Source: Aureimonas phyllosphaerae
GTDB taxonomy: Bacteria; Pseudomonadota; Alphaproteobacteria; Rhizobiales; Rhizobiaceae
Reading direction: 5' to 3'
Assembly (NCBI RefSeq): GCF_900113065.1
Contig: NZ_FOOA01000001.1
Location: 434,001 to 498,000, forward strand
Length of the DNA: 64,000 bases
Under the pieces are notes generated by a model that saw only the letters and a list, made by a program, of their open reading frames with translations, was not told where the DNA came from and did not search any database. How positions within the stretch are numbered: the first letter of the stretch is position 1; the number at the start of each line of letters is the position of its first letter. This document shows, piece after piece, positions 1 to 64,000 of this stretch. The position numbers and the translations under genes were made by a program.

Positions 1-1826
1 TGGATAGAACGCGTATCTCGCGGATCGCTTTGGCCGCTGCCCTCGCCGCCGCCGTCGTGGCCGGGCCCGCCATGGCCCAGACCACCGAACCCGCCGCGCA
101 GGATGCGCCCGCCACCGGCACCGAGCGCGCGACCGTCAACGTCCAGTCGCTGTCGGGCGCCTATCTTGCGGCCAAGCTCGCGCGCGAGAACCGCCAGCCC
201 GGCATCGCGGCCGACTACTACGACGAGGCGCTGCGCCTCGATCCGACTTCCGCGGTCCTCCAGCAGGAGGCGATGTTCGCCTATCTCGCGGACGGCCGCT
301 TCAAGGACGGCGTCGACCTCGCCGCCAAGCTCGTCGACGACGACACGGTGGGCAAGGTCGCGAAAATCGCGGTCGCGCTCGACGCCCTGCACGAGGGCCG
401 CTTCGACGCCGCGATCGAATCCCTCAAGCTCAACGACACGAGCGATCTCGACTCGCTGCTCGTCGGCCATCTCTCCGCCTGGGCCGATGTCGGCGCCGGT
501 CGCGGCCAAGAGGCCATCCGCCGGGTCGAGGCGCTTCGCGGCGCCTCGTGGTTCGAGGCCTTCAACCAGTACGAGATCGGCCTCATCGCGGGGCTGACCG
601 GCGACGTCGAGCGCGCGCGCACCGCGCTCGGGGCGCTGATCTCCGACCAGAGCACGGCGCAGACCTCGGTCGACGCCTATCTTGCGGGCGCCGAGGCGCT
701 GGCGCGCATCGAGGCGCGCGCGGGCCGCAAGCAGCAGGCGCTCGACGCCGTGGCGCGCGGCCTCGAGCTCGCGCCCTCCTACGAGCCGCTGACGCAGCTC
801 GAAGCCGCCATCCGCGACGGCAAGGAGATCGCCCCGCCGATCCGCGACGCGCAAGGGGGTGCCGCCGAGACGCTTTACATCCTCGGGCAGGCGATCAACC
901 GCGGCGACGGCCAGGACGTCGCGCTTCTCTATTTCCAGTTCGCCAAGGCGGTCGCCAACACGGCCGATCCGAAGCTCCTGACCGCGCTCGCCGGCGTCGC
1001 CGACCGGTCCAAGCAGATCGACCTTGCGATCTCCTACTACGAGCAGATCCCGGAGGGCTCGCCCTACCGGCGCACCGCGGAACTGCAGATGGGCCTCGAC
1101 CTGTGGCAGGCCGAGCGCAAGGACGAGGCGAAGGTCCACCTGCGCAAGGCCGTCGAGAGCTACCCGGACGATCTCCAGGCGCATCTGGCGCTGGCCGACG
1201 TGCTGGCGGCCGACAAGGACTATGCGGGCGCAGTGACGATGCTCGACAAGGCCCTGTCGCTCGCGCCCGCCGACGCGCCCAACGTCTGGAACATCTACTA
1301 TCAGCGCGGCATCGCCTACGAGCGGCAGAAGCAGTGGGACAAGGCCGAACCGGACTTCCGCAAGGCGCTGGAACTCGAGCCGAACCAGCCGCAGGTCCTG
1401 AACTATCTCGGCTATTCCTGGGTCGACATGAACCGCAATCTCGACGAGGGGCTGAACATGATTCGCACCGCCGTCGAGCTGCGCCCGAACGACGGCTACA
1501 TCATCGACTCGCTCGGCTGGGCCTACTATCGCCTCGGCCGCTTCGACGAGGCCGTCGAGCAGCTGGAGCGTGCGGTCCTGATCATGCCCGCCGACCCGAC
1601 GCTGAACGACCATCTCGGCGACGCCTACTGGCGGGTCGGGCGCACCCGCGAGGCGCGATTCCAGTGGAACCGCGCGCTGGTCGGTGACCCCGCGCCGGAG
1701 GCGGCGGAGGTCGAGAAGATCAAGAAGAAGCTCGCCGAGGGCCTGGCGCCGGTGGCCGATACCGCCACCATCGCGCCGCCGCCCGCCGCGGATGGCGGGA
1801 CCGAGGCCCCCAAGGTCTCGAACTGA
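1..1826 (+). CDS. Exported TPR-repeat protein (5' end one base outside window)
   Basis: A tetratricopeptide-repeat protein of about 608 residues. The frame is open to the window edge, where bases 1-2 (TG) look like the last two bases of a start codon. That start gives MDRTRISRIALAAALAAAV and so on, a signal peptide that would be cut after AMA, before Gln. TPR units are clearest in the C-terminal half, for example LNYLGYSWVDMN and IIDSLGWAYYRLGRFDEA. The protein is probably periplasmic or membrane-attached and a scaffold for protein contacts; no substrate can be named. The tail is rich in Ala and Pro. It lies 8 bp upstream of ispE on the same strand. Confidence 0.85.
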   Translation, partial: DRTRISRIALAAALAAAVVAGPAMAQTTEPAAQDAPATGTERATVNVQSLSGAYLAAKLARENRQPGIAADYYDEALRLDPTSAVLQQEAMFAYLADGRFKDGVDLAAKLVDDDTVGKVAKIAVALDALHEGRFDAAIESLKLNDTSDLDSLLVGHLSAWADVGAGRGQEAIRRVEALRGASWFEAFNQYEIGLIAGLTGDVERARTALGALISDQSTAQTSVDAYLAGAEALARIEARAGRKQQALDAVARGLELAPSYEPLTQLEAAIRDGKEIAPPIRDAQGGAAETLYILGQAINRGDGQDVALLYFQFAKAVANTADPKLLTALAGVADRSKQIDLAISYYEQIPEGSPYRRTAELQMGLDLWQAERKDEAKVHLRKAVESYPDDLQAHLALADVLAADKDYAGAVTMLDKALSLAPADAPNVWNIYYQRGIAYERQKQWDKAEPDFRKALELEPNQPQVLNYLGYSWVDMNRNLDEGLNMIRTAVELRPNDGYIIDSLGWAYYRLGRFDEAVEQLERAVLIMPADPTLNDHLGDAYWRVGRTREARFQWNRALVGDPAPEAAEVEKIKKKLAEGLAPVADTATIAPPPAADGGTEAPKVSN

Positions 1827-1834
1827 CGGTCGCG

Positions 1835-2734
1835 ATGGACGCCTTCGTCCACGTTCCCTGGGTCACGAACGTCACCGCGCGAGCCAAGATCAATCTCGCG
1901 CTTCATGTCGTCGGCCGACGCGTCGACGGCTACCACGAGCTGGAAAGCCTCGTCGCCTTCGCCGAGTTCGGCGACCGGCTGCAGATCGCCCCCGGCACGC
2001 GCGACGCGCTCAGCGTCGACGGGCCGCTCGGCGCGGGCGTGCCGACCGACGGCGGCAATCTTGTGATGAAGGCGCTGGCGTTGGCGCAGGAGCTGGCCCC
2101 TGCCAGCGGCGTACGCCTGTCGCCGCTCGCCATCCGCCTGTCCAAGCATCTGCCGCACGCTGCCGGCATCGGTGGCGGCTCGGCGGATGCCGGTGCCCTG
2201 CTCGCCTGGATCGGCGCGCGACATCCAGCGCTTCGGCCCTCGCTTGCCGAGCGCTGCGTCTCGCTCGGCGCCGACGTGCCGATGTGCCTCTCCGGCGAGG
2301 CGGCGGTGGTGCGCGGCATCGGCGAGCGCGCCGAGCGGCTGGCCGCCCTACCCGCGATCCCCGTCCTCCTCGTCAATCCCAGCGTGCCGGTCGCGACCCC
2401 GGCCGTCTTCGCCGGCCTCGCGCGGCGCGACAACGCGCCCCTCATCGCGCCGCCGGCGACGGGCTTCTCGGACCTCGAAACGCTCGCGCGCTACCTCGAG
2501 GCCGCGCGCAACGATCTGGAGCCTCCTGCGCTAGGGCTCGCGCCGGCGATCGGCGACGCCGTGGACGCCGTGAACGCGGCTGGCGCGCGCTTCACCCGCA
2601 TGTCGGGTTCCGGCGCGACGGTTTTCGGCCTCTTCGCCTCCGATGCTGCCTGCCACGAGGCAGAACGCCGGATCGCGGCATCGCGGCCGGGCTGGTGGGT
2701 CAAGGCGACGCAACTGACGGGACAGGGCTCATGA
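1835..2734 (+). CDS. ispE: 4-diphosphocytidyl-2-C-methyl-D-erythritol kinase
   Basis: This GHMP kinase phosphorylates CDP-methylerythritol with ATP in the cytoplasmic MEP route to isoprenoids. The N-terminal ARAKINLALHVVGRR block and the GHMP ATP-binding motif PHAAGIGGGSADAG at residues 108-120 are both present. A C-terminal RMSGSGATVFGLF block closes the fold. The length of 299 residues is normal for the family. The start 8 bp after the TPR gene was chosen because it keeps the usual short N-terminus. The stop overlaps the moaB start as ATGA, so the two are probably co-translated although their pathways are unrelated. Confidence 0.95.
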   Translation: MDAFVHVPWVTNVTARAKINLALHVVGRRVDGYHELESLVAFAEFGDRLQIAPGTRDALSVDGPLGAGVPTDGGNLVMKALALAQELAPASGVRLSPLAIRLSKHLPHAAGIGGGSADAGALLAWIGARHPALRPSLAERCVSLGADVPMCLSGEAAVVRGIGERAERLAALPAIPVLLVNPSVPVATPAVFAGLARRDNAPLIAPPATGFSDLETLARYLEAARNDLEPPALGLAPAIGDAVDAVNAAGARFTRMSGSGATVFGLFASDAACHEAERRIAASRPGWWVKATQLTGQGS

Positions 2735-3273
2735 GCGACCGCGACTTCATTCCCCTGTCGATCGCGGTCCTCACGGTCTCGGACACACGCACGCGCGAGG
2801 ACGACCGTTCCGGCGACACGCTGGTCGAGCGGCTGGAGGGCGCGGGTCATCGGCTCGGCGACCGCCGGATCGTGCGCGATGACGTCGAGGCGATCCGCGA
2901 GTGCGTGCTCGGCTGGTCGCGCGATCCCGGCATCGACGTCGTGATCACCACCGGGGGCACGGGCTTCACCGGCCGCGACGTGACGCCGGAAGCGCTGGAG
3001 CCGATCTTCGACAAGCGGATGGACGGGTTCTCCATCGTCTTCCATCGGATCTCTTTCGAGAAGATCGGTGTCTCGACCATCCAGTCGCGAGCGACCGCGG
3101 GCGTCGTTAACGCGACCTTCGTCTTCGCGCTGCCGGGCTCGCCCGGCGCCTGCCGCGACGGCTGGGACGGCATCCTCGCCGCGCAGCTCGACTATCGCCA
3201 CCGGCCCTGCAACTTCGTCGAGATCATGCCGCGGCTGGACGAACACCTGCGGCGCGGCGGCCTTTCGGCCTGA
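2731..3273 (+). CDS. moaB: Molybdenum cofactor biosynthesis protein MoaB
   Basis: A MoaB/MogA-family protein of 180 residues that binds molybdopterin and, in MogA-like members, adenylylates it before molybdenum insertion. It shows the LTVSDTRTREDD start, the GGTG loop at residues 75-78 followed by GRDVTPEAL, and the ALPGSPGAC block near the C-terminus. MoaB and Mog are hard to separate by eye; the 180-residue length favours MoaB. The ATG overlaps the ispE stop by four bases. It converges on the glycosyltransferase-like gene with only 4 bp between the stops. Confidence 0.9.
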   Translation: MSDRDFIPLSIAVLTVSDTRTREDDRSGDTLVERLEGAGHRLGDRRIVRDDVEAIRECVLGWSRDPGIDVVITTGGTGFTGRDVTPEALEPIFDKRMDGFSIVFHRISFEKIGVSTIQSRATAGVVNATFVFALPGSPGACRDGWDGILAAQLDYRHRPCNFVEIMPRLDEHLRRGGLSA

Positions 3274-3277
3274 CGCA

Positions 3278-3754
3278 TCACGCGCCGCGCCGCATCCGGC
3301 GGGGTTTCAGCGCCCTCACGAGGCGATCGATCCGCCCGCCGCTGGCCGGGGCCGCCGCCATCAGCGCCGCGCGAGAGGCCAGGACGCCGCCGCGCGAGCG
3401 CCCGAACAGGCGGTCGAAGATGCCGGGCTCGGGCTCCGGCAACCGGGCCGCAGCGACCGCAGACCGGCCGCCGGCATAGCGCACCACCCGGTCGATCCAG
3501 TTCTCCGGCAGGCGCTCGCCCGAGCGCAGGATCAGGACCCACTCGCCCTTCAGGGCCGCCGGAGACGCCAGCACTTCGTCGGCGGATGCGAGACGACAGC
3601 CCGCGTGATCGGCGACGCGCCGCACGTCGTCCCCCATCGCATCGAGAACCACGACGTCGCGCAGGATCCCCTCCACCGCGCCCGAGACGAGCGGCGAGAG
3701 GGTCTGGGCGAAGGCGGGCGCATCGTCGGCGCCATGGATCAGGACAGTGAGCAT
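3278..3754 (-). CDS. Short glycosyltransferase-like protein
   Basis: A 158-residue protein that resembles the first half of a GT-A fold: VLIHGADDAPAFAQTLSPLV, then VVVLDAMGDD and GEWVLILRSGERLPENW. In family 2 glycosyltransferases these positions hold the nucleotide-binding strand and the DxD region. Here no clear DxD is visible, so enzymatic activity is doubtful. Similar short genes beside moaB are, as far as I recall, widespread in Hyphomicrobiales. There is no signal peptide. Its promoter region is shared with the divergent radical SAM gene, so the LexA-type box between them could affect both. Confidence 0.7.
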   Translation of the reverse strand: MLTVLIHGADDAPAFAQTLSPLVSGAVEGILRDVVVLDAMGDDVRRVADHAGCRLASADEVLASPAALKGEWVLILRSGERLPENWIDRVVRYAGGRSAVAAARLPEPEPGIFDRLFGRSRGGVLASRAALMAAAPASGGRIDRLVRALKPRRMRRGA

Positions 3755-3802
3755 CCCCTTCCCGTTATCGCAATGCGAGATCGCCCGCCAGCGTCCGGTT
3801 TC

Positions 3803-3827
3803 GTTCTCTTTTGTTCTTGTATTGTTC
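3803..3827 (+). promoter_or_regulatory. Alphaproteobacterial LexA (SOS) box
   Basis: Three GTTC words lie at 3803-3806, 3813-3816 and 3824-3827. The second and third are separated by exactly seven bases, giving GTTC-N7-GTTC, the direct-repeat SOS box known for LexA in alphaproteobacteria. The first is six bases from the second. The box is 58 bp upstream of the radical SAM start, in the gap between divergent genes, where repressor binding could block a promoter. Confidence 0.65.
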
Positions 3828-3885
3828 TTATTGGATGAATAGGATCAGGGTCTCAACGGGATAGTATCCGAGGGAACCCAATCCC

Positions 3886-5043
3886 ATGTCCGAGATCCGA
3901 AGCATCGACCGCGCCGCACTTGGTCCGGGACGCGGCGTCGACATCGCGAACCACATGCTGAACCAGTCGGGGCTGCGCGTCGGCTTCGACCGGCGGCGTG
4001 GTCGCGGCGCGGGGCTGAATCCGTCCGGTCGTTTCGAGCCCTTCGCGCGGGCCGCCTTCGACGACGGTTGGGCGACGATCGACGAGCTACCGCCGTTCCG
4101 CACCGAGGTGCAGAACGAGGCGGCGCGCACCATCATCACGCGCAACCAGTCGCCCGACATTTCCTTCGACCGCTCGGTGAACCCCTATCGCGGCTGCGAG
4201 CACGGCTGCGTCTACTGCTTCGCGCGGCCGAGCCACGCCTATATGGGACTGTCGCCGGGTCTCGACTTCGAGTCCAAGCTCTTCGCCAAGCCGAACGCCG
4301 CCGAGCTTCTGGAAGACGAGCTGTCGAAGCCCGGTTACGAGCCGCGCTCGATCGCCATCGGCACGAACACCGATCCCTATCAGCCGATCGAGAAGACGCG
4401 CCGGATCATGCGCGAAATCCTCGAGGTGCTGGAACGGGCGAACCATCCGGTCGGCATCGTGACGAAGTCGGCTCTGGTGACACGCGACATCGACATTCTC
4501 CAGCGCATGGCGGCGAAGGGTCTCGCGCGGGTTGCCGTGTCAGTGACGACGATGGACCGCCAGATGGCGCGCCTGATGGAGCCGCGGGCGGCCACGCCGA
4601 CGAAGCGCTTCGACGCCGTGAGCCAGCTGACCGAGGCAGGCATCCCGACCATGGTGATGACGGCGCCGATCATTCCGGGCCTGACGGATTCGGAAATCGA
4701 GCGCCTTCTGGAAGCGGCCGCTGAAGCCGGCGCGAAGGAGGTCGGCTACGTGCTCCTGCGCCTGCCGCTCGAAGTGTCGCCGCTCTTCAAGGACTGGCTG
4801 CTGCGCCACTACCCCAACCGCTATCGCCACGTGATGGCGCTCCTGCGCTCGATGCGAGACGGCAAGGACTACGATCCCGAATGGGGTCAGCGTATGACCG
4901 GCAAGGGGCCCTACGCGCAGCAGATCAAGCGCCGTTTCGAACTCGCCGCCAAGCGGCTGGCGCTGAACCTCGAGCGCTCGACGCTGCGCAGCGACCTCTT
5001 CCGCGCCCCGAAGGGTGGCGGCGTGCAGCTATCGCTGCTTTGA
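3886..5043 (+). CDS. PA0069-family radical SAM protein (photolyase/SplB-like)
   Basis: A 385-residue radical SAM protein of the family often annotated as DNA repair photolyase because it resembles spore photoproduct lyase. The iron-sulfur ligands are the three cysteines of CEHGCVYC, C104, C108 and C111 (CxxxCxxC spacing). Supporting blocks are SPDISFDRSVNPYRGC before the cluster and IGTNTDPYQPIE after it. The true substrate is not known for this family. A LexA-type box upstream supports a role in the response to DNA damage, which is an inference. The start codon follows GGGAACCCAATCCC, so its Shine-Dalgarno is weak. Confidence 0.88.
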   Translation: MSEIRSIDRAALGPGRGVDIANHMLNQSGLRVGFDRRRGRGAGLNPSGRFEPFARAAFDDGWATIDELPPFRTEVQNEAARTIITRNQSPDISFDRSVNPYRGCEHGCVYCFARPSHAYMGLSPGLDFESKLFAKPNAAELLEDELSKPGYEPRSIAIGTNTDPYQPIEKTRRIMREILEVLERANHPVGIVTKSALVTRDIDILQRMAAKGLARVAVSVTTMDRQMARLMEPRAATPTKRFDAVSQLTEAGIPTMVMTAPIIPGLTDSEIERLLEAAAEAGAKEVGYVLLRLPLEVSPLFKDWLLRHYPNRYRHVMALLRSMRDGKDYDPEWGQRMTGKGPYAQQIKRRFELAAKRLALNLERSTLRSDLFRAPKGGGVQLSLL

Positions 5044-5178
5044 CGCTGAAGGGTCATCCGGTCGCTCGACCGGGCCCTGAAGATACCGGGAGGCCTGCAA
5101 GCCTTCCCATCGATCGTCCGGGGCCGCATCCGGACGACGGACGTCGGCGGTCTCCCCGTTCCGCCGCCGTCACAGAAG

Positions 5179-5210
5179 AGCCCGGCGGTCTGCCAACCCG
5201 CCGCCGGGCT
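5179..5210 (+). terminator. Possible terminator hairpin after the radical SAM gene
   Basis: A perfect 10 bp inverted repeat (AGCCCGGCGG and CCGCCGGGCT) with a 12-base loop lies 135 bp after the radical SAM stop and 16 bp before rnhB. No T-run follows, so termination is uncertain; it may instead be an mRNA-end hairpin. Confidence 0.4.
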
Positions 5211-5226
5211 TGAGAAGGATCGGAGA

Positions 5227-5940
5227 ATGCGCGAGGTTCGCCGCACGATGACTCGCCGTTCCTCCGATCCTTCGCTCCCCACCCTGTTCGCACCCGGCCT
5301 CGTGCTGCCCCGCTCGGATGAGCCGGGACCGAACGACGCGATCGAGCGGCATCTCCTGACGCTCGGACATCAGCGGATCGCCGGCGTCGACGAGGCGGGA
5401 CGCGGACCGCTGGCCGGCCCGGTGGTCGCCGCAGCGGTGATTCTGGATTTTGAGCGTCTGCCAGAGGGGCTCGACGATTCCAAGAAGCTGAAAGCTCACG
5501 AGCGCGAGCGCCTCTACGACGAAATCCTCCTCTGTGCCGAGGTCGGCGTCGGGACGGCCGGTGCGTCGGAGATCGACCACATCAACATCCGGCAGGCGAC
5601 GCTCAATGCCATGCGGCGGGCCCTGGCGGGCCTTGCCACCGCGCCGGGACATGCGCTCGTCGACGGTCGAGACGTGCCGCCACGCCTCGCCTGCCCCGCG
5701 ACGGCCGTCATCGGCGGAGACGCACGCTCGCTCTCGATCGCCGCTGCCTCGATCGTCGCCAAGGTGACGCGCGACCGGATGATGGCGACGCTTTGCGGCA
5801 CCCATCCCGCCTACGGCTTCGGCCGGCATATGGGCTACGGGACGGCTGCGCATCTGGAGGCGATCGAGGCGGTCGGCCCTTGCGTCCATCACCGCCGCAG
5901 CTTCGCCCCGGTCGCGGCCCGTCTGGCGCGCGCCGAGTGA
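5227..5940 (+). CDS. rnhB: Ribonuclease HII
   Basis: This enzyme cuts the RNA strand of RNA-DNA hybrids and removes ribonucleotides misplaced in DNA. The type 2 RNase H signature [15 protein letters not shown] has acidic residues D55 and E56, and DDSKKL follows. Another active-site Asp lies in HALVDGRD. The 237-residue length is normal with a short N-terminal extension, and MTRRSS at 5248 is a possible later start. AAGGA seven bases upstream of the chosen ATG supports the longer form. It follows the radical SAM gene on the same strand, so two DNA-maintenance genes lie together. Confidence 0.94.
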
Positions 5941-6283
5941 GGTCGGCGTCGCGCGGATCGCTTGCTCGGTTTTCAGGCTATCGGAGTGGACTTGCCGGCG
6001 GCGCCAGCATTCGCGCAGCGCCGTGGTTCCGATACTCCCGCCCGACCGCATCCGCTATCACTCTTTAGGAGGGTGCTTCGCAACACGACGCGTGGACTGG
6101 TCGTGTAGATCCTGCGTGCGACGGCGGCCGACGCATCGAAGCCCTACTAAGCCAGCCCGGACGGCGGCTCGTTCCATCCGGGCTGCCGGTCCCCTGTCGT
6201 GTCGGCTTGCAAACCGACCGCCCCCTCAAAACGCAAAAAGCCGCCCCGGGGGGCGGCTCGCTTCAATGGGTTCTGCGCGACGC
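5941..6283. other. Gene-free interval between rnhB and atpF
   Basis: This interval of about 340 bp separates the convergent rnhB and F0 genes. It holds a 9 bp inverted repeat (CAGCCCGGA at 6153-6161, TCCGGGCTG at 6177-6185) that could end rnhB transcription, and the strong minus-strand terminator of the ATP synthase operon. Nothing else was recognised. Confidence 0.5.
6232..6258 (-). terminator. Rho-independent terminator of the F0 operon
   Basis: Read on the minus strand, AGCCGCCC pairs with GGGCGGCT around a 4-base loop and is followed at once by TTTTTGCGTTTT. It lies 25 bp after the atpF stop. Confidence 0.85.
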
Positions 6284-6766
6284 TCAGTTGAGGCGGCGGC
6301 GGACTTCCTCGATGGAACGCTCGGTCATCTGGCCGTCGGTGCCGAGATTGCGCTCAGTGATGACGCGGGTCGCGGCGTCGATGGCGATGTTGACGGCGGA
6401 GGCGCGAACCTCGGCGATCGCGTCGGCTTCAGCCTGGGAGATCTTCTGCTCGGCGACCTGCGTACGGCGAGCGACGTATTCCTCGCTCTTGATGCGGGCT
6501 TCCTCGACGAGACCGGCAGCCTCGCGCTGGGCGCTGGCGACGATCTCGCGTGCCTCGGCCTCGGCCTCGCGGCGGCGGCGCTGGTAGTCGGCCAGCTGGC
6601 GCTTGGCCTCTTCCTTCAGCTCGCGGGCCTCCTCCATCTCGTTCTCGATCCGCTTGGCGCGGCTGTCGAGCGAGCGGGCCGCCATCGCCGGCGCCTTGAA
6701 GTACATCACGACGGCGAGGAAGAGGATGAGGCCGATCAGCGCCCAGAATGTTGCGTCGAATGCCAT
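6284..6766 (-). CDS. atpF: ATP synthase F0 subunit b
   Basis: A 160-residue stator stalk subunit. One membrane helix lies at about residues 5-24 (TFWALIGLILFLAVVMYF). A long charged coiled coil rich in Glu, Arg and Ala follows, as in subunit b; it links the membrane sector to F1. It is the last gene of the F0 operon, 11 bp after the b' gene, and is followed by a terminator. The F1 genes are not in the window, which is the usual split arrangement in Hyphomicrobiales. Confidence 0.93.
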   Translation of the reverse strand: MAFDATFWALIGLILFLAVVMYFKAPAMAARSLDSRAKRIENEMEEARELKEEAKRQLADYQRRRREAEAEAREIVASAQREAAGLVEEARIKSEEYVARRTQVAEQKISQAEADAIAEVRASAVNIAIDAATRVITERNLGTDGQMTERSIEEVRRRLN

Positions 6767-6777
6767 GGTTCAGCTCC

Positions 6778-7395
6778 TCAGGCGCGAACGGCGCGAACGG
6801 CGTTGGCAACCTCGTCGTGCGAGACGCTGGCACCGGTCAGTTCGGTCAGGATGGCCTCGGCGGCATCGGTCGCGATCGTGTCGACGTCGGCGAGCGCGCG
6901 GGCCTTGATTTCTGCGATGCGGGCCTGCGCCGTCTCGAGCTTGGCGTCGAGTTCGCCCTCGATGCGCTTGCGCTCGGTATCGGCGCTGGAGCGGGCCGAA
7001 TCGCGCGCCTCGCCGGCGATCTTCTGCGAGTTGGCGCGGGCGCTGGCGAGTTCCTGCTCGTAGGCGGCCTGGGCCTCGTCGGCATCGGCTCGCATGCGCT
7101 CGGCCGCCTCGAGGTCGGCGGCGATGCGCTCGCGGCGATTCTCGAGGACCGAGGCGATGCGCGGGATGATCGTCTTCGACAGGACGTAGTAGAAGACGCC
7201 GAAGCTGATCGCCAGCCACAGGATCTGCGAGGCGAAAAATTCGGGGTTCAGCGGCGGGAAGGTACCGCCCGCTTCGTGCGCGCCCTCAGGCACGCCGATG
7301 GCTTCGGACGTCGCAGGAGTGGGAGCGGAGGTCAACGGCGTTCCATGCCCATCAGGCGCACCCTCTGTCTGCGCGAAAGCTTCGGTGACGAACAT
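6778..7395 (-). CDS. atpF': ATP synthase F0 subunit b'
   Basis: The second stator subunit, b', 205 residues long. It pairs with subunit b to make a heterodimeric stalk, an arrangement typical of alphaproteobacteria, cyanobacteria and plastids. About 55 residues of Gly, Ala and Pro-rich sequence precede the membrane helix at about 57-76 (ILWLAISFGVFYYVLSK). After it comes a long coiled coil with many Ala, Glu and Arg. The gene lies between atpE and atpF on the minus strand and is separated from atpE by a 72 bp gap that holds a strong hairpin. Confidence 0.92.
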   Translation of the reverse strand: MFVTEAFAQTEGAPDGHGTPLTSAPTPATSEAIGVPEGAHEAGGTFPPLNPEFFASQILWLAISFGVFYYVLSKTIIPRIASVLENRRERIAADLEAAERMRADADEAQAAYEQELASARANSQKIAGEARDSARSSADTERKRIEGELDAKLETAQARIAEIKARALADVDTIATDAAEAILTELTGASVSHDEVANAVRAVRA

Positions 7396-7417
7396 GTCCT
7401 ACTCCGATGATACGGGT

Positions 7418-7443
7418 CCGGCCGCCCCGTCCGGGGCGGCCGG
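7418..7443 (-). other. Strong mRNA hairpin between atpE and atpF'
   Basis: A perfect 11 bp inverted repeat (CCGGCCGCCCC and GGGGCGGCCGG) has a 4-base loop. No T-run follows on the minus strand, so it is more likely to stabilise the atpE mRNA end or partly attenuate transcription than to stop it fully. Confidence 0.65.
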
Positions 7444-7467
7444 CTGCACAATCCCAAGAACCTGAGA

Positions 7468-7692
7468 TTAGACGAAGAGCAGCAGCAGCGCGATGAGCAG
7501 CGAGAAGATGCCCAGGGCTTCCGTGACGGCGAAGCCGAAGATCAGGCGGCCGAACTGGCCGTCGGCAGCCGACGGGTTGCGCAGCGCGCCGGTGAGGAAG
7601 CTCGAGAAGATGTTGCCGAGCGCGAGGGCCGTGCCGGCCATGCCGAAGCAAGCCAGACCAGCGCCGATGTAACGTGCAGCTTCCGCGTCCAT
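7468..7692 (-). CDS. atpE: ATP synthase F0 subunit c
   Basis: A 74-residue proteolipid that forms the proton-driven rotor ring. It has two membrane helices, about residues 6-30 and 51-73, joined by a polar loop with ALRNP. The proton-carrying Glu is E58 in FAVTEALGIF, in the second helix. The start is the ATG giving MDAEAARYIGAG, preceded by AGGAG. The ring needs many copies per complex, which fits the hairpin after this gene. Confidence 0.96.
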   Translation of the reverse strand: MDAEAARYIGAGLACFGMAGTALALGNIFSSFLTGALRNPSAADGQFGRLIFGFAVTEALGIFSLLIALLLLFV

Positions 7693-7766
7693 GAGAAACT
7701 CCTTTAGTGGATCGTGCGGGGGATTGAGGCCCGCGACCGAGACGGCCGCGTGACGAGGGGAAGCGG

Positions 7767-8516
7767 TCAGTGGTGAACGTGAACCGCGTCGTTGAGGTAC
7801 ATGCAGGTCAGAACCGCGAAGACGTAGGCCTGCAGGAACGCCACGAGGAATTCGAGCGCCGTGATGCCGACGGTCATGAGCAGCGGCAGGATCGCGCCGC
7901 CCACACCCACCGCGCCGAGCGCGCCGAGCGAGGTCACGAAGCCCGCGAAGACCTTGAGCGTGATGTGGCCCGCCAGCATGTTGGCGAAGAGACGAACCGA
8001 GAGCGAAACCGGGCGCGACAGGAACGAGATGACCTCGATCAGCACCACGAAGGGCACCACGGCCGCCGGAACGCCGGAGGGAACGAAAACCTTGAACCAA
8101 CCGAGGCCATGCCCCTTGATGCCGGCGACCACCACGGTGCCGATCACGAGCAGGGCCAGCGCGAAGGTGACGATCAGGTGGCTGGTGACGGTGAAGAAGT
8201 ACGGGAACATCCCGAGGAGGTTCGCCACCAGGATGAACATGAAGAGCGAGAACACGAGAGGGAAGAACTTCATCCCCTTCGATCCCGCCGCGTCGCGCAG
8301 CATGCTGGCGATGAATTCGTAGGAGAGTTCTGAGACCGACTGCGAGCGGCTCGGCACCAGTCCACGGCCGCGGGTCGACCAATACAGGAAGCCCGTGGCG
8401 ACCGCGACAGTCGCGACCATGAACAACGAAGAATTGGTGAACGAGAAATCGACCCCGCCGATTTCGATCGGAACCAGCCGAGAAATCTGAAACTGATGAA
8501 GGGGATCGTTCGCCAA
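7767..8516 (-). CDS. atpB: ATP synthase F0 subunit a (TTG start)
   Basis: The proton channel subunit, 249 residues with five or six membrane helices. The essential Arg is in [16 protein letters not shown], and the Gln/Glu-rich last helix ([16 protein letters not shown]) completes the half channels. The reading frame is open further upstream, but the start is placed at TTG so that the protein begins MANDPLHQF, as in related bacteria. AGAGGA lies nine bases upstream and the length then matches the family. It lies between atpI and atpE on the minus strand. Confidence 0.93.
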
Positions 8517-8629
8517 ACGCTTGGTCCTCTTATGCTCGCCCTCTCGGAGCGAGACTGCCATAGCGTCCTGAACCGCGCTTCGCAACACCCTCCGGGGCGA
8601 AATGCCTGCTCTGTCCCCGTGCGATCCAC

Positions 8630-8971
8630 TTATCGTGAAGGGGGATCGCTCGGCGGGGTCGGCTGGCTGGCCGAACGGATCACGTTGAGGACGCCCGCGG
8701 CGAAGCCGAGGAGCAGGAAGACGATCAATCCGAAGGGCGTCGTGCCGAAAAGCTTGTCGATGCCGTAGCCGATCACCGCGCCGACGACGACGCCGGCGAT
8801 GAACTCGCTGGCGATCTTCAGGCCCTGCGCCATGCCCTGCATCGAACCGGGCTTCCCGTCTGTCTCCGGAAGGAGCGTCTTCTGGGTCGCCTTGAAGTGA
8901 TCGAGGCGCGCCTGCAGGGCGGCGCGATCGGCAGCGCGTTCGGCGTCGGTCTTCTCGTGATCCTGGGTCAT
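8630..8971 (-). CDS. atpI: AtpI/AtpZ-family F0 assembly protein
   Basis: A small membrane protein of 113 residues at the head of the F0 operon. AtpI proteins help assemble the c-ring. About 40 charged N-terminal residues precede two membrane helices, near 52-68 ([16 protein letters not shown]) and 77-95 ([19 protein letters not shown]). The start at [12 protein letters not shown] was chosen over an upstream in-frame Met because the extra Gly and Pro-rich residues do not look coded. The gap to atpB is about 110 bp. Confidence 0.88.
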
Positions 8972-9091
8972 CCGTCGCCGCCCTGCCGATGGTGGCGGGC
9001 CGCAGGCCGCCCCATCCTTCACTTCACCGTGTCCGGCTCCAGGCCGGCGCTCCCTTCCATCTATGGCAGAAGGGCGGCGGGCGACAGGGCG

Positions 9092-10291
9092 TCAGCGCCA
9101 GCCGCCGCCGAAGGTGCGATAGAAGACGTGAAGGCCGATCTTGTCGACCTTCTGCATGGTCTTCGCCCAGCGGGGACGGACATAGGTCGCGTGATAGTGG
9201 GTCGCCGAGCCGACCTCGGGGAGCCACGTCTTTCCGCGCGTCACCTCGTCGGCGATCCGCTTGGCGGTGCCGAAGGCGCGCTTGTTCCAGATCACGTCCT
9301 TGATGCCATCGCAGGCGAACGAGAACTGGCAGCGATTCATCCAGTCCTGGTTCTGGTAGACGACACCGCAGATGGTCTTCGGGTAGGCCGGATTGCGCAC
9401 GCGGTTGAGGATGACCTGCGCCACCGCCGCCTGACCCTTCTCGGTTTCGCCGCGCGCCTCGAAGTAGATGCCGTTGGCGAGGCAGGTCTGCTCCTTCTCT
9501 GTAAAGGACGAGGCCGGGAGGATGGAAGCCGCCCAGGCATGATCCTTCGGCGAGATCGGCGGGATGAAGTCCTGGCCCTGCGGATGGAGCACGGCATCGA
9601 AGAGGCTGGACTGACCCGGTCTGGATTCGGGCGCATAGGCCGCGAGCGTCTGCAGCGCATCGACCTTGCCGGCGGGGATGGCGTCCGGCGCGGGCGCGTC
9701 GCGGCGGGCGGCGACCTGGACGGGATCGGGGGTCGACTTCACGCCCTCCTCCGCCCCGTTTCGTCGGAAGGCCGCGACGCGGGTCGGCCCGCCGAACGGC
9801 ATCGGGCCCGCGAGCGCGGTGCGCATCTCGTCATCGCCCATCGCAAGACCCGGACGCAGAAGACTGGTCGCGGCGACGATGGCGCCGGCCGCGAACTTCG
9901 GCTGTACGGCGGCGAGCGGCCGAGGTCCGACGCGCCCTCCCCGCTCGGCGGGAACGCGAGCCGAGCCGTCGCGCACGAAGACCGAGCCGTCGGCCGGCGG
10001 CTGGGCGAGATCGGCATCGCCGTCGTCGAAGCCCGGATTGCCGGCGAAGGCGGAGAGCGTGAGGAGCGGACCGGCCAGATCGTCCGGCGTGCCGGCCGCC
10101 GACAGGTCGGCGTTGGGCAGCGTGGTCGGCAGGGCGGGGAGAATCAGGAGCGCGACGCCGATCGACAGGAGCGTGCGGCGAAACGCGGCGCGGCGTGCGG
10201 CGGATCTGCGGTCCGCCCTGCGGGCGCCGTGCTTCGCTGTTCTCATGACCGGCTTCCGCATCGGTTCCATCGGAAGACGATCATCGCTCAT
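9092..10291 (-). CDS. SleB-type cell wall hydrolase
   Basis: A 399-residue envelope protein. A basic N-terminus leads into one membrane segment at about residues 41-58 (LLSIGVALLILPALPTTL). A long linker rich in Pro, Ala and Gly follows. The C-terminal 115 residues form a Hydrolase_2 (SleB/CwlJ) domain with CLANGIYFEARGE, whose Glu is likely catalytic, then VILNRVRNPAYPKTICGVVY. In spore formers this domain cleaves cortex; in alphaproteobacteria it probably remodels peptidoglycan. The start codon lies inside an 11 bp inverted repeat with TTAACC words. Confidence 0.85.
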   Translation of the reverse strand: MSDDRLPMEPMRKPVMRTAKHGARRADRRSAARRAAFRRTLLSIGVALLILPALPTTLPNADLSAAGTPDDLAGPLLTLSAFAGNPGFDDGDADLAQPPADGSVFVRDGSARVPAERGGRVGPRPLAAVQPKFAAGAIVAATSLLRPGLAMGDDEMRTALAGPMPFGGPTRVAAFRRNGAEEGVKSTPDPVQVAARRDAPAPDAIPAGKVDALQTLAAYAPESRPGQSSLFDAVLHPQGQDFIPPISPKDHAWAASILPASSFTEKEQTCLANGIYFEARGETEKGQAAVAQVILNRVRNPAYPKTICGVVYQNQDWMNRCQFSFACDGIKDVIWNKRAFGTAKRIADEVTRGKTWLPEVGSATHYHATYVRPRWAKTMQKVDKIGLHVFYRTFGGGWR

Positions 10292-10316
10292 TAACCTTAT
10301 CGGAGGGTTAATGAGC
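10286..10316 (-). repeat. Inverted repeat covering the hydrolase start codon
   Basis: GCTCATTAACC at 10286-10296 and GGTTAATGAGC at 10306-10316 form perfect 11 bp arms around 9 bases. The ATG and the likely AAGG ribosome site of the hydrolase are within it, so the mRNA could fold over its own start. The TTAACC words also resemble CtrA half sites, but their spacing is not the standard seven bases. Confidence 0.5.
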
Positions 10317-10345
10317 CGGCGGAGCGGCCGGCGCCGCCCCGCCCG

Positions 10346-11755
10346 TCAGAACTTCTTGGCCTTGTGGGCGTAGGGGTTGTCGGACTTTCGCATCGTCATG
10401 CGGATCGGGATGCCGGCGAGGCCGAACTGCTCGCGCAGGCCGTTGACGAGGTAGCGCGTGTAGGCGGTGCCGACGGCCTCGGGGCGCGAGGTGTGGAGGA
10501 TGAAGGTCGGCGGGCGCGTCTTGATCTGCGTCATGTACTTGATGTTGACGCGCCGGCCCGAGACCGCCGGGGGCGGATGGTGCGAGACCATGCGCTCCAG
10601 CCACTGGTTGAGCTTGGCGGTGGAGACGCGCCGGTTCCAGGTCTCGTGGGTCTCGGTGATCGCCTTCATCAGGCGGTCGAGCCCCTCGCCCGTCGCGCCC
10701 GCGACGGTGACGGCCTTGACGCCACGCACCTGCGGCAGGAGGCGCTCGGTCTTCTCGCGCAGGTCCGCCAGCACCGCCTGCCGGTCCTCGACGAGGTCCC
10801 ACTTGTTGAAGGCGAGAACCGGCGCTCGGCCCTCGCGGGCGATGAGATCGACCAGCGTGAGGTCCTGCTTCTCGAAGGGGATCGTCACGTCGAAGACGAT
10901 CACGACGACCTCGGCGAAGCGGATGGCGCGCAGCGCGTCGGCGACGGACAGCTTCTCCAGCTTCTCCTGCACGCGCGCCCGGCGGCGCATGCCGGCCGTG
11001 TCGAACATCTTCACGCGGCGGCCGCGCCACTCCCACTCGACCGAGATCGAATCGCGCGTGATGCCGGCCTCGGGGCCCGTCAAGAGGCGGTCCTCGCCGA
11101 GGAAACGGTTGACCAGCGTCGACTTGCCGGCGTTTGGGCGACCGACGATCGCGATGTTGAGCGGCTTCGTCGCGTCGTAGCGCTCGATCGGCTCGCCGTC
11201 CTCGTCGAACTCGATCTCGGCTTCCGGATCGGCATCGGCGGCGTCCGGATCTTCGAAGGCTTCGATGCCCAGCACCTCGACGATCGCGTCGCGCAGGTCG
11301 CCCATGCCCTCGCCGTGCTCGGCCGAGATGGCGCAGGGCTGGCCGAGGCCGAGCGAGAAGGCGTCGTAGAAGCCGGTGTCGGAGCCCCGCGCCTCGGACT
11401 TGTTGGCAACGAGGATGACCGGCTTGCCGCGGCGGCGCAGGAGATCGCCGAACGTCTCGTCCTGCGGCGTGACGCCGGCCTTGGCGTCGACCACGAAGAG
11501 CGACAGGTCGGCATCCTGGATCGCCAGTTCGGTCTGGGCGCGCATGCGCCCTTCCAGCGTGTCGGCGCCTGCCTCCTCGAGACCGGCCGTGTCGATCACG
11601 CGGAAGTCGAGGTCGAGGAGGCGCGCCTCGCCCTCGCGCCGGTCGCGCGTGACGCCAGGCCGGTCGTCCACCAGCGCGAGCTTGCGCCCGACCAGGCGGT
11701 TGAACAGGGTGGACTTGCCGACGTTCGGCCGACCGATGATGGCGATGGTGACCAT
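10346..11755 (-). CDS. der: Ribosome biogenesis GTPase Der
   Basis: An essential 50S assembly factor (EngA) of 469 residues with two GTPase domains in tandem. The first P-loop is GRPNVGKST (residues 8-16) with DTAGLEE as G3 and NKSE as G4. The second is GRPNAGKST (205-213) with [11 protein letters not shown] and NKWD. An acidic linker at about 165-195 joins them, and a KH-like domain with a basic tail ends the protein. The start at [10 protein letters not shown] was preferred to longer in-frame options because it puts the first P-loop at its usual position. It follows the YfgM-like gene by 20 bp. Confidence 0.95.
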
Positions 11756-11775
11756 GGTTGTCCTCGTGGCTCCCG

Positions 11776-12573
11776 TCAGGCCGGGGGCTGGGCAGGCGTC
11801 GTCGGCGCGGGCGTCTCGGCCGGCGCCGCGGGGGCCGGCGTCGCGGGAGCGGCGGGCGCGGTCGGAGCCGCTGCGGGTGTTTCGGTGACGGGCGCGGCCG
11901 GCGCGGCTGCGGGCGCGGCAGGCGTCGAGGCGGCGATCAGCTCCTGCATCAGGCCGGCGCGGCGGCGGATGCCGTTCGGGGCGCTGAGGTCTTCCTGCAG
12001 CTGGTCGAACATCGTGCGGGCGGTCTCGATGTCGCCGGCCTTCCAGGCGGCCAGGCCGAGCGCCTCGCGCGCGGGGAAGCGCAGCGGTTCGGCGTCGCCG
12101 GTCAGTCGTTCGACGCGGGCGCGAACGTCCGCCAGCGAGCCGTGGTCGACGAGGATGTAGGCGGCGCGCACGGCAGCCATGTCGCGCAGGCCCTGCGGGG
12201 CGCCGTTGGTGTTGGCCACCTCGTCGAACGCGGCGACGGCTGCCGCCGGATCGTCCGCCTCGCGCGCTTCGGCCAAGCGCATGCGGGCGAGCGCCGGATA
12301 GGCGTTGACGCCGTTCTGCGCGAGGCCGTCGAGAACGGCGTCCGCCTCCTGCGTCTTGCCCTCGGAATAAAGTGCGGTCGCCTGAAGCAGGCGGTCGCCG
12401 TCGGCGGCCGCGACGCCCGCTTGGTAGCGCTGCCAGAGGACATAGCCGGCAACGCCGAGCACGATCAGGACCGAGACGATCACGGCGGCCGTGCCGTAGC
12501 GGATCCACAACGCGCGGACACGCTCCTGACGAAGCTCCTCGTTCACCTCGCGAACGAATGTGTCATTGCTCAT
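11776..12573 (-). CDS. YfgM-like membrane-anchored TPR protein
   Basis: A 265-residue protein next to der, where many proteobacteria have YfgM, an ancillary SecYEG translocon and periplasmic chaperone partner. A short cytosolic start ([18 protein letters not shown]) precedes one membrane helix at about 25-46. The rest should be periplasmic and holds weak TPR-like helical repeats. The last 50 residues are almost only Ala, Pro and Thr, a likely disordered tail. The function is inferred from position and fold. Confidence 0.8.
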
Positions 12574-12764
12574 GGACGCTCAACCTTGGCGCTGGATCGG
12601 GTGGCCGGCATGGCCGGGCCGGATAGGCCTGCGCTTTTGAACGATTTTTCCCCGCGAAGGAAGCCATGGGCATGGCGCGGGCCGTTTTCCGCCATTCGCC
12701 GCGCTCAGGCGCGGCATACGACAAGGCGTCAGGTTGGCGGTGTCAGGTCGCGCTGCATACGCAA

Positions 12765-12795
12765 AAGAGCGCGGGGCTCGAGGCTCCGCGCTCTT
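12765..12795 (-). terminator. Rho-independent terminator of the chemoreceptor gene
   Basis: On the minus strand AAGAGCGCGG pairs with CCGCGCTCTT over 10 bp around an 11-base loop and runs into TTTTGC. It lies 36 bp after the mcp stop. Confidence 0.8.
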
Positions 12796-12831
12796 GTATC
12801 GGTCCGGCGTTGGCGGCAGGGCCGCCGGTAA

Positions 12832-17261
<4,430 letters not shown>

Positions 17262-17313
17262 GGACGGGTCCCTTGACTGCGGCTTCGAACGGGGTGCGGC
17301 GGGCGGTTGAAAC

Positions 17314-17676
17314 TTAAGGGGCGACGCGATTGATGGCGTCGACGAGCTTCTTCGGATCGAACGGCTTGACGATCCAGCCGGTGGCGCCGGCGGCCTTGGC
17401 GCGGGCCTTCTTCTGGGCGTCGTTCTCGGTGGTCAGCACGAGCACCGGGATCGCCCGCTTGTCGGCGTTGGCGCGCAGCTGCTCGATGAAGGTGAGGCCG
17501 TCCATGCGGGGCATGTTGACGTCGGTCACGATCACATCGGGATCGCAGCCGGCCAGAACCTCCAGGCCGTGGACGCCATCTTCTGCCTGCACCACGTCGA
17601 AGCCGGCGCCCGCGAGCGCCGCCCGCAGCATGTCGCGCATCGTCCTCGAGTCGTCTACGGTCAAGATCGTCTTCAC
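17314..17676 (-). CDS. cheY1: Response regulator CheY (CheY1 position)
   Basis: A single receiver domain of 120 residues. The acidic pocket is D8 and D9, the phospho-acceptor is D52 in VIVTDVNMPRMDG, and the conserved Lys is K104 in IVKPF. In Sinorhizobium meliloti the cheY next to cheA is CheY1, a phosphate sink, while CheY2 acts on the motor. This gene has the CheY1 position, and it follows the cheT-like gene by 116 bp. The role is inferred from position, as sequence alone does not separate the two. Confidence 0.93.
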   Translation of the reverse strand: MKTILTVDDSRTMRDMLRAALAGAGFDVVQAEDGVHGLEVLAGCDPDVIVTDVNMPRMDGLTFIEQLRANADKRAIPVLVLTTENDAQKKARAKAAGATGWIVKPFDPKKLVDAINRVAP

Positions 17677-17792
17677 GACCGGTTCCTTTCTGAAATCGGT
17701 ATCCTGGGTTTACTGTAGTCTGCAGAAATTTCTTCTTCGTGAACAAGTCCGACGTTGACACGGTGGATTTGGGACTTCGTTTCTGCCGGGGG

Positions 17793-18125
17793 CTAGAAGA
17801 GGTCGAGATCGCCCGACTGCGCCTCGGCTTCCGTCAGGCCGCAGAGGCGCGTGGCGAGCGCCGAGAGGCGGATCGCCGACAGCTGACCCTGAAGCTCGCA
17901 GTCCGGGCCGCCTGCGAAGGCAGGCGCGCTGTTGCGCACGAAGCCCTCGAGTTCGGCGATCGTCTGGCTGAGGAGATCGTGGCTCTGCGCCAGGATCATC
18001 GCGTCGGGACCGAAGGCGTTTGGCGCGATCAGCCCTTCGAGGCGCGTCGCGGCGGCGGTGAGCCGGGCCAGTTCGTCCGCGAGGCGGTCCAGAAGGAGGT
18101 GGGCGGACATCGCACTTCCGGTCAT
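17793..18125 (-). CDS. cheT: CheT-like protein with CheZ-type DxxxQ motif
   Basis: A 110-residue mainly helical protein just after cheD. It has no Pfam-like signature that I recognise, but one helix carries D50-L-L-S-Q54, the DxxxQ motif of CheZ and CheX phosphatases. In S. meliloti the gene at this place, cheT, encodes a small protein with such a motif that speeds loss of phosphate from CheY1. The C-terminus QSGDLDLF resembles the acidic aromatic tail by which CheZ binds CheY. The start at MTGSAMS has GAGGA upstream; MSAHLLL at 18110 is also possible. Confidence 0.72.
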   Translation of the reverse strand: MTGSAMSAHLLLDRLADELARLTAAATRLEGLIAPNAFGPDAMILAQSHDLLSQTIAELEGFVRNSAPAFAGGPDCELQGQLSAIRLSALATRLCGLTEAEAQSGDLDLF

Positions 18126-18138
18126 GCCGGCCAGGTCC

Positions 18139-18711
18139 TCAGAAGAGTTCGAGATCGCCGCCGGAGGCGGGCGCCGCGACGGGCGGGGGCGCCATGATCT
18201 TCGGCATGGCCTTGTCGCTCGGCTCCATCAGGATCTGCCTCGCACGGCCGCTGACCGGCCAGAACTCGATGCGCCGCCCCTGCGTGCCGCCGAGGCTGCC
18301 GCCGACATAGGAGATGCCCTCGAGCTCCAGGAAGCGCTTGGCGAAGCTCGCGTTCTTGGCGCCGATATCGGAAAGGCCGACCATCGTGCGCGCGCCGCCG
18401 AAGAGCTTGGCCTCGAGCGCATGCTTGCGCGCGCCCTTCTTGAGGAGACCGTTGACGAGAAGCTCCATCAGGTAGAGCCCGTAGGACTGCATGCTCGTCG
18501 ACGACGACCCCATGCCGTCGCCCGGGAGGAGGAAGTGGTTCATGCCCCCGACCCCGGCGCCGGGGTCGCGGATGCAGGCGGCGATGCACGAGCCCAGAAG
18601 CGTGGTGAACACGACGTTGGGCCGGTCGTCGACCTGGGCCTCCCCCTGGATCAGGTTGATACGCAGGCGGTCCGACGGTGCGGACGCGGGGGAGAGCGAC
18701 GTCAAGCTCAT
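18139..18711 (-). CDS. cheD: Chemoreceptor glutamine deamidase CheD
   Basis: CheD deamidates selected Gln residues on chemoreceptors and tunes adaptation. The catalytic Cys is C42 in [11 protein letters not shown] and the His is H59 in GGMNHFLLP. The 190-residue protein has a linker of Pro and Ala, then the C-terminal ending SGGDLELF, almost the same as the end of the neighbouring CheT-like protein. It overlaps cheY2 by four bases and cheT follows after 13 bp. Confidence 0.93.
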
Positions 18712-19097
18712 TGCAGGGGACCGAGCACCGCTTCGAGGGTCTTGCGCAGCACGGGGACCGTGATGGGCTTGGCGAGGATGTTGTTGGCGCCGGCCGCGGC
18801 CGCCTGCTGCACCAGCGCGCGGTCGCCCTTGCCGGTGAGGATGAAGAACGGCGTCTTCTTCGTCGGCCCGTAGGAGCGCAGCGCCTTGAGGAGCTGGATA
18901 CCGTCGAGCTTGGGCATGTTGAAGTCGGAGATGACGATATGGCAGGGCGTCGCCATCATCTGCTTCAGCGCCTGCTCGCCGTCCACGGCGTAGACGACCT
19001 GCGTGATGCCGAGTTGCGTCAACGCCTCGTAGATCAGGAGGCGGCTGGTCCGATGGTCGTCAACGATCATCACTTTGAGATGCTGTACGAAACTCAT
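18708..19097 (-). CDS. cheY2: Response regulator CheY (CheY2 position)
   Basis: A 129-residue receiver domain. D13 and D14 form the acidic pocket, D58 in [13 protein letters not shown] is the phospho-acceptor, and the Lys lies in ILAKPITV. The place between cheB and cheD is that of CheY2, the motor-binding regulator, in S. meliloti. It overlaps cheD by ATGA, so the two are translationally coupled. It differs strongly in sequence from the other CheY of the cluster, which supports distinct roles. Confidence 0.93.
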
Positions 19098-19183
19098 GGC
19101 ACGCCGTTCCCTGTTCGAAAATTCCGAGATTGATCATCTCGTAGAAAACTGAAGGATTCATTCAAAGCGAAGCCTAGCTTGCT

Positions 19184-20194
19184 TCAGTGGAAGATCGCCT
19201 TGGCCATGCCGCCGATCGGCACGCGCTTCTCGGCGGCCCCGATCTCCCAGGCGACGCGCGGCATGCCGTAGACGAGCGAGGTCGCCTCGTCCTGGGCGAG
19301 CGTGCGGAAGCCCCTCCGGCGCATGGCGAGAAGCCCGTCCGCCCCGTCGCGGCCCATGCCGGTCAGGATCGCACCCGTCACCCGGCCCTCGCAGACCTTG
19401 GCGATCGAATGGAACAGGACGTCGACGGACGGCCGGTGCCCCTGCACCGGGTCCTCGTCGCTCAGCGCCGTGATCAGCTTCGCGCCGCTGCGCCGGACGC
19501 TGAGATGGCGACCGCCGGGCGCGAGATAGACATGACCCGGCAGGATCGGCTCGCCCGAGCGCGCTTCCACCACATGAGCCGGCGAGGCGCGGTCGAGACG
19601 GGCCGCGAAAGACGCCGTGAAGGTCGCCGGCAGGTGCTGGACGATGAGGACCGGCGGCGTGTCTGCGGGAAACTGCGCGAGCAGCGCGATCAGCACCTCG
19701 ACGCCGCCCGTCGACGAGCCGATGCCGATGAGGTCGGGCCAGTCGTGATGGGCGGTCTGGGGCGCCGAAATCTGACGGTCGCGGCTCCCCGCGATCTGCG
19801 TCTTGGCGCGCTTGGCCTCGTGCACCAGCGCCGGAAGCTGCGCCAGCGTATCGCGCCCGCCCATGCCGTTCGGCTTGGCGACGCATTCGAAGGCGCCGAG
19901 GCGCAGCGCCTCGATCGTCGCCGCCTGCCCCGGCTGCGTCAGGGTCGAGACCATGATCACCGGGGTCGGCCGCAGCCGCATGATCTTGTCGAGGAACTCG
20001 AGCCCGTTCATGCCCGGCATCTCGATGTCGAGCGTGACGACGTCGGGGTCGAGCGCCTTGATCGCCTGGCGCGCCTGCATCGGATCGGCCGCCTCGCCGA
20101 CGATCTCGATTTGCGGGTCCGCGGCCAGCGAATGCCGGATCAGGGCGCGCATGGTGGCGGAATCGTCGACGACGAGAACTCGCGTGGTGGACAT
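19184..20194 (-). CDS. cheB: Chemotaxis methylesterase CheB
   Basis: A 336-residue receptor methylesterase and glutamine deamidase controlled by phosphorylation. The receiver domain has D10, D11 and phospho-acceptor D56. A linker at about 125-150 leads to the esterase domain with catalytic S161 (GIGSSTGG), H187 (VQHLP) and D283 (GMGRDGADG). It removes methyl groups added by CheR, encoded just upstream. The gap to cheY2 is 86 bp, the longest within the upper cluster. Confidence 0.96.
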   Translation of the reverse strand: MSTTRVLVVDDSATMRALIRHSLAADPQIEIVGEAADPMQARQAIKALDPDVVTLDIEMPGMNGLEFLDKIMRLRPTPVIMVSTLTQPGQAATIEALRLGAFECVAKPNGMGGRDTLAQLPALVHEAKRAKTQIAGSRDRQISAPQTAHHDWPDLIGIGSSTGGVEVLIALLAQFPADTPPVLIVQHLPATFTASFAARLDRASPAHVVEARSGEPILPGHVYLAPGGRHLSVRRSGAKLITALSDEDPVQGHRPSVDVLFHSIAKVCEGRVTGAILTGMGRDGADGLLAMRRRGFRTLAQDEATSLVYGMPRVAWEIGAAEKRVPIGGMAKAIFH

Positions 20195-20243
20195 GGAACT
20201 GTGCTCGCGGCCTGAAAGCGTGAGCGGACCGACGAAACGCGTG

Positions 20244-21113
20244 TCAGGTCCGGCGATACGTGGTCGTTCCCACGAGGGAGAGCTGGTCGGACGCCGATCC
20301 CGTGAGGCGCTCGGAATGGCCGATGTAGAGGACGCCGGCGGGCTCGAGGTACTTCATGAACCGGCTCCAGATCTTCTGGCGCGTCGGCTCGTCGAAGTAG
20401 ATCGTCACGTTACGGCAGAAGATCGCCTGGAAGCCGTTCTTCATCGGCCATTCGCCGATGAGGTTGAGCTCCCGGAAGGAGACCAGCGTGCGCATCTCCT
20501 CGCTGACCGAGTGACCGTTGCCGCTGCGCTGGAACCAGCGGCGGCGCAGCTCCATCGGCACCGGCTGGACGGCGGCGTCGTCGTAGATGCCGGCGCGACC
20601 GAAGGCGACGACGTTCGGATCGATGTCGGAGGCGAGGATGCGGATGTCGTAGTTCGCCGCGTCCGGCATCATCCCGAGGATGGTGAGCGCGATCGAATAG
20701 GGCTCATGCCCGTTGGAACAGCCGGCCGACCAGATGCGAACCCGCCCGCCCCGCTTCGCCGCCTCGAGCAGCGGTGGCAGGAGGTCGGTCCGCAGATGGT
20801 CGAAATGGTGCATCTCGCGGAAGAAATGCGTGACGTTGGTGGTGAGCGCCGCCAGCATCGTCATGCGCTCGCCGACGCCCTCCGAGCCCGAGACGTGCTC
20901 GCAGTACTGGCGGAAGCTCTGCATGCCGAGCGCGCGCAGGCGCTTGGCGAGGCGCGAATAGACCAGCGCCATCTTGCTGTCGGGAAGCGCGATGCCGGAA
21001 TCCTCGTAGAGGATCTTGGCGATGCGCAGGAAGTCCTTCTGCGTCAGCTCGAACTCGCCGGTCGGCTGGACCGTCCCGGACTGCGCGGCGGTGCCCGGCA
21101 GGATACGCGACAT
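20244..21113 (-). CDS. cheR: Chemotaxis methyltransferase CheR
   Basis: A 289-residue enzyme that methylates receptor glutamates using S-adenosylmethionine. The helical N-terminal domain includes TTNVTHFFRE. The SAM site has IWSAGCSNGHEPYS, and ILASDIDPNVV binds the ribose. FCRNVTIYFD follows near the C-terminal part, where the beta subdomain of CheR binds the receptor pentapeptide. The window's receptor ends in WEEF, which fits such docking. It lies 30 bp after cheW. Confidence 0.95.
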   Translation of the reverse strand: MSRILPGTAAQSGTVQPTGEFELTQKDFLRIAKILYEDSGIALPDSKMALVYSRLAKRLRALGMQSFRQYCEHVSGSEGVGERMTMLAALTTNVTHFFREMHHFDHLRTDLLPPLLEAAKRGGRVRIWSAGCSNGHEPYSIALTILGMMPDAANYDIRILASDIDPNVVAFGRAGIYDDAAVQPVPMELRRRWFQRSGNGHSVSEEMRTLVSFRELNLIGEWPMKNGFQAIFCRNVTIYFDEPTRQKIWSRFMKYLEPAGVLYIGHSERLTGSASDQLSLVGTTTYRRT

Positions 21114-21144
21114 GGATGGCCTCCCGAGCCCTGTTCCGCGCGCC

Positions 21145-21609
21145 TCAGGCCGCGAGGTTCTCTGCCGACGGCGGCAGGACGCTCTCCGGGCTGATGAGCG
21201 AGATCATGCGGCCTTCCAGCGCGATGACGCCGCGCACGAAGCTGCGGGCGATCTCGGACGCGAGGTCCGGCGTCGGCTGCAGGTTCTCGTCCACCACGGT
21301 CAGGATGTCCGACACCGCATCGACGAGGAGGCCGACGAGCTGGTTGCCGACCATGACGACGATGATGACCGAGCGGGCCGTCGGCTCCGTCGGACCGAAG
21401 CCGAGGCGCAGCGACAGATCAACGATCGGCAGCACCGCGCCGCGCAGGTTGATGACGCCGGTCACGAAGCCCGGCGTGTGCGGCAGCGGCGTCGCCGCCG
21501 CAAAGCCGCGGATCTCGCGCACCGACGTGATGTCGACGCAGAACTCCTGGTCGGCGACGCGAAAGGCGATCAGTTCGCGTGCGCGCTCCGCCTCGTGCGA
21601 CTTGCTCAT
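21145..21609 (-). CDS. cheW: Chemotaxis adaptor CheW
   Basis: A 154-residue adaptor that couples CheA to receptors. The CheW fold is shown by [38 protein letters not shown] and [12 protein letters not shown]. The start at [10 protein letters not shown] was chosen over a longer open frame because AGGGAA lies ten bases upstream and CheW proteins start close to this point. It follows the STAS gene by 67 bp. Confidence 0.95.
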
Positions 21610-21676
21610 GTTGGTCTGTTCCCTGGCTCGAAGATGCGTTGCGTCCGCTGGGCCGGCCGGTCGGAAGGCAGTGGCG

Positions 21677-22036
21677 TCAGGCCTCGATGTCGCCGAAGTC
21701 CGGGGCGATGCCGCCGACCTCGTGGAGCCCGATGCCGAGAAGTTCGAGACCGCGGCTGAGAGCGTCCGAAGGGTTGACCAGGCTGAATTCCTGGCCATCG
21801 GATTCCCAGCTGCGCGCGGCCGAGAGCAGGATGGCGGCGCACTGCGCACCGATGCGCTCGACCTGCGAGCCGTCGACGATGATCGTATCGCCGCGCAGGC
21901 GCAGAAGTTCGGCGTGGAGCGGCTTGGCCGCCAGCAGGTCGAGAACCGGCGCCAGCGTCACCTCGCCATGCGCCGCGGCCGACGGCATCGCGAACGCGTC
22001 GGCGTCGATCTCGGTAGCAAGTTCTTGCGGCATCAT
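21677..22036 (-). CDS. STAS-domain protein at the head of the che cluster
   Basis: A 119-residue protein with a single STAS fold: [20 protein letters not shown], then [22 protein letters not shown]. The position after the beta strand where anti-anti-sigma factors carry Ser is S97 region-like but cannot be fixed by eye. Rhizobial che operons begin with such a gene (orf2, sometimes called cheS), whose exact role is unclear. It is the first gene of the cluster on the minus strand, so the che promoter should lie at about 22040-22180. Confidence 0.82.
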
Positions 22037-22183
22037 GGCTCTCTCACGTCCCCTGCACAGTCTGCATGCCGATCGAGGCGTTCAGGGTCGCGGGACCCGA
22101 CATCCTCCCGTTCCTCAAAGTTGTATCCTGCAAAGATTGACGAACATTTGAGCCCTGCGGGTCGCCAAGTGTTTCGTGCGGCC

Positions 22184-22219
22184 AAGAGAAAGGGGCCGCC
22201 GCCCTTCGGCAACGACCCC
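22184..22219 (-). terminator. Rho-independent terminator of guaA
   Basis: On the minus strand GGGGTCGTTGCC pairs with GGCGGCGGCCCC over 12 bp, counting G-T pairs, around GAAG. It runs straight into TTTCTCTT. It lies 35 bp after the guaA stop and insulates the che promoter. Confidence 0.85.
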
Positions 22220-22253
22220 TCGTCTCATGCTCGGCATGTCCCGCGCGGCGGGA

Positions 22254-23810
22254 TCATTCCCATTCGATCGTGCCCGGCGGCTTCGAGGTGATGTCGTAGA
22301 CCACGCGGTTGATGCCGCGCACCTCGTTGATGATGCGCGTCGCGGCGTTGCCGAGGAATTCCATGTCGTAGGGGTAGAAATCGGCCGTCATGCCGTCGAC
22401 CGAGGTCACGGCGCGCAGCGCGCAGACGAACTCGTAGGTGCGTCCGTCACCCATCACGCCGACCGTCTGGACCGGCAGGAGCACGGCGAAGGCCTGCCAG
22501 ATCGCGTCGTAGAGCCCCGCCTTGCGGATCTCGTCGAGATAGATCGCATCCGCCTGGCGCAGGATGTCGAGCTTCTCGCGCGTCACGCCGCCGGGGCAGC
22601 GGATGGCAAGGCCCGGCCCCGGGAACGGATGCCGGCCGACGAAGCGGTCGGGCAAACCGAGCTCGCGGCCGAGCTCGCGCACCTCGTCCTTGAAAAGCTC
22701 GCGCAGCGGCTCCACCAGCTTCATGTTCATGCGCTCGGGGAGACCGCCCACATTGTGGTGCGACTTGATCGTCACCGACGGGCCGCCGGTAAAGGACACG
22801 CTCTCGATCACGTCGGGATAGAGTGTCCCCTGGGCCAGGAACTCGGCGCCGCCGACCTTGGCGGCCTCCGCCTCGAAGGTCTCGATGAACAGGCGCCCGA
22901 TGGTCTTGCGCTTCACCTCCGGGTCCAACTCGCCTTCCAGCGCGCCGATGAAGAGGTCCTGCGCCTGCACGTGGACGAGGGGGATGTTGTAGTGGTCGCG
23001 GAACATGCCGACGACCTCTTCCGCCTCGCCCATGCGCAGGAGGCCGTGGTCGACGAAGATGCAGGTCAGCTGGTCGCCGATCGCCTCGTGGATCAGGAGA
23101 GCCGCGACCGAGGAATCGACGCCGCCCGACAGGCCGCAGATGACCTTGGCGCTGCCGACCTTGGCGCGGATCTCCTCGACCGCCTGGCTGCGGAAGGCCG
23201 CCATGGTCCAGTCGCCGGGCAGGCCCGCGATGCGGTGGACGAAGTTCGAGATCAGCTTGGCGCCGTCCGGCGTGTGAACGACCTCGGGGTGGAACTGCAC
23301 GCCGTAGAAGCGACGCGCCTCGTCGGCGATGGCGGCGAACGGCGCGCCCGGCGAGGTCGCGACGATCTCGAAGCCCTTGGGCAGCGCGGTCACGCGGTCG
23401 CCGTGGCTCATCCAGACCTGATGGCGCGTACCCTCGGCCCAGATGCCGTCGAAGAGCGGGGAGCCCTTCTGCACCTCGAGGAAGGCGCGGCCGAACTCGC
23501 GGTGCAGCCCGCCTTCGATCTTGCCGCCGAGCTGCGCGCACATCGTCTGCTGGCCGTAGCAGATGCCGAGCACCGGCACGCCCGCATCGAAGATGACCTG
23601 CGGCGCGCGCGGGCTGTTCTCCTCCGTGGTCGAGGCCGGCGAGCCGGACAGGATCACGGCGCGCGGCTTCAGCCGCCGGAAGCCCTCTTCCGCCGACTGG
23701 AACGGCACGATCTCGGAATAGACGCCGGCCTCGCGCACGCGACGCGCAATGAGCTGCGTCACCTGGGAGCCGAAATCGACGATGAGGATATTGTCGGGGT
23801 GCTGGGTCAT
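22254..23810 (-). CDS. guaA: GMP synthase (glutamine-hydrolysing)
   Basis: This 518-residue enzyme makes GMP from XMP, ATP and glutamine. The amidotransferase half has GICYGQQTM with nucleophile C84 and a His and Glu in [10 protein letters not shown]. The synthetase half has the pyrophosphatase P-loop GLSGGVDSS. The C-terminal dimerisation domain ends with KPPGTIEWE, the conserved GMP synthase terminus. The partner guaB lies about 5.4 kb away at 29230-30735 on the same strand, not in one operon. Confidence 0.97.
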
Positions 23811-23840
23811 GGCGGACTTCTAGTCAGGCAGCGTCGGAAA

Positions 23841-24479
23841 TCAAGAGGCCGGGGTCTGCAACGCGTCCGCGAGCCGGTCGAGCGTCGCGGCCAGCCGCTC
23901 GTCGATCATCGGCAGGAGGGCGGTCCAGTCGTCGAAGCGGTGGAGTTCGGCCGCGCCGTCGGAAATGCCGCGCAGGCCGACGAGCGGGATCGCATGCCTC
24001 TGGCAGGCGCGCAGGATCGCGAAGGTCTCCATGTCGACCATGTCGGCGTCGATCCCGCGATAGGCCGCGCCGCTGACGACGTCGGCGCCAGTGGAGAGAC
24101 GCGCGGTCGGCACGCCGGGAATGGGCGTCTCCAGCGGCATCTCCACCGGCATGTCGAGATGCGGCGTCGCCCCCTTGGGAAAACCGAGCGCGCTGGCGTC
24201 GATGTCGCGCCATGAAACGTGGGACGCCTGGTAGATCGCGCCCTGCTCAAGCCTTGCCGATCCGGCCGAGCCGAGCGAGACGACGAGGTCCGGCAACTCG
24301 CTGCGAAGCTTGAGCATAGCCAGCGTCGAGGCGACGGCGACGGCCGCCTCGATCGGCCCGATGCCGGTCATCAGAGGCCGGATGCGGGCGCGTAGCGCCG
24401 GGCCGTATTCGGCGGGCGCGGCCATCACGAAGAGGACGCGCCGGCCGCCGAAGGTTTCGATCCCCGTCTCTCCCGTCAC
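23841..24479 (-). CDS. 5'-methylthioadenosine/S-adenosylhomocysteine nucleosidase family protein (GTG start)
   Basis: A 212-residue PNP/UDP-fold nucleosidase that would cleave adenine from MTA or SAH. It shows GIGPIEAAVAVAS, LVVSLGSAGS and DADMVDMETFAIL, where the Glu binds ribose, then GLRGISDGA with the catalytic Asp. The start is GTG, whose bases overlap the tspO stop as GTGA. The frame is open upstream but antisense-like. It may act on related nucleosides such as hypoxanthine ribosides; the substrate is inferred. Confidence 0.85.
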   Translation of the reverse strand: MTGETGIETFGGRRVLFVMAAPAEYGPALRARIRPLMTGIGPIEAAVAVASTLAMLKLRSELPDLVVSLGSAGSARLEQGAIYQASHVSWRDIDASALGFPKGATPHLDMPVEMPLETPIPGVPTARLSTGADVVSGAAYRGIDADMVDMETFAILRACQRHAIPLVGLRGISDGAAELHRFDDWTALLPMIDERLAATLDRLADALQTPAS

Positions 24480-24925
24480 CCGTTCAGCCTCCAGATCGCG
24501 GCGTTGAGAAGCGTCGCGTAGGAGACCCACACCGCGTAGGGCACGAAGCACCAGAAGGCGACGCGGTCGCGCGCGCCGGTGCGTGCGAGAAACGTCAGGA
24601 TCGCCGCGAGCATCCCGAGGATGACCACCAGCGCCGGCAGGATCGCATGGGCGCTGAAGAAGAGCGGCGACCAGAGGAAGTTCAGCGCCATCTGGACGAC
24701 CCAGGCGACCAGCGCCCGCCGGTTGCCGGCCTGATAGGCGCGCCAGCCCGCGACCGCGATCAGCACGTAGAGCACCGTCCACACCGGCCCGAAGACCCAG
24801 TTGGGCGGATTGAACCAGGGCTTGGCGAGATGGCGATACCAGTCGTCCGGCATGTTGCTGGCGCCGACGAGAAGGCCGCCGCCGAGTGAAATCGCAAGGA
24901 AGACGAGAAGGCTCACCCAGCGCAT
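24476..24925 (-). CDS. tspO: TspO/MBR family protein
   Basis: A 149-residue membrane protein with five helices. TspO binds tetrapyrroles such as protoporphyrin and acts in stress and photosynthesis regulation in alphaproteobacteria. The family motif W-x-PP-x-x-x-FxPVW is seen as WFNPPNWVFGPVWT, and NFLWSPLFF follows. The start overlaps the stop of the upstream methyltransferase as TGATG. The stop overlaps the nucleosidase start as GTGA, so three genes are translationally linked. Confidence 0.93.
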   Translation of the reverse strand: MRWVSLLVFLAISLGGGLLVGASNMPDDWYRHLAKPWFNPPNWVFGPVWTVLYVLIAVAGWRAYQAGNRRALVAWVVQMALNFLWSPLFFSAHAILPALVVILGMLAAILTFLARTGARDRVAFWCFVPYAVWVSYATLLNAAIWRLNG

Positions 24926-26223
24926 CACGATGTCCGCTCCAGAAGCGCGAAGAAGAAACCGTCGGTGCCGGAGCGCCGCGGCGTCAGCGTCAGGACCGAT
25001 CCTGCGCCGATCCGCTCGATGAGGTAGGCGGTCGGCGCGCCCGGCAGGCGCTCCGACCAGACCGCCGCGCCATCCACCAGCCGCCAGCCGGGCGTGCGGC
25101 CGAGAAACGCCTCGACGCGGTCCGCATTCTCCGGCCGCAGGACGGAACATGTGATGTAGGCGAGCCGGGCGCCGGGCTTGGCGAAGCGCGCGGCGGCATC
25201 CAGCACCTTGTCCTGCTCTGTGGTGCGCTTGGTGAGCTGCGCTTCGGTGAGCCGCCATTTCGCGTCCGGCCTGCGGCGCCAGGTGCCCGCTCCCGTACAG
25301 GGCGCGTCGACCACCACGAGGTCCATCGTGCCTTCCAGCGACGAGAGATCGTCGCGCGGGGCGTGGACCGTCACCGCGTCGGCGCCGGCCCGCGCGAGGC
25401 GATCCCAGATCGGCGCAAGGCGCTGGCGGTCGGCATCGAAGGCATGGATTTCCGCCTGATTGTCCGAGGCGGCAGCGAGCGCCAGCGTCTTGCCGCCCGC
25501 CCCGGCGCAATAGTCCAGAACGCGCTCGCCCGGCCGCACGCCGCACAGGAGCGCCGCGATCTGGGAGCCTTCGTCCTGGATCTCGAACGCGCCCTGCTGG
25601 AAGCCGCGCTCGACCTGCACGTTGGGATGCCGCCCCTCCCCTTCGATCGGCGCGATACGCAGGCCGACCGGCGAGAGCGGCGTCGGCTCGGGCGCGAAGG
25701 GCGCGAGTTCGGCCTCGACCTCGGCGCGCGTCGATTTCAGCGTGTTGACGCGCATGTCGAGCGGCGGCCGGTCGGACAGCGCCCACGCCTCGGCGACCCA
25801 GTCAGGCCCCAGCGCGGCCTCGAGCGGTCCTGCCAGCCAGTCCGGCACATCGGCGGCCGCCGCGGGTTCGGCGCCCTCGAGCCCCTTCCCGCGGAAGCCC
25901 TTCACCACCTCGTCGTCGGGCAGCGGCGGCGCGAAGCGGTCGCCGTGGAGCGTTGCGCGAAGATCGGCAACGGCCATGCCCGACGAATCGAGAAAGGCGC
26001 CGAAGACGAGCGGCGCGGTCGCCTTCGTGCCCATGCGGAATTCGAGCGAGCGGCGGCGGCGCAGGACATCATAGACGAGGTTGCCGATCGCCGAACGGTC
26101 GCCGGAGCCCGCGAAGCGGTGGGACAGGCCCCAGTCCTTGAGCGCGTCGGCCACCGGGCGACGGCGCGAAGCCATGTCGTCCAACACCTCGACCGCCGCC
26201 GCGATCCGCCCGCCAAGCCGCAT
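24925..26223 (-). CDS. RsmB-like RNA (cytosine-5) methyltransferase
   Basis: A 432-residue methyltransferase of the RsmB/NOL1/NOP2/Sun family, which methylates cytosine C5 in rRNA or tRNA. The N-terminal NusB-like helical region is followed by the catalytic domain. It has the SAM loop DYCAGAGGKTLALAA, motif IV VDAPCTGAGTWRR and motif VI YITCSVLRPEN with the nucleophilic Cys. The start MRLGGRIAAAVEVL replaces an upstream start that would add about 87 unlike residues. The exact RNA target is not certain. Confidence 0.9.
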   Translation of the reverse strand: MRLGGRIAAAVEVLDDMASRRRPVADALKDWGLSHRFAGSGDRSAIGNLVYDVLRRRRSLEFRMGTKATAPLVFGAFLDSSGMAVADLRATLHGDRFAPPLPDDEVVKGFRGKGLEGAEPAAAADVPDWLAGPLEAALGPDWVAEAWALSDRPPLDMRVNTLKSTRAEVEAELAPFAPEPTPLSPVGLRIAPIEGEGRHPNVQVERGFQQGAFEIQDEGSQIAALLCGVRPGERVLDYCAGAGGKTLALAAASDNQAEIHAFDADRQRLAPIWDRLARAGADAVTVHAPRDDLSSLEGTMDLVVVDAPCTGAGTWRRRPDAKWRLTEAQLTKRTTEQDKVLDAAARFAKPGARLAYITCSVLRPENADRVEAFLGRTPGWRLVDGAAVWSERLPGAPTAYLIERIGAGSVLTLTPRRSGTDGFFFALLERTS

Positions 26224-26298
26224 GACACCTCGTCTCCGTTTGCTTCCGGCTTGGTAGTGCGTCGGCCCACCGATCACAAGCCGGCGTCCCGACGCGAA

Positions 26299-26324
26299 AA
26301 GGGCCGGGATCACTCCCAGCCCTT
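26299..26324 (-). terminator. Possible terminator after the small membrane ORF
   Basis: On the minus strand AAGGGC and GCCCTT form a 6 bp stem with a 14-base loop that contains further GGGA and TCCC pairing, followed by TTTTC. It lies 49 bp after the stop of the 26373-26705 gene. Confidence 0.5.
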
Positions 26325-26372
26325 CGCAAGTCAGTGCTGAACGTCCGCCGACGCTTGGGGTCCGCTCTCCCC

Positions 26373-26705
26373 CTAGGCCAAGTCCGGCCAAACGGTGCGG
26401 TGCACGAGGACCAGCAGCGAAGGCACGCACAAACCGATCAGGATTTCCCATAGGGAGGAAAAATACCACGGTGCGCCAACCCACGCGTCACCGACCAAGC
26501 CACCCTGAACGAAATCTGGCTGGATGAGAAACAATGTGATGGGCGTGATCACGTAGGACGCGGCGACAACCCACCACAGCCTGCGGAAAGCCCATATCCG
26601 CCTTGCCCCTTCCACAACCAGAACAGGTATCAGGAAGAAGCAAAGCGGAGTGAGCGCTTGGCAGAATGCCGGTGCGCTGCTCAACGATACTCCGTCATCC
26701 AACAC
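26373..26705 (-). CDS. Hypothetical membrane protein
   Basis: A possible gene for a 110-residue protein that I do not recognise. The start would be GTG. Three hydrophobic stretches are visible, roughly residues 18-33, 44-62 and 84-103, with WYFSSLWEILIGLCVP in the last. Base composition is visibly less GC-rich than its neighbours, which suggests a recent acquisition or a non-coding stretch. It lies 25 bp after katA on the same strand and has a terminator-like hairpin behind it. Support is moderate. Confidence 0.5.
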   Translation of the reverse strand: MLDDGVSLSSAPAFCQALTPLCFFLIPVLVVEGARRIWAFRRLWWVVAASYVITPITLFLIQPDFVQGGLVGDAWVGAPWYFSSLWEILIGLCVPSLLVLVHRTVWPDLA

Positions 26706-26730
26706 ATCGACCTTGGCAGGCCGAGTAGCC

Positions 26731-28239
26731 TTACTCGGCCGCTTCCGCCGAGTGGCTGGTGGTCAGGCTCGCCTGCGCGTCGTCACGCTGCTGCGCGGCG
26801 AGCGCCCGGCGGATGCCGGCGCCGTAGTCGGCGTGCACCTTGTCGAAGTGGCCGAGCTGGCGGTCGACGATGAACTGCGGCACGCCCTGCATCGCGCCGG
26901 CGATCGTCTTGAACAGGCGCTCCTTGTGAGCATCGTCGAACATTTCGAACAGCGCGCGGGGCTGCGAGTAGTGATCCGCCTCGCCGCGATACTCGTAGCG
27001 GCCGACCTGGCCGGAGTAGCGGTGCGGCGGCTCCTCGACGCTCGGATCCTCGACCGGGCCGCCGAACGAGTTGGGCTCGTAGTAGGCGTCCGGGTTGGTG
27101 CGCAGGCCGAAGGGCATCGAGCCGTCGCGGTTGTAGTGGTTCACCGGCGAGCGCGGCTTGTTGACCTCCAGCGACTCGTAGTGGACGCCGATGCGGTAGC
27201 GGTGCGCGTCCGGATACGAGAACAGGCGGCCCTGCAGCATCTTGTCCGGCGAGAAGCCGATGCCCGGCACCACGTTGGACGGATTGAAGGCCGACTGCTC
27301 GATGTCGGTGAAGTAGTTGTCCGGGTTGCGGTTCAGCTCGAACTCGCCGACCTTGATCAGCGGGTACATGCCGTGTGGCCAGACTTTGGTCAGGTCGAAC
27401 GCGCTCCAGCCGGTCTTCTTCTCGAAGTCCTCGGCTTCCATCTCCGGCATGACCTGCACGAAGAAGTCCCACTTCGGGAAATGACCGGCCTCGATCATGC
27501 CGTAGAGCGCTTCCTGATAGCTCTCGCGCGACTTGGCGATGACCTTCTCGGCCTCTTCGTTGGTGAAGGTCTTGTGGCCCTGCTTCGTCTTGAAGTGGAA
27601 CTTCACCCAGAAGCGCTCGCCGCCGTCGTTCCAGAACGAGAACGTGTGCGAGCCGTAGCCGTTCATGCGGGACGGATCGACCGGAATGCCGCGGTCGGAC
27701 ATCAGGATCGTGATCTGATGCAGCGACTCCGGGCAGAGCGACCAGAAGTCCCACATGGCGGTCGCCGAGCGCAGGTTGGTGCGCGGGTGGCGCTTCTGCG
27801 TGTGGATGAAGTCGGGGAACTTGTAGGGGTCGGCGACGAAGAACACCGGCGTGTTGTTGCCGACGACGTCCCAGTTGCCTTCCTCGGTGTAGAACTTCAG
27901 CGAGAAGCCGCGCACGTCGCGCTCGGCATCCGCCGCCCCCTGCTCGCCGGCCACCGTCGAGAAGCGCGCCAGCATCTCGGTCTTGCCGCCGACCTTGGCG
28001 AACACCTTGGCCCGGCTGTAGCGCGTGATGTCCTCGGTCACGGTCAGCGTGCCGAAGGCGCCCCAGCCCTTGGCATGGACGACGCGCTCGGGAACCCGCT
28101 CGCGGTTCTGGTGCGCCAGCTTCTCGATCAGCTGGTAGTCCTCGAGCAGCACCGGTCCATTGCGGCCGACGGTCTTCGAGTTCTGGTTCGAGGAGAGCGG
28201 AGCGCCCGCCGTCGTCGTGAGCCGTGGTCTGTCGGTCAT
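26731..28239 (-). CDS. katA: Monofunctional haem catalase
   Basis: This 502-residue enzyme breaks hydrogen peroxide into water and oxygen. The catalytic His is H55 in [12 protein letters not shown], the distal Asn is N128 in [10 protein letters not shown], and the haem ligand Tyr is in [12 protein letters not shown]. The length is typical of a small-subunit clade 3 catalase. [10 protein letters not shown] was taken as the start because GGAGG lies just upstream; a longer frame begins 20 codons earlier. It is divergent from oxyR with a 100 bp gap, the common arrangement for peroxide control. Confidence 0.95.
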
Positions 28240-28268
28240 GGAAACCTCCGTGATCTGAAGTTGGAGCC

Positions 28269-28306
28269 ATTCCAATCCGATTCCCGCGATAGTTTCCAAT
28301 CGTATT
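28269..28306. promoter_or_regulatory. Candidate OxyR operator between katA and oxyR
   Basis: The gap holds two copies of TTCCAATC, at 28270-28277 and 28294-28301, 24 bp apart, each inside the longer match ATTCCAATCCGAT / TTTCCAATCGTAT. A GATAG to CGTAT near-palindrome spans the second. OxyR binds such AT-rich repeated half sites, but the classical consensus is only partly matched, so this is a candidate. Confidence 0.4.
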
Positions 28307-28339
28307 TACCCGGCCTCCCGATCAGTTTATCCGATCGCG

Positions 28340-29251
28340 ATGTTCACGTTCCGCCAGTTCCGCTATTTCGAGGCCCTCGCCGAGACGCTGCATTTCGGGC
28401 GGGCGGCCAAGCGCCTCAACATTTCGCAGCCGGCGCTATCGGCGCAGATCGCGCAGATGGAAGCGGACTTCGGCGCGACCCTCTTCGAGCGACGGCCGAG
28501 CGGGGTTTCGCTGACGCCGGAGGGCGATACGGTGGCGCGCCGCGTGCGGCGAATCCTCGCCGAGGTTCGCGATCTCGAGGCGCTCGCGCGGGCCGGCGAC
28601 GAGCTTCTCGTCGGGCAGCTTCGGCTCGGCATCATCGCCTCGCTCGCCCCCTATCTCCTGCCGGGGCTGCTGGCCGAACTGACACGATCGTTTCCGCGCC
28701 TTGCGGTCGGCGTTCGCGAGAACGTCACGGCGCAGCTCGCCGACGAGTTGTCGCGCGGCGAGCTCGACTGCATGGTCCAAGCGCTGCCGGTGGAGCGGAA
28801 GGGGGTCGAGACGATCCGTCTTGGTGACGAGCCGTTCCTCTTGGCGGTGCCGGAAACCGCCGCCGCGCGCATTCCCTCGCCCGTGTCGCCCGACGCGCTC
28901 GGCGGCGAGCGGCTGATCCTTCTGGAAGAGGGGCATTGCCTGCGCGACCAGGCGCTCGACGTCTGCCGCATCGCCGAGGCGCGCGATCTGGCGAGCCTCG
29001 GCGCGACCAGCCTCAACACGTTGATGCGCATGGTCGCGGGCGGGCTCGGCGTCACGCTCGCGCCGGCCTCCGCCGTGGAAGCGGAAGGGCGGGCCGGCGG
29101 CATCGCCTTCCTGCCGTTCCGGGAGCCCGCGCCCTCACGGACGCTCGTTCTCGCCTATCGTTCGTCGTCAGGCCGCCGCTCGGACTTCGAGCGGCTGGCC
29201 GAGATCATCCGCGCCTGCCTCTTCGAGGCTCAGGCGCCGAAGCCCGGGTAG
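28340..29251 (+). CDS. oxyR: Peroxide-sensing LysR regulator OxyR
   Basis: A 303-residue LysR-type activator. The N-terminal helix-turn-helix is at about residues 18-50 ([20 protein letters not shown]). The feature that sets OxyR apart is [14 protein letters not shown], with C200 and C209 matching the disulfide-forming C199 and C208 of E. coli OxyR. It is divergent from katA, its probable main target. Its 3' end overlaps guaB by 22 bp, end to end on opposite strands. Confidence 0.93.
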
Positions 29252-30735
29252 TTCGGGCTCTCGCGGGTGATCGTGACGTCGTGCGCATGGCTCTCACGAA
29301 GCCCTGCGTTGGAGATGCGCACGAAGGTCGCCTTGTCGCGGAACTCCTCGAGCGTCGCCGCGCCCGTATAACCCATGGCGGCGCGAAGGCCGCCGGTCAG
29401 CTGATGCAGGACCGCGCCGACGGCGCCCTTGTAGGCGACCTGCCCCTCGATGCCCTCGGGAACAAGCTTCAGCGTGTCGCGCACCTCGGCCTGGAAGTAG
29501 CGGTCGGCCGAGCCGCGGGCCATCGCCCCGACCGAACCCATGCCGCGATAGGCTTTGAAGGAGCGGCCCTGATGGAGATACACCTCGCCGGGGCTTTCCT
29601 CGGTGCCGGCGAGAAGCGAGCCGACCATCACCGCCGAAGCGCCGGCCGCCAAGGCCTTGGCGAGATCGCCGGAATACTTGATGCCGCCGTCCGCGATCAC
29701 CGGCACGCCGGACTTCTCGGCCACGGCGACGGAGTCCATCACGGCCGACAGCTGCGGCACGCCGACGCCCGCCACGATGCGCGTCGTGCAGATCGAGCCT
29801 GGCCCGATGCCGACCTTGATGCCGTCGGCGCCCGCATCGATCAGCGCCTGCGCGCCGCCCGGCGTCGCCACGTTGCCGGCGATGACCTGGACCTCGTTGG
29901 ACAGCTTCTTGACGCGCGTCACGGCGTCGAGGACGCGCTGCGAATGACCGTGCGCAGTGTCGACCACGATGAGGTCGATGCCCGCTTCGATCAGGCGCTC
30001 GGCGCGCTCGAACCCGTCGTCGCCGACGCTGATCGCGGCGGCCGCCAGCAGGCGTCCCTGCGCGTCCTTCGCCGCATTCGGGTTCAGCTGCGACTTCTCG
30101 ATGTCCTTGACGGTGATGAGGCCGATGCAGTGGCCCTCGCCGTCCACCACGAGGAGCTTCTCTATGCGGTGCTTGTGAAGGAGGCGCTTGGCCTCGCTCT
30201 GATCGACGTTCTCACGCACGGTGACAAGGTTCTCGCGCGTCATCAGCTCGAAGATCTTCTGGCGGTCGTCGGAGGCGAAGCGCACGTCGCGGTTGGTCAG
30301 GATGCCGACGAGGCGCCCCTTCGTCTGGCCGCCGCGCCCGGCGTTCTCGACCACCGGAATGCCGGAGATGCGATGCGCCTGCATCAGGGCGCGCGCGTCG
30401 CCGAGCGTCGCGTCGGGGCCGATCGTGACCGGGTTCACAACCATGCCGGACTCGAACTTCTTGACCTGCCGCACCTCCTCGGCCTGCTCGGCCGGGGTGA
30501 GGTTGCGGTGGATCACGCCGATGCCGCCCGCCTGCGCCATCGCGATCGCGAGGCGCGACTCAGTGACCGTGTCCATCGCCGCCGAAAGGATCGGGATGTT
30601 GAGGTGAAGGCTGCGCGTGATGCGCGTCTTCACGTCGACCTGGCCCGGCATGACCTCGGAATGGCCGGGTTGCAGCAGCACGTCGTCGAAGGTCAGTGCG
30701 AGCGTGCCGGTCGCGGTCTCGATGATGCGGGCCAT
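29230..30735 (-). CDS. guaB: IMP dehydrogenase
   Basis: This 501-residue enzyme oxidises IMP to XMP with NAD, the committed step to GMP. The barrel starts with [10 protein letters not shown]. Two CBS domains are inserted at about residues 95-215. The catalytic Cys is C316 in [10 protein letters not shown], and the mobile flap includes YRGMGS. It makes the substrate of GuaA, encoded 5.4 kb away on the same strand. The last codons overlap oxyR on the other strand. Confidence 0.97.
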
Positions 30736-30758
30736 GGCCAGTCCTTAAAATGAATGCA

Positions 30759-30847
30759 GGCGCCCCTTGGGGGCGCCGGCGTTATGAGGATTGGCACGGG
30801 CTCGTAGCACGAGGCCCCGTCAAAGAAAAGCCGAAGCCCCCGCGGCT
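30759..30847 (-). terminator. Hairpins between the MBL gene and guaB
   Basis: Two hairpins lie here. GGCGCCCC/GGGGCGCC (30759-30777) has an 8 bp stem and a 3-base loop. A weaker AGCCG/CGGCT stem (30829-30847) begins in the MBL stop codon and is followed on the minus strand by TTTTCTTT, so it may end MBL transcription. Confidence 0.35.
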
Positions 30848-31845
30848 CAGCCGCCCGCCAGAAGCTGGTAGGTCTCCGGCACGAAGCGGAAGGCGTCGCC
30901 GTCCTTTTCGACATAGCCAAGGCCCGGGAACGGCAGGTGGTAGCCGAGGAGCGGCAGCTTCTGGTCGGCCAGCATCGCGGCGTACTGCCGGCGCGTCTGC
31001 GCGGCGGCCGTCTTGTCCTGGTCGAAGCGGACCTGCCAGTCCGGCTTCTGAAAGGAGACGACGAACTGGCTGAACGTGTCCGCCATCAGGAAAAGACGCG
31101 CGCCGGCCGACGACAGCTCGAACGCCATCATGCCCGGCGTATGGCCGAAGGCCGCGCGGGCGGTGAGGCCCGGCACGACCTGATCGCCGTCGCCCAGCAG
31201 CGTCGTCTTGTCCTTCAGCGGCACGACCATCGCCTCGACGGCCTTGGCGTTGTCGGCGCGCGAGCCGTTCTTGGCCTCGTCCGAGGTCCAGAACTCCATT
31301 TCAGTGCGGCCGATCGCATAGCGCGCGTTGGCGAAGACCGGTGCGCCGTTCTCCATCAGGCCGCCGATGTGGTCGCCGTGAAGATGGGTCAGCACCACCT
31401 GCGTGACATCGCTCGGCGACAGGCCCGCCTGTCCCATGCGCTGGGTGAGGAGGCCCATGCCGTTGGCGCGGCCGTTGGCGCCCATGCCGGTGTCGACCAG
31501 CACCAGCTCGTCGCCGATGCGGATCACCACCGGCTGGAAGAAATTGACGAAGCGCTGCGGCGGCAGCAGGTTTTCCTGCATCAGAGCGCCGACCGCCTCC
31601 TGGCTCTGGTCCTCGCCGAAGGTCGGGAACGGCCCCTCGCCGGGCCGGATGCCGTCGAGGATCACCGTGACCTCGGCGTCGCCGATCTTGAAGCGCCGCC
31701 AGCCGGGCGCAAGCGGATGGGTGTCGCTCGTGGTTTCCATGGTCGATCCTTGCGCAGCGGCCGGACGGCTGCCCAGCGTTCCGGCGACGCCGCCGGCGGC
31801 GAGGAGCAGCGCGTTGCGGCGATTGACTTCGAAGACGTCGGGCAT
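30847..31845 (-). CDS. Exported metallo-beta-lactamase-fold hydrolase
   Basis: A 332-residue MBL-fold protein. The metal site motif HLHGDHIGG (HxHxDH) is complete, with a further Asp in LMADTFSQF and His in GYHLPFPGLG. The N-terminus VNRRNALLLAAGGVAGTLG looks like a twin-arginine signal, so the folded metalloenzyme is probably exported to the periplasm. The substrate is unknown; lactonase, sulfatase-like and other hydrolases share this fold. The start at MPDVFEVNRR has GAGG upstream. It is divergent from the MFS gene. Confidence 0.85.
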   Translation of the reverse strand: MPDVFEVNRRNALLLAAGGVAGTLGSRPAAAQGSTMETTSDTHPLAPGWRRFKIGDAEVTVILDGIRPGEGPFPTFGEDQSQEAVGALMQENLLPPQRFVNFFQPVVIRIGDELVLVDTGMGANGRANGMGLLTQRMGQAGLSPSDVTQVVLTHLHGDHIGGLMENGAPVFANARYAIGRTEMEFWTSDEAKNGSRADNAKAVEAMVVPLKDKTTLLGDGDQVVPGLTARAAFGHTPGMMAFELSSAGARLFLMADTFSQFVVSFQKPDWQVRFDQDKTAAAQTRRQYAAMLADQKLPLLGYHLPFPGLGYVEKDGDAFRFVPETYQLLAGG

Positions 31846-32027
31846 CGGATGAACCTCACGTTCGATCTTGGGGTGCGGGACAAACGTGAACATGGGCGCG
31901 AGGGCCGCCTCCACAAGGCTGAAACGGCGCCGAAGCGGCGAACCGCGGCCCCCGGCCGCTGGCCCCGTCTCTAAGTTCGCCTTATATCCCGCGCGATCCG
32001 TCCAACCTCCGACGTCCGGGGCTTCTC

Positions 32028-33416
32028 GTGAAGCGTATCGTTCCCCTCGTCCTTGCCGTCGCCCTGTTCATGGAGAACATCGATTCGACGGTGATCGCGA
32101 CTTCGCTCGCCACGATCGCCCGCGACATCGGGACCAGCCCGATCGCGCTGAAACTCGCGCTCACCAGCTACTACGTGGCGCTCGCGGTGTTCATTCCGAT
32201 CTCGGGACGCATGGCCGACCGGTTCGGCGCCAAGCCCGTGTTCCAGACCGCGATCGGCGTCTTCCTTGCGGGCTCGCTCGCCTGCGGCTTCGCCTCGTCG
32301 CTCGAAGGCTTCGTGTTGGCGCGCTTCGTGCAGGGGATGGGCGGGGCGATGATGACGCCGGTCGGGCGCCTGCTCCTCGTGCGGGCCGTGCCGCGCTCCG
32401 ATCTCGTCAGCGCCATGGCCTGGTTCACGATGCCGGCCCTCGTCGGCCCGCTGATCGGCCCGCCGCTCGGCGGCTTCATCTCCACCTATGCCGACTGGCG
32501 CTGGATCTTCTTCATCAACATCCCGGTCGGCTTCGTCGGCATGGCGCTCGCGCAGCGCTTCCTGCCGCGGGTCGAGCCGATGCGCGACGTCACCTTCGAC
32601 TGGTTCGGCTTCGCACTGTCGGGCCTTGCCTGCGCCGGCGTCGTGTTCGGCCTGTCGGTTGTGTCGCTGCCCGCCCTGCCCCCGGCGGTCGGGCTGGCGA
32701 CGACCGTGATCGGCGCCGTCTTCGCCGTGCTCTACATCCGGCATTCGCGCCGGACCGAGCACCCGGTCGTGCGGCTCGACCTTCTGCGGATCGCGACGCT
32801 GCGTGCCTCGGTGATCGGCGGCTCGCTGTTCCGGATCGGCGCCGGCGCGACGCCCTTCCTGTTTCCGCTGATGCTGCAGCTCGGCTTCGGCTACTCGGCC
32901 TTCCAGTCGGGCCTCGTCAGCGCCGTCTCGATCGGCGGCGCGATGACCACCAAAGCCTTGATCAAGCCGATCCTCAAGCGCTTCGGCTTCCGCCCGACCC
33001 TCGTTCTCTCGGCGCTGGTCGGCGGCGCGCTGATCGGGGCGATCGCCTTCTATCGGCCGGTGGTGCCCATCGCGGTCCTGATCGGGTTGATGCTGATCGG
33101 CGGGTTCTTCCGCTCGATGTTCTTCACCGGCACCAACACGATCGCCTTCGCCGACGTGCCGCAGAACCGCTCCGGGGATGCCACCTCGATGCTCGCCGCC
33201 TTCCAGCAGGTCGCGATCGCGGGCGGCGTCGCGACCGCCGGCGGCATCCTCGAGGCCGGCATCGTCCTCAACGGGACGGGCCATGCGACGCTCAAAGACT
33301 TCTCGGTTGCGTTTCTGGCGGTCGGCCTCGTGACGATGCTCGCCGCGATCCCCTTCATGCGACTGTCGCGCGAGGCCGGGGCGGAGCTTGCCGGCCGGCG
33401 GGTGCCGGCCGAATAA
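32028..33416 (+). CDS. MFS drug exporter, EmrB/QacA (DHA2) type
   Basis: A 462-residue inner-membrane transporter with about 14 predicted helices. The family motifs are visible: GRMADRFGAK between helices 2 and 3 (motif A), and GPPLGGFISTYADWRWIFFINIPVG (motif C region), typical of proton-driven multidrug exporters. The start is GTG (KRIVPLVLAVALF follows). It lies 182 bp from the divergent MBL gene and converges on rlmE with 4 bp between the stops. The substrate is unknown. Confidence 0.88.
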   Translation: MKRIVPLVLAVALFMENIDSTVIATSLATIARDIGTSPIALKLALTSYYVALAVFIPISGRMADRFGAKPVFQTAIGVFLAGSLACGFASSLEGFVLARFVQGMGGAMMTPVGRLLLVRAVPRSDLVSAMAWFTMPALVGPLIGPPLGGFISTYADWRWIFFINIPVGFVGMALAQRFLPRVEPMRDVTFDWFGFALSGLACAGVVFGLSVVSLPALPPAVGLATTVIGAVFAVLYIRHSRRTEHPVVRLDLLRIATLRASVIGGSLFRIGAGATPFLFPLMLQLGFGYSAFQSGLVSAVSIGGAMTTKALIKPILKRFGFRPTLVLSALVGGALIGAIAFYRPVVPIAVLIGLMLIGGFFRSMFFTGTNTIAFADVPQNRSGDATSMLAAFQQVAIAGGVATAGGILEAGIVLNGTGHATLKDFSVAFLAVGLVTMLAAIPFMRLSREAGAELAGRRVPAE

Positions 33417-33420
33417 CGCG

Positions 33421-34170
33421 TCAGCCGAGCGGGCCGGCCTCGCCGTCGTCCTCGACCGCCTCGGCGTCCCCATCCGCCTCGGCGCGTCGGCCCTTGAAGC
33501 CCTTGGCCAGAAGGTAGAGCTCGACCGACCCTTCGCGCGAGGCCGGCGGCTTCACATGGTGGACGGTGCGGAAGTTCTTCTTCAGCATGGCGAGGAGCTC
33601 GCCCTCGGTGCCCCCCTGGAAGGTCTTCGTCAGGAAATGGCCGCCGGGCTTCAAGGTGCGCACGGCAAAGTCCGCCGCGACCTCGCACAGGTGCATCGTG
33701 CGCAGGTGGTCGGTGCGCCGATGGCCGGTCGTCGGCGCGGCCATGTCGGACATGACGATGTCCGGGTCGCCGCCGAGCGCCTCGATCAGTCGGCCGGGTG
33801 CCGTCTCGTCGAGGAAGTCGAGCTCGAGGATCGTCGCGCCCTGGATCGGATCGACCGGCAGATAGTCGATGCCGACGACGTGCGCCTCCTCCGGCGTGCT
33901 GGCGGTGCGCTCCACCGCGATCTGGCACCAGCCGCCGGGGGCGGCCCCGAGGTCCACGATCCGCATGCCCTTCTGCAGGAGCTTGTAGCGGTCGTCGATC
34001 TCGGTGAGCTTGTAGGCCGCGCGCGAGCGGTAGCCGTCGATCTTGGATCGGCGGACATACGGGTCGTTCAGCTGGCGCTGCAGCCACTCGCGCGAGGAAG
34101 CCTTGAGGCCGCGCTTCTTCTTGACCCGAACCGCCAGGCCCCGGTCGTCACCCCGTCCCGAACTCGCCAT
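33421..34170 (-). CDS. rlmE: 23S rRNA 2'-O-methyltransferase RlmE
   Basis: RlmE (FtsJ/RrmJ) methylates the ribose of U2552 in the 50S A-site region. The catalytic tetrad K54, D142, K182 and E217 is complete, and the SAM loop is [12 protein letters not shown]. At 249 residues it is longer than the E. coli enzyme, with a basic N-terminus and an acidic C-terminal tail of about 25 residues. Its ATG shares one base with the stop of the ppx gene (TGATG), so translation is coupled. Confidence 0.95.
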
Positions 34171-35669
34171 CAGACCGTCCGCCTTGCATTCGTCGGTGCC
34201 GGGCGCCGCCAGACGCCGTCGGCCACCATCATTTCCGTCAGAAGACCCTCGCGCAGTCCGCGGTCGGCGACGCGAAGGGTGCGGGCCGGCCAGACCCGGC
34301 GGATCGCCTCGAGGATCGCACAGCCCGCCAGCACGAGGTCGGCGCGCTCCGAGCCGATGCAGGGATTGGCGACGCGCTCCTCGAAGCTCCAGCCGGCGAT
34401 CTTGCCGACCAGCCTGTCGATGTCGGCGGACGCCAGCCAGAGCCCGTCCACCTGCCGGCGATCATAGCGCTCCAGCTCGAGCTGCACGCCGGCCAGCGTC
34501 GTGACCGTGCCGGACGTGCCGAGAAGGTGAAACCCTTCGCCGCCCACGAGATCGCCGAGCTTCCCCGCGCCGGGGAACTTCGAGATCATCTCCTCGACCT
34601 CGCGGATCATCCGCTCGAAGACCTCGGGCGGCACGTCGCGTCCGCCATGGCGCTCGGCGAGCGTCACGACGCCGACCGGCAGCGAGGTCCAGGCGACGAT
34701 GTGGTTCGACAGCCGCCGGCTGGCGCCACGCCGAAGATCGAGAAGCGCGATCTCGGTGGAGCCGCCGCCGATGTCGAAGAGCACCGCGCCCTTGGCCGAG
34801 CGGTCGACCAGCGAGCCGCAGCCGGACACGGCGAGCCGCGCCTCGGTCTCGCGCGTGACGATCTCGAGCGCGAGGCCGGTGTCGCGCTGGACACGCTCGA
34901 TGAACTCCGCCCCGTTGGCCGCCGAGCGGCAGGCTTCCGTCGCGATCAGCCGCGCGCCGGAAATCTCGCGCGCGGACAGCTTCTGGCTGCAGATCTCAAG
35001 CGCCGCGACCGCGCGGTCCATCGCGCCGGCCGCAAGGCTCCCCGTGCGCCCGAGCCCTTCGCCGAGCCGGACGATCCGCGAGAACGCATCGATCACCCGG
35101 AACTGCCCGGGACGCGTCGGCGTCGCGATCAGGAGGCGGCAGTTGTTGGTGCCGAGATCCAGCGCGGCATAGGCGGGCATGCGGGCAGGATCGGCGTCCA
35201 CGCGATTGGGACGGCGCTGCAGAGCGGGGCGCGGCCCGTCTGGCGAGATCGCCGGTGCATGCGCAGGTGCGACGACCGTTGGGGTCGCGCCGCCCCGCCC
35301 GCGCCCGCGGCGACGCCGGCGCGACTTGGCGACGGGCGGCGCGGGCTCCGCTCCGCTTCGCGCGGCGAGCGCCCGCTCGGCCTCGGTCAGCTTGGCGCTG
35401 AGGTTCGGCGGCAGGTCATGCAGCGCCCGCGCCGCGTGGTCGACGCCCGACACCGGCGGCCCCTTACGCCGACGGCGGCGCTGACGCTTCGAGAGCTTCT
35501 GCCCGTCCTTCGGATCGTTCTCCTTGCGCGCACCCGGCTCCGCGCGCCGGGCCGGCGGCGCAACGGCCTCCTTCTTCGGGCTGTCGCCCGCGGGCTGACC
35601 GAGAACGGCCGAAAGATCGCTGTCTAGATGCCTTGCGGGTGTTCGGCCTTGATGCTGGTCATGGATCAC
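34170..35669 (-). CDS. ppx: Ppx/GppA phosphatase with basic N-terminal extension (GTG start)
   Basis: An exopolyphosphatase or pppGpp phosphatase of about 499 residues. The ASKHA domain starts late, at [17 protein letters not shown], with further phosphate-binding blocks [15 protein letters not shown] and [14 protein letters not shown]. The first 165 residues are low in order and have two arginine clusters, [10 protein letters not shown] and [13 protein letters not shown]. The GTG start was chosen because GGAGA lies six bases upstream; the frame stays open further. Polyphosphate and pppGpp hydrolysis cannot be told apart by sequence. Confidence 0.88.
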
Positions 35670-35852
35670 AAGTTGTCTCCGGAGCCGGCCACGAAGGCGC
35701 TCCAAGGCCCGAAGAGGGCCAATGTCGTTGCCCGGAGTGTAGCCGACCGGCCACAATGCACAAGGCGCAACCCTGTTCATCCCACGAAACCCGCGCACCC
35801 ACCATGCTTTCGCCTCAAAGGGAGCGGGCGTCACGCCAGCTTCGCAAAGCGG

Positions 35853-35881
35853 TTGACGCCCGAACGCAAATCGCCTATCTG
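35853..35881 (+). promoter_or_regulatory. Candidate promoter of tRNA-Gln
   Basis: TTGACG (35853-35858) and CTATCT (35875-35880) are 16 bases apart, close to the alphaproteobacterial stable-RNA pattern TTGAC-N17-CTATAT. Transcription would begin about 55 bases before the tRNA. The rest of the 271 bp gap after ppx shows nothing else. Confidence 0.55.
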
Positions 35882-35940
35882 ACCGCTCACGGAACGAGGG
35901 TCACCGAGACCACCGCTTCCGCCGCGCAAGCGGCCCATGC

Positions 35941-36014
35941 TGGGGAATAGTTTAAGGGTAGAACAGCGGACTCTGACTCCGCTAGTCTTGGTTCGAATCC
36001 AGGTTCCCCAGCCA
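35941..36014 (+). tRNA. tRNA-Gln (anticodon CUG)
   Basis: The 74-base gene folds as a cloverleaf. The acceptor arms are TGGGGAA and TTCCCCA with discriminator G and an encoded CCA. The anticodon stem is GCGGA/TCCGC around CTCTGAC, giving CTG for glutamine. The T arm has GGTTCGAATCC. The 3' part from the anticodon stem onward is the left copy of the 51 bp attachment repeat, so the gene stayed whole after integration of the element. Confidence 0.95.
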
Positions 36015-36018
36015 GCTT
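35968..36018 (+). repeat. attL, 51 bp direct repeat
   Basis: Identical base for base to 54370-54420. It begins GGACTCTGACTCCGC in the tRNA-Gln anticodon stem and ends four bases past the CCA, at CAGCTT. The base before and the base after differ between the two copies, which sets the limits. Confidence 0.95.
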
Positions 36019-36025
36019 ATTTTCA

Positions 36026-36125
36026 CAATAATTACAGTCGGTTAGCCTCCTCGTAGGCATCCCCTGCCCTGTCGAACTCCGTTGCAAAATCCGTCAAAAC
36101 GGATGCAACAATTACAACGGGTTAC
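36026..36125 (+). repeat. Two related 20 bp repeats near attL
   Basis: Copies at 36026-36045 and 36106-36125 share the pattern CAAYAATTACANNNGGTTA (15 of 20 bases), 80 bp apart. An ATCCGT-CAAA-ACGGAT hairpin lies between them. Integrase arm sites often occur in such repeats beside att sites, but a copy near attR was not found. Confidence 0.4.
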
Positions 36126-36163
36126 AACAGGAGCAAAACGTCCGACGCAACAGCGACGCGACA

Positions 36164-36225
36164 AGGGGTCTCCCCCGATCGGGGGACACCCCTCTCGTGA
36201 TGGGGTGGTGAGAGGCCACCCCATC
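36164..36225. other. Two adjacent strong hairpins
   Basis: The first (36164-36193) is a palindrome with 15-base arms and one mismatch, centred on CCCCCGATCGGGGG. The second (36199-36225) has 10 bp arms GATGGGGTGG and CCACCCCATC around 7 bases. They fill the otherwise gene-free 354 bp between attL and the HicB-like gene. No T-run follows either; a small RNA, protein site or boundary element is possible. Confidence 0.5.
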
Positions 36226-36372
36226 GCGCCGAAGCGAACCGTCACTGCGTCTTGATGGCCAGCGTGAGGTTCGTCTTGGAACGAGGACTCATCTGGACGG
36301 TTTGCGGAAAACGCAATATCTTAGCTCTAACCGGTCCCATGTCCTGACAACTAGGGATCGAAGGAGACAACG

Positions 36373-36630
36373 ATGAAATCGACGATCACGGTGGACTTTT
36401 TCGAGAACGAAAAGACGGGTCTGTTCGTGGGTCTTAGCGAAGATATGCCAGGGCTGTTTGTCGCTGGCAAAACCTTGGAAGAGGTAGAGGCGAAGATCCC
36501 CGGCGCCCTCAAAATGCTGGTCGCTGCCAAGCACGAGCTTGCACGAGAACGTGCTGAAAAATTGAAGAGTCGGAAGCCCCAAGGGTTCAAGACGGTTGCC
36601 CGCCAGCGCGAATTTGCGGTGGCTGCGTAA
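36373..36630 (+). CDS. HicB-like (DUF1902-type) protein
   Basis: An 85-residue protein with the partial RNase H fold of HicB antitoxins: TVDFFENEKTGLFVGLSEDM, then PGLFVAGKTLEEVEAKIPGA. The C-terminus is basic (RERAEKLKSRKPQG) and lacks a clear helix-turn-helix. AAGGAGA lies six bases upstream of the ATG. TTGCG-N5-CGCAA at 36302-36316 could be an operator. The next gene starts at once after the stop, as in a toxin-antitoxin pair, but that gene does not look like HicA. Composition is lower in GC than the host. Confidence 0.7.
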   Translation: MKSTITVDFFENEKTGLFVGLSEDMPGLFVAGKTLEEVEAKIPGALKMLVAAKHELARERAEKLKSRKPQGFKTVARQREFAVAA

Positions 36631-36825
36631 TTGACCAACGAGGAATTTCGCGCGGCCGTAAAGGCGATGGGACTGACGCCGTGGAAACCAAGCGACGGCG
36701 AGACACAGCTACACACTGATCGAGACGGTGGGGTCCGTATGGTGCCTGATCCCGACGCCTACACCCCAGAAGAGCGCGAAGACCTCCTTGAGATTCTTAA
36801 GTTCTCGATGGATTTGGGTTCTTGA
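36631..36825 (+). CDS. Small acidic protein paired with the HicB-like gene (TTG start)
   Basis: A 64-residue protein that I do not recognise. It starts with TTG directly after the TAA of the HicB-like gene. It begins TNEEFRAAVKAMGLTPWKPS, and the middle DRDGGVRMVPDPDAYTPEE has a faint likeness to the HicA beta strands and the VPDP turn. The conserved His of HicA (GSHHH) is missing, so RNase activity is not expected from sequence. A strong terminator follows, which supports a two-gene unit. Confidence 0.6.
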   Translation: MTNEEFRAAVKAMGLTPWKPSDGETQLHTDRDGGVRMVPDPDAYTPEEREDLLEILKFSMDLGS

Positions 36826-36832
36826 ATGAAAG

Positions 36833-36862
36833 AAAAACCCGCTGGCAATCCAGCGGGTTTTT
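36833..36862. terminator. Bidirectional rho-independent terminator
   Basis: A perfect 13 bp stem (AAAAACCCGCTGG and CCAGCGGGTTTTT) around CAAT. It has an A-run before and a T-run after, so it can stop transcription from both sides, the HicB-like unit on plus and the small membrane gene on minus. Confidence 0.9.
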
Positions 36863-36909
36863 CTTTGTGCACTAGCCGAACAGCTACTGCAGTTCGAGCT
36901 ATGCTGCCG

Positions 36910-37146
36910 TTAGAAAAGCAAGCTGAAACCCAGTCGACCGGCTACGTAGCCAGCCAGAAGCAAAAACGAGAAATTGAGTGCGGTCATCGCTGCGGCGACG
37001 TTCAGGTTCACCAGCGCCGTCGCAGCCGCCTGGTTTGCCTTCGTGCGATCCGCCGAATGCCGTTCCTGCCAAGCGATCTTCACGCAATCGTAGGCAATCT
37101 TGAGCGAAAATCTCATGTACTTTTTGTAGAGCGGTGCGGCGTTCAT
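36910..37146 (-). CDS. Small membrane protein of the element
   Basis: A 78-residue protein, not recognised. The first 45 residues are basic and helical (YKKYMRFSLKIAYDCVKIAW). One hydrophobic segment covers about residues 47-77 (AAAMTALNFSFLLLAGYVAGRL). GGAGGAG lies just before the ATG, a strong ribosome site. It is at the end of the late minus-strand genes, where lysis genes often sit, so a holin-like role is possible but not shown. The bidirectional terminator follows it. Confidence 0.6.
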   Translation of the reverse strand: MNAAPLYKKYMRFSLKIAYDCVKIAWQERHSADRTKANQAAATALVNLNVAAAMTALNFSFLLLAGYVAGRLGFSLLF

Positions 37147-37235
37147 CGGCTCCTCCAGTGTCGACCACTAGGTAGTTCCGAGATTTTCGCACGCAATAGC
37201 GAGTTTGATTCTTTCCCCCAGACGTGGGGAAAAGG

Positions 37236-37859
37236 TCAGACCTCGCCGGGCCGGCCGTTCGGCCGCACGACGATCGCCGGGTTCCGATGCGATCCGCCCT
37301 TCGCCATTGGCACGTCGCGCCAGGTGAAGAACACGTCGGCCTCGCCATCAAAGCGTGTGGCAGCAACAGCGGCGATTGCCTGATAGACGCCTTTCGGTGC
37401 CTGCTTCGAGCGCGCCGGCAGGCCGTCCTTCGGGTCGAGCTTGGTGGCATAGGGCACATCCGACGCGAGGACGTATTCGATCGCGTCCGGAATGTCCCCG
37501 CCAGAGCCGATCTGGATCAGCCGGCCGTCGGCGTAGACGGAGTGGGATTCGCGATAGGTGCCGGTCAGGCGTGGCGATTCGAGTTCGAGCTGGCGCAGGA
37601 TCCAGCGGACCGCCGCGGTCTCGTAGTTGAACTCGGCGACGATCGTCCCGTCCGGCTTCACGGTCCCGAGCGGCGCGTCGCGCCGGCCGTCCACCGTGAT
37701 GCGTGGCTTGCGGATGGTCCGGCCGATCGCCGCCTCGTTCTTCGACTTGGTGATGGCGATCTCTTCGCGGGCGAACGACGCCAGCATCTGCGAGCGCGCC
37801 TTCGGGCTCTTCATCTCGTCGATGATGAGCGTGATGCCCTTCGTGAAGTCGTCGCTCAT
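37236..37859 (-). CDS. Element late protein, unknown (207 aa)
   Basis: A 207-residue protein that I do not recognise. It has no membrane segment or signal peptide. A central stretch TVKPDGTIVAEFNYETAAVRWILRQ and TGTYRESHSVYADGR resembles small phage neck or tail-completion proteins in style, but no family can be named. The start overlaps the preceding gene by ATGA. It is the last gene of the late run, followed by a weak TTTCCCC/GGGGAAA hairpin at 37212-37232. Confidence 0.72.
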   Translation of the reverse strand: MSDDFTKGITLIIDEMKSPKARSQMLASFAREEIAITKSKNEAAIGRTIRKPRITVDGRRDAPLGTVKPDGTIVAEFNYETAAVRWILRQLELESPRLTGTYRESHSVYADGRLIQIGSGGDIPDAIEYVLASDVPYATKLDPKDGLPARSKQAPKGVYQAIAAVAATRFDGEADVFFTWRDVPMAKGGSHRNPAIVVRPNGRPGEV

Positions 37860-38398
37860 TGCAGCGTCCGTTTGCTCGGCGGCGGGGTCAGCCCCGCCAG
37901 CGAGCTACCGGAACCCGGACCCCGGTCCATGCCGGCGACATCAGCGATCAACTCGAGCATGGCCTTCATAACCGGCTCACTGGCCGCAGGAATCTCCGAT
38001 GCCTCCGGACAATGCTGTGGGAAGACCAGAACATGCGAGGCCAGCGGGATCGTGCGCTGCACCGCAAGTTCGAAGAGCCAGGGCATGCGACCGGCCCGGC
38101 GGCTCCACTCGACCATGAAGGACGAATAGAGCTCGGCGACGTTCCTGCGGTACTGATCGCGCGCGAGCCGCGACCACTCGGCTTTATCCTCATCGGACAT
38201 CCACCAAGGAAGGCGTGCGACCTGGACGTCGATCGCTTCGGCCTGCATGCGGAAGAAGCTGAACTGCGTCAGGAGATCGCCGATCGCGAACGCGTTGACG
38301 GCCGACGCCCGCACCAAGAGATCGAGCGCGTCCTCGTAGCGGTCTTGCCCGAACTGGCGGCCGCCCAGCAGGATCGCCGAAGCGTAGGTGCCCTTCAT
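37856..38398 (-). CDS. Element late protein, unknown (180 aa)
   Basis: A 180-residue, mostly helical protein. It starts MKGTYASAILLGGRQFGQDR and has several Trp-rich helical stretches (LPWWMSDEDKAEWSRLARDQ). The C-terminus is Gly, Ser and Pro-rich. Nothing identifies its function. ATGA overlaps at both ends tie it to the genes on either side, so all four genes after the tape measure gene are likely made together. Confidence 0.7.
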   Translation of the reverse strand: MKGTYASAILLGGRQFGQDRYEDALDLLVRASAVNAFAIGDLLTQFSFFRMQAEAIDVQVARLPWWMSDEDKAEWSRLARDQYRRNVAELYSSFMVEWSRRAGRMPWLFELAVQRTIPLASHVLVFPQHCPEASEIPAASEPVMKAMLELIADVAGMDRGPGSGSSLAGLTPPPSKRTLQ

Positions 38399-39063
38399 GG
38401 CGTTGCCTCCACGGCCCGGAGGTGCGCCCGAACCGCGTCGAAGCGTTCCGTCACAGCCTGCCGCCAAGCGTCGTCCTTCGGGTCGACGCCATAGTCCGGG
38501 AAGACGAAGGCCATGACGATCGTGTCCATGTCTTCGAACAGATCGGCAGGGATCGCCTCCTGGCCGATCACCTTGCCTACTTCGTGCAACAGCCGATCGA
38601 TGAGGAAGACGACACGCGCAGCGTACTCGCCACGAGCAGCAGTCCAGTAGGCGAATCCCGCGTTTCGTCCTTCGGGCCCGAAAACCGCCGACACGTTCGA
38701 CGAGAACGCGTCACAGGCCTCCCCGAAGCGCGTGAGAAGCATCGGAATGTTATCGGCCAGGTCGGGCGTGTGCCCGATCTGCAGATCGTATTCCAACGCC
38801 TTCATCGTCAGCTGAAACCAGACGCCGCCGTGAGCCTTACCCATTTCTCGTGCCTCAGCGATCAGCCGCAAGCTCTCGGCGCGCTGCCGCGCCTCGAGGA
38901 TCTCCGATGCGCCATCGAGCGACCGGGGCGGATTAAACTGTCCATCGGTGCAGCCCGTCCGGCGCTTCGCGCGCACGACGGGACCGGCCCAGCCCGGGAA
39001 GGAAGCCAGCGGCGCTGCGCTGGCCATCGAGGAGCCGAGGAGGCTGTTCTTGAGACTGGACAT
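38395..39063 (-). CDS. Element late protein, unknown (222 aa)
   Basis: A 222-residue protein with a low-complexity start and a helical rest (LDGASEILEARQRAESLRLI). No motif is recognised. It shares one base with the end of the Ntn-hydrolase-like gene (stop and start as TGATG) and overlaps the next gene by four. Its size and place fit a virion or tail-associated part, by position only. Confidence 0.7.
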   Translation of the reverse strand: MSSLKNSLLGSSMASAAPLASFPGWAGPVVRAKRRTGCTDGQFNPPRSLDGASEILEARQRAESLRLIAEAREMGKAHGGVWFQLTMKALEYDLQIGHTPDLADNIPMLLTRFGEACDAFSSNVSAVFGPEGRNAGFAYWTAARGEYAARVVFLIDRLLHEVGKVIGQEAIPADLFEDMDTIVMAFVFPDYGVDPKDDAWRQAVTERFDAVRAHLRAVEATP

Positions 39064-39845
39064 CAGGCAGCGACCTTTGCGAGCTTGGCGGCCTTTCGAG
39101 CGCGCTTCTCGGCGGCTCGGTCGAGTGCGTCTGACGCCGCAGTGCGCGGCTTCTGAAGAGGTGGAGGCGACAGCGGGACGCCGACTTCGTCATTCCAGTC
39201 GCGCAGCGTCTCCTGCACGACGCCACGCTCTGTTACGGTCGTCAGATGAATGTGCCCGCCCACAAGAAACATCGGGGGCAAATCCATTCCTGCGATCTGG
39301 AACTTCACCCTACGCTGGGCTTCCAGAAGAACCAGGCCATGCGACTTGGGATCAAACGTATCCATCGAACTGAAGTCGCGCATCTCTGGATGATCGGCCA
39401 ACGCCAGCATGTCCTCGCCCTCGAGGGCTGGCATTTGGATGCCCTCGTCGGGATCTATGATCCGCAACTCCCACCCATCTCGACGGATGAGCATCCGGCC
39501 GATAGGTCGCCGCTCCCTTTCGGACCAACCAACGAAAACGACATCGCACAAGGCGACCCGTTCAGAATCTTCCGACACTGCAGAATGGACATCGTAGATC
39601 CATTTGAGGCGCTGGAAATCGTCCTCAATCGCGTGGTCGAGGTCGTCGTATACAATGGGGAACGACTGGGCGAACCCTTGCGTCAGATTGACATCACCGC
39701 GCGATGCCACGATCAGCCTGCACCCCTGCACAGCAAGGGCCTTGTAGTGGAAACTGTGAGGGATGCCGTCCTGCGGACTGTAAGCAGCCGTATCGGTGAG
39801 AACGAAAGCCTGCTTCTTCTGGAGGATCACGTTGATTGCGGTCAT
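39063..39845 (-). CDS. Proteasome-like Ntn-hydrolase-fold phage protein
   Basis: A 260-residue protein. Residue 2 is Thr (MTAINVILQKK). If Met is removed, Thr becomes residue 1, and numbering from it gives D17 in FVLTDTAAY and a Lys at 34 in FHYKALAV. Proteasome beta subunits use T1, D17 and K33. The strand IVASRGDVNLT fits the fold as well. The C-terminal 40 residues are Lys and Ala-rich. It follows the tape measure gene with an ATGA overlap. Activity and substrate are unknown; processing of virion proteins is one idea. Confidence 0.6.
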   Translation of the reverse strand: MTAINVILQKKQAFVLTDTAAYSPQDGIPHSFHYKALAVQGCRLIVASRGDVNLTQGFAQSFPIVYDDLDHAIEDDFQRLKWIYDVHSAVSEDSERVALCDVVFVGWSERERRPIGRMLIRRDGWELRIIDPDEGIQMPALEGEDMLALADHPEMRDFSSMDTFDPKSHGLVLLEAQRRVKFQIAGMDLPPMFLVGGHIHLTTVTERGVVQETLRDWNDEVGVPLSPPPLQKPRTAASDALDRAAEKRARKAAKLAKVAA

Positions 39846-42800
39846 GCGACCTTCTCCTTCTTTTTGAAGATGGGTGCGGCTCGTCCAGCAGGAGCGCCCA
39901 AAGGCCCCGCGGCTGCGCCGAGGCTGGGGAAGACGGAGGCCAAGGTGCCACCGAGCTCGAAGCCGCCCATCGCGCCAGATAGGCCGCCCGACAACGGGCT
40001 GCCGCTTGCGTAACCGTTCGCGGCGATGCCGGCGAAACCGAACAGGCCACCGAGAGCCGCTTGCCCTCGCGACATGCCGGGCGTCGCGCCTTGGCCAGCG
40101 TAGCCAGTGTCGAACCGCCCGGCGCCGTAGCTCTCGATGCCGTCTTCGACACCCTTCGACACGCCCTTCGCGAGATCGCGCGTCGTGCCGCCGAGGATGC
40201 TATCGGCCTTGGCGAAGTGCGAGGCGAACTGGTGATCGACCTTGTCGCGGACCGAGCCCCACGTCCCGCCGTTTGCAGCATCCGATGCGCCGTAGCGCCC
40301 CGGCCGGCCGGCGTTGATCGTCGAGTAGAGGTCGTAGATGTCCATGCCCGGCTTGAAGCCGCGGTCCTGGAGATAGCCGACGACGGCGTCCATCTGGTCG
40401 GCCAGTGTCTGCCCGATCGCCGCGCCGTAACGCTTCTGCTCGGTCGGGCCGAACTGAATCAGGCCGATATGGCGGTTGCCGGCGCCGCCTCGGATGCTGG
40501 TCGAGAAGCTGCCGCCGGTCTCGAACGAGATGACGGCCGCAAGGTCGCGAGCTGTCGTTCCGATCCGGTTGGCGCCATCCTTCAGGACGTCGGCGAGCGA
40601 CGAGCTGGCACTCGTCATCTTCGTGGCAGCCGCGGTCGCCGCCGGCAGGGCGTACTTGTCGGCATAGGGATAGCTAGGCGACTGGTAGGCCGGGCGCGCC
40701 GTCGGGATGGGTATGTTCGAGTTAGCCGCCACACCGCCAAGGATCGACACGACGTTGTTCCGGCCGCTCTGCCCACCACCGAACAAACCGCCAAGCATGC
40801 GCTCAAGGCCCGCCGACGCCAGCTTCTGGCCAAGACCGCCGAGCGCCTGCGCCAGGTTGTCGACGAGATCGCCACCCTTGCCGAGGGCCTCGATGATGTC
40901 GCCGAATACGTCTTTGGCGGTGTCGCCCATATCGGCCATGGCGTCCTGCTGGGCGCGGACCGAGTCGTTGAAGCGCATCGCGGCGGCGAGCCGCTGCCCC
41001 TCGAAGCTGTCGAAGTCGACGTCGAGGTTGCGGATGGTCTGGCGGATCTCCTGCTCGCTGTCCGTGAAGCCGAGGATCGATCGCTCGAACTCGACGTCAG
41101 CGGTGAACTCGGCGATGCGCTCGCGCTGCCGCTTTGCGTCCTCGGCCGCCTTCTGCCGCTCACGCTCGGCCGAGGTGTTCGTGCGGATCTTGTCGGTCAG
41201 GCGGCCGATCTCGTCCGCCTCCCGATTGATCTGATCGACGAGGGCAGGATCGATAGCGCCGGCCTTGGCGTCGTTCGCAGCGCGCTGCGCCTCGGTCATC
41301 GCGTCGAGCTTGAAACGGGCGGCAGCGATCGCGCCCTCGCTCTCACCGTACATGTCGACCTGCAGCCGCAGCTCGGCCACGGACTTCTCGATGCTGGCCT
41401 TCTGCTCAGCGACGGCGTCAGAATAGGACCGGGTCGCGGTCTCGGTCTTCGTCAGCGCGGCCGCCTGGTCCTCCAGCTGCTTGCGCAGGTCGTCCGTCAC
41501 GTCCGGGTTGATCCGGTCGCCAAAGCGACGTTCGAGCGCGGCGTTGTCCGGCCGGTCCTGTGCTGCGGGCTTCGGTAGGCGCGAACGCGAGTTGACGATC
41601 GCGTCCATGGCGGCCTGAAGCGCCTGCGTGTTCGTGGCCGCGTTCATCACGTCGGTGCCGAGACGGCGCATCTCGCCGGCGAGCGCTCGAACCTCGTCGC
41701 TGGCGCCCGGCTTGATCTGGATCTGAGCCATCCGCTCGACGAAGGCCTTGGCCTCGATCTCGCCGCGGGTGAACTGACCGTAAAGCTCGCGGATCTCGGC
41801 CTGCGCGTTGCGAACCTCGCCGTTGAAGAGGTCGAGCACGGCTTTGGCGCTGCCGAGCGTGCCCATATCGAGCCGGACCGCTTCGCCACGGCCGAGGTTC
41901 TCGACGGCCTCCTTCATTTCCTCCTTGGCGGTCTTCATGCTGTCGACGAGCTGTCCGAGCGCCATGCCCTGCGTCAGCTTGGCGCCGGCCGAGTAGACGA
42001 GATCGGCGGCGCGGCCGGCCTCGCCGAAGCTGTCGCGCACGGCATCGATCGAACGCTTGAACTCGTCCATCGAGTTCTTGGCCGCCTTCGCTTCGGGACC
42101 GTCAGACATGAGCCACAGCGCGCCGGCCGCAGCCGTCGTTGCGCCGAGGGCGATGCCCACCGGGCCGAGGGAGGTGACGAAGCCGCCGACCGCGGTCGCG
42201 ATCGCGCCGATGCTGGATTTGACGCCGCCGCCCTCCTGCAACACTTGCGCAACCTGGCCGGCTTGAGACGCCATGATCTGGAACGGGCTCGCGCCCATCG
42301 CCAACATCGTCGCCATGTCGTTGATTTGGAAGCCGAGGCCCTGCACCTGGCCGGACGTAAGCTTCACGTTCTGGTTCGCGGCCTCGGCACCCTTGCCCAT
42401 TTGATCGAAACGCTTGGCGGCAGTCGCGAGGATCACGTTGCCCTGCTCAACCGACAGGTTGCGAAGCTCCATCTGATGAGCGACCGCCTGTTCGACCTTC
42501 AAGTATCGTTGCGCGTTCGCGTAGGTGTCATCGTAGGCACGACGCAGGCTTTCGGCACGCTTCAACTCCGCGGCAGCCAACCGATTGACGGCTTCGGCAG
42601 CCTTGAGGCTGTCCGTCTGCTGCTTGCGCAGTGCCTCACCGAACGGCTTTAGCTCGGCGGTCAGCGCCTTCGTCATGGAAGCCATCTGACGCTCAGCCTC
42701 AATGGCCGGCTTCATCCCGGCGGCCAGCGATTTGTAGGCGGCCGGATCCAACTGATCCTTCATCCGCTTCAGCGTCGCCGTCGCGCTCTCGGTCTGCTGG

Positions 42801-42889
42801 CCGAACGCTGCGACGTCGCGTGCGCCCTTCTGCAGATCACTCGTGTCGGCGCTGACGACGAGCTTCCGCTTGAACTCCGCGGCGGCCAT
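39842..42889 (-). CDS. Tail tape measure protein with lysozyme-like domain
   Basis: A 1015-residue protein. The N-terminal 220 residues are coiled coil, then comes the tape measure signature GQVQGLGFQINDMATMLAMG. A hydrophobic patch lies at about 230-265, and long helical stretches follow to about 690. Near the C-terminus is a lysozyme or transglycosylase-like domain with VISFETGGSFSTS, whose Glu is the likely acid, and HIGLIQFGPTEQKRY. In siphophages this protein sets tail length and helps DNA entry. The start shares a base with the stop of the previous gene. Confidence 0.85.
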   Translation of the reverse strand: MAAAEFKRKLVVSADTSDLQKGARDVAAFGQQTESATATLKRMKDQLDPAAYKSLAAGMKPAIEAERQMASMTKALTAELKPFGEALRKQQTDSLKAAEAVNRLAAAELKRAESLRRAYDDTYANAQRYLKVEQAVAHQMELRNLSVEQGNVILATAAKRFDQMGKGAEAANQNVKLTSGQVQGLGFQINDMATMLAMGASPFQIMASQAGQVAQVLQEGGGVKSSIGAIATAVGGFVTSLGPVGIALGATTAAAGALWLMSDGPEAKAAKNSMDEFKRSIDAVRDSFGEAGRAADLVYSAGAKLTQGMALGQLVDSMKTAKEEMKEAVENLGRGEAVRLDMGTLGSAKAVLDLFNGEVRNAQAEIRELYGQFTRGEIEAKAFVERMAQIQIKPGASDEVRALAGEMRRLGTDVMNAATNTQALQAAMDAIVNSRSRLPKPAAQDRPDNAALERRFGDRINPDVTDDLRKQLEDQAAALTKTETATRSYSDAVAEQKASIEKSVAELRLQVDMYGESEGAIAAARFKLDAMTEAQRAANDAKAGAIDPALVDQINREADEIGRLTDKIRTNTSAERERQKAAEDAKRQRERIAEFTADVEFERSILGFTDSEQEIRQTIRNLDVDFDSFEGQRLAAAMRFNDSVRAQQDAMADMGDTAKDVFGDIIEALGKGGDLVDNLAQALGGLGQKLASAGLERMLGGLFGGGQSGRNNVVSILGGVAANSNIPIPTARPAYQSPSYPYADKYALPAATAAATKMTSASSSLADVLKDGANRIGTTARDLAAVISFETGGSFSTSIRGGAGNRHIGLIQFGPTEQKRYGAAIGQTLADQMDAVVGYLQDRGFKPGMDIYDLYSTINAGRPGRYGASDAANGGTWGSVRDKVDHQFASHFAKADSILGGTTRDLAKGVSKGVEDGIESYGAGRFDTGYAGQGATPGMSRGQAALGGLFGFAGIAANGYASGSPLSGGLSGAMGGFELGGTLASVFPSLGAAAGPLGAPAGRAAPIFKKKEKVA

Positions 42890-43224
42890 CAGACAGCCTC
42901 CCTCTCGCTGTAGGCGCCGATCGGCTTGGACGCGCCGATGCAATCGACGTCGGTCCCGCCGAGCGCCCGGTAGGCGTCGCGGGCGTGCATCATGATGGCG
43001 TGACGCAGGTTGTCGTCGGCGAACTGGACCGATCGACGGGCGTGGTTCACGTCGATCTTCGGCGCCCAAGCGGTCAGACCGCCCTTGTCCGTTTTAACGA
43101 GAGCGCACCCACGCAGACGGAGGCCGTTCGCGATGCAGTTGAACTCGGCCAGCACCATCTGCCCCACGGCGTTCGCCTTGGGGTTCAGCATGCGGTTCAG
43201 TCCGGTGATCTTGATGTCGTGCAT
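42889..43224 (-). CDS. Small protein with faint SpoVG likeness
   Basis: A 111-residue protein. The pattern IKITGLNRM, then VLAEFNCIANGLRLRGCALV and GLTAWAPKI recalls the SpoVG fold, where a strand, an NGL-type turn and a surface strand follow each other. The C-terminal part is helical (DDNLRHAIMMHARDAYRAL). AGGAGG lies before the ATG. SpoVG-like proteins bind nucleic acids, so it may be a regulator inside the late operon rather than a structural part. The assignment is tentative. Confidence 0.5.
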   Translation of the reverse strand: MHDIKITGLNRMLNPKANAVGQMVLAEFNCIANGLRLRGCALVKTDKGGLTAWAPKIDVNHARRSVQFADDNLRHAIMMHARDAYRALGGTDVDCIGASKPIGAYSEREAV

Positions 43225-43254
43225 CGCTGTGCCTCCTGTCTGCGCGGGTCGGTC

Positions 43255-43494
43255 TCAGTCCTTCGTCGCGCGCGAGCCGCCGCGACGGCGTCCAGGCGCT
43301 TCCGGGGTCTCCGGGTCGGGCAGCGCCTGGACGGTCGGGTCCGGCGCGACCTGCGTGCGCCGAGCCAGGCCGAGGCGTTCGAGTTCCTCGGCCCGGGATG
43401 CAGCAACCGGGAAGCGGTCGCCGACTTCGCAGAGATCGCCCTGCGGCGTGCGGTTGAATGAGCGGAGCGTCTCGATCTCGACTTCTTTGGTCAT
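43255..43494 (-). CDS. Small post-capsid protein (79 aa)
   Basis: A 79-residue protein: VEIETLRSFNRTPQGDLCEV, then RFPVAASRAEELERLGLARR, and a disordered Pro and Arg-rich tail. Phage genes right after the capsid gene often code for such small proteins that carry a short beta domain, but the role is not known to me. GGAGG precedes the ATG. The gap to the capsid gene is 63 bp. Confidence 0.65.
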   Translation of the reverse strand: MTKEVEIETLRSFNRTPQGDLCEVGDRFPVAASRAEELERLGLARRTQVAPDPTVQALPDPETPEAPGRRRGGSRATKD

Positions 43495-43557
43495 GGCGGT
43501 CCTCCTTCGGTTCGTGAGAGGGGCGGATCGTGCCGCCCCTCGTGACGAGCCGAAGCG

Positions 43558-44826
43558 TCAGCTGGCGTTGCCGGTGGTGAGGTTGCCGTAGACGAAGCTC
43601 TCCGGGCGGTGGACGACGAGCGCGAGGCGCTCTTCGGCGCGGATCGTCACGGCGTTGCGGATGAAGTTGTCGCGGTCCTCGGTCGACACCTGGACGTTGG
43701 CGTCCTCGCGGTCGAAGACCTGGGCGGCGACGTTGAACGCGCCGACCATGAACTTGCCGTCCGCGATGGCGTCGGAGTCGACGACCGGGAGGCCCCACAG
43801 ACGCTTCTCGCCGTTCTCGCCGGGGTTGGCGATGATGTAGTTCTGGCCCGCATCCTTCGTGAGCTCGATGTCGGCCCAGTCGTTCGGCGACATGACGATC
43901 GCGCTGGCGCGGTACTGCGCGACGCGCACCTGCAGGATCGCACGGCGGATACGGTCGATCTTCGTGTCACCCGACTTCGAATAGGTCGCGAAGGCGTAGG
44001 GCGTCGCCTGAGGGATGAGACCCAGGATGTTCTGCCCCGTGCCGTCGCCGGCCAGCAGCTGCGCCTCCTCGACGAGCGCGAGGCCGTAGCGGGCGCGGCC
44101 GTCGATGTAGGACTGTAGAAGCGGGATGTCGTCCAGCACCTGCTTCGAGGCGTAGAACCAGTGCGCGAGCGTCCGGACCTGAGCCGTCGCCAGATCGAAG
44201 GCCAGATCCGACTGCGGCTTCAGGCCCAGCTCGGCGACCGGCGCCGCCATGTTCTGGAAGCCGGTCTCCTTCACGTACTCGATCGAGCTCGAATCCGTGC
44301 GGCCCGGCAGCAGGAGATCGCGGATCGTCAGCACGCGCTGCGCCGGCGTGGTAATGCCCGGCAGGCGGTTCGGACGAATGGCGTCGCCGACGCCGCCCGT
44401 GCCGGTCGTCGCCGAGGTGATCGACGTGACGGCCTTCACGTTGATGCGGGCCGTACCGCCGCCGCGCGACTTCATCGACTTGAACTCGTCGGAATCGGTC
44501 AGGAGCTCGCCGTTCGACTTGGCGGCCGGCGCATCGCTGCCGCCGCCGCGGCGCGCGAGCTTCTGCTCGACCGCGATCATGCGAGCCTGGAGATCGCTAC
44601 CTTCCTTCACGAGCAGTTCGAGCGCCGCCTTGGTGTCAGCGGCGATCTTGCCGGTGTTCTTGATCTCCTCGCCCGCCTTCTCGGCGAACGCCTTGATCTC
44701 GGCGTCGCGTTTGGTCAGGCCTTCCATCACGGCGCGCAGCTCGATCTGGTCGTCAGCCTGCTGCCCGGCGTCCTTGCGTCCGTATTCGCGGTGGGGCGCC
44801 ACGAGGCGCGTATCGTGCATGGTCAT
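43558..44826 (-). CDS. Major capsid protein, HK97 fold
   Basis: A 422-residue capsid subunit. The first 120 residues form a coiled-coil delta or scaffold domain that the protease would remove. The HK97 core shows LTIRDLLLPGRTDSSSIEYV, HWFYASKQVLDDIPLLQSYI, VMSPNDWADIELTKD and the C-terminal AEERLALVVHRPESFVYG. The start MTMHDTRLV has GAGGA upstream. The gene order portal, protease, capsid is the standard one. It lies 11 bp after the protease gene. Confidence 0.93.
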   Translation of the reverse strand: MTMHDTRLVAPHREYGRKDAGQQADDQIELRAVMEGLTKRDAEIKAFAEKAGEEIKNTGKIAADTKAALELLVKEGSDLQARMIAVEQKLARRGGGSDAPAAKSNGELLTDSDEFKSMKSRGGGTARINVKAVTSITSATTGTGGVGDAIRPNRLPGITTPAQRVLTIRDLLLPGRTDSSSIEYVKETGFQNMAAPVAELGLKPQSDLAFDLATAQVRTLAHWFYASKQVLDDIPLLQSYIDGRARYGLALVEEAQLLAGDGTGQNILGLIPQATPYAFATYSKSGDTKIDRIRRAILQVRVAQYRASAIVMSPNDWADIELTKDAGQNYIIANPGENGEKRLWGLPVVDSDAIADGKFMVGAFNVAAQVFDREDANVQVSTEDRDNFIRNAVTIRAEERLALVVHRPESFVYGNLTTGNAS

Positions 44827-44837
44827 GGTCTTAGTCC

Positions 44838-45518
44838 TCAAAGCTTGGGGAGGGTGAAGCCGGACAGCGCCTTTGCGAGGTCGCCCAGTCCGGGATTGAT
44901 CGCCTGGTGAGGCTGGCCCGCTCCCGCAGCCCATGCCTTGAAACCGACGTCGGCGATGGCGTCGGTGGCAGCCCTCGAGAAGCCCCGCTCCCGCAGAACC
45001 TTCGCGAAGTCGCGTTCAGAAATGGTCTCGCCCGCGGCGAGCTTGGCCTTGATCGTGTCGATCCGGGCTTCGTCGTTCGCCGGGTTCGTCACGATGGACG
45101 CTTCGACGAGATCGACCTGCTTCAACGTGCGAAGCCGCTTGGTCTCGTCGAACGACGAGTCCCGGACGTAGTAGCCGATCGACAAGCCGGTGATGGCGCC
45201 GGCCTTCATGCCGCGCTGCGCGATGCGCGCATACGGTGCTTCGTCGAGCCAGAGTTCGCCCTCGCCGAATAGGCCGTGCTCGTCCTCGCGCAGCTCGGTC
45301 CAGTGGCCGATCGGCTCGTCAGAGCGATGCTGCCACAGGATCGGGATGTGCCGGCCCTTGCCCGACGTCTCGGCTAGGCTCTCAACGAAGGCGCCTTGTG
45401 CGACCTGCTCGCGATAGGAGTCCGTCACGCCCCATACGGAAGCGTAGCCGGAAAACCGGCCCGCCTTGTCGGGGGTCGCCTTGATCTCGAGGTCGAACGC
45501 GCGCGTCTTCATGCTCAT
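44838..45518 (-). CDS. HK97-type prohead protease
   Basis: A 226-residue serine protease of the U35/S78 group that trims the capsid scaffold. It shows RFSGYASVWGVTDSYREQVA, then PILWQHRSDEPIGHW with the catalytic His, and GLSIGYYV with the Ser. Next VEASIVTNPANDEARI ends the domain. A C-terminal extension of about 70 residues (DFAKVLRERGFSRAATDAIA) follows. The start overlaps the portal stop as ATGA. Confidence 0.92.
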   Translation of the reverse strand: MSMKTRAFDLEIKATPDKAGRFSGYASVWGVTDSYREQVAQGAFVESLAETSGKGRHIPILWQHRSDEPIGHWTELREDEHGLFGEGELWLDEAPYARIAQRGMKAGAITGLSIGYYVRDSSFDETKRLRTLKQVDLVEASIVTNPANDEARIDTIKAKLAAGETISERDFAKVLRERGFSRAATDAIADVGFKAWAAGAGQPHQAINPGLGDLAKALSGFTLPKL

Positions 45519-46771
45519 TGGCCCGGCTCCGGGATCGGCTCGCCCGGCGCCGGCTGGACGCGCCCGGGACGCGCTCCGGCCTGGTTGATCGGAACGAGGG
45601 TGGAGTTGACGAGGTGGACGTCGCCGCCTTCGAAGCGCGGCAGATTCTCGCGGTCGGCGATCTGGTTCGGCGTGATGCCGCCGACCTGCATCAACTTCGA
45701 ATACATCTCGGCACGGCCCGCGCTGTCGGCGCGCAGGATGCCTTCGACCGTGAACTCGACGTAGAAGGTGGCGCGGTCCTCGGGCGCCAGAAGCGAACGC
45801 TTCATGGCCTGCTCGAGCCGCGTGAGATACGGGCGCAGCCCGAGGGTGAGCCAGCCGAGCATGATCTGCTCGACGCCCGAACCCCACATGGTCTGGCCGC
45901 TGGACGCATGGCCGATCAGGATCGGCGGAACGCCGAACCAGCGGCAGACCTCCTCGACATGCCATGCCCGGTTCGCCAGAAGCTCGGCGTCGCGGGGCGG
46001 CATGTTGACGGACTGCCACTCGAACCCGGCATTTCCTTCCAGAAGGAGCGTGCGCCCGGTGTTCTCGGTGCCGGTGAGCGGAGCGATCAGGGATTCCCGA
46101 ACCTGCTCGCGCTGGGCCGGCGTCAGGCCGCGTTCGCCCTTATAGGTGAGCACACCGCCGGGGCGCATGCCGTTCGCGAAGACGCGGGCGGCCGCCTCGT
46201 CGGTTGCCATCGTCGCGCCCAGCGTCTGACGGGCGTACTCGACGGTCGAGAGACCGAGATCCCCGCCGAAGCCGAAGCCCCGGACATGGAGAACCTGATC
46301 CTCATCCAGCTCGCGGACGCCGCGGGGGTCGTTCTGGCGATAGCGCAGCGACCCGGAGGCGTCGCGATAGACCTCCATCGCGTCCGGCTGCAGGATGTGG
46401 AGCGCGAGGATCCGGCGATCGTCTCGGACGATCTCCACGAAGGCGTTGCCCCAAACGAGGACGTGCGCGACGATCGCCTCGAGGAACTCGACCGGCGTCT
46501 GGTCTGCGTTCGGCGTCTCCCGCAGGAGCGCAAACAGGGGATGCCTCGGCGCAGCGTCCCGGCCGCCGTCGGCGCGGCGCTGGTAGACGCCGACCGGCAG
46601 CGTGGCGATCGTCTGCGCGATGATCCGGACGCAGGCCCAGAAGGCTGCGACCTGCATGGCCTTGGCCGGCGTGACGGTGCGACCGGACCAGCTGTCCGTG
46701 CCGAAAAAGTTCGTGAAGATGCGGCTGTCCTTCAGGCCGAAGCGCCGCGCGAGGGTGTTCAGGCCGAGCAT
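45515..46771 (-). CDS. HK97-family portal protein
   Basis: A 418-residue portal that forms the dodecameric DNA gate of the capsid. Signature stretches are AFWACVRIIAQTIATLPVGV, HPLFALLRETPNADQTPVEF, GNAFVEIVRD and FGVPPILIGHASSG, followed by ITPNQIADRENLPRFEGGD. The Pro-rich end suggests a flexible tail. The ATG shares a base with the terminase stop (TGATG), and the stop overlaps the protease start. Confidence 0.93.
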   Translation of the reverse strand: MLGLNTLARRFGLKDSRIFTNFFGTDSWSGRTVTPAKAMQVAAFWACVRIIAQTIATLPVGVYQRRADGGRDAAPRHPLFALLRETPNADQTPVEFLEAIVAHVLVWGNAFVEIVRDDRRILALHILQPDAMEVYRDASGSLRYRQNDPRGVRELDEDQVLHVRGFGFGGDLGLSTVEYARQTLGATMATDEAAARVFANGMRPGGVLTYKGERGLTPAQREQVRESLIAPLTGTENTGRTLLLEGNAGFEWQSVNMPPRDAELLANRAWHVEEVCRWFGVPPILIGHASSGQTMWGSGVEQIMLGWLTLGLRPYLTRLEQAMKRSLLAPEDRATFYVEFTVEGILRADSAGRAEMYSKLMQVGGITPNQIADRENLPRFEGGDVHLVNSTLVPINQAGARPGRVQPAPGEPIPEPGQ

Positions 46772-48432
46772 CAGGCGATCACCACGTTCTTGAGGAAGTC
46801 GTCGACGTCGACGACCGGGACTGCCTCGAAGCGCTTGGCGAGGGCGAGCGACATGACGAGGGTGACGGCCGGATCGATACGGACCGGCCCGCGGCCGTCC
46901 GACTTGGCCTTGTCGAGCTTGATGTTGCCGGCCGGATCCTTGGTCGTGATCGCGCCGGCCACCGCGGCGGTCAGAACGGGATGGCCGCCGTGCCGAATGC
47001 GGCCCGTGACGGCGAGCTCGGCGAACCAGTCGCAGGCCGGACCCATCTCCTTGAAGCCCTGGCCGAAGGGTTCGAGCGGCACGGGGAAGTCGGGATCGAC
47101 CTCGCGGAGGTCGACCTTAAACTCGTCGATCCGCCAGCGGTCGAAGCCGATGACCTGGATGTCGAACTCGCGCGCCAGACGCGACAGCTCCGACGCCACG
47201 AACTCGTAACGGACAGTCGCACCGGGCGTCGTCTCGATATGGCCGGCGCGGATCCAGTCGCGGAAGCGCTCCTGTTCAGAGGCCTGCCGATCGGCGATCG
47301 TGCCGGCGGGCGTCCAGCAGAACTGCAGGATGTCGAAGAGCGGCTCTTCCTCGTCGGACGGAAAGGCGAGCGTCAGCGACGTGAGATCGTGCTTCGCGGA
47401 CAGGTCGAGCGCGCCGAAGCACTTGCGACCGGCCAGCGACGTCCGATCCACCGGCTGGTTGCCGAGCTTCCACACGGCGCCGGTGACGATGCGGTCGTTG
47501 TCGCGCGCGTCCACGCGCTGGTTGAGGCGCAGGTTGCGGAACGACGGCTCGAATGCGGGAATACGCCGGGCGCGGGCGGCCGCTTCTCGCATCTCCTTGA
47601 GCGAGATGTATTTGCCGAGGGCCGGATTGCAGGCGAACCAAGTCGCCTCATCGAACGGATCGGCCTCCATGGGCGCCGCGATGAGCTGCACGAACATGGA
47701 CTGATCGGCCCCGGACAGCCCGTCGTCGATCATCTGCGAGAGCGGATGGGAATCATCCGGCGCCTGGGTCGAGATGATGAGCGCCAGCGCTTCCTTGCGC
47801 TTGCCTAGGCCATTCATCAGGTTGTCGAGCAGAACGCGGTTCGGTGCCTGGGCGAGCTCGTCATAAACGAACAATGTCGGCGATAGGCCGTGCGCCCGGC
47901 GCGCGTCGGCGCTCATCGCCTCGTAAATCGAGCCCATTCCGTCGCCGGACAGCACCTCGATCTTCTTCATGAAGCGCTGGATGTTCACCCTTGCGGCGAA
48001 TGCGGGCGTCTGCAGGATGATGGCCTCGATCTCGTTGAAGATCAGCGCGGCCTGGCCCCGGTCGATAGCGGCCGAATAGACCTCGCCGCGGGCCTCGGAT
48101 TCGGGCCCCAGAAGGTGCGCCAGTACGAGCCCGGCGACGAGGCCAGTCTTCCCGTTGCCTTTCGGCTCGCTCTTGATGCCGATCCGCTTCCGCCGGATGC
48201 CCTTGTCGTCGAGGTCGCCATAGATCGCCTCAACGAACTCGCGCTGCGACGACAGAAGCTTCATCTTCTTGCCGGCCAGCGGGCCTTTCGTGATCGGCAG
48301 CGACTGCAGGAACGAGATGACGCGAGCAGCACGGGACAAGCCCTTCCGCTGCCACGTCGGACGCTGCTTTTTGCCCTCTAGCGCCTCCCTTGCGAGACGC
48401 ATCTTGGCCGCCCCGGGACCGCGCATGCCCAT
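46771..48432 (-). CDS. terL: Terminase large subunit
   Basis: The DNA-packaging motor, 553 residues. The ATPase has KSEPKGNGKTGLVAGL as Walker A, LFVYDELAQA as Walker B and a coupling motif IISTQAPD. The nuclease half has acidic residues in GALDLSAKHDLTSL, VIGFDRWRIDEF and DPAVTLVMSLA. It is of the HK97/Terminase_1 type. No small terminase gene is seen beside it, only the HNH gene, which is unusual. Stop and start bases are shared with both neighbours. Confidence 0.93.
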   Translation of the reverse strand: MGMRGPGAAKMRLAREALEGKKQRPTWQRKGLSRAARVISFLQSLPITKGPLAGKKMKLLSSQREFVEAIYGDLDDKGIRRKRIGIKSEPKGNGKTGLVAGLVLAHLLGPESEARGEVYSAAIDRGQAALIFNEIEAIILQTPAFAARVNIQRFMKKIEVLSGDGMGSIYEAMSADARRAHGLSPTLFVYDELAQAPNRVLLDNLMNGLGKRKEALALIISTQAPDDSHPLSQMIDDGLSGADQSMFVQLIAAPMEADPFDEATWFACNPALGKYISLKEMREAAARARRIPAFEPSFRNLRLNQRVDARDNDRIVTGAVWKLGNQPVDRTSLAGRKCFGALDLSAKHDLTSLTLAFPSDEEEPLFDILQFCWTPAGTIADRQASEQERFRDWIRAGHIETTPGATVRYEFVASELSRLAREFDIQVIGFDRWRIDEFKVDLREVDPDFPVPLEPFGQGFKEMGPACDWFAELAVTGRIRHGGHPVLTAAVAGAITTKDPAGNIKLDKAKSDGRGPVRIDPAVTLVMSLALAKRFEAVPVVDVDDFLKNVVIA

Positions 48433-48872
48433 CAGCGCGAGCCCTCCGTCGGGCGAACTAACTCAGTCTCGAATTCCCCGACCGGTCCCGACCCCCTAGA
48501 GGCGCTGACTTTCGACTCCCCCCGCCCCTGGGGGCGCGCGGCGGCGATCTCGACGGGGGTCGCCCGGTTGAAGGGGTGGTTCGGGTCGGTCGGCAGCCCG
48601 GAGGCGTCGACGCGCGACGCATAGCCTCGCCGTTCGATCTGTTGGGCGTCGGCGTTGTGATGCGTCTGGCAGAGGCCGACCCAGCGCGTCCGATCCCAGA
48701 ACAGGGCCGGATTGCCACGGTGCGGCGTCGAATGGTGGACGTGCTTGGCGGGCTTCATATGCCCATCGCGGTGGCACCAGGCACACCACGGGTTTGCGGT
48801 CAGGAACTCGCGACGAGCCACATCCCAGTTGCGATCGTAAAGACGTTGGCGGGCGTTCGGACGACGGTTCAC
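48432..48872 (-). CDS. HNH endonuclease of the packaging module (GTG start)
   Basis: A 146-residue protein with a zinc-bound HNH fold: CAWCHRDGHMKPAKHVHHST, then WDRTRWVGLCQTHHNADA. Such enzymes next to terminase and portal genes help the terminase cut DNA in HK97-like phages. The second GTG was chosen as start because GAGG lies seven bases before it; a first GTG is six bases earlier. It is the first late gene after the iteron-like region. The C-terminal 60 residues are disordered. Confidence 0.88.
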   Translation of the reverse strand: MNRRPNARQRLYDRNWDVARREFLTANPWCAWCHRDGHMKPAKHVHHSTPHRGNPALFWDRTRWVGLCQTHHNADAQQIERRGYASRVDASGLPTDPNHPFNRATPVEIAAARPQGRGESKVSASRGSGPVGEFETELVRPTEGSR

Positions 48873-49025
48873 GCGCACACCTCACGGGTGGCACGTCCAA
48901 GATGATAACCGATGTTCCGACAGCGTAGCGCCATACGAGACATATGGTGGAAAGCAACGGCAGCGACAAACGCTGCGATTTTATTTTTAAATCCGCAATT
49001 TAATACTGCGGCCGATCATTGGCCA

Positions 49026-49293
49026 CCCTAGTCACCCTAGTCGGAACCCTAGTCACCCAAAGCCATATGCCGCAGGGGTTTGAGCGTCCTGGCAAGGGTG
49101 ACTAGGGTGACTAGGGTATATTCAGCAAATAGTCTGAGATGGTACATCTGCTCGGTACGCAGACGCACGCACGTATGAAAACGAAAAGGGCCCTAGTCAC
49201 CCTAGTCACCCTTGCCAGCCGTTGTTTTGCAGGGGTTTCAGGGCTCTAGTCACCCTAGTCAGCACCCTAGTCACCCAAGGCAGCACCCTAGTC
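49026..49293. repeat. Iteron-like region, ten CCCTAGTC words
   Basis: CCCTAGTC occurs perfectly at 49026, 49035, 49047, 49191, 49200, 49253, 49265 and 49286 on plus, and as GACTAGGG at 49100 and 49109. One imperfect copy is at 49244. Many are in pairs nine bases apart, giving the 9 bp unit CCCTAGTCA. The last copy contains the primase-helicase stop codon. The region is between that gene and the HNH gene, a gene-free 415 bp. Repeats like this mark replication origins or operator arrays. Confidence 0.85.
49089..49218. repeat. 28 bp perfect inverted repeat inside the iteron region
   Basis: Arms 49089-49116 and 49191-49218 are exact reverse complements. Each holds two CCCTAGTC words and ends in TTGCCAG. 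The 74 bases between them are less GC-rich than the surroundings (for example TATTCAGCAAATAGTC and ACGTATGAAAACG). Two GCAGGGGTTT copies lie just outside the arms. Confidence 0.85.
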
Positions 49294-51843
49294 GGCGTGC
49301 GTCGGCTCAGTGGTTACGCCGAAAGCCTCGCGCACGTGAGGCAGGGCCGGGAAGCGGTAGACCGTGACCCGTTCGTCTCCTCCCATGCGCTGCTGTCCCG
49401 ATAGCTTGCCGTGCTTGGCACCCAAGGCAGCCGATAGCTTTATGCCAATCTGGACCATGCCCTCGACGGGCTCACGCCGCTCCTTGCTCCATCGCTCATA
49501 GTCGCGGAAGAAGTCGCCCTTCTCGACCACGACGGGACTGCTCTCCCAAGGCTCGCCAGCAGGGCCGCGATAGGCGTTGCCTCGCTCAAGGATCTCAGCC
49601 CAATAGAGGTCGAAGCCCGTCAGAGAGGCGCGCTTCTGCTGCGCCAATGCCTCGGTCGCAGGAGGCGTTCGAACGTCGAAACCGGTCAAGTCGATCGCTT
49701 CTAGGTACTTTCGCAGCGCCGCAGGGCCGAGGCCGTTCATCTCAGCGGCAAGCTCTGCGAAATAGGCGGATTGCCTCTGGCGTTCGTTGGAAACGCGCAG
49801 CACGAAGTAGCGCCGCTCGTCCTGCGTAGCTGGCACGATCCAACCTTCGTTCGACGTCACCAGAAGGCGCAGGAACGACTTCTGGCTCGGGTCCGCGTCG
49901 ACACCTTTCTGCTCTTCGATCTGGTTCGGATTCGTAATGAGCGACTTTAGCAGACCGTCGTCCATCTTGCTTTTCCCGGCCCAGCCCAGTTCCTCGACGT
50001 GCAAAAGGAGGCACGTCGCCAAGTGGGCGTTGAAGTTGCCCGTCATGTGCCGCTGCTGGGCCGTATTCGTATAGAAGCGAGGGAGCATGCGGCCGACGTA
50101 ATAGCCGAGGCTGTCTTTGCCTGTTCCTTTGCCACCCTGAAGGATGACCGCTACCCCCGGCTTGTCGCCAGGGTGCTGAACCAGATGCGCGAGCCAGCGC
50201 AGCAGATAGGCGGCATGTTCCTTATTGCCGGCGCAGACGACCTCCTCAATGTGGCGCAAGATCAGCTGGCATTGCGCGCCGTCAGCGACGACCTCGTCTT
50301 CTCCCCGAAGGCGCGGGAAGCCTCGCCAGCGGTTGTAGACGCCCGGCTCCACACCGTTCGGATCGAAGGCCCAGCCGCCGCGATAGAACCGCCGAGCCGG
50401 GTGCGCTTCCCAAGCGTCATAGCGCGGGGCCTTCTGGTTGCCCTGCAAGACCGGATTGGGAGCGTAGGAAGAACGCAACGACTTCGCGGACGACTTGCTC
50501 ACCGAGCCGTCGTCCTCCTCGGTGATAGGGAAGGTGTCGCCCCGGTGTTCAATGATCGCGTGCCGCTTGTTCATCTCGCGCACCCACAGAGGCGCAGCGT
50601 CGTCTGGCCGGTCCCCGAACAGCGGCGTGACGTTGCCCGCCGGCTCTCCCAATGGGATTCCAGCCAGGATGCCGTCGCCCTGATCGTCGATCGGCTCGAA
50701 CCATTCTTCCATCATCGTGGCGACCGGTCGCCAGTCCGGTTTGAACTTGCGCAGTTCCTTTTCCAGCGAACCACCGAACACGTAGCGCGGGGGATACCGG
50801 CAGTAGTTCTCCCAGCGAGCCTTGGTTACCTCAGGACTGTAGGCCGAAAGCGTCGCCTTAGCCGACCACGCCTGAAACGCCTCGTAGCCGTCCTCGCTGG
50901 CGTGCGAGACGTCGAAGAGCGTCATCCCGATCTTGTTCCATCGGTTCCAGTTATCGAAGTCGTTCGGCAGGATGGCCACGGCGGATTGCAGGTCCGCCAC
51001 AGCCCAAGGGCGCTCCGTCCGAAAGTTGTCGCGCGGCCGGGACGACATGCGCAGGATGTCGTCCACGGTGAGGCCCTTGGCCTCGAGCGCCTCGGTCACG
51101 TTTTCTAGGGCGACGCTCAGCGGAACGTCGCGATCATCGTTCAGCTCGACGATGCGGCAGAGCCGCGGTTCGTCCTTCGTGTGCCAGGAACCAGGAAGCC
51201 GCATCGGGTGCCCGATCGAGACGCCAGACGTGTCGCCCTCTACGAGTGCGCAGGCCCGGTTGCGAACGTCTTTAAGCTTCGCCAGATCTGCGCCCACGGC
51301 TGGCTTGTCGAGCCGCCAATATGCGTGGATTTTCCTCTCACGATAGCCGCTCTCATCGGTCCAGATACCACCGGACTCGACGATGATGGTCGGCTTTCCG
51401 AAGACAGCCTCCAGATCTCGGCGCGCCTGGGCGGGGTGCTTGTCGATCTCGACCGCGATTACCGGTGCGAAGACGACGTTGTCGTCACCTTCGAACGGAT
51501 TCTCGGTGAGCGTACCGTCTTCTCGGACCTTTTTTTGATCGCCGAAGCCGCAGATCCGCATGGCGACGGTCTGCCCGTTGTCGCCGGCGCCGGCCTGCGC
51601 AGCGCCGGTCGCGATTGTCGCCATCCACCCAGCAAGATGCGCTGTGTCGACGCGCTCGCCAATGGGAGCGTAGAACGGCCGCGCCCAAGCGTTCTCAGCC
51701 TTGTTGTTCGAGTAGACGCCCACGGCAAGCGTCATCCGATCCTCGGGCGTCGCATGCTTGAAGATCGCTCGCAGAAACCGCTGGGTCTCTTCCGCATCGC
51801 CCTTGGTTTCGAGCGGGGAAGGCGCTAGAATAGTTGCAGCCAA
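49288..51843 (-). CDS. Primase-polymerase/SF3-like helicase replication protein (TTG start)
   Basis: An 851-residue protein. The N-terminal prim-pol region has acidic E132 and D134 in VIAVEIDKHP, H173 in KIHAYWRL and GVSIGHPMRLPGSW. A PriCT-2-like domain lies at about 280-350 (DNWNRWNKIGMTLFDVSHAS). The helicase part, like the DUF5906 region of phage NrS-1 polymerase, has Walker A GGKGTGKDS (570-578) and Walker B-like LLLHVEELGWAG. It is likely to start and unwind replication of the element. AGGAG precedes the TTG by six bases. The iteron region starts at its stop. Confidence 0.85.
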   Translation of the reverse strand: MAATILAPSPLETKGDAEETQRFLRAIFKHATPEDRMTLAVGVYSNNKAENAWARPFYAPIGERVDTAHLAGWMATIATGAAQAGAGDNGQTVAMRICGFGDQKKVREDGTLTENPFEGDDNVVFAPVIAVEIDKHPAQARRDLEAVFGKPTIIVESGGIWTDESGYRERKIHAYWRLDKPAVGADLAKLKDVRNRACALVEGDTSGVSIGHPMRLPGSWHTKDEPRLCRIVELNDDRDVPLSVALENVTEALEAKGLTVDDILRMSSRPRDNFRTERPWAVADLQSAVAILPNDFDNWNRWNKIGMTLFDVSHASEDGYEAFQAWSAKATLSAYSPEVTKARWENYCRYPPRYVFGGSLEKELRKFKPDWRPVATMMEEWFEPIDDQGDGILAGIPLGEPAGNVTPLFGDRPDDAAPLWVREMNKRHAIIEHRGDTFPITEEDDGSVSKSSAKSLRSSYAPNPVLQGNQKAPRYDAWEAHPARRFYRGGWAFDPNGVEPGVYNRWRGFPRLRGEDEVVADGAQCQLILRHIEEVVCAGNKEHAAYLLRWLAHLVQHPGDKPGVAVILQGGKGTGKDSLGYYVGRMLPRFYTNTAQQRHMTGNFNAHLATCLLLHVEELGWAGKSKMDDGLLKSLITNPNQIEEQKGVDADPSQKSFLRLLVTSNEGWIVPATQDERRYFVLRVSNERQRQSAYFAELAAEMNGLGPAALRKYLEAIDLTGFDVRTPPATEALAQQKRASLTGFDLYWAEILERGNAYRGPAGEPWESSPVVVEKGDFFRDYERWSKERREPVEGMVQIGIKLSAALGAKHGKLSGQQRMGGDERVTVYRFPALPHVREAFGVTTEPTHAD

Positions 51844-51928
51844 TGCATACTCCTGGCCGGGTGCCGACCCGGTTCGTTATGGGTTGAAGGCGAAGGGGCG
51901 GCCGCGAACCGGCCCCTTCGCTGACATC

Positions 51929-52156
51929 TCAGCTCCGCAGTCCCCACGGATCGGGCATCGGTTCGTAAGCTGTCTTGATGAGTTCACTGGCCCGCGCCCG
52001 CAACGTCGGGAAGTCGGTGAACATCACGATGACCTCGAGATCCTCGACCGCTTCGACCAGAGCCGCATGGTTCGATGTTGCCCTCGCGTCGAGGAGCTCG
52101 CCGGCGATACGGTCCAGAAGCTTCCGCTCGGCCGCAAACATCATCACCTTCGTCAT
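51929..52156 (-). CDS. Small early protein (75 aa)
   Basis: A 75-residue protein of unknown role, rich in Ala, Leu and Glu and mainly helical (AAERKLLDRIAGELLDARAT). The C-terminus is PMPDPWGLRS. GGGAG lies before the ATG, which shares one base with the stop of the 117-residue gene. It precedes the primase-helicase gene by 85 bp in the early operon. Confidence 0.65.
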   Translation of the reverse strand: MTKVMMFAAERKLLDRIAGELLDARATSNHAALVEAVEDLEVIVMFTDFPTLRARASELIKTAYEPMPDPWGLRS

Positions 52157-52509
52157 CACAGCTGCTCCCGCGTTAGGTTGACCAGGAAAGCCGGCGTGTC
52201 GAGAACCGCTCGGGCGCCGTGCGCGTAGGTGGCGCCGGCCAGCCGTTCCGCGCCCGCCTCGTCGAGGATGACAGTGAAGGTGCCGGACGGCATGATCCGA
52301 TCGTTCTCCATGGCGAGAAGCCCGCGGCACACGCCGATCAGGAGGCCCTGCCGCTGGTCCGCGTTCAGGTTCGGCAAGCGCGCCTCGCCCGGCCAGCCGA
52401 CGAGCGCCCGGAAGGCGTCCTCGAGGTCCGTGCGACAGAAGCTGAGCCCGGCCCGGTATAGGTTCATGGTGAGATCGGCCGCAGCCGAGTGACGACGGAC
52501 GGCGCTCAT
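52156..52509 (-). CDS. Early protein, unknown (117 aa)
   Basis: A 117-residue protein not recognised. It is helical in the first part (DLTMNLYRAGLSFCRTDLED), then FTVILDEAGAERLAG suggests a small beta segment. The start overlaps the excisionase-like gene by four bases and the stop touches the next start, so the three early genes are tightly linked. Confidence 0.65.
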   Translation of the reverse strand: MSAVRRHSAAADLTMNLYRAGLSFCRTDLEDAFRALVGWPGEARLPNLNADQRQGLLIGVCRGLLAMENDRIMPSGTFTVILDEAGAERLAGATYAHGARAVLDTPAFLVNLTREQL

Positions 52510-52718
52510 GCGGCCACCTCGGGGGTCGTCAGGAACTTCAACAGCGCTTCTTCCTCACCGACATAGGTGGCGCCGACTTTCTTCACCGGCAGACGACCGG
52601 TCCTCATCAGGTGATACGCTTTCCGCGGCTCGATCTGGCAGAGCCCGGCGATCGCCTTCGTCCCCCAAACAAGCTTCGGCTGTGCCGCGCTTCGCGCCTC
52701 TTGCAGCTTCCGTTCCAT
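52506..52718 (-). CDS. Excisionase-like helix-turn-helix protein
   Basis: A 70-residue protein with a MerR/excisionase-type winged helix: LVWGTKAIAGLCQIEPRKAY, then HLMRTGRLPVKKVGATYVGE. This layout, helix-turn-helix followed by a wing, is common to Xis and AlpA proteins. It would direct integrase to excise the element or switch early genes. AGGAG lies eight bases before the ATG. A candidate promoter is 40 bp upstream. Confidence 0.72.
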   Translation of the reverse strand: MERKLQEARSAAQPKLVWGTKAIAGLCQIEPRKAYHLMRTGRLPVKKVGATYVGEEEALLKFLTTPEVAA

Positions 52719-52761
52719 CCATTTCGCTCCTGTAGGGCGTAACCAATTTTTCACACCCAAA

Positions 52762-52810
52762 TGGATAGTATTGACCCGGTGGGCTTTTTCAAGCCCATTT
52801 GGATAGGATT
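52762..52810. promoter_or_regulatory. Early promoter and operator region
   Basis: On the minus strand TTGAAA (plus 52787-52792) and TACTAT (plus 52765-52770) are 16 bases apart, a good promoter for the excisionase-like gene. TGGATAGNATT occurs at 52762-52772 and 52800-52810, 38 bp apart. TGGGCTT-TTTC-AAGCCCA (52780-52797) is a 7 bp hairpin between them. The repeats flank and cover the promoter, so a repressor could bind here, perhaps the ribbon-helix-helix protein encoded next door. Confidence 0.55.
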
Positions 52811-52831
52811 CTGTGTTTTGAGGTGGATCGC

Positions 52832-53125
52832 GTGAAGCGCAAATTTTTGGATCAGTACCAGTTGCGCATGCCAGAGGGCCTCCGTGACCGCATCAAGCTG
52901 GCCGCAGACGCTGCGGATAAGAGTATGAATCTCTTGATCGTTGAGACCTTGGAGGCTGCTTTTCCCGATGAGAAAGAACAGCTTCGTGCGGCTCTAAGGC
53001 TCTTGGACGCAAAAATCGCTGAACTGCCGCCAGAGCGACAGGCTCCACTGCTCGAATTCCGGAAACAGCTTTGGGTTGACCTCTGGTATGAACCTCTCCC
53101 GCGCGAAGAGGACGACGACCAGTGA
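52832..53125 (+). CDS. Arc-type ribbon-helix-helix DNA-binding protein (GTG start)
   Basis: A 97-residue protein. Residues 6-46 (QYQLRMPEGLRDRIKLAADA, then DKSMNLLIVETLEAAF) match the Arc/MetJ fold: a DNA-contacting strand with QLRMP, then two helices. The C-terminal half is acidic and helical. The GTG was chosen because GAGGTGG lies just upstream; a TTG 33 bases earlier would add 11 residues. It is the only transcription regulator seen in the element besides the excisionase-like gene, so it is the candidate repressor. The stop overlaps the integrase start. Confidence 0.8.
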   Translation: MKRKFLDQYQLRMPEGLRDRIKLAADAADKSMNLLIVETLEAAFPDEKEQLRAALRLLDAKIAELPPERQAPLLEFRKQLWVDLWYEPLPREEDDDQ

Positions 53126-54360
53126 GCGTCCGTAAGCGTAAATGGACGAATGCCGACGGCACGACCGGATCAGGCTGGCAGGTCGACTATCGCGACGCCG
53201 CAGGGACGCGCCGGTCGAAGAGCTTCAAATTGAAGCGCGACGCCGATGTCTTCGCCAACACGACGGCCGTCGAACTGAAGGACGGGACGCACGTCCCCGA
53301 CGCTGCAACCGTGACAGTCGCGGAGGCCGCCGACCTATGGCTTAAGAGCTGCCGAGACGCCGGCCTCGAGCAGTCGACGATCAAGCAGTACGGCGAGCAC
53401 GTTCGGCTGCATCTGGTGCCCTTCATCGGCGCCACGAAGCTGACGAAGATCAGCGTGCCAGGGGTGCGGGCATTCCAGGAGAAGCTGCGCGAGGCGGACC
53501 GATCGAGCGCCATGATTAAGCGCGTGACGGTGTCGCTGGGCTCAATTTTGTCCGATAGCCAAGAGCGCGGCCTCGTCGTCAGGAACGCCGTATCCGAGAT
53601 GGCCAAGCGCCGCGGATCCGCGAAGAGCAAGGTCGAGAAGCGGCAGCGCGGCCGCCTGCGCTACGGCATCGACATCCCGACGATGGACGAAGCCCGCGCC
53701 TTGATCGCCGCTGCCGAGGGGCGCCATAGGGCGTTCATCCTGACGATGGTGTTCACCGGCATGCGATCGTCTGAGCTGCGAGGCTTGTCGTGGCCGGACG
53801 TCGATTTGCGCAAGGGTTTGCTGCATGTGCGCCAGCGTGCCGATGCCTTCCAAGACATCGGTATGCCGAAGAGCGACGCCGGCCAGCGGACGATCCCCCT
53901 CCTCCCGCTCGTGGTCGAAGCACTGACCGAGTGGAAGGCGGAGTGCCCGAAGGGCGAACTCGGGCTCGTCTTCCCAACGGAGACGGGGCGACCTCAATAC
54001 CATGCGAACATCGTGTCCCGCATCGTGCAGCCGCTCGTCGTCAAAGCCGGGCTGACGATCGACACGGGTCGGATCGATGCTGACGGTCAACCGATCCTTG
54101 AGCCTCGCTATAGCGGCATGCACGCCTGGCGCCACTGGAACGCCTCTTGGCTTCTGAACGCGCGCGAGGTCGGTGGCCTTGGCCTGCCTCCGAAGGCAGT
54201 CCAAGCGCGTCTTGGGCACTCCTCGATCCAGATGACATACGACACGTATGGGCACCTGTGGCCGACGAACGACGAGGCGTCGGCGATGGCTGAAGCGCAG
54301 GCGCTTTTTCTAGGCGCAACAGTCATGCAACAAAACGACGTTGAAGCCCGCAAAATATAG
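53122..54360 (+). CDS. int: Tyrosine recombinase (phage integrase, GTG start)
   Basis: A 412-residue integrase that recombines attP with the tRNA-Gln attB. It has an N-terminal arm-binding domain (KRKWTNADGTTGSGWQVDYR), a core-binding SAM-like domain at about 65-160 and the catalytic domain. Active-site residues are R215 (FTGMRSSELRG), K250, H334 and R337 (HAWRHW), H366 (LGHSS) and nucleophile Y376 (YDTYGH). The GTGA overlap links it to the ribbon-helix-helix gene. It ends 9 bp before attR. Confidence 0.95.
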   Translation: MSVRKRKWTNADGTTGSGWQVDYRDAAGTRRSKSFKLKRDADVFANTTAVELKDGTHVPDAATVTVAEAADLWLKSCRDAGLEQSTIKQYGEHVRLHLVPFIGATKLTKISVPGVRAFQEKLREADRSSAMIKRVTVSLGSILSDSQERGLVVRNAVSEMAKRRGSAKSKVEKRQRGRLRYGIDIPTMDEARALIAAAEGRHRAFILTMVFTGMRSSELRGLSWPDVDLRKGLLHVRQRADAFQDIGMPKSDAGQRTIPLLPLVVEALTEWKAECPKGELGLVFPTETGRPQYHANIVSRIVQPLVVKAGLTIDTGRIDADGQPILEPRYSGMHAWRHWNASWLLNAREVGGLGLPPKAVQARLGHSSIQMTYDTYGHLWPTNDEASAMAEAQALFLGATVMQQNDVEARKI

Positions 54361-54369
54361 TCTGCGCAG

Positions 54370-54420
54370 GGACTCTGACTCCGCTAGTCTTGGTTCGAAT
54401 CCAGGTTCCCCAGCCAGCTT
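54370..54420 (+). repeat. attR, 51 bp direct repeat
   Basis: A perfect copy of 35968-36018. It holds only the 3' part of tRNA-Gln, from the anticodon stem, with no 5' half, so it is not a second tRNA gene. The 200 bp up to the LysR gene show no other feature. Confidence 0.95.
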
Positions 54421-54620
54421 CCATCATTCGATAGCCTCCACCCTGCAGACTTGGGCGTTTCCTTACGCTCGCAGACCGTGGGCTCGGCACATTGGTCCTG
54501 CGCGTCTTTACGCACTTGGGACGCGAGTTGCCGGCACAGCCGGAATTTCGCGACCGCTCTTGCCCTGCTGCCTCCGGGCGCACAAAAGGGAGGAATGCAG
54601 AGGGATATTCCAACCCAGCC

Positions 54621-55553
54621 ATGATCCCTTCCTCCCTCGTCCGGCGCGTCGATCTCGTTACCCTCCAGCTTTTCGTGACCGTGTGCGAGGAGGAACACCT
54701 GACGCGGGCGGCGGAGCGCGCGGGGATCGCGCCGTCCGCCCTGTCGAAACGCCTTGCTGAACTTGAAGCGACGCTCGGCACCGAACTGTTCCTGCGCCAT
54801 GCCCGCGGGATGACCCCGACGGCCTCCGGCGACACGCTGCTCCATCATGCGCGCTCGATCCTGCGCTCGGTCGACAAGATGGGTGCGGAACTGGCCGACC
54901 ACGCCCAGGGGCTCCTCGGGCACGTGCGGATCCTCGCCAACATTTCCTCCATCGTCGAATTCCTGCCCGACGACCTGTCGGACTTCTATCGGGCCAACGG
55001 GCGCGTGCGCATCGAACTGGAGGAGCGGACGAGCTACGCCGTGGTGAAGGGGATCGAGGAGGGTGTCGGCGACATCGGGCTCTGCGTTTCCAGCGTCGAC
55101 AGCCGCGATCTCTCGGCCGCCCCCTACCGCCGCGATAGGCTGGTGCTCGCCGTGCGGCGCGACCACCCGCTCGCCGGGCGCGAGCGCGTCGGCTTCCTCG
55201 ATACCCTCGACTACGAGCATATCGGACTTCATCAGGACAGCGCGATCTATCGCCGGTCGGCGGTGGAGGCCGCGCACGCCGCGCGCGACGTGAAGCTGCG
55301 CATCCACGTGCCGGGCTTCGACGCGGTGCTGCGCATGGTGGAAAGCGGACTCGGCGTCGGCCTGATCCCGGACCGGGCCTTCGCGGTCGTCGCACGCGGC
55401 ATGGACCTCGTCGCGATCCCGCTGACGGATCGCTGGGCGCATCGTGAGCTGAAGCTCGTCTCGCGCGATCCCGCCGGCCTGCCGGAGGCGACGCGCCTCC
55501 TGCGCGAGCATCTCCTCCGCCCCGACGGTTCGCCACCCGCGAACGAGGGTTGA
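54621..55553 (+). CDS. LysR-family transcriptional regulator
   Basis: A 310-residue LysR protein. The helix-turn-helix is at about residues 20-60 (TRAAERAGIAPSALSKRLAE). The effector domain follows with LPDDLSDFYRANGRVRIELE and GLGVGLIPDRAF. The start MIPSSLVRRVDL was chosen because the longer open frame upstream adds unlike residues from the att side. It lies 76 bp before the CoA-transferase gene on the same strand and probably controls that operon. The effector may be the imported acid, by inference. Confidence 0.9.
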   Translation: MIPSSLVRRVDLVTLQLFVTVCEEEHLTRAAERAGIAPSALSKRLAELEATLGTELFLRHARGMTPTASGDTLLHHARSILRSVDKMGAELADHAQGLLGHVRILANISSIVEFLPDDLSDFYRANGRVRIELEERTSYAVVKGIEEGVGDIGLCVSSVDSRDLSAAPYRRDRLVLAVRRDHPLAGRERVGFLDTLDYEHIGLHQDSAIYRRSAVEAAHAARDVKLRIHVPGFDAVLRMVESGLGVGLIPDRAFAVVARGMDLVAIPLTDRWAHRELKLVSRDPAGLPEATRLLREHLLRPDGSPPANEG

Positions 55554-55629
55554 CCGGAGACGACTGGACCCTCAGCCCCGCCTCGCCCTTCAATCGCCGC
55601 CGACGACGACTGCACGGCGGGAGGCGGGC

Positions 55630-56877
55630 ATGGACACCTGGAATGAAGCGGCGGCGGCAGCAAGGCCTGCCGAGGGGCCTCTTGCGGGCCTGCGCATCCT
55701 CGAGCTCGGTCACTTCGTGGCGGCCCCGTTCGCCACGCGACTCCTCGCCGATCTCGGCGCCGACGTCGTGAAGATCGAGCCGCCCGGCGGCGATCCGGTG
55801 CGGCAGTGGGGCGAACAGGCCAACGGCCGGTCGCCCTGGTGGTCCATGCACGCGCGCAACAAGCGCTGCATCGCGCTCGACCTCAAGCATCCTGGCGCAC
55901 GCCCCGTGGTGCTGCGGCTGGCGAGCGGTGCCGATGCCCTCGTCGAGAACTTCCGGCCGGGCCAACTCGACAAGCTCGGACTGTCGGAAGCCGCGCTGCG
56001 AGAAGTGCGCCCCGGCCTCGTGATTTCGCGTATCTCGGGCTTCGGACAGGACGGGCCCTATCGTGACCGTGCCTCGTTCGGCGTGATCGGCGAAGCCATG
56101 GGGGGCTTGCGCTATCTCACCAACCATCCGCCGGAGGAGACCGACCTGCCGCCCTCGCGCGTCGGCATCTCGATCGGCGATTCGATTGCCGGGCTCTATG
56201 CCGCGTTCGGCGTGATGGCGGCGCTCTGGCAGCGCGATCGCTCCGGCGGCACGCCGGGACCGTTCACGCTCGACGTCGCGCTGACCGAGGCAATGCTGTC
56301 GATGATGGAGGGCACGCTGCCCGAATACGGCGTCTTCGGCACCATCCGTGAGCCGCAGGGCTCGCGCATCAAGACCGCCGCGCCGACCAACGCCTATCCG
56401 ACGCGTGACGGGAAGTGGCTCCTGATCGCGGCGAACTCCGACCCGCTGTTCCGCCGCCTTGCCCGCGTGATCGGGCGACCGGAACTGGCCGACGACCCGG
56501 ACTTCTCCGCCAATCCCGGCCGCCTGCGCAACGTGGCGACGCTCGACGCGATCATCGCGGACTGGTCGCGCGGTTTCGATGCGGCGGAGGCCGACCGCGT
56601 TCTCACCGAAGCCGACATCCCCTCGACCCTCTGCTTCAATGCCGCCGACATCGCTGCCGACCCGCAGTATCTCGCGCGCGGCATGGTGCGGGAGCTCGAC
56701 GATCCGCAGATCGGCCGCGTACTCCACGCCGGCATCGTGCCGCACGTGCCGGAAGCGCCGGGCTCGATCCGCTGGACCGGCCCCGCGATCGGCGCCCATA
56801 CCGACGAGATCCTTGGCGAAGCGGGCTTCGCGGAGGCCGAAATCCGGTCGCTGCGCGAGGAAGGTGTCGTACGATGA
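55630..56877 (+). CDS. Class III (CaiB/BaiF) CoA-transferase
   Basis: A 415-residue enzyme that moves CoA between carboxylic acids. Family blocks are LRILELGHFVAAPFATRLLA, DLGADVVKIEPPGGDPVR, then RNKRCIALDLKHP. The catalytic Asp is D184 in GISIGDSIAG. It overlaps the lyase gene by ATGA, so the two enzymes act in one path: CoA is put on an organic acid and the lyase then splits the CoA ester. The substrate is not evident; citramalate or a hydroxymethylglutarate-like acid are options. Confidence 0.9.
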   Translation: MDTWNEAAAAARPAEGPLAGLRILELGHFVAAPFATRLLADLGADVVKIEPPGGDPVRQWGEQANGRSPWWSMHARNKRCIALDLKHPGARPVVLRLASGADALVENFRPGQLDKLGLSEAALREVRPGLVISRISGFGQDGPYRDRASFGVIGEAMGGLRYLTNHPPEETDLPPSRVGISIGDSIAGLYAAFGVMAALWQRDRSGGTPGPFTLDVALTEAMLSMMEGTLPEYGVFGTIREPQGSRIKTAAPTNAYPTRDGKWLLIAANSDPLFRRLARVIGRPELADDPDFSANPGRLRNVATLDAIIADWSRGFDAAEADRVLTEADIPSTLCFNAADIAADPQYLARGMVRELDDPQIGRVLHAGIVPHVPEAPGSIRWTGPAIGAHTDEILGEAGFAEAEIRSLREEGVVR

Positions 56878-57803
56878 GCCCGCTTGATCGCCGCACCGAC
56901 GTCGAGATCGTCGAGGTCGCCCCGCGCGACGGCTTCCAGCCGATCGGGCCGTTCATCGAGACCGCCACCAAGATCGACTTCGTGCGCCGCCTCCATGCGG
57001 CGGGCCTGCGGCGGATCGAGATCGGCTCCTTCGTCAGCGCGTCGGCGGTGCCGCAGATGGCCGACACGCCGGCGGTGCTCCATGGGGTGCGCGGCGAGGG
57101 CACCCTCCTGCCGCAGCTCCTCGTTCCCACGGAACGGCGGGGCCATGATGCGCTGGCGGCGGGTTCGCCGATGGTGGCCTACGTCCTGTCGGTGTCGGCG
57201 GCGCACAACCGCAACAACGTACGCCGCACGCCCACGGAATCGGCCGCCGACTACGAGCGTTTCGCGTCGAGCGTGCCGGCGGGGACACCCCTGCGCCTCA
57301 GCCTCGCCACAACGTTCGACTGCCCGTTCGACGGCCGCGTCGAGGCGGCGGATGTGATGGCCCTTCTGGAACGCCTCGTTCCCGCGCGTCCCGACGCCGA
57401 GATCTGCCTGTGCGACACGACGGGCCGGGCGGTGCCCGATCAGGTGCGCCGCGTGTTCGGCGAGGCGATGGCCCGGTTTGCCGACGTGCGACATTGGGCG
57501 ATGCACGGGCACGATACCTACGGGCTCGGCCTTGCCAACATCTTTGCGGCCTACGAGGAGGGCGTGCGGGTGTTCGACGCGGCGGCGGGCGGCCTTGGCG
57601 GCTGCCCCTTCGCGCCGGGCGCGACCGGCAACACCGCAAGCGAGGATGTCGCCTGGATGTTCGAGCGGATGGGCGTCTCCACCGGCATCGACATCGAGGC
57701 GCTGCGGACGGTCGCGGAAGATGCCGCGCGCCTGCCGGGCGCCCAGGCCGGGGGGCGCGTCCGAGACGCCCTTCGTTCGCGGCCGGAACTCTGCGGGTCT
57801 TGA
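56874..57803 (+). CDS. HMG-CoA lyase family protein
   Basis: A 309-residue TIM-barrel lyase. Metal ligands are seen as D19 (VAPRDGFQ) and H211 and H213 (MHGHDTYG). The glycine-rich loop GGLGGCPFAPGATGNTASED has the catalytic C244. The family cleaves 3-hydroxy-3-methylglutaryl-CoA or related esters such as citramalyl-CoA into acetyl-CoA and a second product. It is coupled to the CoA-transferase by an ATGA overlap, and the ABC transporter genes begin about 100-170 bp downstream. Confidence 0.88.
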   Translation: MSPLDRRTDVEIVEVAPRDGFQPIGPFIETATKIDFVRRLHAAGLRRIEIGSFVSASAVPQMADTPAVLHGVRGEGTLLPQLLVPTERRGHDALAAGSPMVAYVLSVSAAHNRNNVRRTPTESAADYERFASSVPAGTPLRLSLATTFDCPFDGRVEAADVMALLERLVPARPDAEICLCDTTGRAVPDQVRRVFGEAMARFADVRHWAMHGHDTYGLGLANIFAAYEEGVRVFDAAAGGLGGCPFAPGATGNTASEDVAWMFERMGVSTGIDIEALRTVAEDAARLPGAQAGGRVRDALRSRPELCGS

Positions 57804-57902
57804 GCGTTCGCGAATGGGAAACACCCGTTGCGGCCTAACGCATGTTACGGGGCCCCGGGCATCATCTAGTCTTGAAGACCAACGACGTCGGGGAGGACGC
57901 CG

Positions 57903-57977
57903 ATGACAACGAACGAAGCGCCTGGCGCCGGACGGGGGTGGATGCCGTCTTCGCACCGAGGCAGGCCCTCATGCTGA
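57903..57977 (+). CDS. Possible 24-codon leader ORF before the ABC ATPase
   Basis: An ORF too short for usual gene calls. ATG at 57903 has GGGAGGA five bases upstream, the best ribosome site in this gap. It encodes 24 residues, starting MTTNEAPGAGRG, and its TGA overlaps the ATPase ATG as ATGCTGA. The ATPase start itself has only a weak site. The pattern fits translational coupling. There is no run of a regulated amino acid, so classical attenuation is not indicated. Confidence 0.4.
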   Translation: MTTNEAPGAGRGWMPSSHRGRPSC

Positions 57978-58831
57978 CGGTGGTGCAGCCGGCACAGGCC
58001 GCGCCGACGCAGGTTGCGCCCGCAGCCGAGCAGGCGATCGGCCTGTCGGGTGTCGAAATCGCCTTCCGCCTCGCCAATGGCGGCCGCTTCGAGGCCGTGG
58101 CCCCGACCGACCTCGTGGTGCGCGAGGGCGAGTTCGTCGCCGTGGTGGGCCCGACGGGCTGCGGCAAGTCCACGCTCCTGAACGCGGCGGCCGGCCTTCT
58201 CAAGCCTTCGGCCGGCAGCGTGCGCATCTTCGGCGAGGAGCTGTCCGGCCTCAACGACAAGGCAGGATACCTCTTCCAGCAGGACTCGCTGATGCCGTGG
58301 AAGACGGTGCTCGACAACGTGTCGATCCCCTTGACCATCGCCGGCACGCCGAGGCGCGAGGCCGAGGATCGAGCTCGCGAATGGCTGGCGCGCGTCGGCC
58401 TCTCGGCCTTCGGCGACCGCTACCCGCACATGCTTTCGGGCGGCCAGCGCAAGCGCGTCGGCTTGGCGCAGGTTCTCATCCGCAATCCGCGGATCCTCCT
58501 GATGGACGAGCCCTTCGGGCCGCTCGACGCGCAGACGCGCGTGATCATGGGCGGCCTCCTCCTCGACCTGTGGTCGGCAGAGCGCAAGGCGGTGATGTTC
58601 GTCACCCACGATCTCGAAGAGGCGATCGCCCTGTCCGACCGGGTGGTGATCATGTCGGCCGGTCCGCGCGCGCGCATCATCGGCGACTACGTCATTCCGA
58701 TCGCACGCCCGCGCGAGATCGCCGACGTGCGCCTCGACCCGCTCTTCCACGACATTCATCGCGAGATCTGGAACGCCCTTAAGGAAGAGGTCGTGAAGGG
58801 CTATCGCCAGACCAACGGGCTGCCCGCATGA
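57971..58831 (+). CDS. ABC transporter ATPase, taurine/nitrate/sulfonate type
   Basis: A 286-residue importer ATPase. Walker A is GPTGCGKST (60-68), the Q-loop is in LFQQDS, the signature is LSGGQRKRVG (155-164), Walker B is RILLMDEP and the H-loop is VTHD. Closest in style are SsuB, TauB and NrtD. The start at MLTVVQPAQ was chosen because upstream codons of the open frame do not look coded; the first 22 residues are Ala and Gln-rich. It overlaps the permease by ATGA. Confidence 0.92.
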   Translation: MLTVVQPAQAAPTQVAPAAEQAIGLSGVEIAFRLANGGRFEAVAPTDLVVREGEFVAVVGPTGCGKSTLLNAAAGLLKPSAGSVRIFGEELSGLNDKAGYLFQQDSLMPWKTVLDNVSIPLTIAGTPRREAEDRAREWLARVGLSAFGDRYPHMLSGGQRKRVGLAQVLIRNPRILLMDEPFGPLDAQTRVIMGGLLLDLWSAERKAVMFVTHDLEEAIALSDRVVIMSAGPRARIIGDYVIPIARPREIADVRLDPLFHDIHREIWNALKEEVVKGYRQTNGLPA

Positions 58832-59616
58832 CGAGGCCGGTTCTCATCCTTCTCCAGGTTTCCGTCGCGGTGGTCGTGCTGGTGATCTGGCACCTGTTCA
58901 CGGCGACGAGCCTGTTCGGCAATCCGGCGAACGCGAAGTTCTTCTTCGCCACACCGATCGATGTCGGCGAGCGGATCGTCGAGTGGTTCGTCTCCGGCTC
59001 GATCTGGTACCACCTCGGCATCACGCTGGCCGAATCCATGCTGGCCTTCGCGATCGGCTCGCTTGGCGGCGTCGCGATCGGCTTCTGGTTCGCCCGCAAG
59101 CCCCTGCTCGCGATGGTCTTCGACCCCTACGTCAAGGCGGCCAACGCCCTGCCCCGCGTGGTGCTGGCGCCGATCTTCGCCTTGTGGCTGGGGCTCGGCA
59201 TCTGGTCCAAGGTGGCGCTCGGCGTCACGCTCGTCTTCTTCATCGTCTTCTTCAACGTCTACCAAGGCGTGAAGGAGGTGAACCAGACGGTCCTCTCCAA
59301 CGCCCGCATGCTCGGCATGACCGAGCGCCAGCTCCTGCGCCACGTCTACCTGCCCTCCGCCCTCAGCTGGATGTTCTCGTCGTTGCACACGGCCGTCGGC
59401 TTTGCGGTCGTCGGAGCGGTGGTCGGCGAGTATCTCGGTTCCTCGGCGGGGCTCGGCTACCTCATCCAGCAGGCGGAGGGCGTCTTCGACGTCACCGGCG
59501 TCTTCGCCGGCATGTTCGTTCTCATGGCCTTCGTCCTGGTGATCGACGCCGTGGTCACGTTGGTCGAGGACCGCCTTCTGGTCTGGCGCCCGCAGGCGCA
59601 GGTCGCGACCGCCTAA
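58828..59616 (+). CDS. ABC transporter permease, taurine/nitrate type
   Basis: A 262-residue inner-membrane protein with about six helices. The cytosolic loop ARMLGMTERQLLRHVYLPSA is the EAA motif that contacts the ATPase. The last part GVFAGMFVLMAFVLVIDAVV is a helix. It works as a dimer with the ATPase encoded just before and the binding protein just after. Homologues import sulfonates, nitrate, thiamine precursors or phthalate-like acids, so the substrate is open. Confidence 0.92.
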   Translation: MTRPVLILLQVSVAVVVLVIWHLFTATSLFGNPANAKFFFATPIDVGERIVEWFVSGSIWYHLGITLAESMLAFAIGSLGGVAIGFWFARKPLLAMVFDPYVKAANALPRVVLAPIFALWLGLGIWSKVALGVTLVFFIVFFNVYQGVKEVNQTVLSNARMLGMTERQLLRHVYLPSALSWMFSSLHTAVGFAVVGAVVGEYLGSSAGLGYLIQQAEGVFDVTGVFAGMFVLMAFVLVIDAVVTLVEDRLLVWRPQAQVATA

Positions 59617-59660
59617 CCGAACGACCCATCGAACCACGGCCTTGGGAGGGGCCCTTTCCC

Positions 59661-60701
59661 ATGAAACGCAGAGACTTCCTCATGGCCGGCGGCAGCCTTG
59701 CCGCCCTCGCCGCCCTGTCCGCCCGCCTGCCCGCTTTCGCGCAAGGTACGGCGGCCGCGATCGAGAAGCCGTCGCTGACGCTCGGCGTCGGCGGCAAGCC
59801 GCTCCTCTACTACCTGCCCCTGACCATCGCCGAGCGACAGGGCTTCTTCGAAGAGGAGGGCCTCACCGTCGCGATCAACGACTTCGGCGGCGGGGCGAAG
59901 TCGCTCCAGGCGCTGGTCGGCGGGTCGGTCGACGTCGTGACGGGCGCCTACGAGCACACGCTGCGTATGCAGCATCGCGGCCAGGACATCCGAGCCGTCG
60001 CCGATCTAGGACGCTTCCCCGGCATCACCATCGCGGTACGCTCGGCCCTGAAGGACGAGATCAAGACGATCGCCGATCTCAAGGGCCGCGCCATGGGCGT
60101 CACGGCGCCCGGATCGTCGACGGCGCTGATGCTGCAATACGCGCTGGTGAAGGCGGGCCTGAAGCCGGACGACGTGTCGCTCGTGGGCATCGGTGGCGGC
60201 ACGAGTGCCGTCGCGGCCGTCAAGCGCGGCGAGATCGCCGGCCTCTCGCACCTCGACCCCGTGACCTCGCGGCTCGAGGTGGACGGCGACATCGTGCCTC
60301 TCATCGACACCCGCACCGAAGAAGGCACGCGCGAGCTCTTCGGCGGCACCAACCCGGCCGCCACCGTCTACCTGCGTCACGACTTCGTGGAAGCCAACCC
60401 GGTGACGACGCAGCGGATCGTCAACGCGTTCCTCAAGTCGCTCGCCTGGCTGCAGACCGCAACACCCGATCAGGTCGCGGACTCCGTGCCGGAGGACTAC
60501 CTTTTCGGCGATCGCGAGTTCTACAAGACCGCCTTCGAGAAGGCGCGGCCGATGTACTCGCCCGACGGCGTCATCACCGAGGACGGCTTCCAGTCGATGC
60601 TGTCGATGCTGAAGACGTTGGAGCCGGACGAGTTCGGCAGCGCCGATCTCACCTTCGCGCAGACCTTCGATCCACGCTTCGTCGCGGCGGCCAAGGGCTG
60701 A
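59661..60701 (+). CDS. ABC transporter substrate-binding protein (NMT1/SsuA-like)
   Basis: A 346-residue periplasmic protein. The signal has a twin-arginine-like start, KRRDFLMAGG, and would be cut after FAQ at about residue 28. The fold is shown by YYLPLTIAERQGFFEEEGLT, then GGGAKSLQALVGGSVDVVTG and LKGRAMGVTAPGSST. It captures the substrate for the transporter encoded upstream. Its place beside a CoA-transferase and lyase suggests a carboxylic acid rather than taurine; this is inference. A GGGAGG sits about 11 bases before the ATG. Confidence 0.9.
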   Translation: MKRRDFLMAGGSLAALAALSARLPAFAQGTAAAIEKPSLTLGVGGKPLLYYLPLTIAERQGFFEEEGLTVAINDFGGGAKSLQALVGGSVDVVTGAYEHTLRMQHRGQDIRAVADLGRFPGITIAVRSALKDEIKTIADLKGRAMGVTAPGSSTALMLQYALVKAGLKPDDVSLVGIGGGTSAVAAVKRGEIAGLSHLDPVTSRLEVDGDIVPLIDTRTEEGTRELFGGTNPAATVYLRHDFVEANPVTTQRIVNAFLKSLAWLQTATPDQVADSVPEDYLFGDREFYKTAFEKARPMYSPDGVITEDGFQSMLSMLKTLEPDEFGSADLTFAQTFDPRFVAAAKG

Positions 60702-60708
60702 CGCCCGG

Positions 60709-60735
60709 GCGCTCCCCGGTTCCTCCGGGGAGCGC
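60709..60735. terminator. Hairpin between the convergent ABC and ery operons
   Basis: GCGCTCCCCGG and CCGGGGAGCGC form a perfect 11 bp stem with a 5-base loop. It starts 7 bp after the binding-protein stop and ends 9 bp before the eryC stop on the other strand. No T-run is seen, yet its place suits a two-way terminator. Confidence 0.5.
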
Positions 60736-60744
60736 TCACGCAAC

Positions 60745-61677
60745 TCAGACCCGCAGGTCCGCCGCGCCCGTGTCGATGTGGGGGGCCCAGAAGGCGACCG
60801 ATTCGGCGATCTGCTCGATCACCTGCCGGTCGTTCGGCTCGCGCTCCTTGAACGACAGTTCGAGGCAGATTTCGTTGTCCGTCGCGCCCCCTTCCGCGAA
60901 GGCGGCGAGCAGCGGCTCGGGCTGGATGCGCCCGCGCGCGTTGAACTCCGCCGTGAAGGGACGGTGGCCGCCCTTGTCCATCAGGCTCTGCTTGATGTGG
61001 ATGATCGGCGAGACCTCGGGCACCGCGCGCGCCCAGGCATAGGGGTCGAAGTCGTCGGGGTTCTCGCTCGTCACGTCGCCATGGTCGATGTCGGCCATCA
61101 TCCACATCGGCACGGCCATGTCGGCCGCCGTCAGCCGGTCCTGCAGCTTCATGCATTCGGCGATCGTCTCGCCGAACTCGCGGCCGATGCTCATCGGCTC
61201 CCAGAAGACGTAAGCGAGGCCAGCCGCCTTCGCGTGCTCGGCGACCTCCGCCCAGCAGTCCACGGCGATCCGGATCAGCTCCTCGCGCCGTGCCGCATCG
61301 TCGAAGTCGCGATAGGTGAAGATCGCGAACTGCGTGCCGACCGAAGTGCCGCCGAGATCACCGGTGATGTCGGCGAAGGTCTTGAACCAGTCGACATAGT
61401 AGCGCCGCACGTCGCGGTCGGGATGGCCGAAGTGGTTCAGCCGGCCGTAGGGCCCCGTCATGCCGCTCGTCACCCGCACGCCGGTGCGCTGGAGGGCGGC
61501 CTCCATCTGACGCGTCAGGCGTCGGACCACGGGCGCCGGCCACGACGGATTGATGAACTCGTGCGTCAGCTGGAGGTCGCGGATCTTCAGGTCCCGCGCG
61601 ACCGTGTCGATCAGGTCGTCGGGATCGGCGAAGCGGTTCACCAGCGGGTTGGTGTTCAGCGAGAGCGTCAGGGGCAT
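60745..61677 (-). CDS. eryC: EryC-like sugar-phosphate epimerase/isomerase
   Basis: A 310-residue TIM-barrel protein of the AP endonuclease 2 / sugar isomerase type. In Brucella, EryC has this size and turns L-erythrulose 1-phosphate into D-erythrulose 4-phosphate in erythritol catabolism. Visible parts are LTHEFINPSWPAPVVRRLTR, the metal-binding Glu in YVFWEPMSIGREFGET, then ADIDHGDV and ICLELSFKE. The start MPLTLSLNTN gives the normal length. It follows eryB by 11 bp. Confidence 0.85.
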   Translation of the reverse strand: MPLTLSLNTNPLVNRFADPDDLIDTVARDLKIRDLQLTHEFINPSWPAPVVRRLTRQMEAALQRTGVRVTSGMTGPYGRLNHFGHPDRDVRRYYVDWFKTFADITGDLGGTSVGTQFAIFTYRDFDDAARREELIRIAVDCWAEVAEHAKAAGLAYVFWEPMSIGREFGETIAECMKLQDRLTAADMAVPMWMMADIDHGDVTSENPDDFDPYAWARAVPEVSPIIHIKQSLMDKGGHRPFTAEFNARGRIQPEPLLAAFAEGGATDNEICLELSFKEREPNDRQVIEQIAESVAFWAPHIDTGAADLRV

Positions 61678-61688
61678 GAAACGTTCCT

Positions 61689-63203
61689 TCAGGCGGCGCG
61701 GCGCAGCGCGGCGCTCTCGAACCATTCGGTGAATTCAGCGCGCTCGGCCGGCGTCATGTGCAGGCCCTCCTTGGTGCGGCGCCAGAGGATATCCTGTGGC
61801 CGCTCGGCCCACTCGTGGGCGACGAGGTAGCGCACCTCGGCCTCGAAGAGGCGACGCCCGAAGCGGCGTCCGAGCCCCTCGGCCGAGGTCGCCGACCCGA
61901 CGATCGCCTGCATCCGCGTACCGTAGAGGCGGCCGAAGCGGTGGATCATCTCGCGGCCCATCCACGGATAGCGCGTGCGCATCGTCTCGCAGAACTGGAT
62001 GAAGTCGGCGTCCTCGATGTCGCCGCCCGGCAGCGTGGCGTTGCCGGTCCAGGCCTTGCCCATCGCGGGGAAGAACTTGGCCAGCTTCTCGATCGCGTGC
62101 TCGGCGAGCTCGCGGAAGGTGGTGATCTTGCCGCCGTAGATATTGAGCATCGGGGCGCCGCCGTCCTCGTCGAGGTCGAAGGAGTAGTCACGCGTGACGG
62201 CCGACGGGTTGCCCTTGCCGTCGTCGAAGAGCGGGCGCACGCCGGAGAAGGTCTCCAGCACGTCCTCGCGCCGCAGCTTCTCCTTGAAGTAGCGGTTCAC
62301 CGCGGCCAGCAGGTAGGCGATCTCGCTCTCGTCGGCCTTCACGTCCTCGGCGCGCCCCTCGTAGGCGATGTCGGTGGTGCCGATCAGCGCCTTGTCGCCC
62401 TCGTAGGGGTTGATGAAGATCACGCGCTTGTCGGTGTTCTGCACGAGATAGGCGTGTTCGCCGCGCCAGAACTTCGGCACGATGATGTGGCTGCCCTTCA
62501 CGAGGCGCACGTTACGCCGCGAGTTGCGGCCCGCGACGCGACCGACCATGTCGTTGACCCATGGGCCGGCGGCGTTGACGATGCAGCGGGCCCGCAGGCG
62601 GCGCGTTTCGCCGGTCGTCTCGTCGCGGACTTCGACCGCCCAGACGTCGCCCTCGCGCCGGGCGCTGGTGCAGGCGGTGCGCGTCAGCACCTCGGCGCCC
62701 CGCTCGGCGGCATCCACGGCATTGAGGGTCACGAGGCGGGCGTCGTCCACCCAGCAGTCGGAATACTCGAAGCCCTTCGGGTACTTGTCGAGGATCGGCG
62801 CGCCTTCCGGGTCGCGCAGCATGTCGAGCGTGCGCGTGCCTGGCAGTTTCTTGCGGCCGCCGAGATGATCGTAGAGGAAGAGGCCGAGACGCACGAGCCA
62901 GGCCGGCCGGTCCTCCGGCGAATGGGGCAGGACGAAGCGCATCGGCCAGATGATGTGGCTGGCGGAGCGAAGCAGCACCTCGCGCTCGATCAGCGCTTCG
63001 CGCACCAGACGGAACTCGTAATATTCGAGGTAGCGCAGGCCGCCGTGAACGAGCTTGCCGGAGCGCGAGGACGTGCCCTCCGCCAGATCGTCCTTCTCGC
63101 ACAGGACGACGGACAGGCCGCGCCCCGCCGCATCGCGCGCGATGCCGACCCCGTTGATGCCGCCACCGACCACCAGCACGTCGACCGTCTTCGTCTCGCT
63201 CAT
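61689..63203 (-). CDS. eryB: EryB-like erythritol-phosphate dehydrogenase (GlpD family)
   Basis: A 504-residue FAD enzyme of the glycerol-3-phosphate dehydrogenase family. The FAD loop is VLVVGGGINGVGIARDAAGR, and GTSSRSGKLVHGGLRYLE is the family signature. IYGGKITTFRELAEHAIEKL ends the FAD domain. Sequence alone would also fit glpD; the neighbours eryA and eryC make oxidation of erythritol 4-phosphate more likely. The start MSETKTVDVL was chosen over a longer frame. It is 4 bp after eryA. Confidence 0.87.
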   Translation of the reverse strand: MSETKTVDVLVVGGGINGVGIARDAAGRGLSVVLCEKDDLAEGTSSRSGKLVHGGLRYLEYYEFRLVREALIEREVLLRSASHIIWPMRFVLPHSPEDRPAWLVRLGLFLYDHLGGRKKLPGTRTLDMLRDPEGAPILDKYPKGFEYSDCWVDDARLVTLNAVDAAERGAEVLTRTACTSARREGDVWAVEVRDETTGETRRLRARCIVNAAGPWVNDMVGRVAGRNSRRNVRLVKGSHIIVPKFWRGEHAYLVQNTDKRVIFINPYEGDKALIGTTDIAYEGRAEDVKADESEIAYLLAAVNRYFKEKLRREDVLETFSGVRPLFDDGKGNPSAVTRDYSFDLDEDGGAPMLNIYGGKITTFRELAEHAIEKLAKFFPAMGKAWTGNATLPGGDIEDADFIQFCETMRTRYPWMGREMIHRFGRLYGTRMQAIVGSATSAEGLGRRFGRRLFEAEVRYLVAHEWAERPQDILWRRTKEGLHMTPAERAEFTEWFESAALRRAA

Positions 63204-63207
63204 CGCG

Positions 63208-64000
63208 TCAGTTCCCTGTCTCGTTGCCGGCGGCGATCGCCAGTTCGGCGGGCTCGGCACCCGCATCGAGGCGAACGTCGCGCGAGCGCAGCGCCGCCAT
63301 GTGGTTCCAGACTGGCGCGAGGCCCTGCCGCGCCGTCCGGTAGCCCTCGAAGACGCCGGCGTAGCGCTCGGCGAGCCTGGCGTCGGGCGCCTCGGCCGGC
63401 CCGAGCAGCGGCGTCACCCAGGTCTCGATGCAGGCGTCCATCGTCGGAAAGGCCTTGATCGCGACGGCGGCCATCATCGCCGCCCCCGCCGCCCCCGCCT
63501 CGTCGCGCGAGGAGGTGCGCACGCTGGCGCCCGTGGTCGCGGCCAGAACCGAGCGCAGCGCGCGCGAGCGCGCGGCCCCGCCGGTGAGGCGAAGCTCGCG
63601 CGGCATGTCGCCCATCGCGGCGTAGCAGTCGCGCGCGGCCATCGCGATGCCTTCCACCACGGCCCGCACGAGGTCGGGATAGCGGTGCCCGCTCGACAGG
63701 CCGATGAAGCCTGCGCGTGCGTCCGGGTCGATAAAGGGGCCGCGCTCGCCGGCCGAGATGTAGGGGTGGTAGAGGATCGCGCCCGGCTCGGAGCGGGCAA
63801 GCCAGCCCTCGATCCGGCCGACGAGGTCGGCCTTGGAGGGGCGATCGCCGAACTCGGCGACGAGATCGGCGGCGGTGCCGAGCACCCAGTCGATGTTGAG
63901 GGTCGCGGCCATGTTGGTCTGGACCTGCGTGACCACGCCGGGGATCGGCAGCGCGATGACGTAGCCCGTCCCTTCCGCATTGAGGAACACGTCCTCCGAG
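63208..64000 (-). CDS. eryA: EryA-like FGGY carbohydrate kinase (3' part; runs off window)
   Basis: The last 263 or so residues of an FGGY-family kinase; the gene continues past the window end. The C-terminal domain shows ILYHPYISAGERGPFIDPDA, then GFIGLSSGHRYPDLVRAVVE and the FGGY signature region LRLTGGAARSRALRSVLA, which binds ATP. Glycerol, xylulose and erythritol kinases all share this. The order kinase, GlpD-like dehydrogenase, EryC-like epimerase matches eryABC of Brucella and Rhizobium, so erythritol kinase is the best call. Confidence 0.82.
   Translation of the reverse strand, partial: SEDVFLNAEGTGYVIALPIPGVVTQVQTNMAATLNIDWVLGTAADLVAEFGDRPSKADLVGRIEGWLARSEPGAILYHPYISAGERGPFIDPDARAGFIGLSSGHRYPDLVRAVVEGIAMAARDCYAAMGDMPRELRLTGGAARSRALRSVLAATTGASVRTSSRDEAGAAGAAMMAAVAIKAFPTMDACIETWVTPLLGPAEAPDARLAERYAGVFEGYRTARQGLAPVWNHMAALRSRDVRLDAGAEPAELAIAAGNETGN

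Follow-up and report, generated by a model that had tools for sequence, protein, structure and literature searches.

The window, by which we mean the whole 64-kb stretch of the Aureimonas phyllosphaerae genome analysed here, contains an element of about 18.4 kb that is integrated at a tRNA-Gln gene and bounded by a 51-bp direct repeat (Table 1). Read from its right end, the element encodes the integrase, small open reading frames including an Arc-like regulator, the primase-helicase and, beyond an array of short repeats, an HNH endonuclease, followed by the terminase large subunit, portal, head protease, capsid and tape-measure protein; gene boundaries are those of the longest open frames, so that start codons are uncertain. 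A small terminase, a connector and a major tail gene were not recognised among the element proteins scanned. We dropped the suggestion of a satellite, made in a preliminary description of this DNA, since genes for terminase, portal, protease, capsid and tape-measure protein are all present; on account of these head and terminase genes we file it as a prophage, which may be either defective or a compact capsid-forming element. Beside the tape-measure gene, a 260-aa protein (39063-39845) weakly matches phrog_13702 (E 7e-6), whose label, "terminase large subunit", is odd for this position. The viral contig IMGVR_UViG_2829876606 (L007/L009) carries an identical array together with the same protein, and is probably the same element.

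Table 1. Features of the integrated element and its repeat array (window coordinates), with the coordinates of matching repeats on four viral contigs
Feature	Coordinates	Strand	Remarks
Proposed attL	35968-36018	+	51-bp direct repeat, overlapping tRNA-Gln (35941-36014)
Terminase large subunit	46771..48432	-	TerL_ATPase + TerL_nuclease
HNH endonuclease	48432..48878	-	phrog_2323; downstream of array
Whole iteron array (proposed origin)	49026..49294	no strand	14 sites at most two mismatches from CCCTAGTCA
Outer iterons	49026..49055	+	at 49026, 49035, 49047
Primase-distal inner block	49090..49116	-	three 9-bp iterons at 49090, 49099, 49108; opposite orientation
Spacer	49117..49190	no strand	74 bp, 46% GC; candidate unwinding zone between inverted blocks
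Alternating purine-pyrimidine run	49163..49177	-	15 nt, CATACGTGCGTGCGT (minus strand)
Primase-side inner block	49191..49217	+	three 9-bp iterons at 49191, 49200, 49209; third is CCCTTGCCA
Outer iterons	49244..49294	+	at 49244, 49253, 49265, 49274, 49286; last one overlaps primase stop codon
Primase-helicase (proposed initiator)	49288..51843	-	851 aa; PriCT_2 + DUF5906 + VapE-like
Predicted winged helix (proposed iteron-reading domain)	49321..49533	-	residues 771-841
Integrase	53122..54360	+	Phage_integrase family
Proposed attR	54370..54420	+	second copy of 51-bp repeat
CTAGTCACC repeats	L006 1-84; L008 2332-2493; L010 543-712; L011 13036-13200		

The repeats stand well above chance. All ten exact copies of CCCTAGTC noted at the outset fall within 49026-49293 and none elsewhere in the window, against a mean of 0.57 and a largest count of 3 in 100 shuffles, and in the intergenic stretch 48879-49290 the commonest 8-mer occurs nine times, against a maximum of 3 in 1000 shuffles. 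The 17-mer CCCTAGTCACCCTAGTC has three copies in the 4.71-Mb genome, every one inside the array, and a 16-mer of the array was found in one of the 394 genomes searched in the family, the source genome alone. The copies count held, and the true unit proves to be a 9-bp iteron, CCCTAGTCA, of which the ten CCCTAGTC are the visible part: at up to two mismatches it has 14 sites in the array (shuffles: mean 1.1, maximum 6), and at up to one mismatch only two sites in the window lie outside it. The 28-bp inverted arms (49089-49116 and 49191-49218) are 100% complementary and 74 bp apart, as described; they hold repeats, not in pairs but as three iterons on each side, in exact 9-bp steps and opposite orientation, the outermost iteron of each arm being a shared degenerate copy, CCCTTGCCA.

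Three further points of the preliminary description need adjustment. "Gene-free" is right for 48879-49287 and fails at the primase end, because the last iteron overlaps the primase stop codon; the place of the array "between the replication gene and the packaging genes" can be specified as 3' of the replication gene; and the 74-bp stretch, although less GC-rich than its surroundings (46% GC; the array has 55% and the window 67.5%), is only moderately AT-rich. BLAST searches of phages and plasmids with the array returned nothing better than E about 3, and a literature search on the words CCCTAGTCACC and GGTGACTAGG returned no phage-origin paper by title.

We read the array as the replication origin of the prophage and the adjoining primase-helicase as its initiator, and judging from sequence we put the probability of this reading at roughly 0.87. 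The predicted protein resembles solved hexameric helicases, in keeping with an SF3-type fold, and its predicted structure has the C-terminal winged helix of P4/SaPI-type initiators: residues 771-841 are predicted as strands and helices, with 10-residue pLDDT means of 87-95 within the whole-protein prediction. Iterons usually lie just 3' of such initiator genes, and here the 14 sites abut the stop codon. An NCBIfam search with this protein gave no match. We infer that the winged helix would bind the 9-bp iterons, and that copies gathered on the two inverted three-iteron blocks would assemble into a pair of opposed helicase rings, one on either side of the 74-bp spacer. This spacer would open, aided by the alternating purine-pyrimidine tract near one block and by the higher AT content near the other, and the rings would unwind outward, giving a bidirectional start, with the N-terminal primase part laying the first primers; the outer iterons may serve to load additional protein or to keep copy number down. 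Since the element is small and has few recognised tail genes, the origin could also be a relic.

How widely is this arrangement shared? The homologous protein occurs in 51 of 397 genomes of the order (source genome included) and in 20 of 385 genomes of the class, and scanning genome contigs yielded 45 named loci, almost all of them from Alphaproteobacteria. We scored a proximal array where at least four exact 8-mers lay within 450 bp 3' of the gene, above all 100 shuffles. The census was made without loci whose gene is shorter than 400 aa (five, on genome contigs) or whose 3' flank is under 250 bases; L026, L032, L040, L041, L092 and L176 were dropped for a short flank, one scan left out L100, L119 and L124, and a second left out L154, L166, L172, L182, L185 and L187 as well as L189-L191 and L193-L196. 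An array was scored at 33 of the 36 scorable genome-contig loci (of 45 named), at 18 of 25 order loci and 4 of 10 class loci, on 13 of 75 viral contigs and in one of 10 named phages. The same rule applied to the 5' side scored none of 36 genome-contig, 14 order, 69 viral and 5 class loci, and one of 10 phages. With all sets pooled, 69 of 156 loci have an array, or 61 of 140 by distinct C-terminus; the sets overlap, and 14 groups share a C-terminus.

The geometry recurs as well. Under a looser rule, 67 array loci reduce to 59 distinct C-termini, and 49 of these 59 (the strict set) have at least two tandem iterons per block in two opposed blocks 57-157 bp apart, as paired by a script that missed the window's own blocks (L012) and may err at other loci too; for the window, orientation or blocks were set by hand in the geometry, spacer, covariation and mirror comparisons. 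A search for arrays near related replication genes, proposed as a check in the preliminary description, finds the arrays (33/36 genome-contig loci) and not the word, which differs between groups: AGGTTGGACA (in L138, for one), AGGTAGGACA, AGGTGGGGCA, AGGTGGTGCA, CATCTGGACCA, GCCTAGAC, ACCTATGAC, ACGTGCAGCA, CCTGTTAA and others, with ACCCTGACCA in L054. Two words are more alike when both are read in the same direction with respect to their blocks than when one is reversed (mean 0.502 against 0.346; higher in 834 of 1176 pairs). At L066/L069 repeats flank the helicase gene, with six copies of CTGTGACC 3' and a 7-copy 8-mer within 700 bp 5'.

The arrangement extends to at least one plasmid. On a 9.7-kb circular Roseomonas plasmid the DUF5906 gene is directly followed by the same anatomy, in which ACCCTGGA has nine exact copies (shuffled maximum 3), and a Pfam scan of nine of its ten listed genes found no replication family besides the DUF5906 gene. 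One of its products, a 169-aa protein, is weakly like a terminase ATPase, below the cut-off, and in view of this remnant the plasmid may derive from a phage. Plasmid pMP1 carries five exact ATGGAAAA (shuffled maximum 3); its right block has three units in 9-bp steps, and its left side is less regular.

If the protein reads these words, the two should change together. Iteron similarity does follow similarity of the winged helix (partial r 0.402, a value reached by 0 of 999 permutations), with no covariation with the helicase domain (partial r 0.005, 441 of 999 permutations), in tests that leave some shared ancestry in the covariation and in which the linker also scores. With this correlation as a pointer, we propose that the winged helix reads the iterons. 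The primase part can be exchanged: L138 and L151 have helicases of 496 and 549 aa and a separate upstream CHC2 zinc-finger/Toprim gene. The constant trio across relatives, as far as their sequences tell, is helicase, winged helix and array.

The spacer has a character of its own. At the 59 loci its longest alternating purine-pyrimidine run averages 12.7, whereas dinucleotide shuffles average 7.1 and controls from coding and downstream DNA 6.6 (Wilcoxon p about 1e-9 to 1e-8). At 37 of these loci no more than 5 of 100 shuffles match the run; for the 15-nt run of the window 2 of 100 do. Runs of at least 10 occur at 37 of the 49 strict loci, and 30 of these 37 begin no more than 20 nt from the primase-proximal block, where 10.4 would be expected; AT content is higher in the third of the spacer that adjoins the far block (0.566 against 0.433, p=2e-5). 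Some loci lack the tract, L016 and L030 among them. The longest run seen, 49 nt without interruption, lies in the 70-bp spacer of L168. Alternating purine-pyrimidine tracts can adopt Z-DNA under negative supercoiling, and the tract may be a supercoil-driven opening element suited to GC-rich hosts.

The case of relatives that keep the gene and lack the repeats, which the preliminary description had named as evidence against an origin, is borne out in part: 87 of the 156 scored loci have no proximal array, among them 62 of 75 viral contigs, nine of 10 named phages and, in the named genome set, L160, L162 and L173. Yet some arrays sit further off. A wider scan of 81 of these 87 loci (five or more exact 8-mers within 350 bp, a rule that misses weak arrays; six class-search loci lay outside it) found none in the fetched flank of 62 and some array elsewhere at 19, with none in shuffled controls. 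Eight of the 19 were inspected, and at least four loci, L042 (the cultured Rhizobium phage RHph_X2_30), L054, L058 and L063, have the same anatomy 2.3-3.2 kb further 3', so that the array can lie away from its gene; other relatives may have no array at all. RHph_X2_30 has two repeat clusters at the ends of its record, eight copies of CTGTGATC (L202, about 50-400) and eight of CTTGGACC (L203, about 34750-35100), the latter with origin anatomy. Tandem repeats of other kinds at L059 and L093, in 16-bp and 12-bp steps, were rejected as not origin-like; that of L093, about 3.1-3.3 kb 3' of the gene, is built around ATCGTGTC.

Of the nine named phages without an array, six leave at most about 215 bp between the primase and the start of the next annotated gene, and in four of these six a DNA polymerase gene lies a short way upstream. 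The gap to the next annotated gene is 488-699 bp in AAT-1, Donnerlittchen and YB23, yet the census rule scores no array there. Rhizobium plasmid pTH2c has the gene, and no array was found on it; M. nodulans pMNOD07 has degenerate repeats only, not above shuffles.

The converse case, the window's 9-bp word apart from its helicase, is seen on viral contigs L006, L008/L011 and L010, which carry CTAGTCACC repeats (Table 1). On L008, L010 and L011 these form opposed blocks around AT-rich spacers. The window's helicase had no match in the fetched stretches of L006, L008, L010 and L011; L011 encodes a DUF5906 helicase that is remotely similar to it. The common word may reflect convergence or a shared ancestor. 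An exact-word search of viral contigs gave one two-word match each on L004 and L005, without an array, which we discarded as chance.

The origin reading is the best supported, by the array 3' of the helicase at 33 of 36 scorable named loci and by a word that covaries with the winged helix; that the array stays with the gene when the terminase changes, and on the 9.7-kb plasmid, argues further for it. One can ask whether the protein recognises a large hairpin, not iterons, as proposed for the archaeal plasmid pRN1. The 28-bp arms fold strongly as a single strand (-43.2 kcal/mol, z -9.1), and according to the part of PMC4234260 available to us pRN1 requires a 100-nt stem-loop downstream of its replication gene orf904, which encodes a protein with a C-terminal winged helix; a similar loop occurs in phage BIP-1, and recognition of the hairpin is proposed there. 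Mirrored iterons are also slightly more alike than unmirrored ones (7.12 against 6.62 of 9), which leaves room for a hairpin role. Perfect 27-bp arms, however, occur at only 7 of the 49 loci, and an origin of the pRN1 type would be a large stem-loop without iterons, whereas the window's stem is made of iterons and more lie outside it. Phage BPP-1 (L205) also has, 469-573 bp 3' of its primase, an inverted repeat with two tandem 9-bp units in each arm (four copies against a null maximum of 3, a narrow margin). We therefore regard hairpin recognition as improbable. The BPP-1 arms suggest that stem-loops of the pRN1/BIP-1 type may consist of opposed blocks of iterons and so be this same design with its iterons overlooked. 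The inverted pairs of BPP-1, around a spacer that contains CATACGTGTACATG, resemble the origin anatomy, and the gene order there (primase, endonuclease, terminase genes) is like the window's.

The packaging start and late-gene operator that the preliminary description offered as alternatives lose ground because the type of terminase changes and the downstream genes vary among relatives. For packaging to begin here, at a cos or pac site, the terminase would have to recognise the repeats, and the array does lie just upstream of the HNH and terminase genes, as the same word on contig L006 lies just before genes for the small and large terminase subunits. Repeat type is not tied to one type of terminase, however: the window has TerL_ATPase/TerL_nuclease, and the array stays beside the helicase with a gpA-type terminase at L138, L151, L068, L057 and L168. 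Among the subset of flanking ORFs scanned at L142 and L153 no terminase was found; the recognisable downstream genes at L153 are for transport and metabolism, and L142 has an integrase some 3.8 kb downstream. The array is present on the Roseomonas plasmid too, albeit with the weak terminase-like remnant, and the word covaries with the winged helix of the helicase. A packaging start is very improbable on this evidence.

An operator array, bound by a late-gene repressor or activator that controls transcription through the HNH and terminase genes, fits the position of the repeats upstream of these genes in their direction of transcription, the existence of tandem operators and the Arc-like gene of the element, but would not need the recurring opposed blocks with a 57-157 bp spacer, meets different downstream genes in different relatives and is at odds with covariation that points to the helicase protein, so that we give it very long odds. 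Autoregulation by the primase-helicase could coexist with origin function. The Bartonella run-off replication origin was set aside as a comparison because the helicase there is described, in the part of PMC2697382 available to us, as homologous to Twinkle.

Returning to the origin reading, the array may represent a wide class of origins in which inverted 9-bp iteron blocks enclose an alternating tract next to one of them and AT-richer DNA next to the other, while the words diverge freely. A recognition code, hinted at by the close joint change of winged helix and iteron, a Z-DNA-prone opening element and the inclusion of the pRN1/BIP-1 stem-loops are possible parts of this wider picture, which we hold tentatively, at somewhat less than even odds. 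Our searches of openly licensed literature, outside which the classic SaPI, P4 and Sfi21 papers lie, turned up no description of the common layout, of the covariation or of the central tract. It is this combination of recurring geometry with diverging words, winged-helix covariation and an alternating tract that should interest specialists. An anonymous repeat becomes a testable candidate origin common to many elements, and a route opens to finding origins in prophages and plasmids with DUF5906 helicases. The 49 natural pairs of initiator and iteron word in the strict set, with covariation mapped to one small domain, make sequence recognition open to direct study, and the central tract poses the question of how such origins open in GC-rich genomes.

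Taken as a single locus, the candidate is a downstream iteron origin of P4/SaPI/Sfi21-type initiators, already known as a kind, and the best explanation appears to be recognition of the iterons by the winged helix, in the manner of SaPI Rep, P4 alpha and phage Sfi21. SaPI Rep with its origin and SCCmec Cch2 with its downstream repeats (PMC7581432, as far as the part available to us goes) are among the closest systems; unlike these, the window's element has its own head genes, and SaPI5 chains share 9-11% identity with its initiator over the aligned part. P4 also has annotated 8-bp repeats, some in 9-bp pairs, no more than 350 bp 3' of its primase gene, and its alpha protein binds repeats through a winged helix, but the P4 primase is of the Toprim type, unlike the window's (both from the available part of PMC4234260). 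P4 further differs in having another repeat region at a distance of about 4.5 kb and a crr that contains two 120-bp direct repeats; our script recovered crr as five GGTGAACA 3' of alpha, against a null maximum of 4, a narrow margin. In pRN1 and BIP-1, too, an element with a large inverted repeat lies downstream of a gene for primase, helicase and winged helix, although the available part of PMC4234260 reports no iteron-type origin for pRN1. The Streptococcus phage Sfi21 has its annotated origin directly 3' of a putative primase, in which GTAACTAA, on one strand or the other, occurs at 63, 71, 150 and 158 (null maximum 3); its word and its 8-bp step differ from the window's, and it shares with the window the design of two opposed tandem blocks, which in Sfi21 consist of 8-bp units and enclose an AT-rich spacer.
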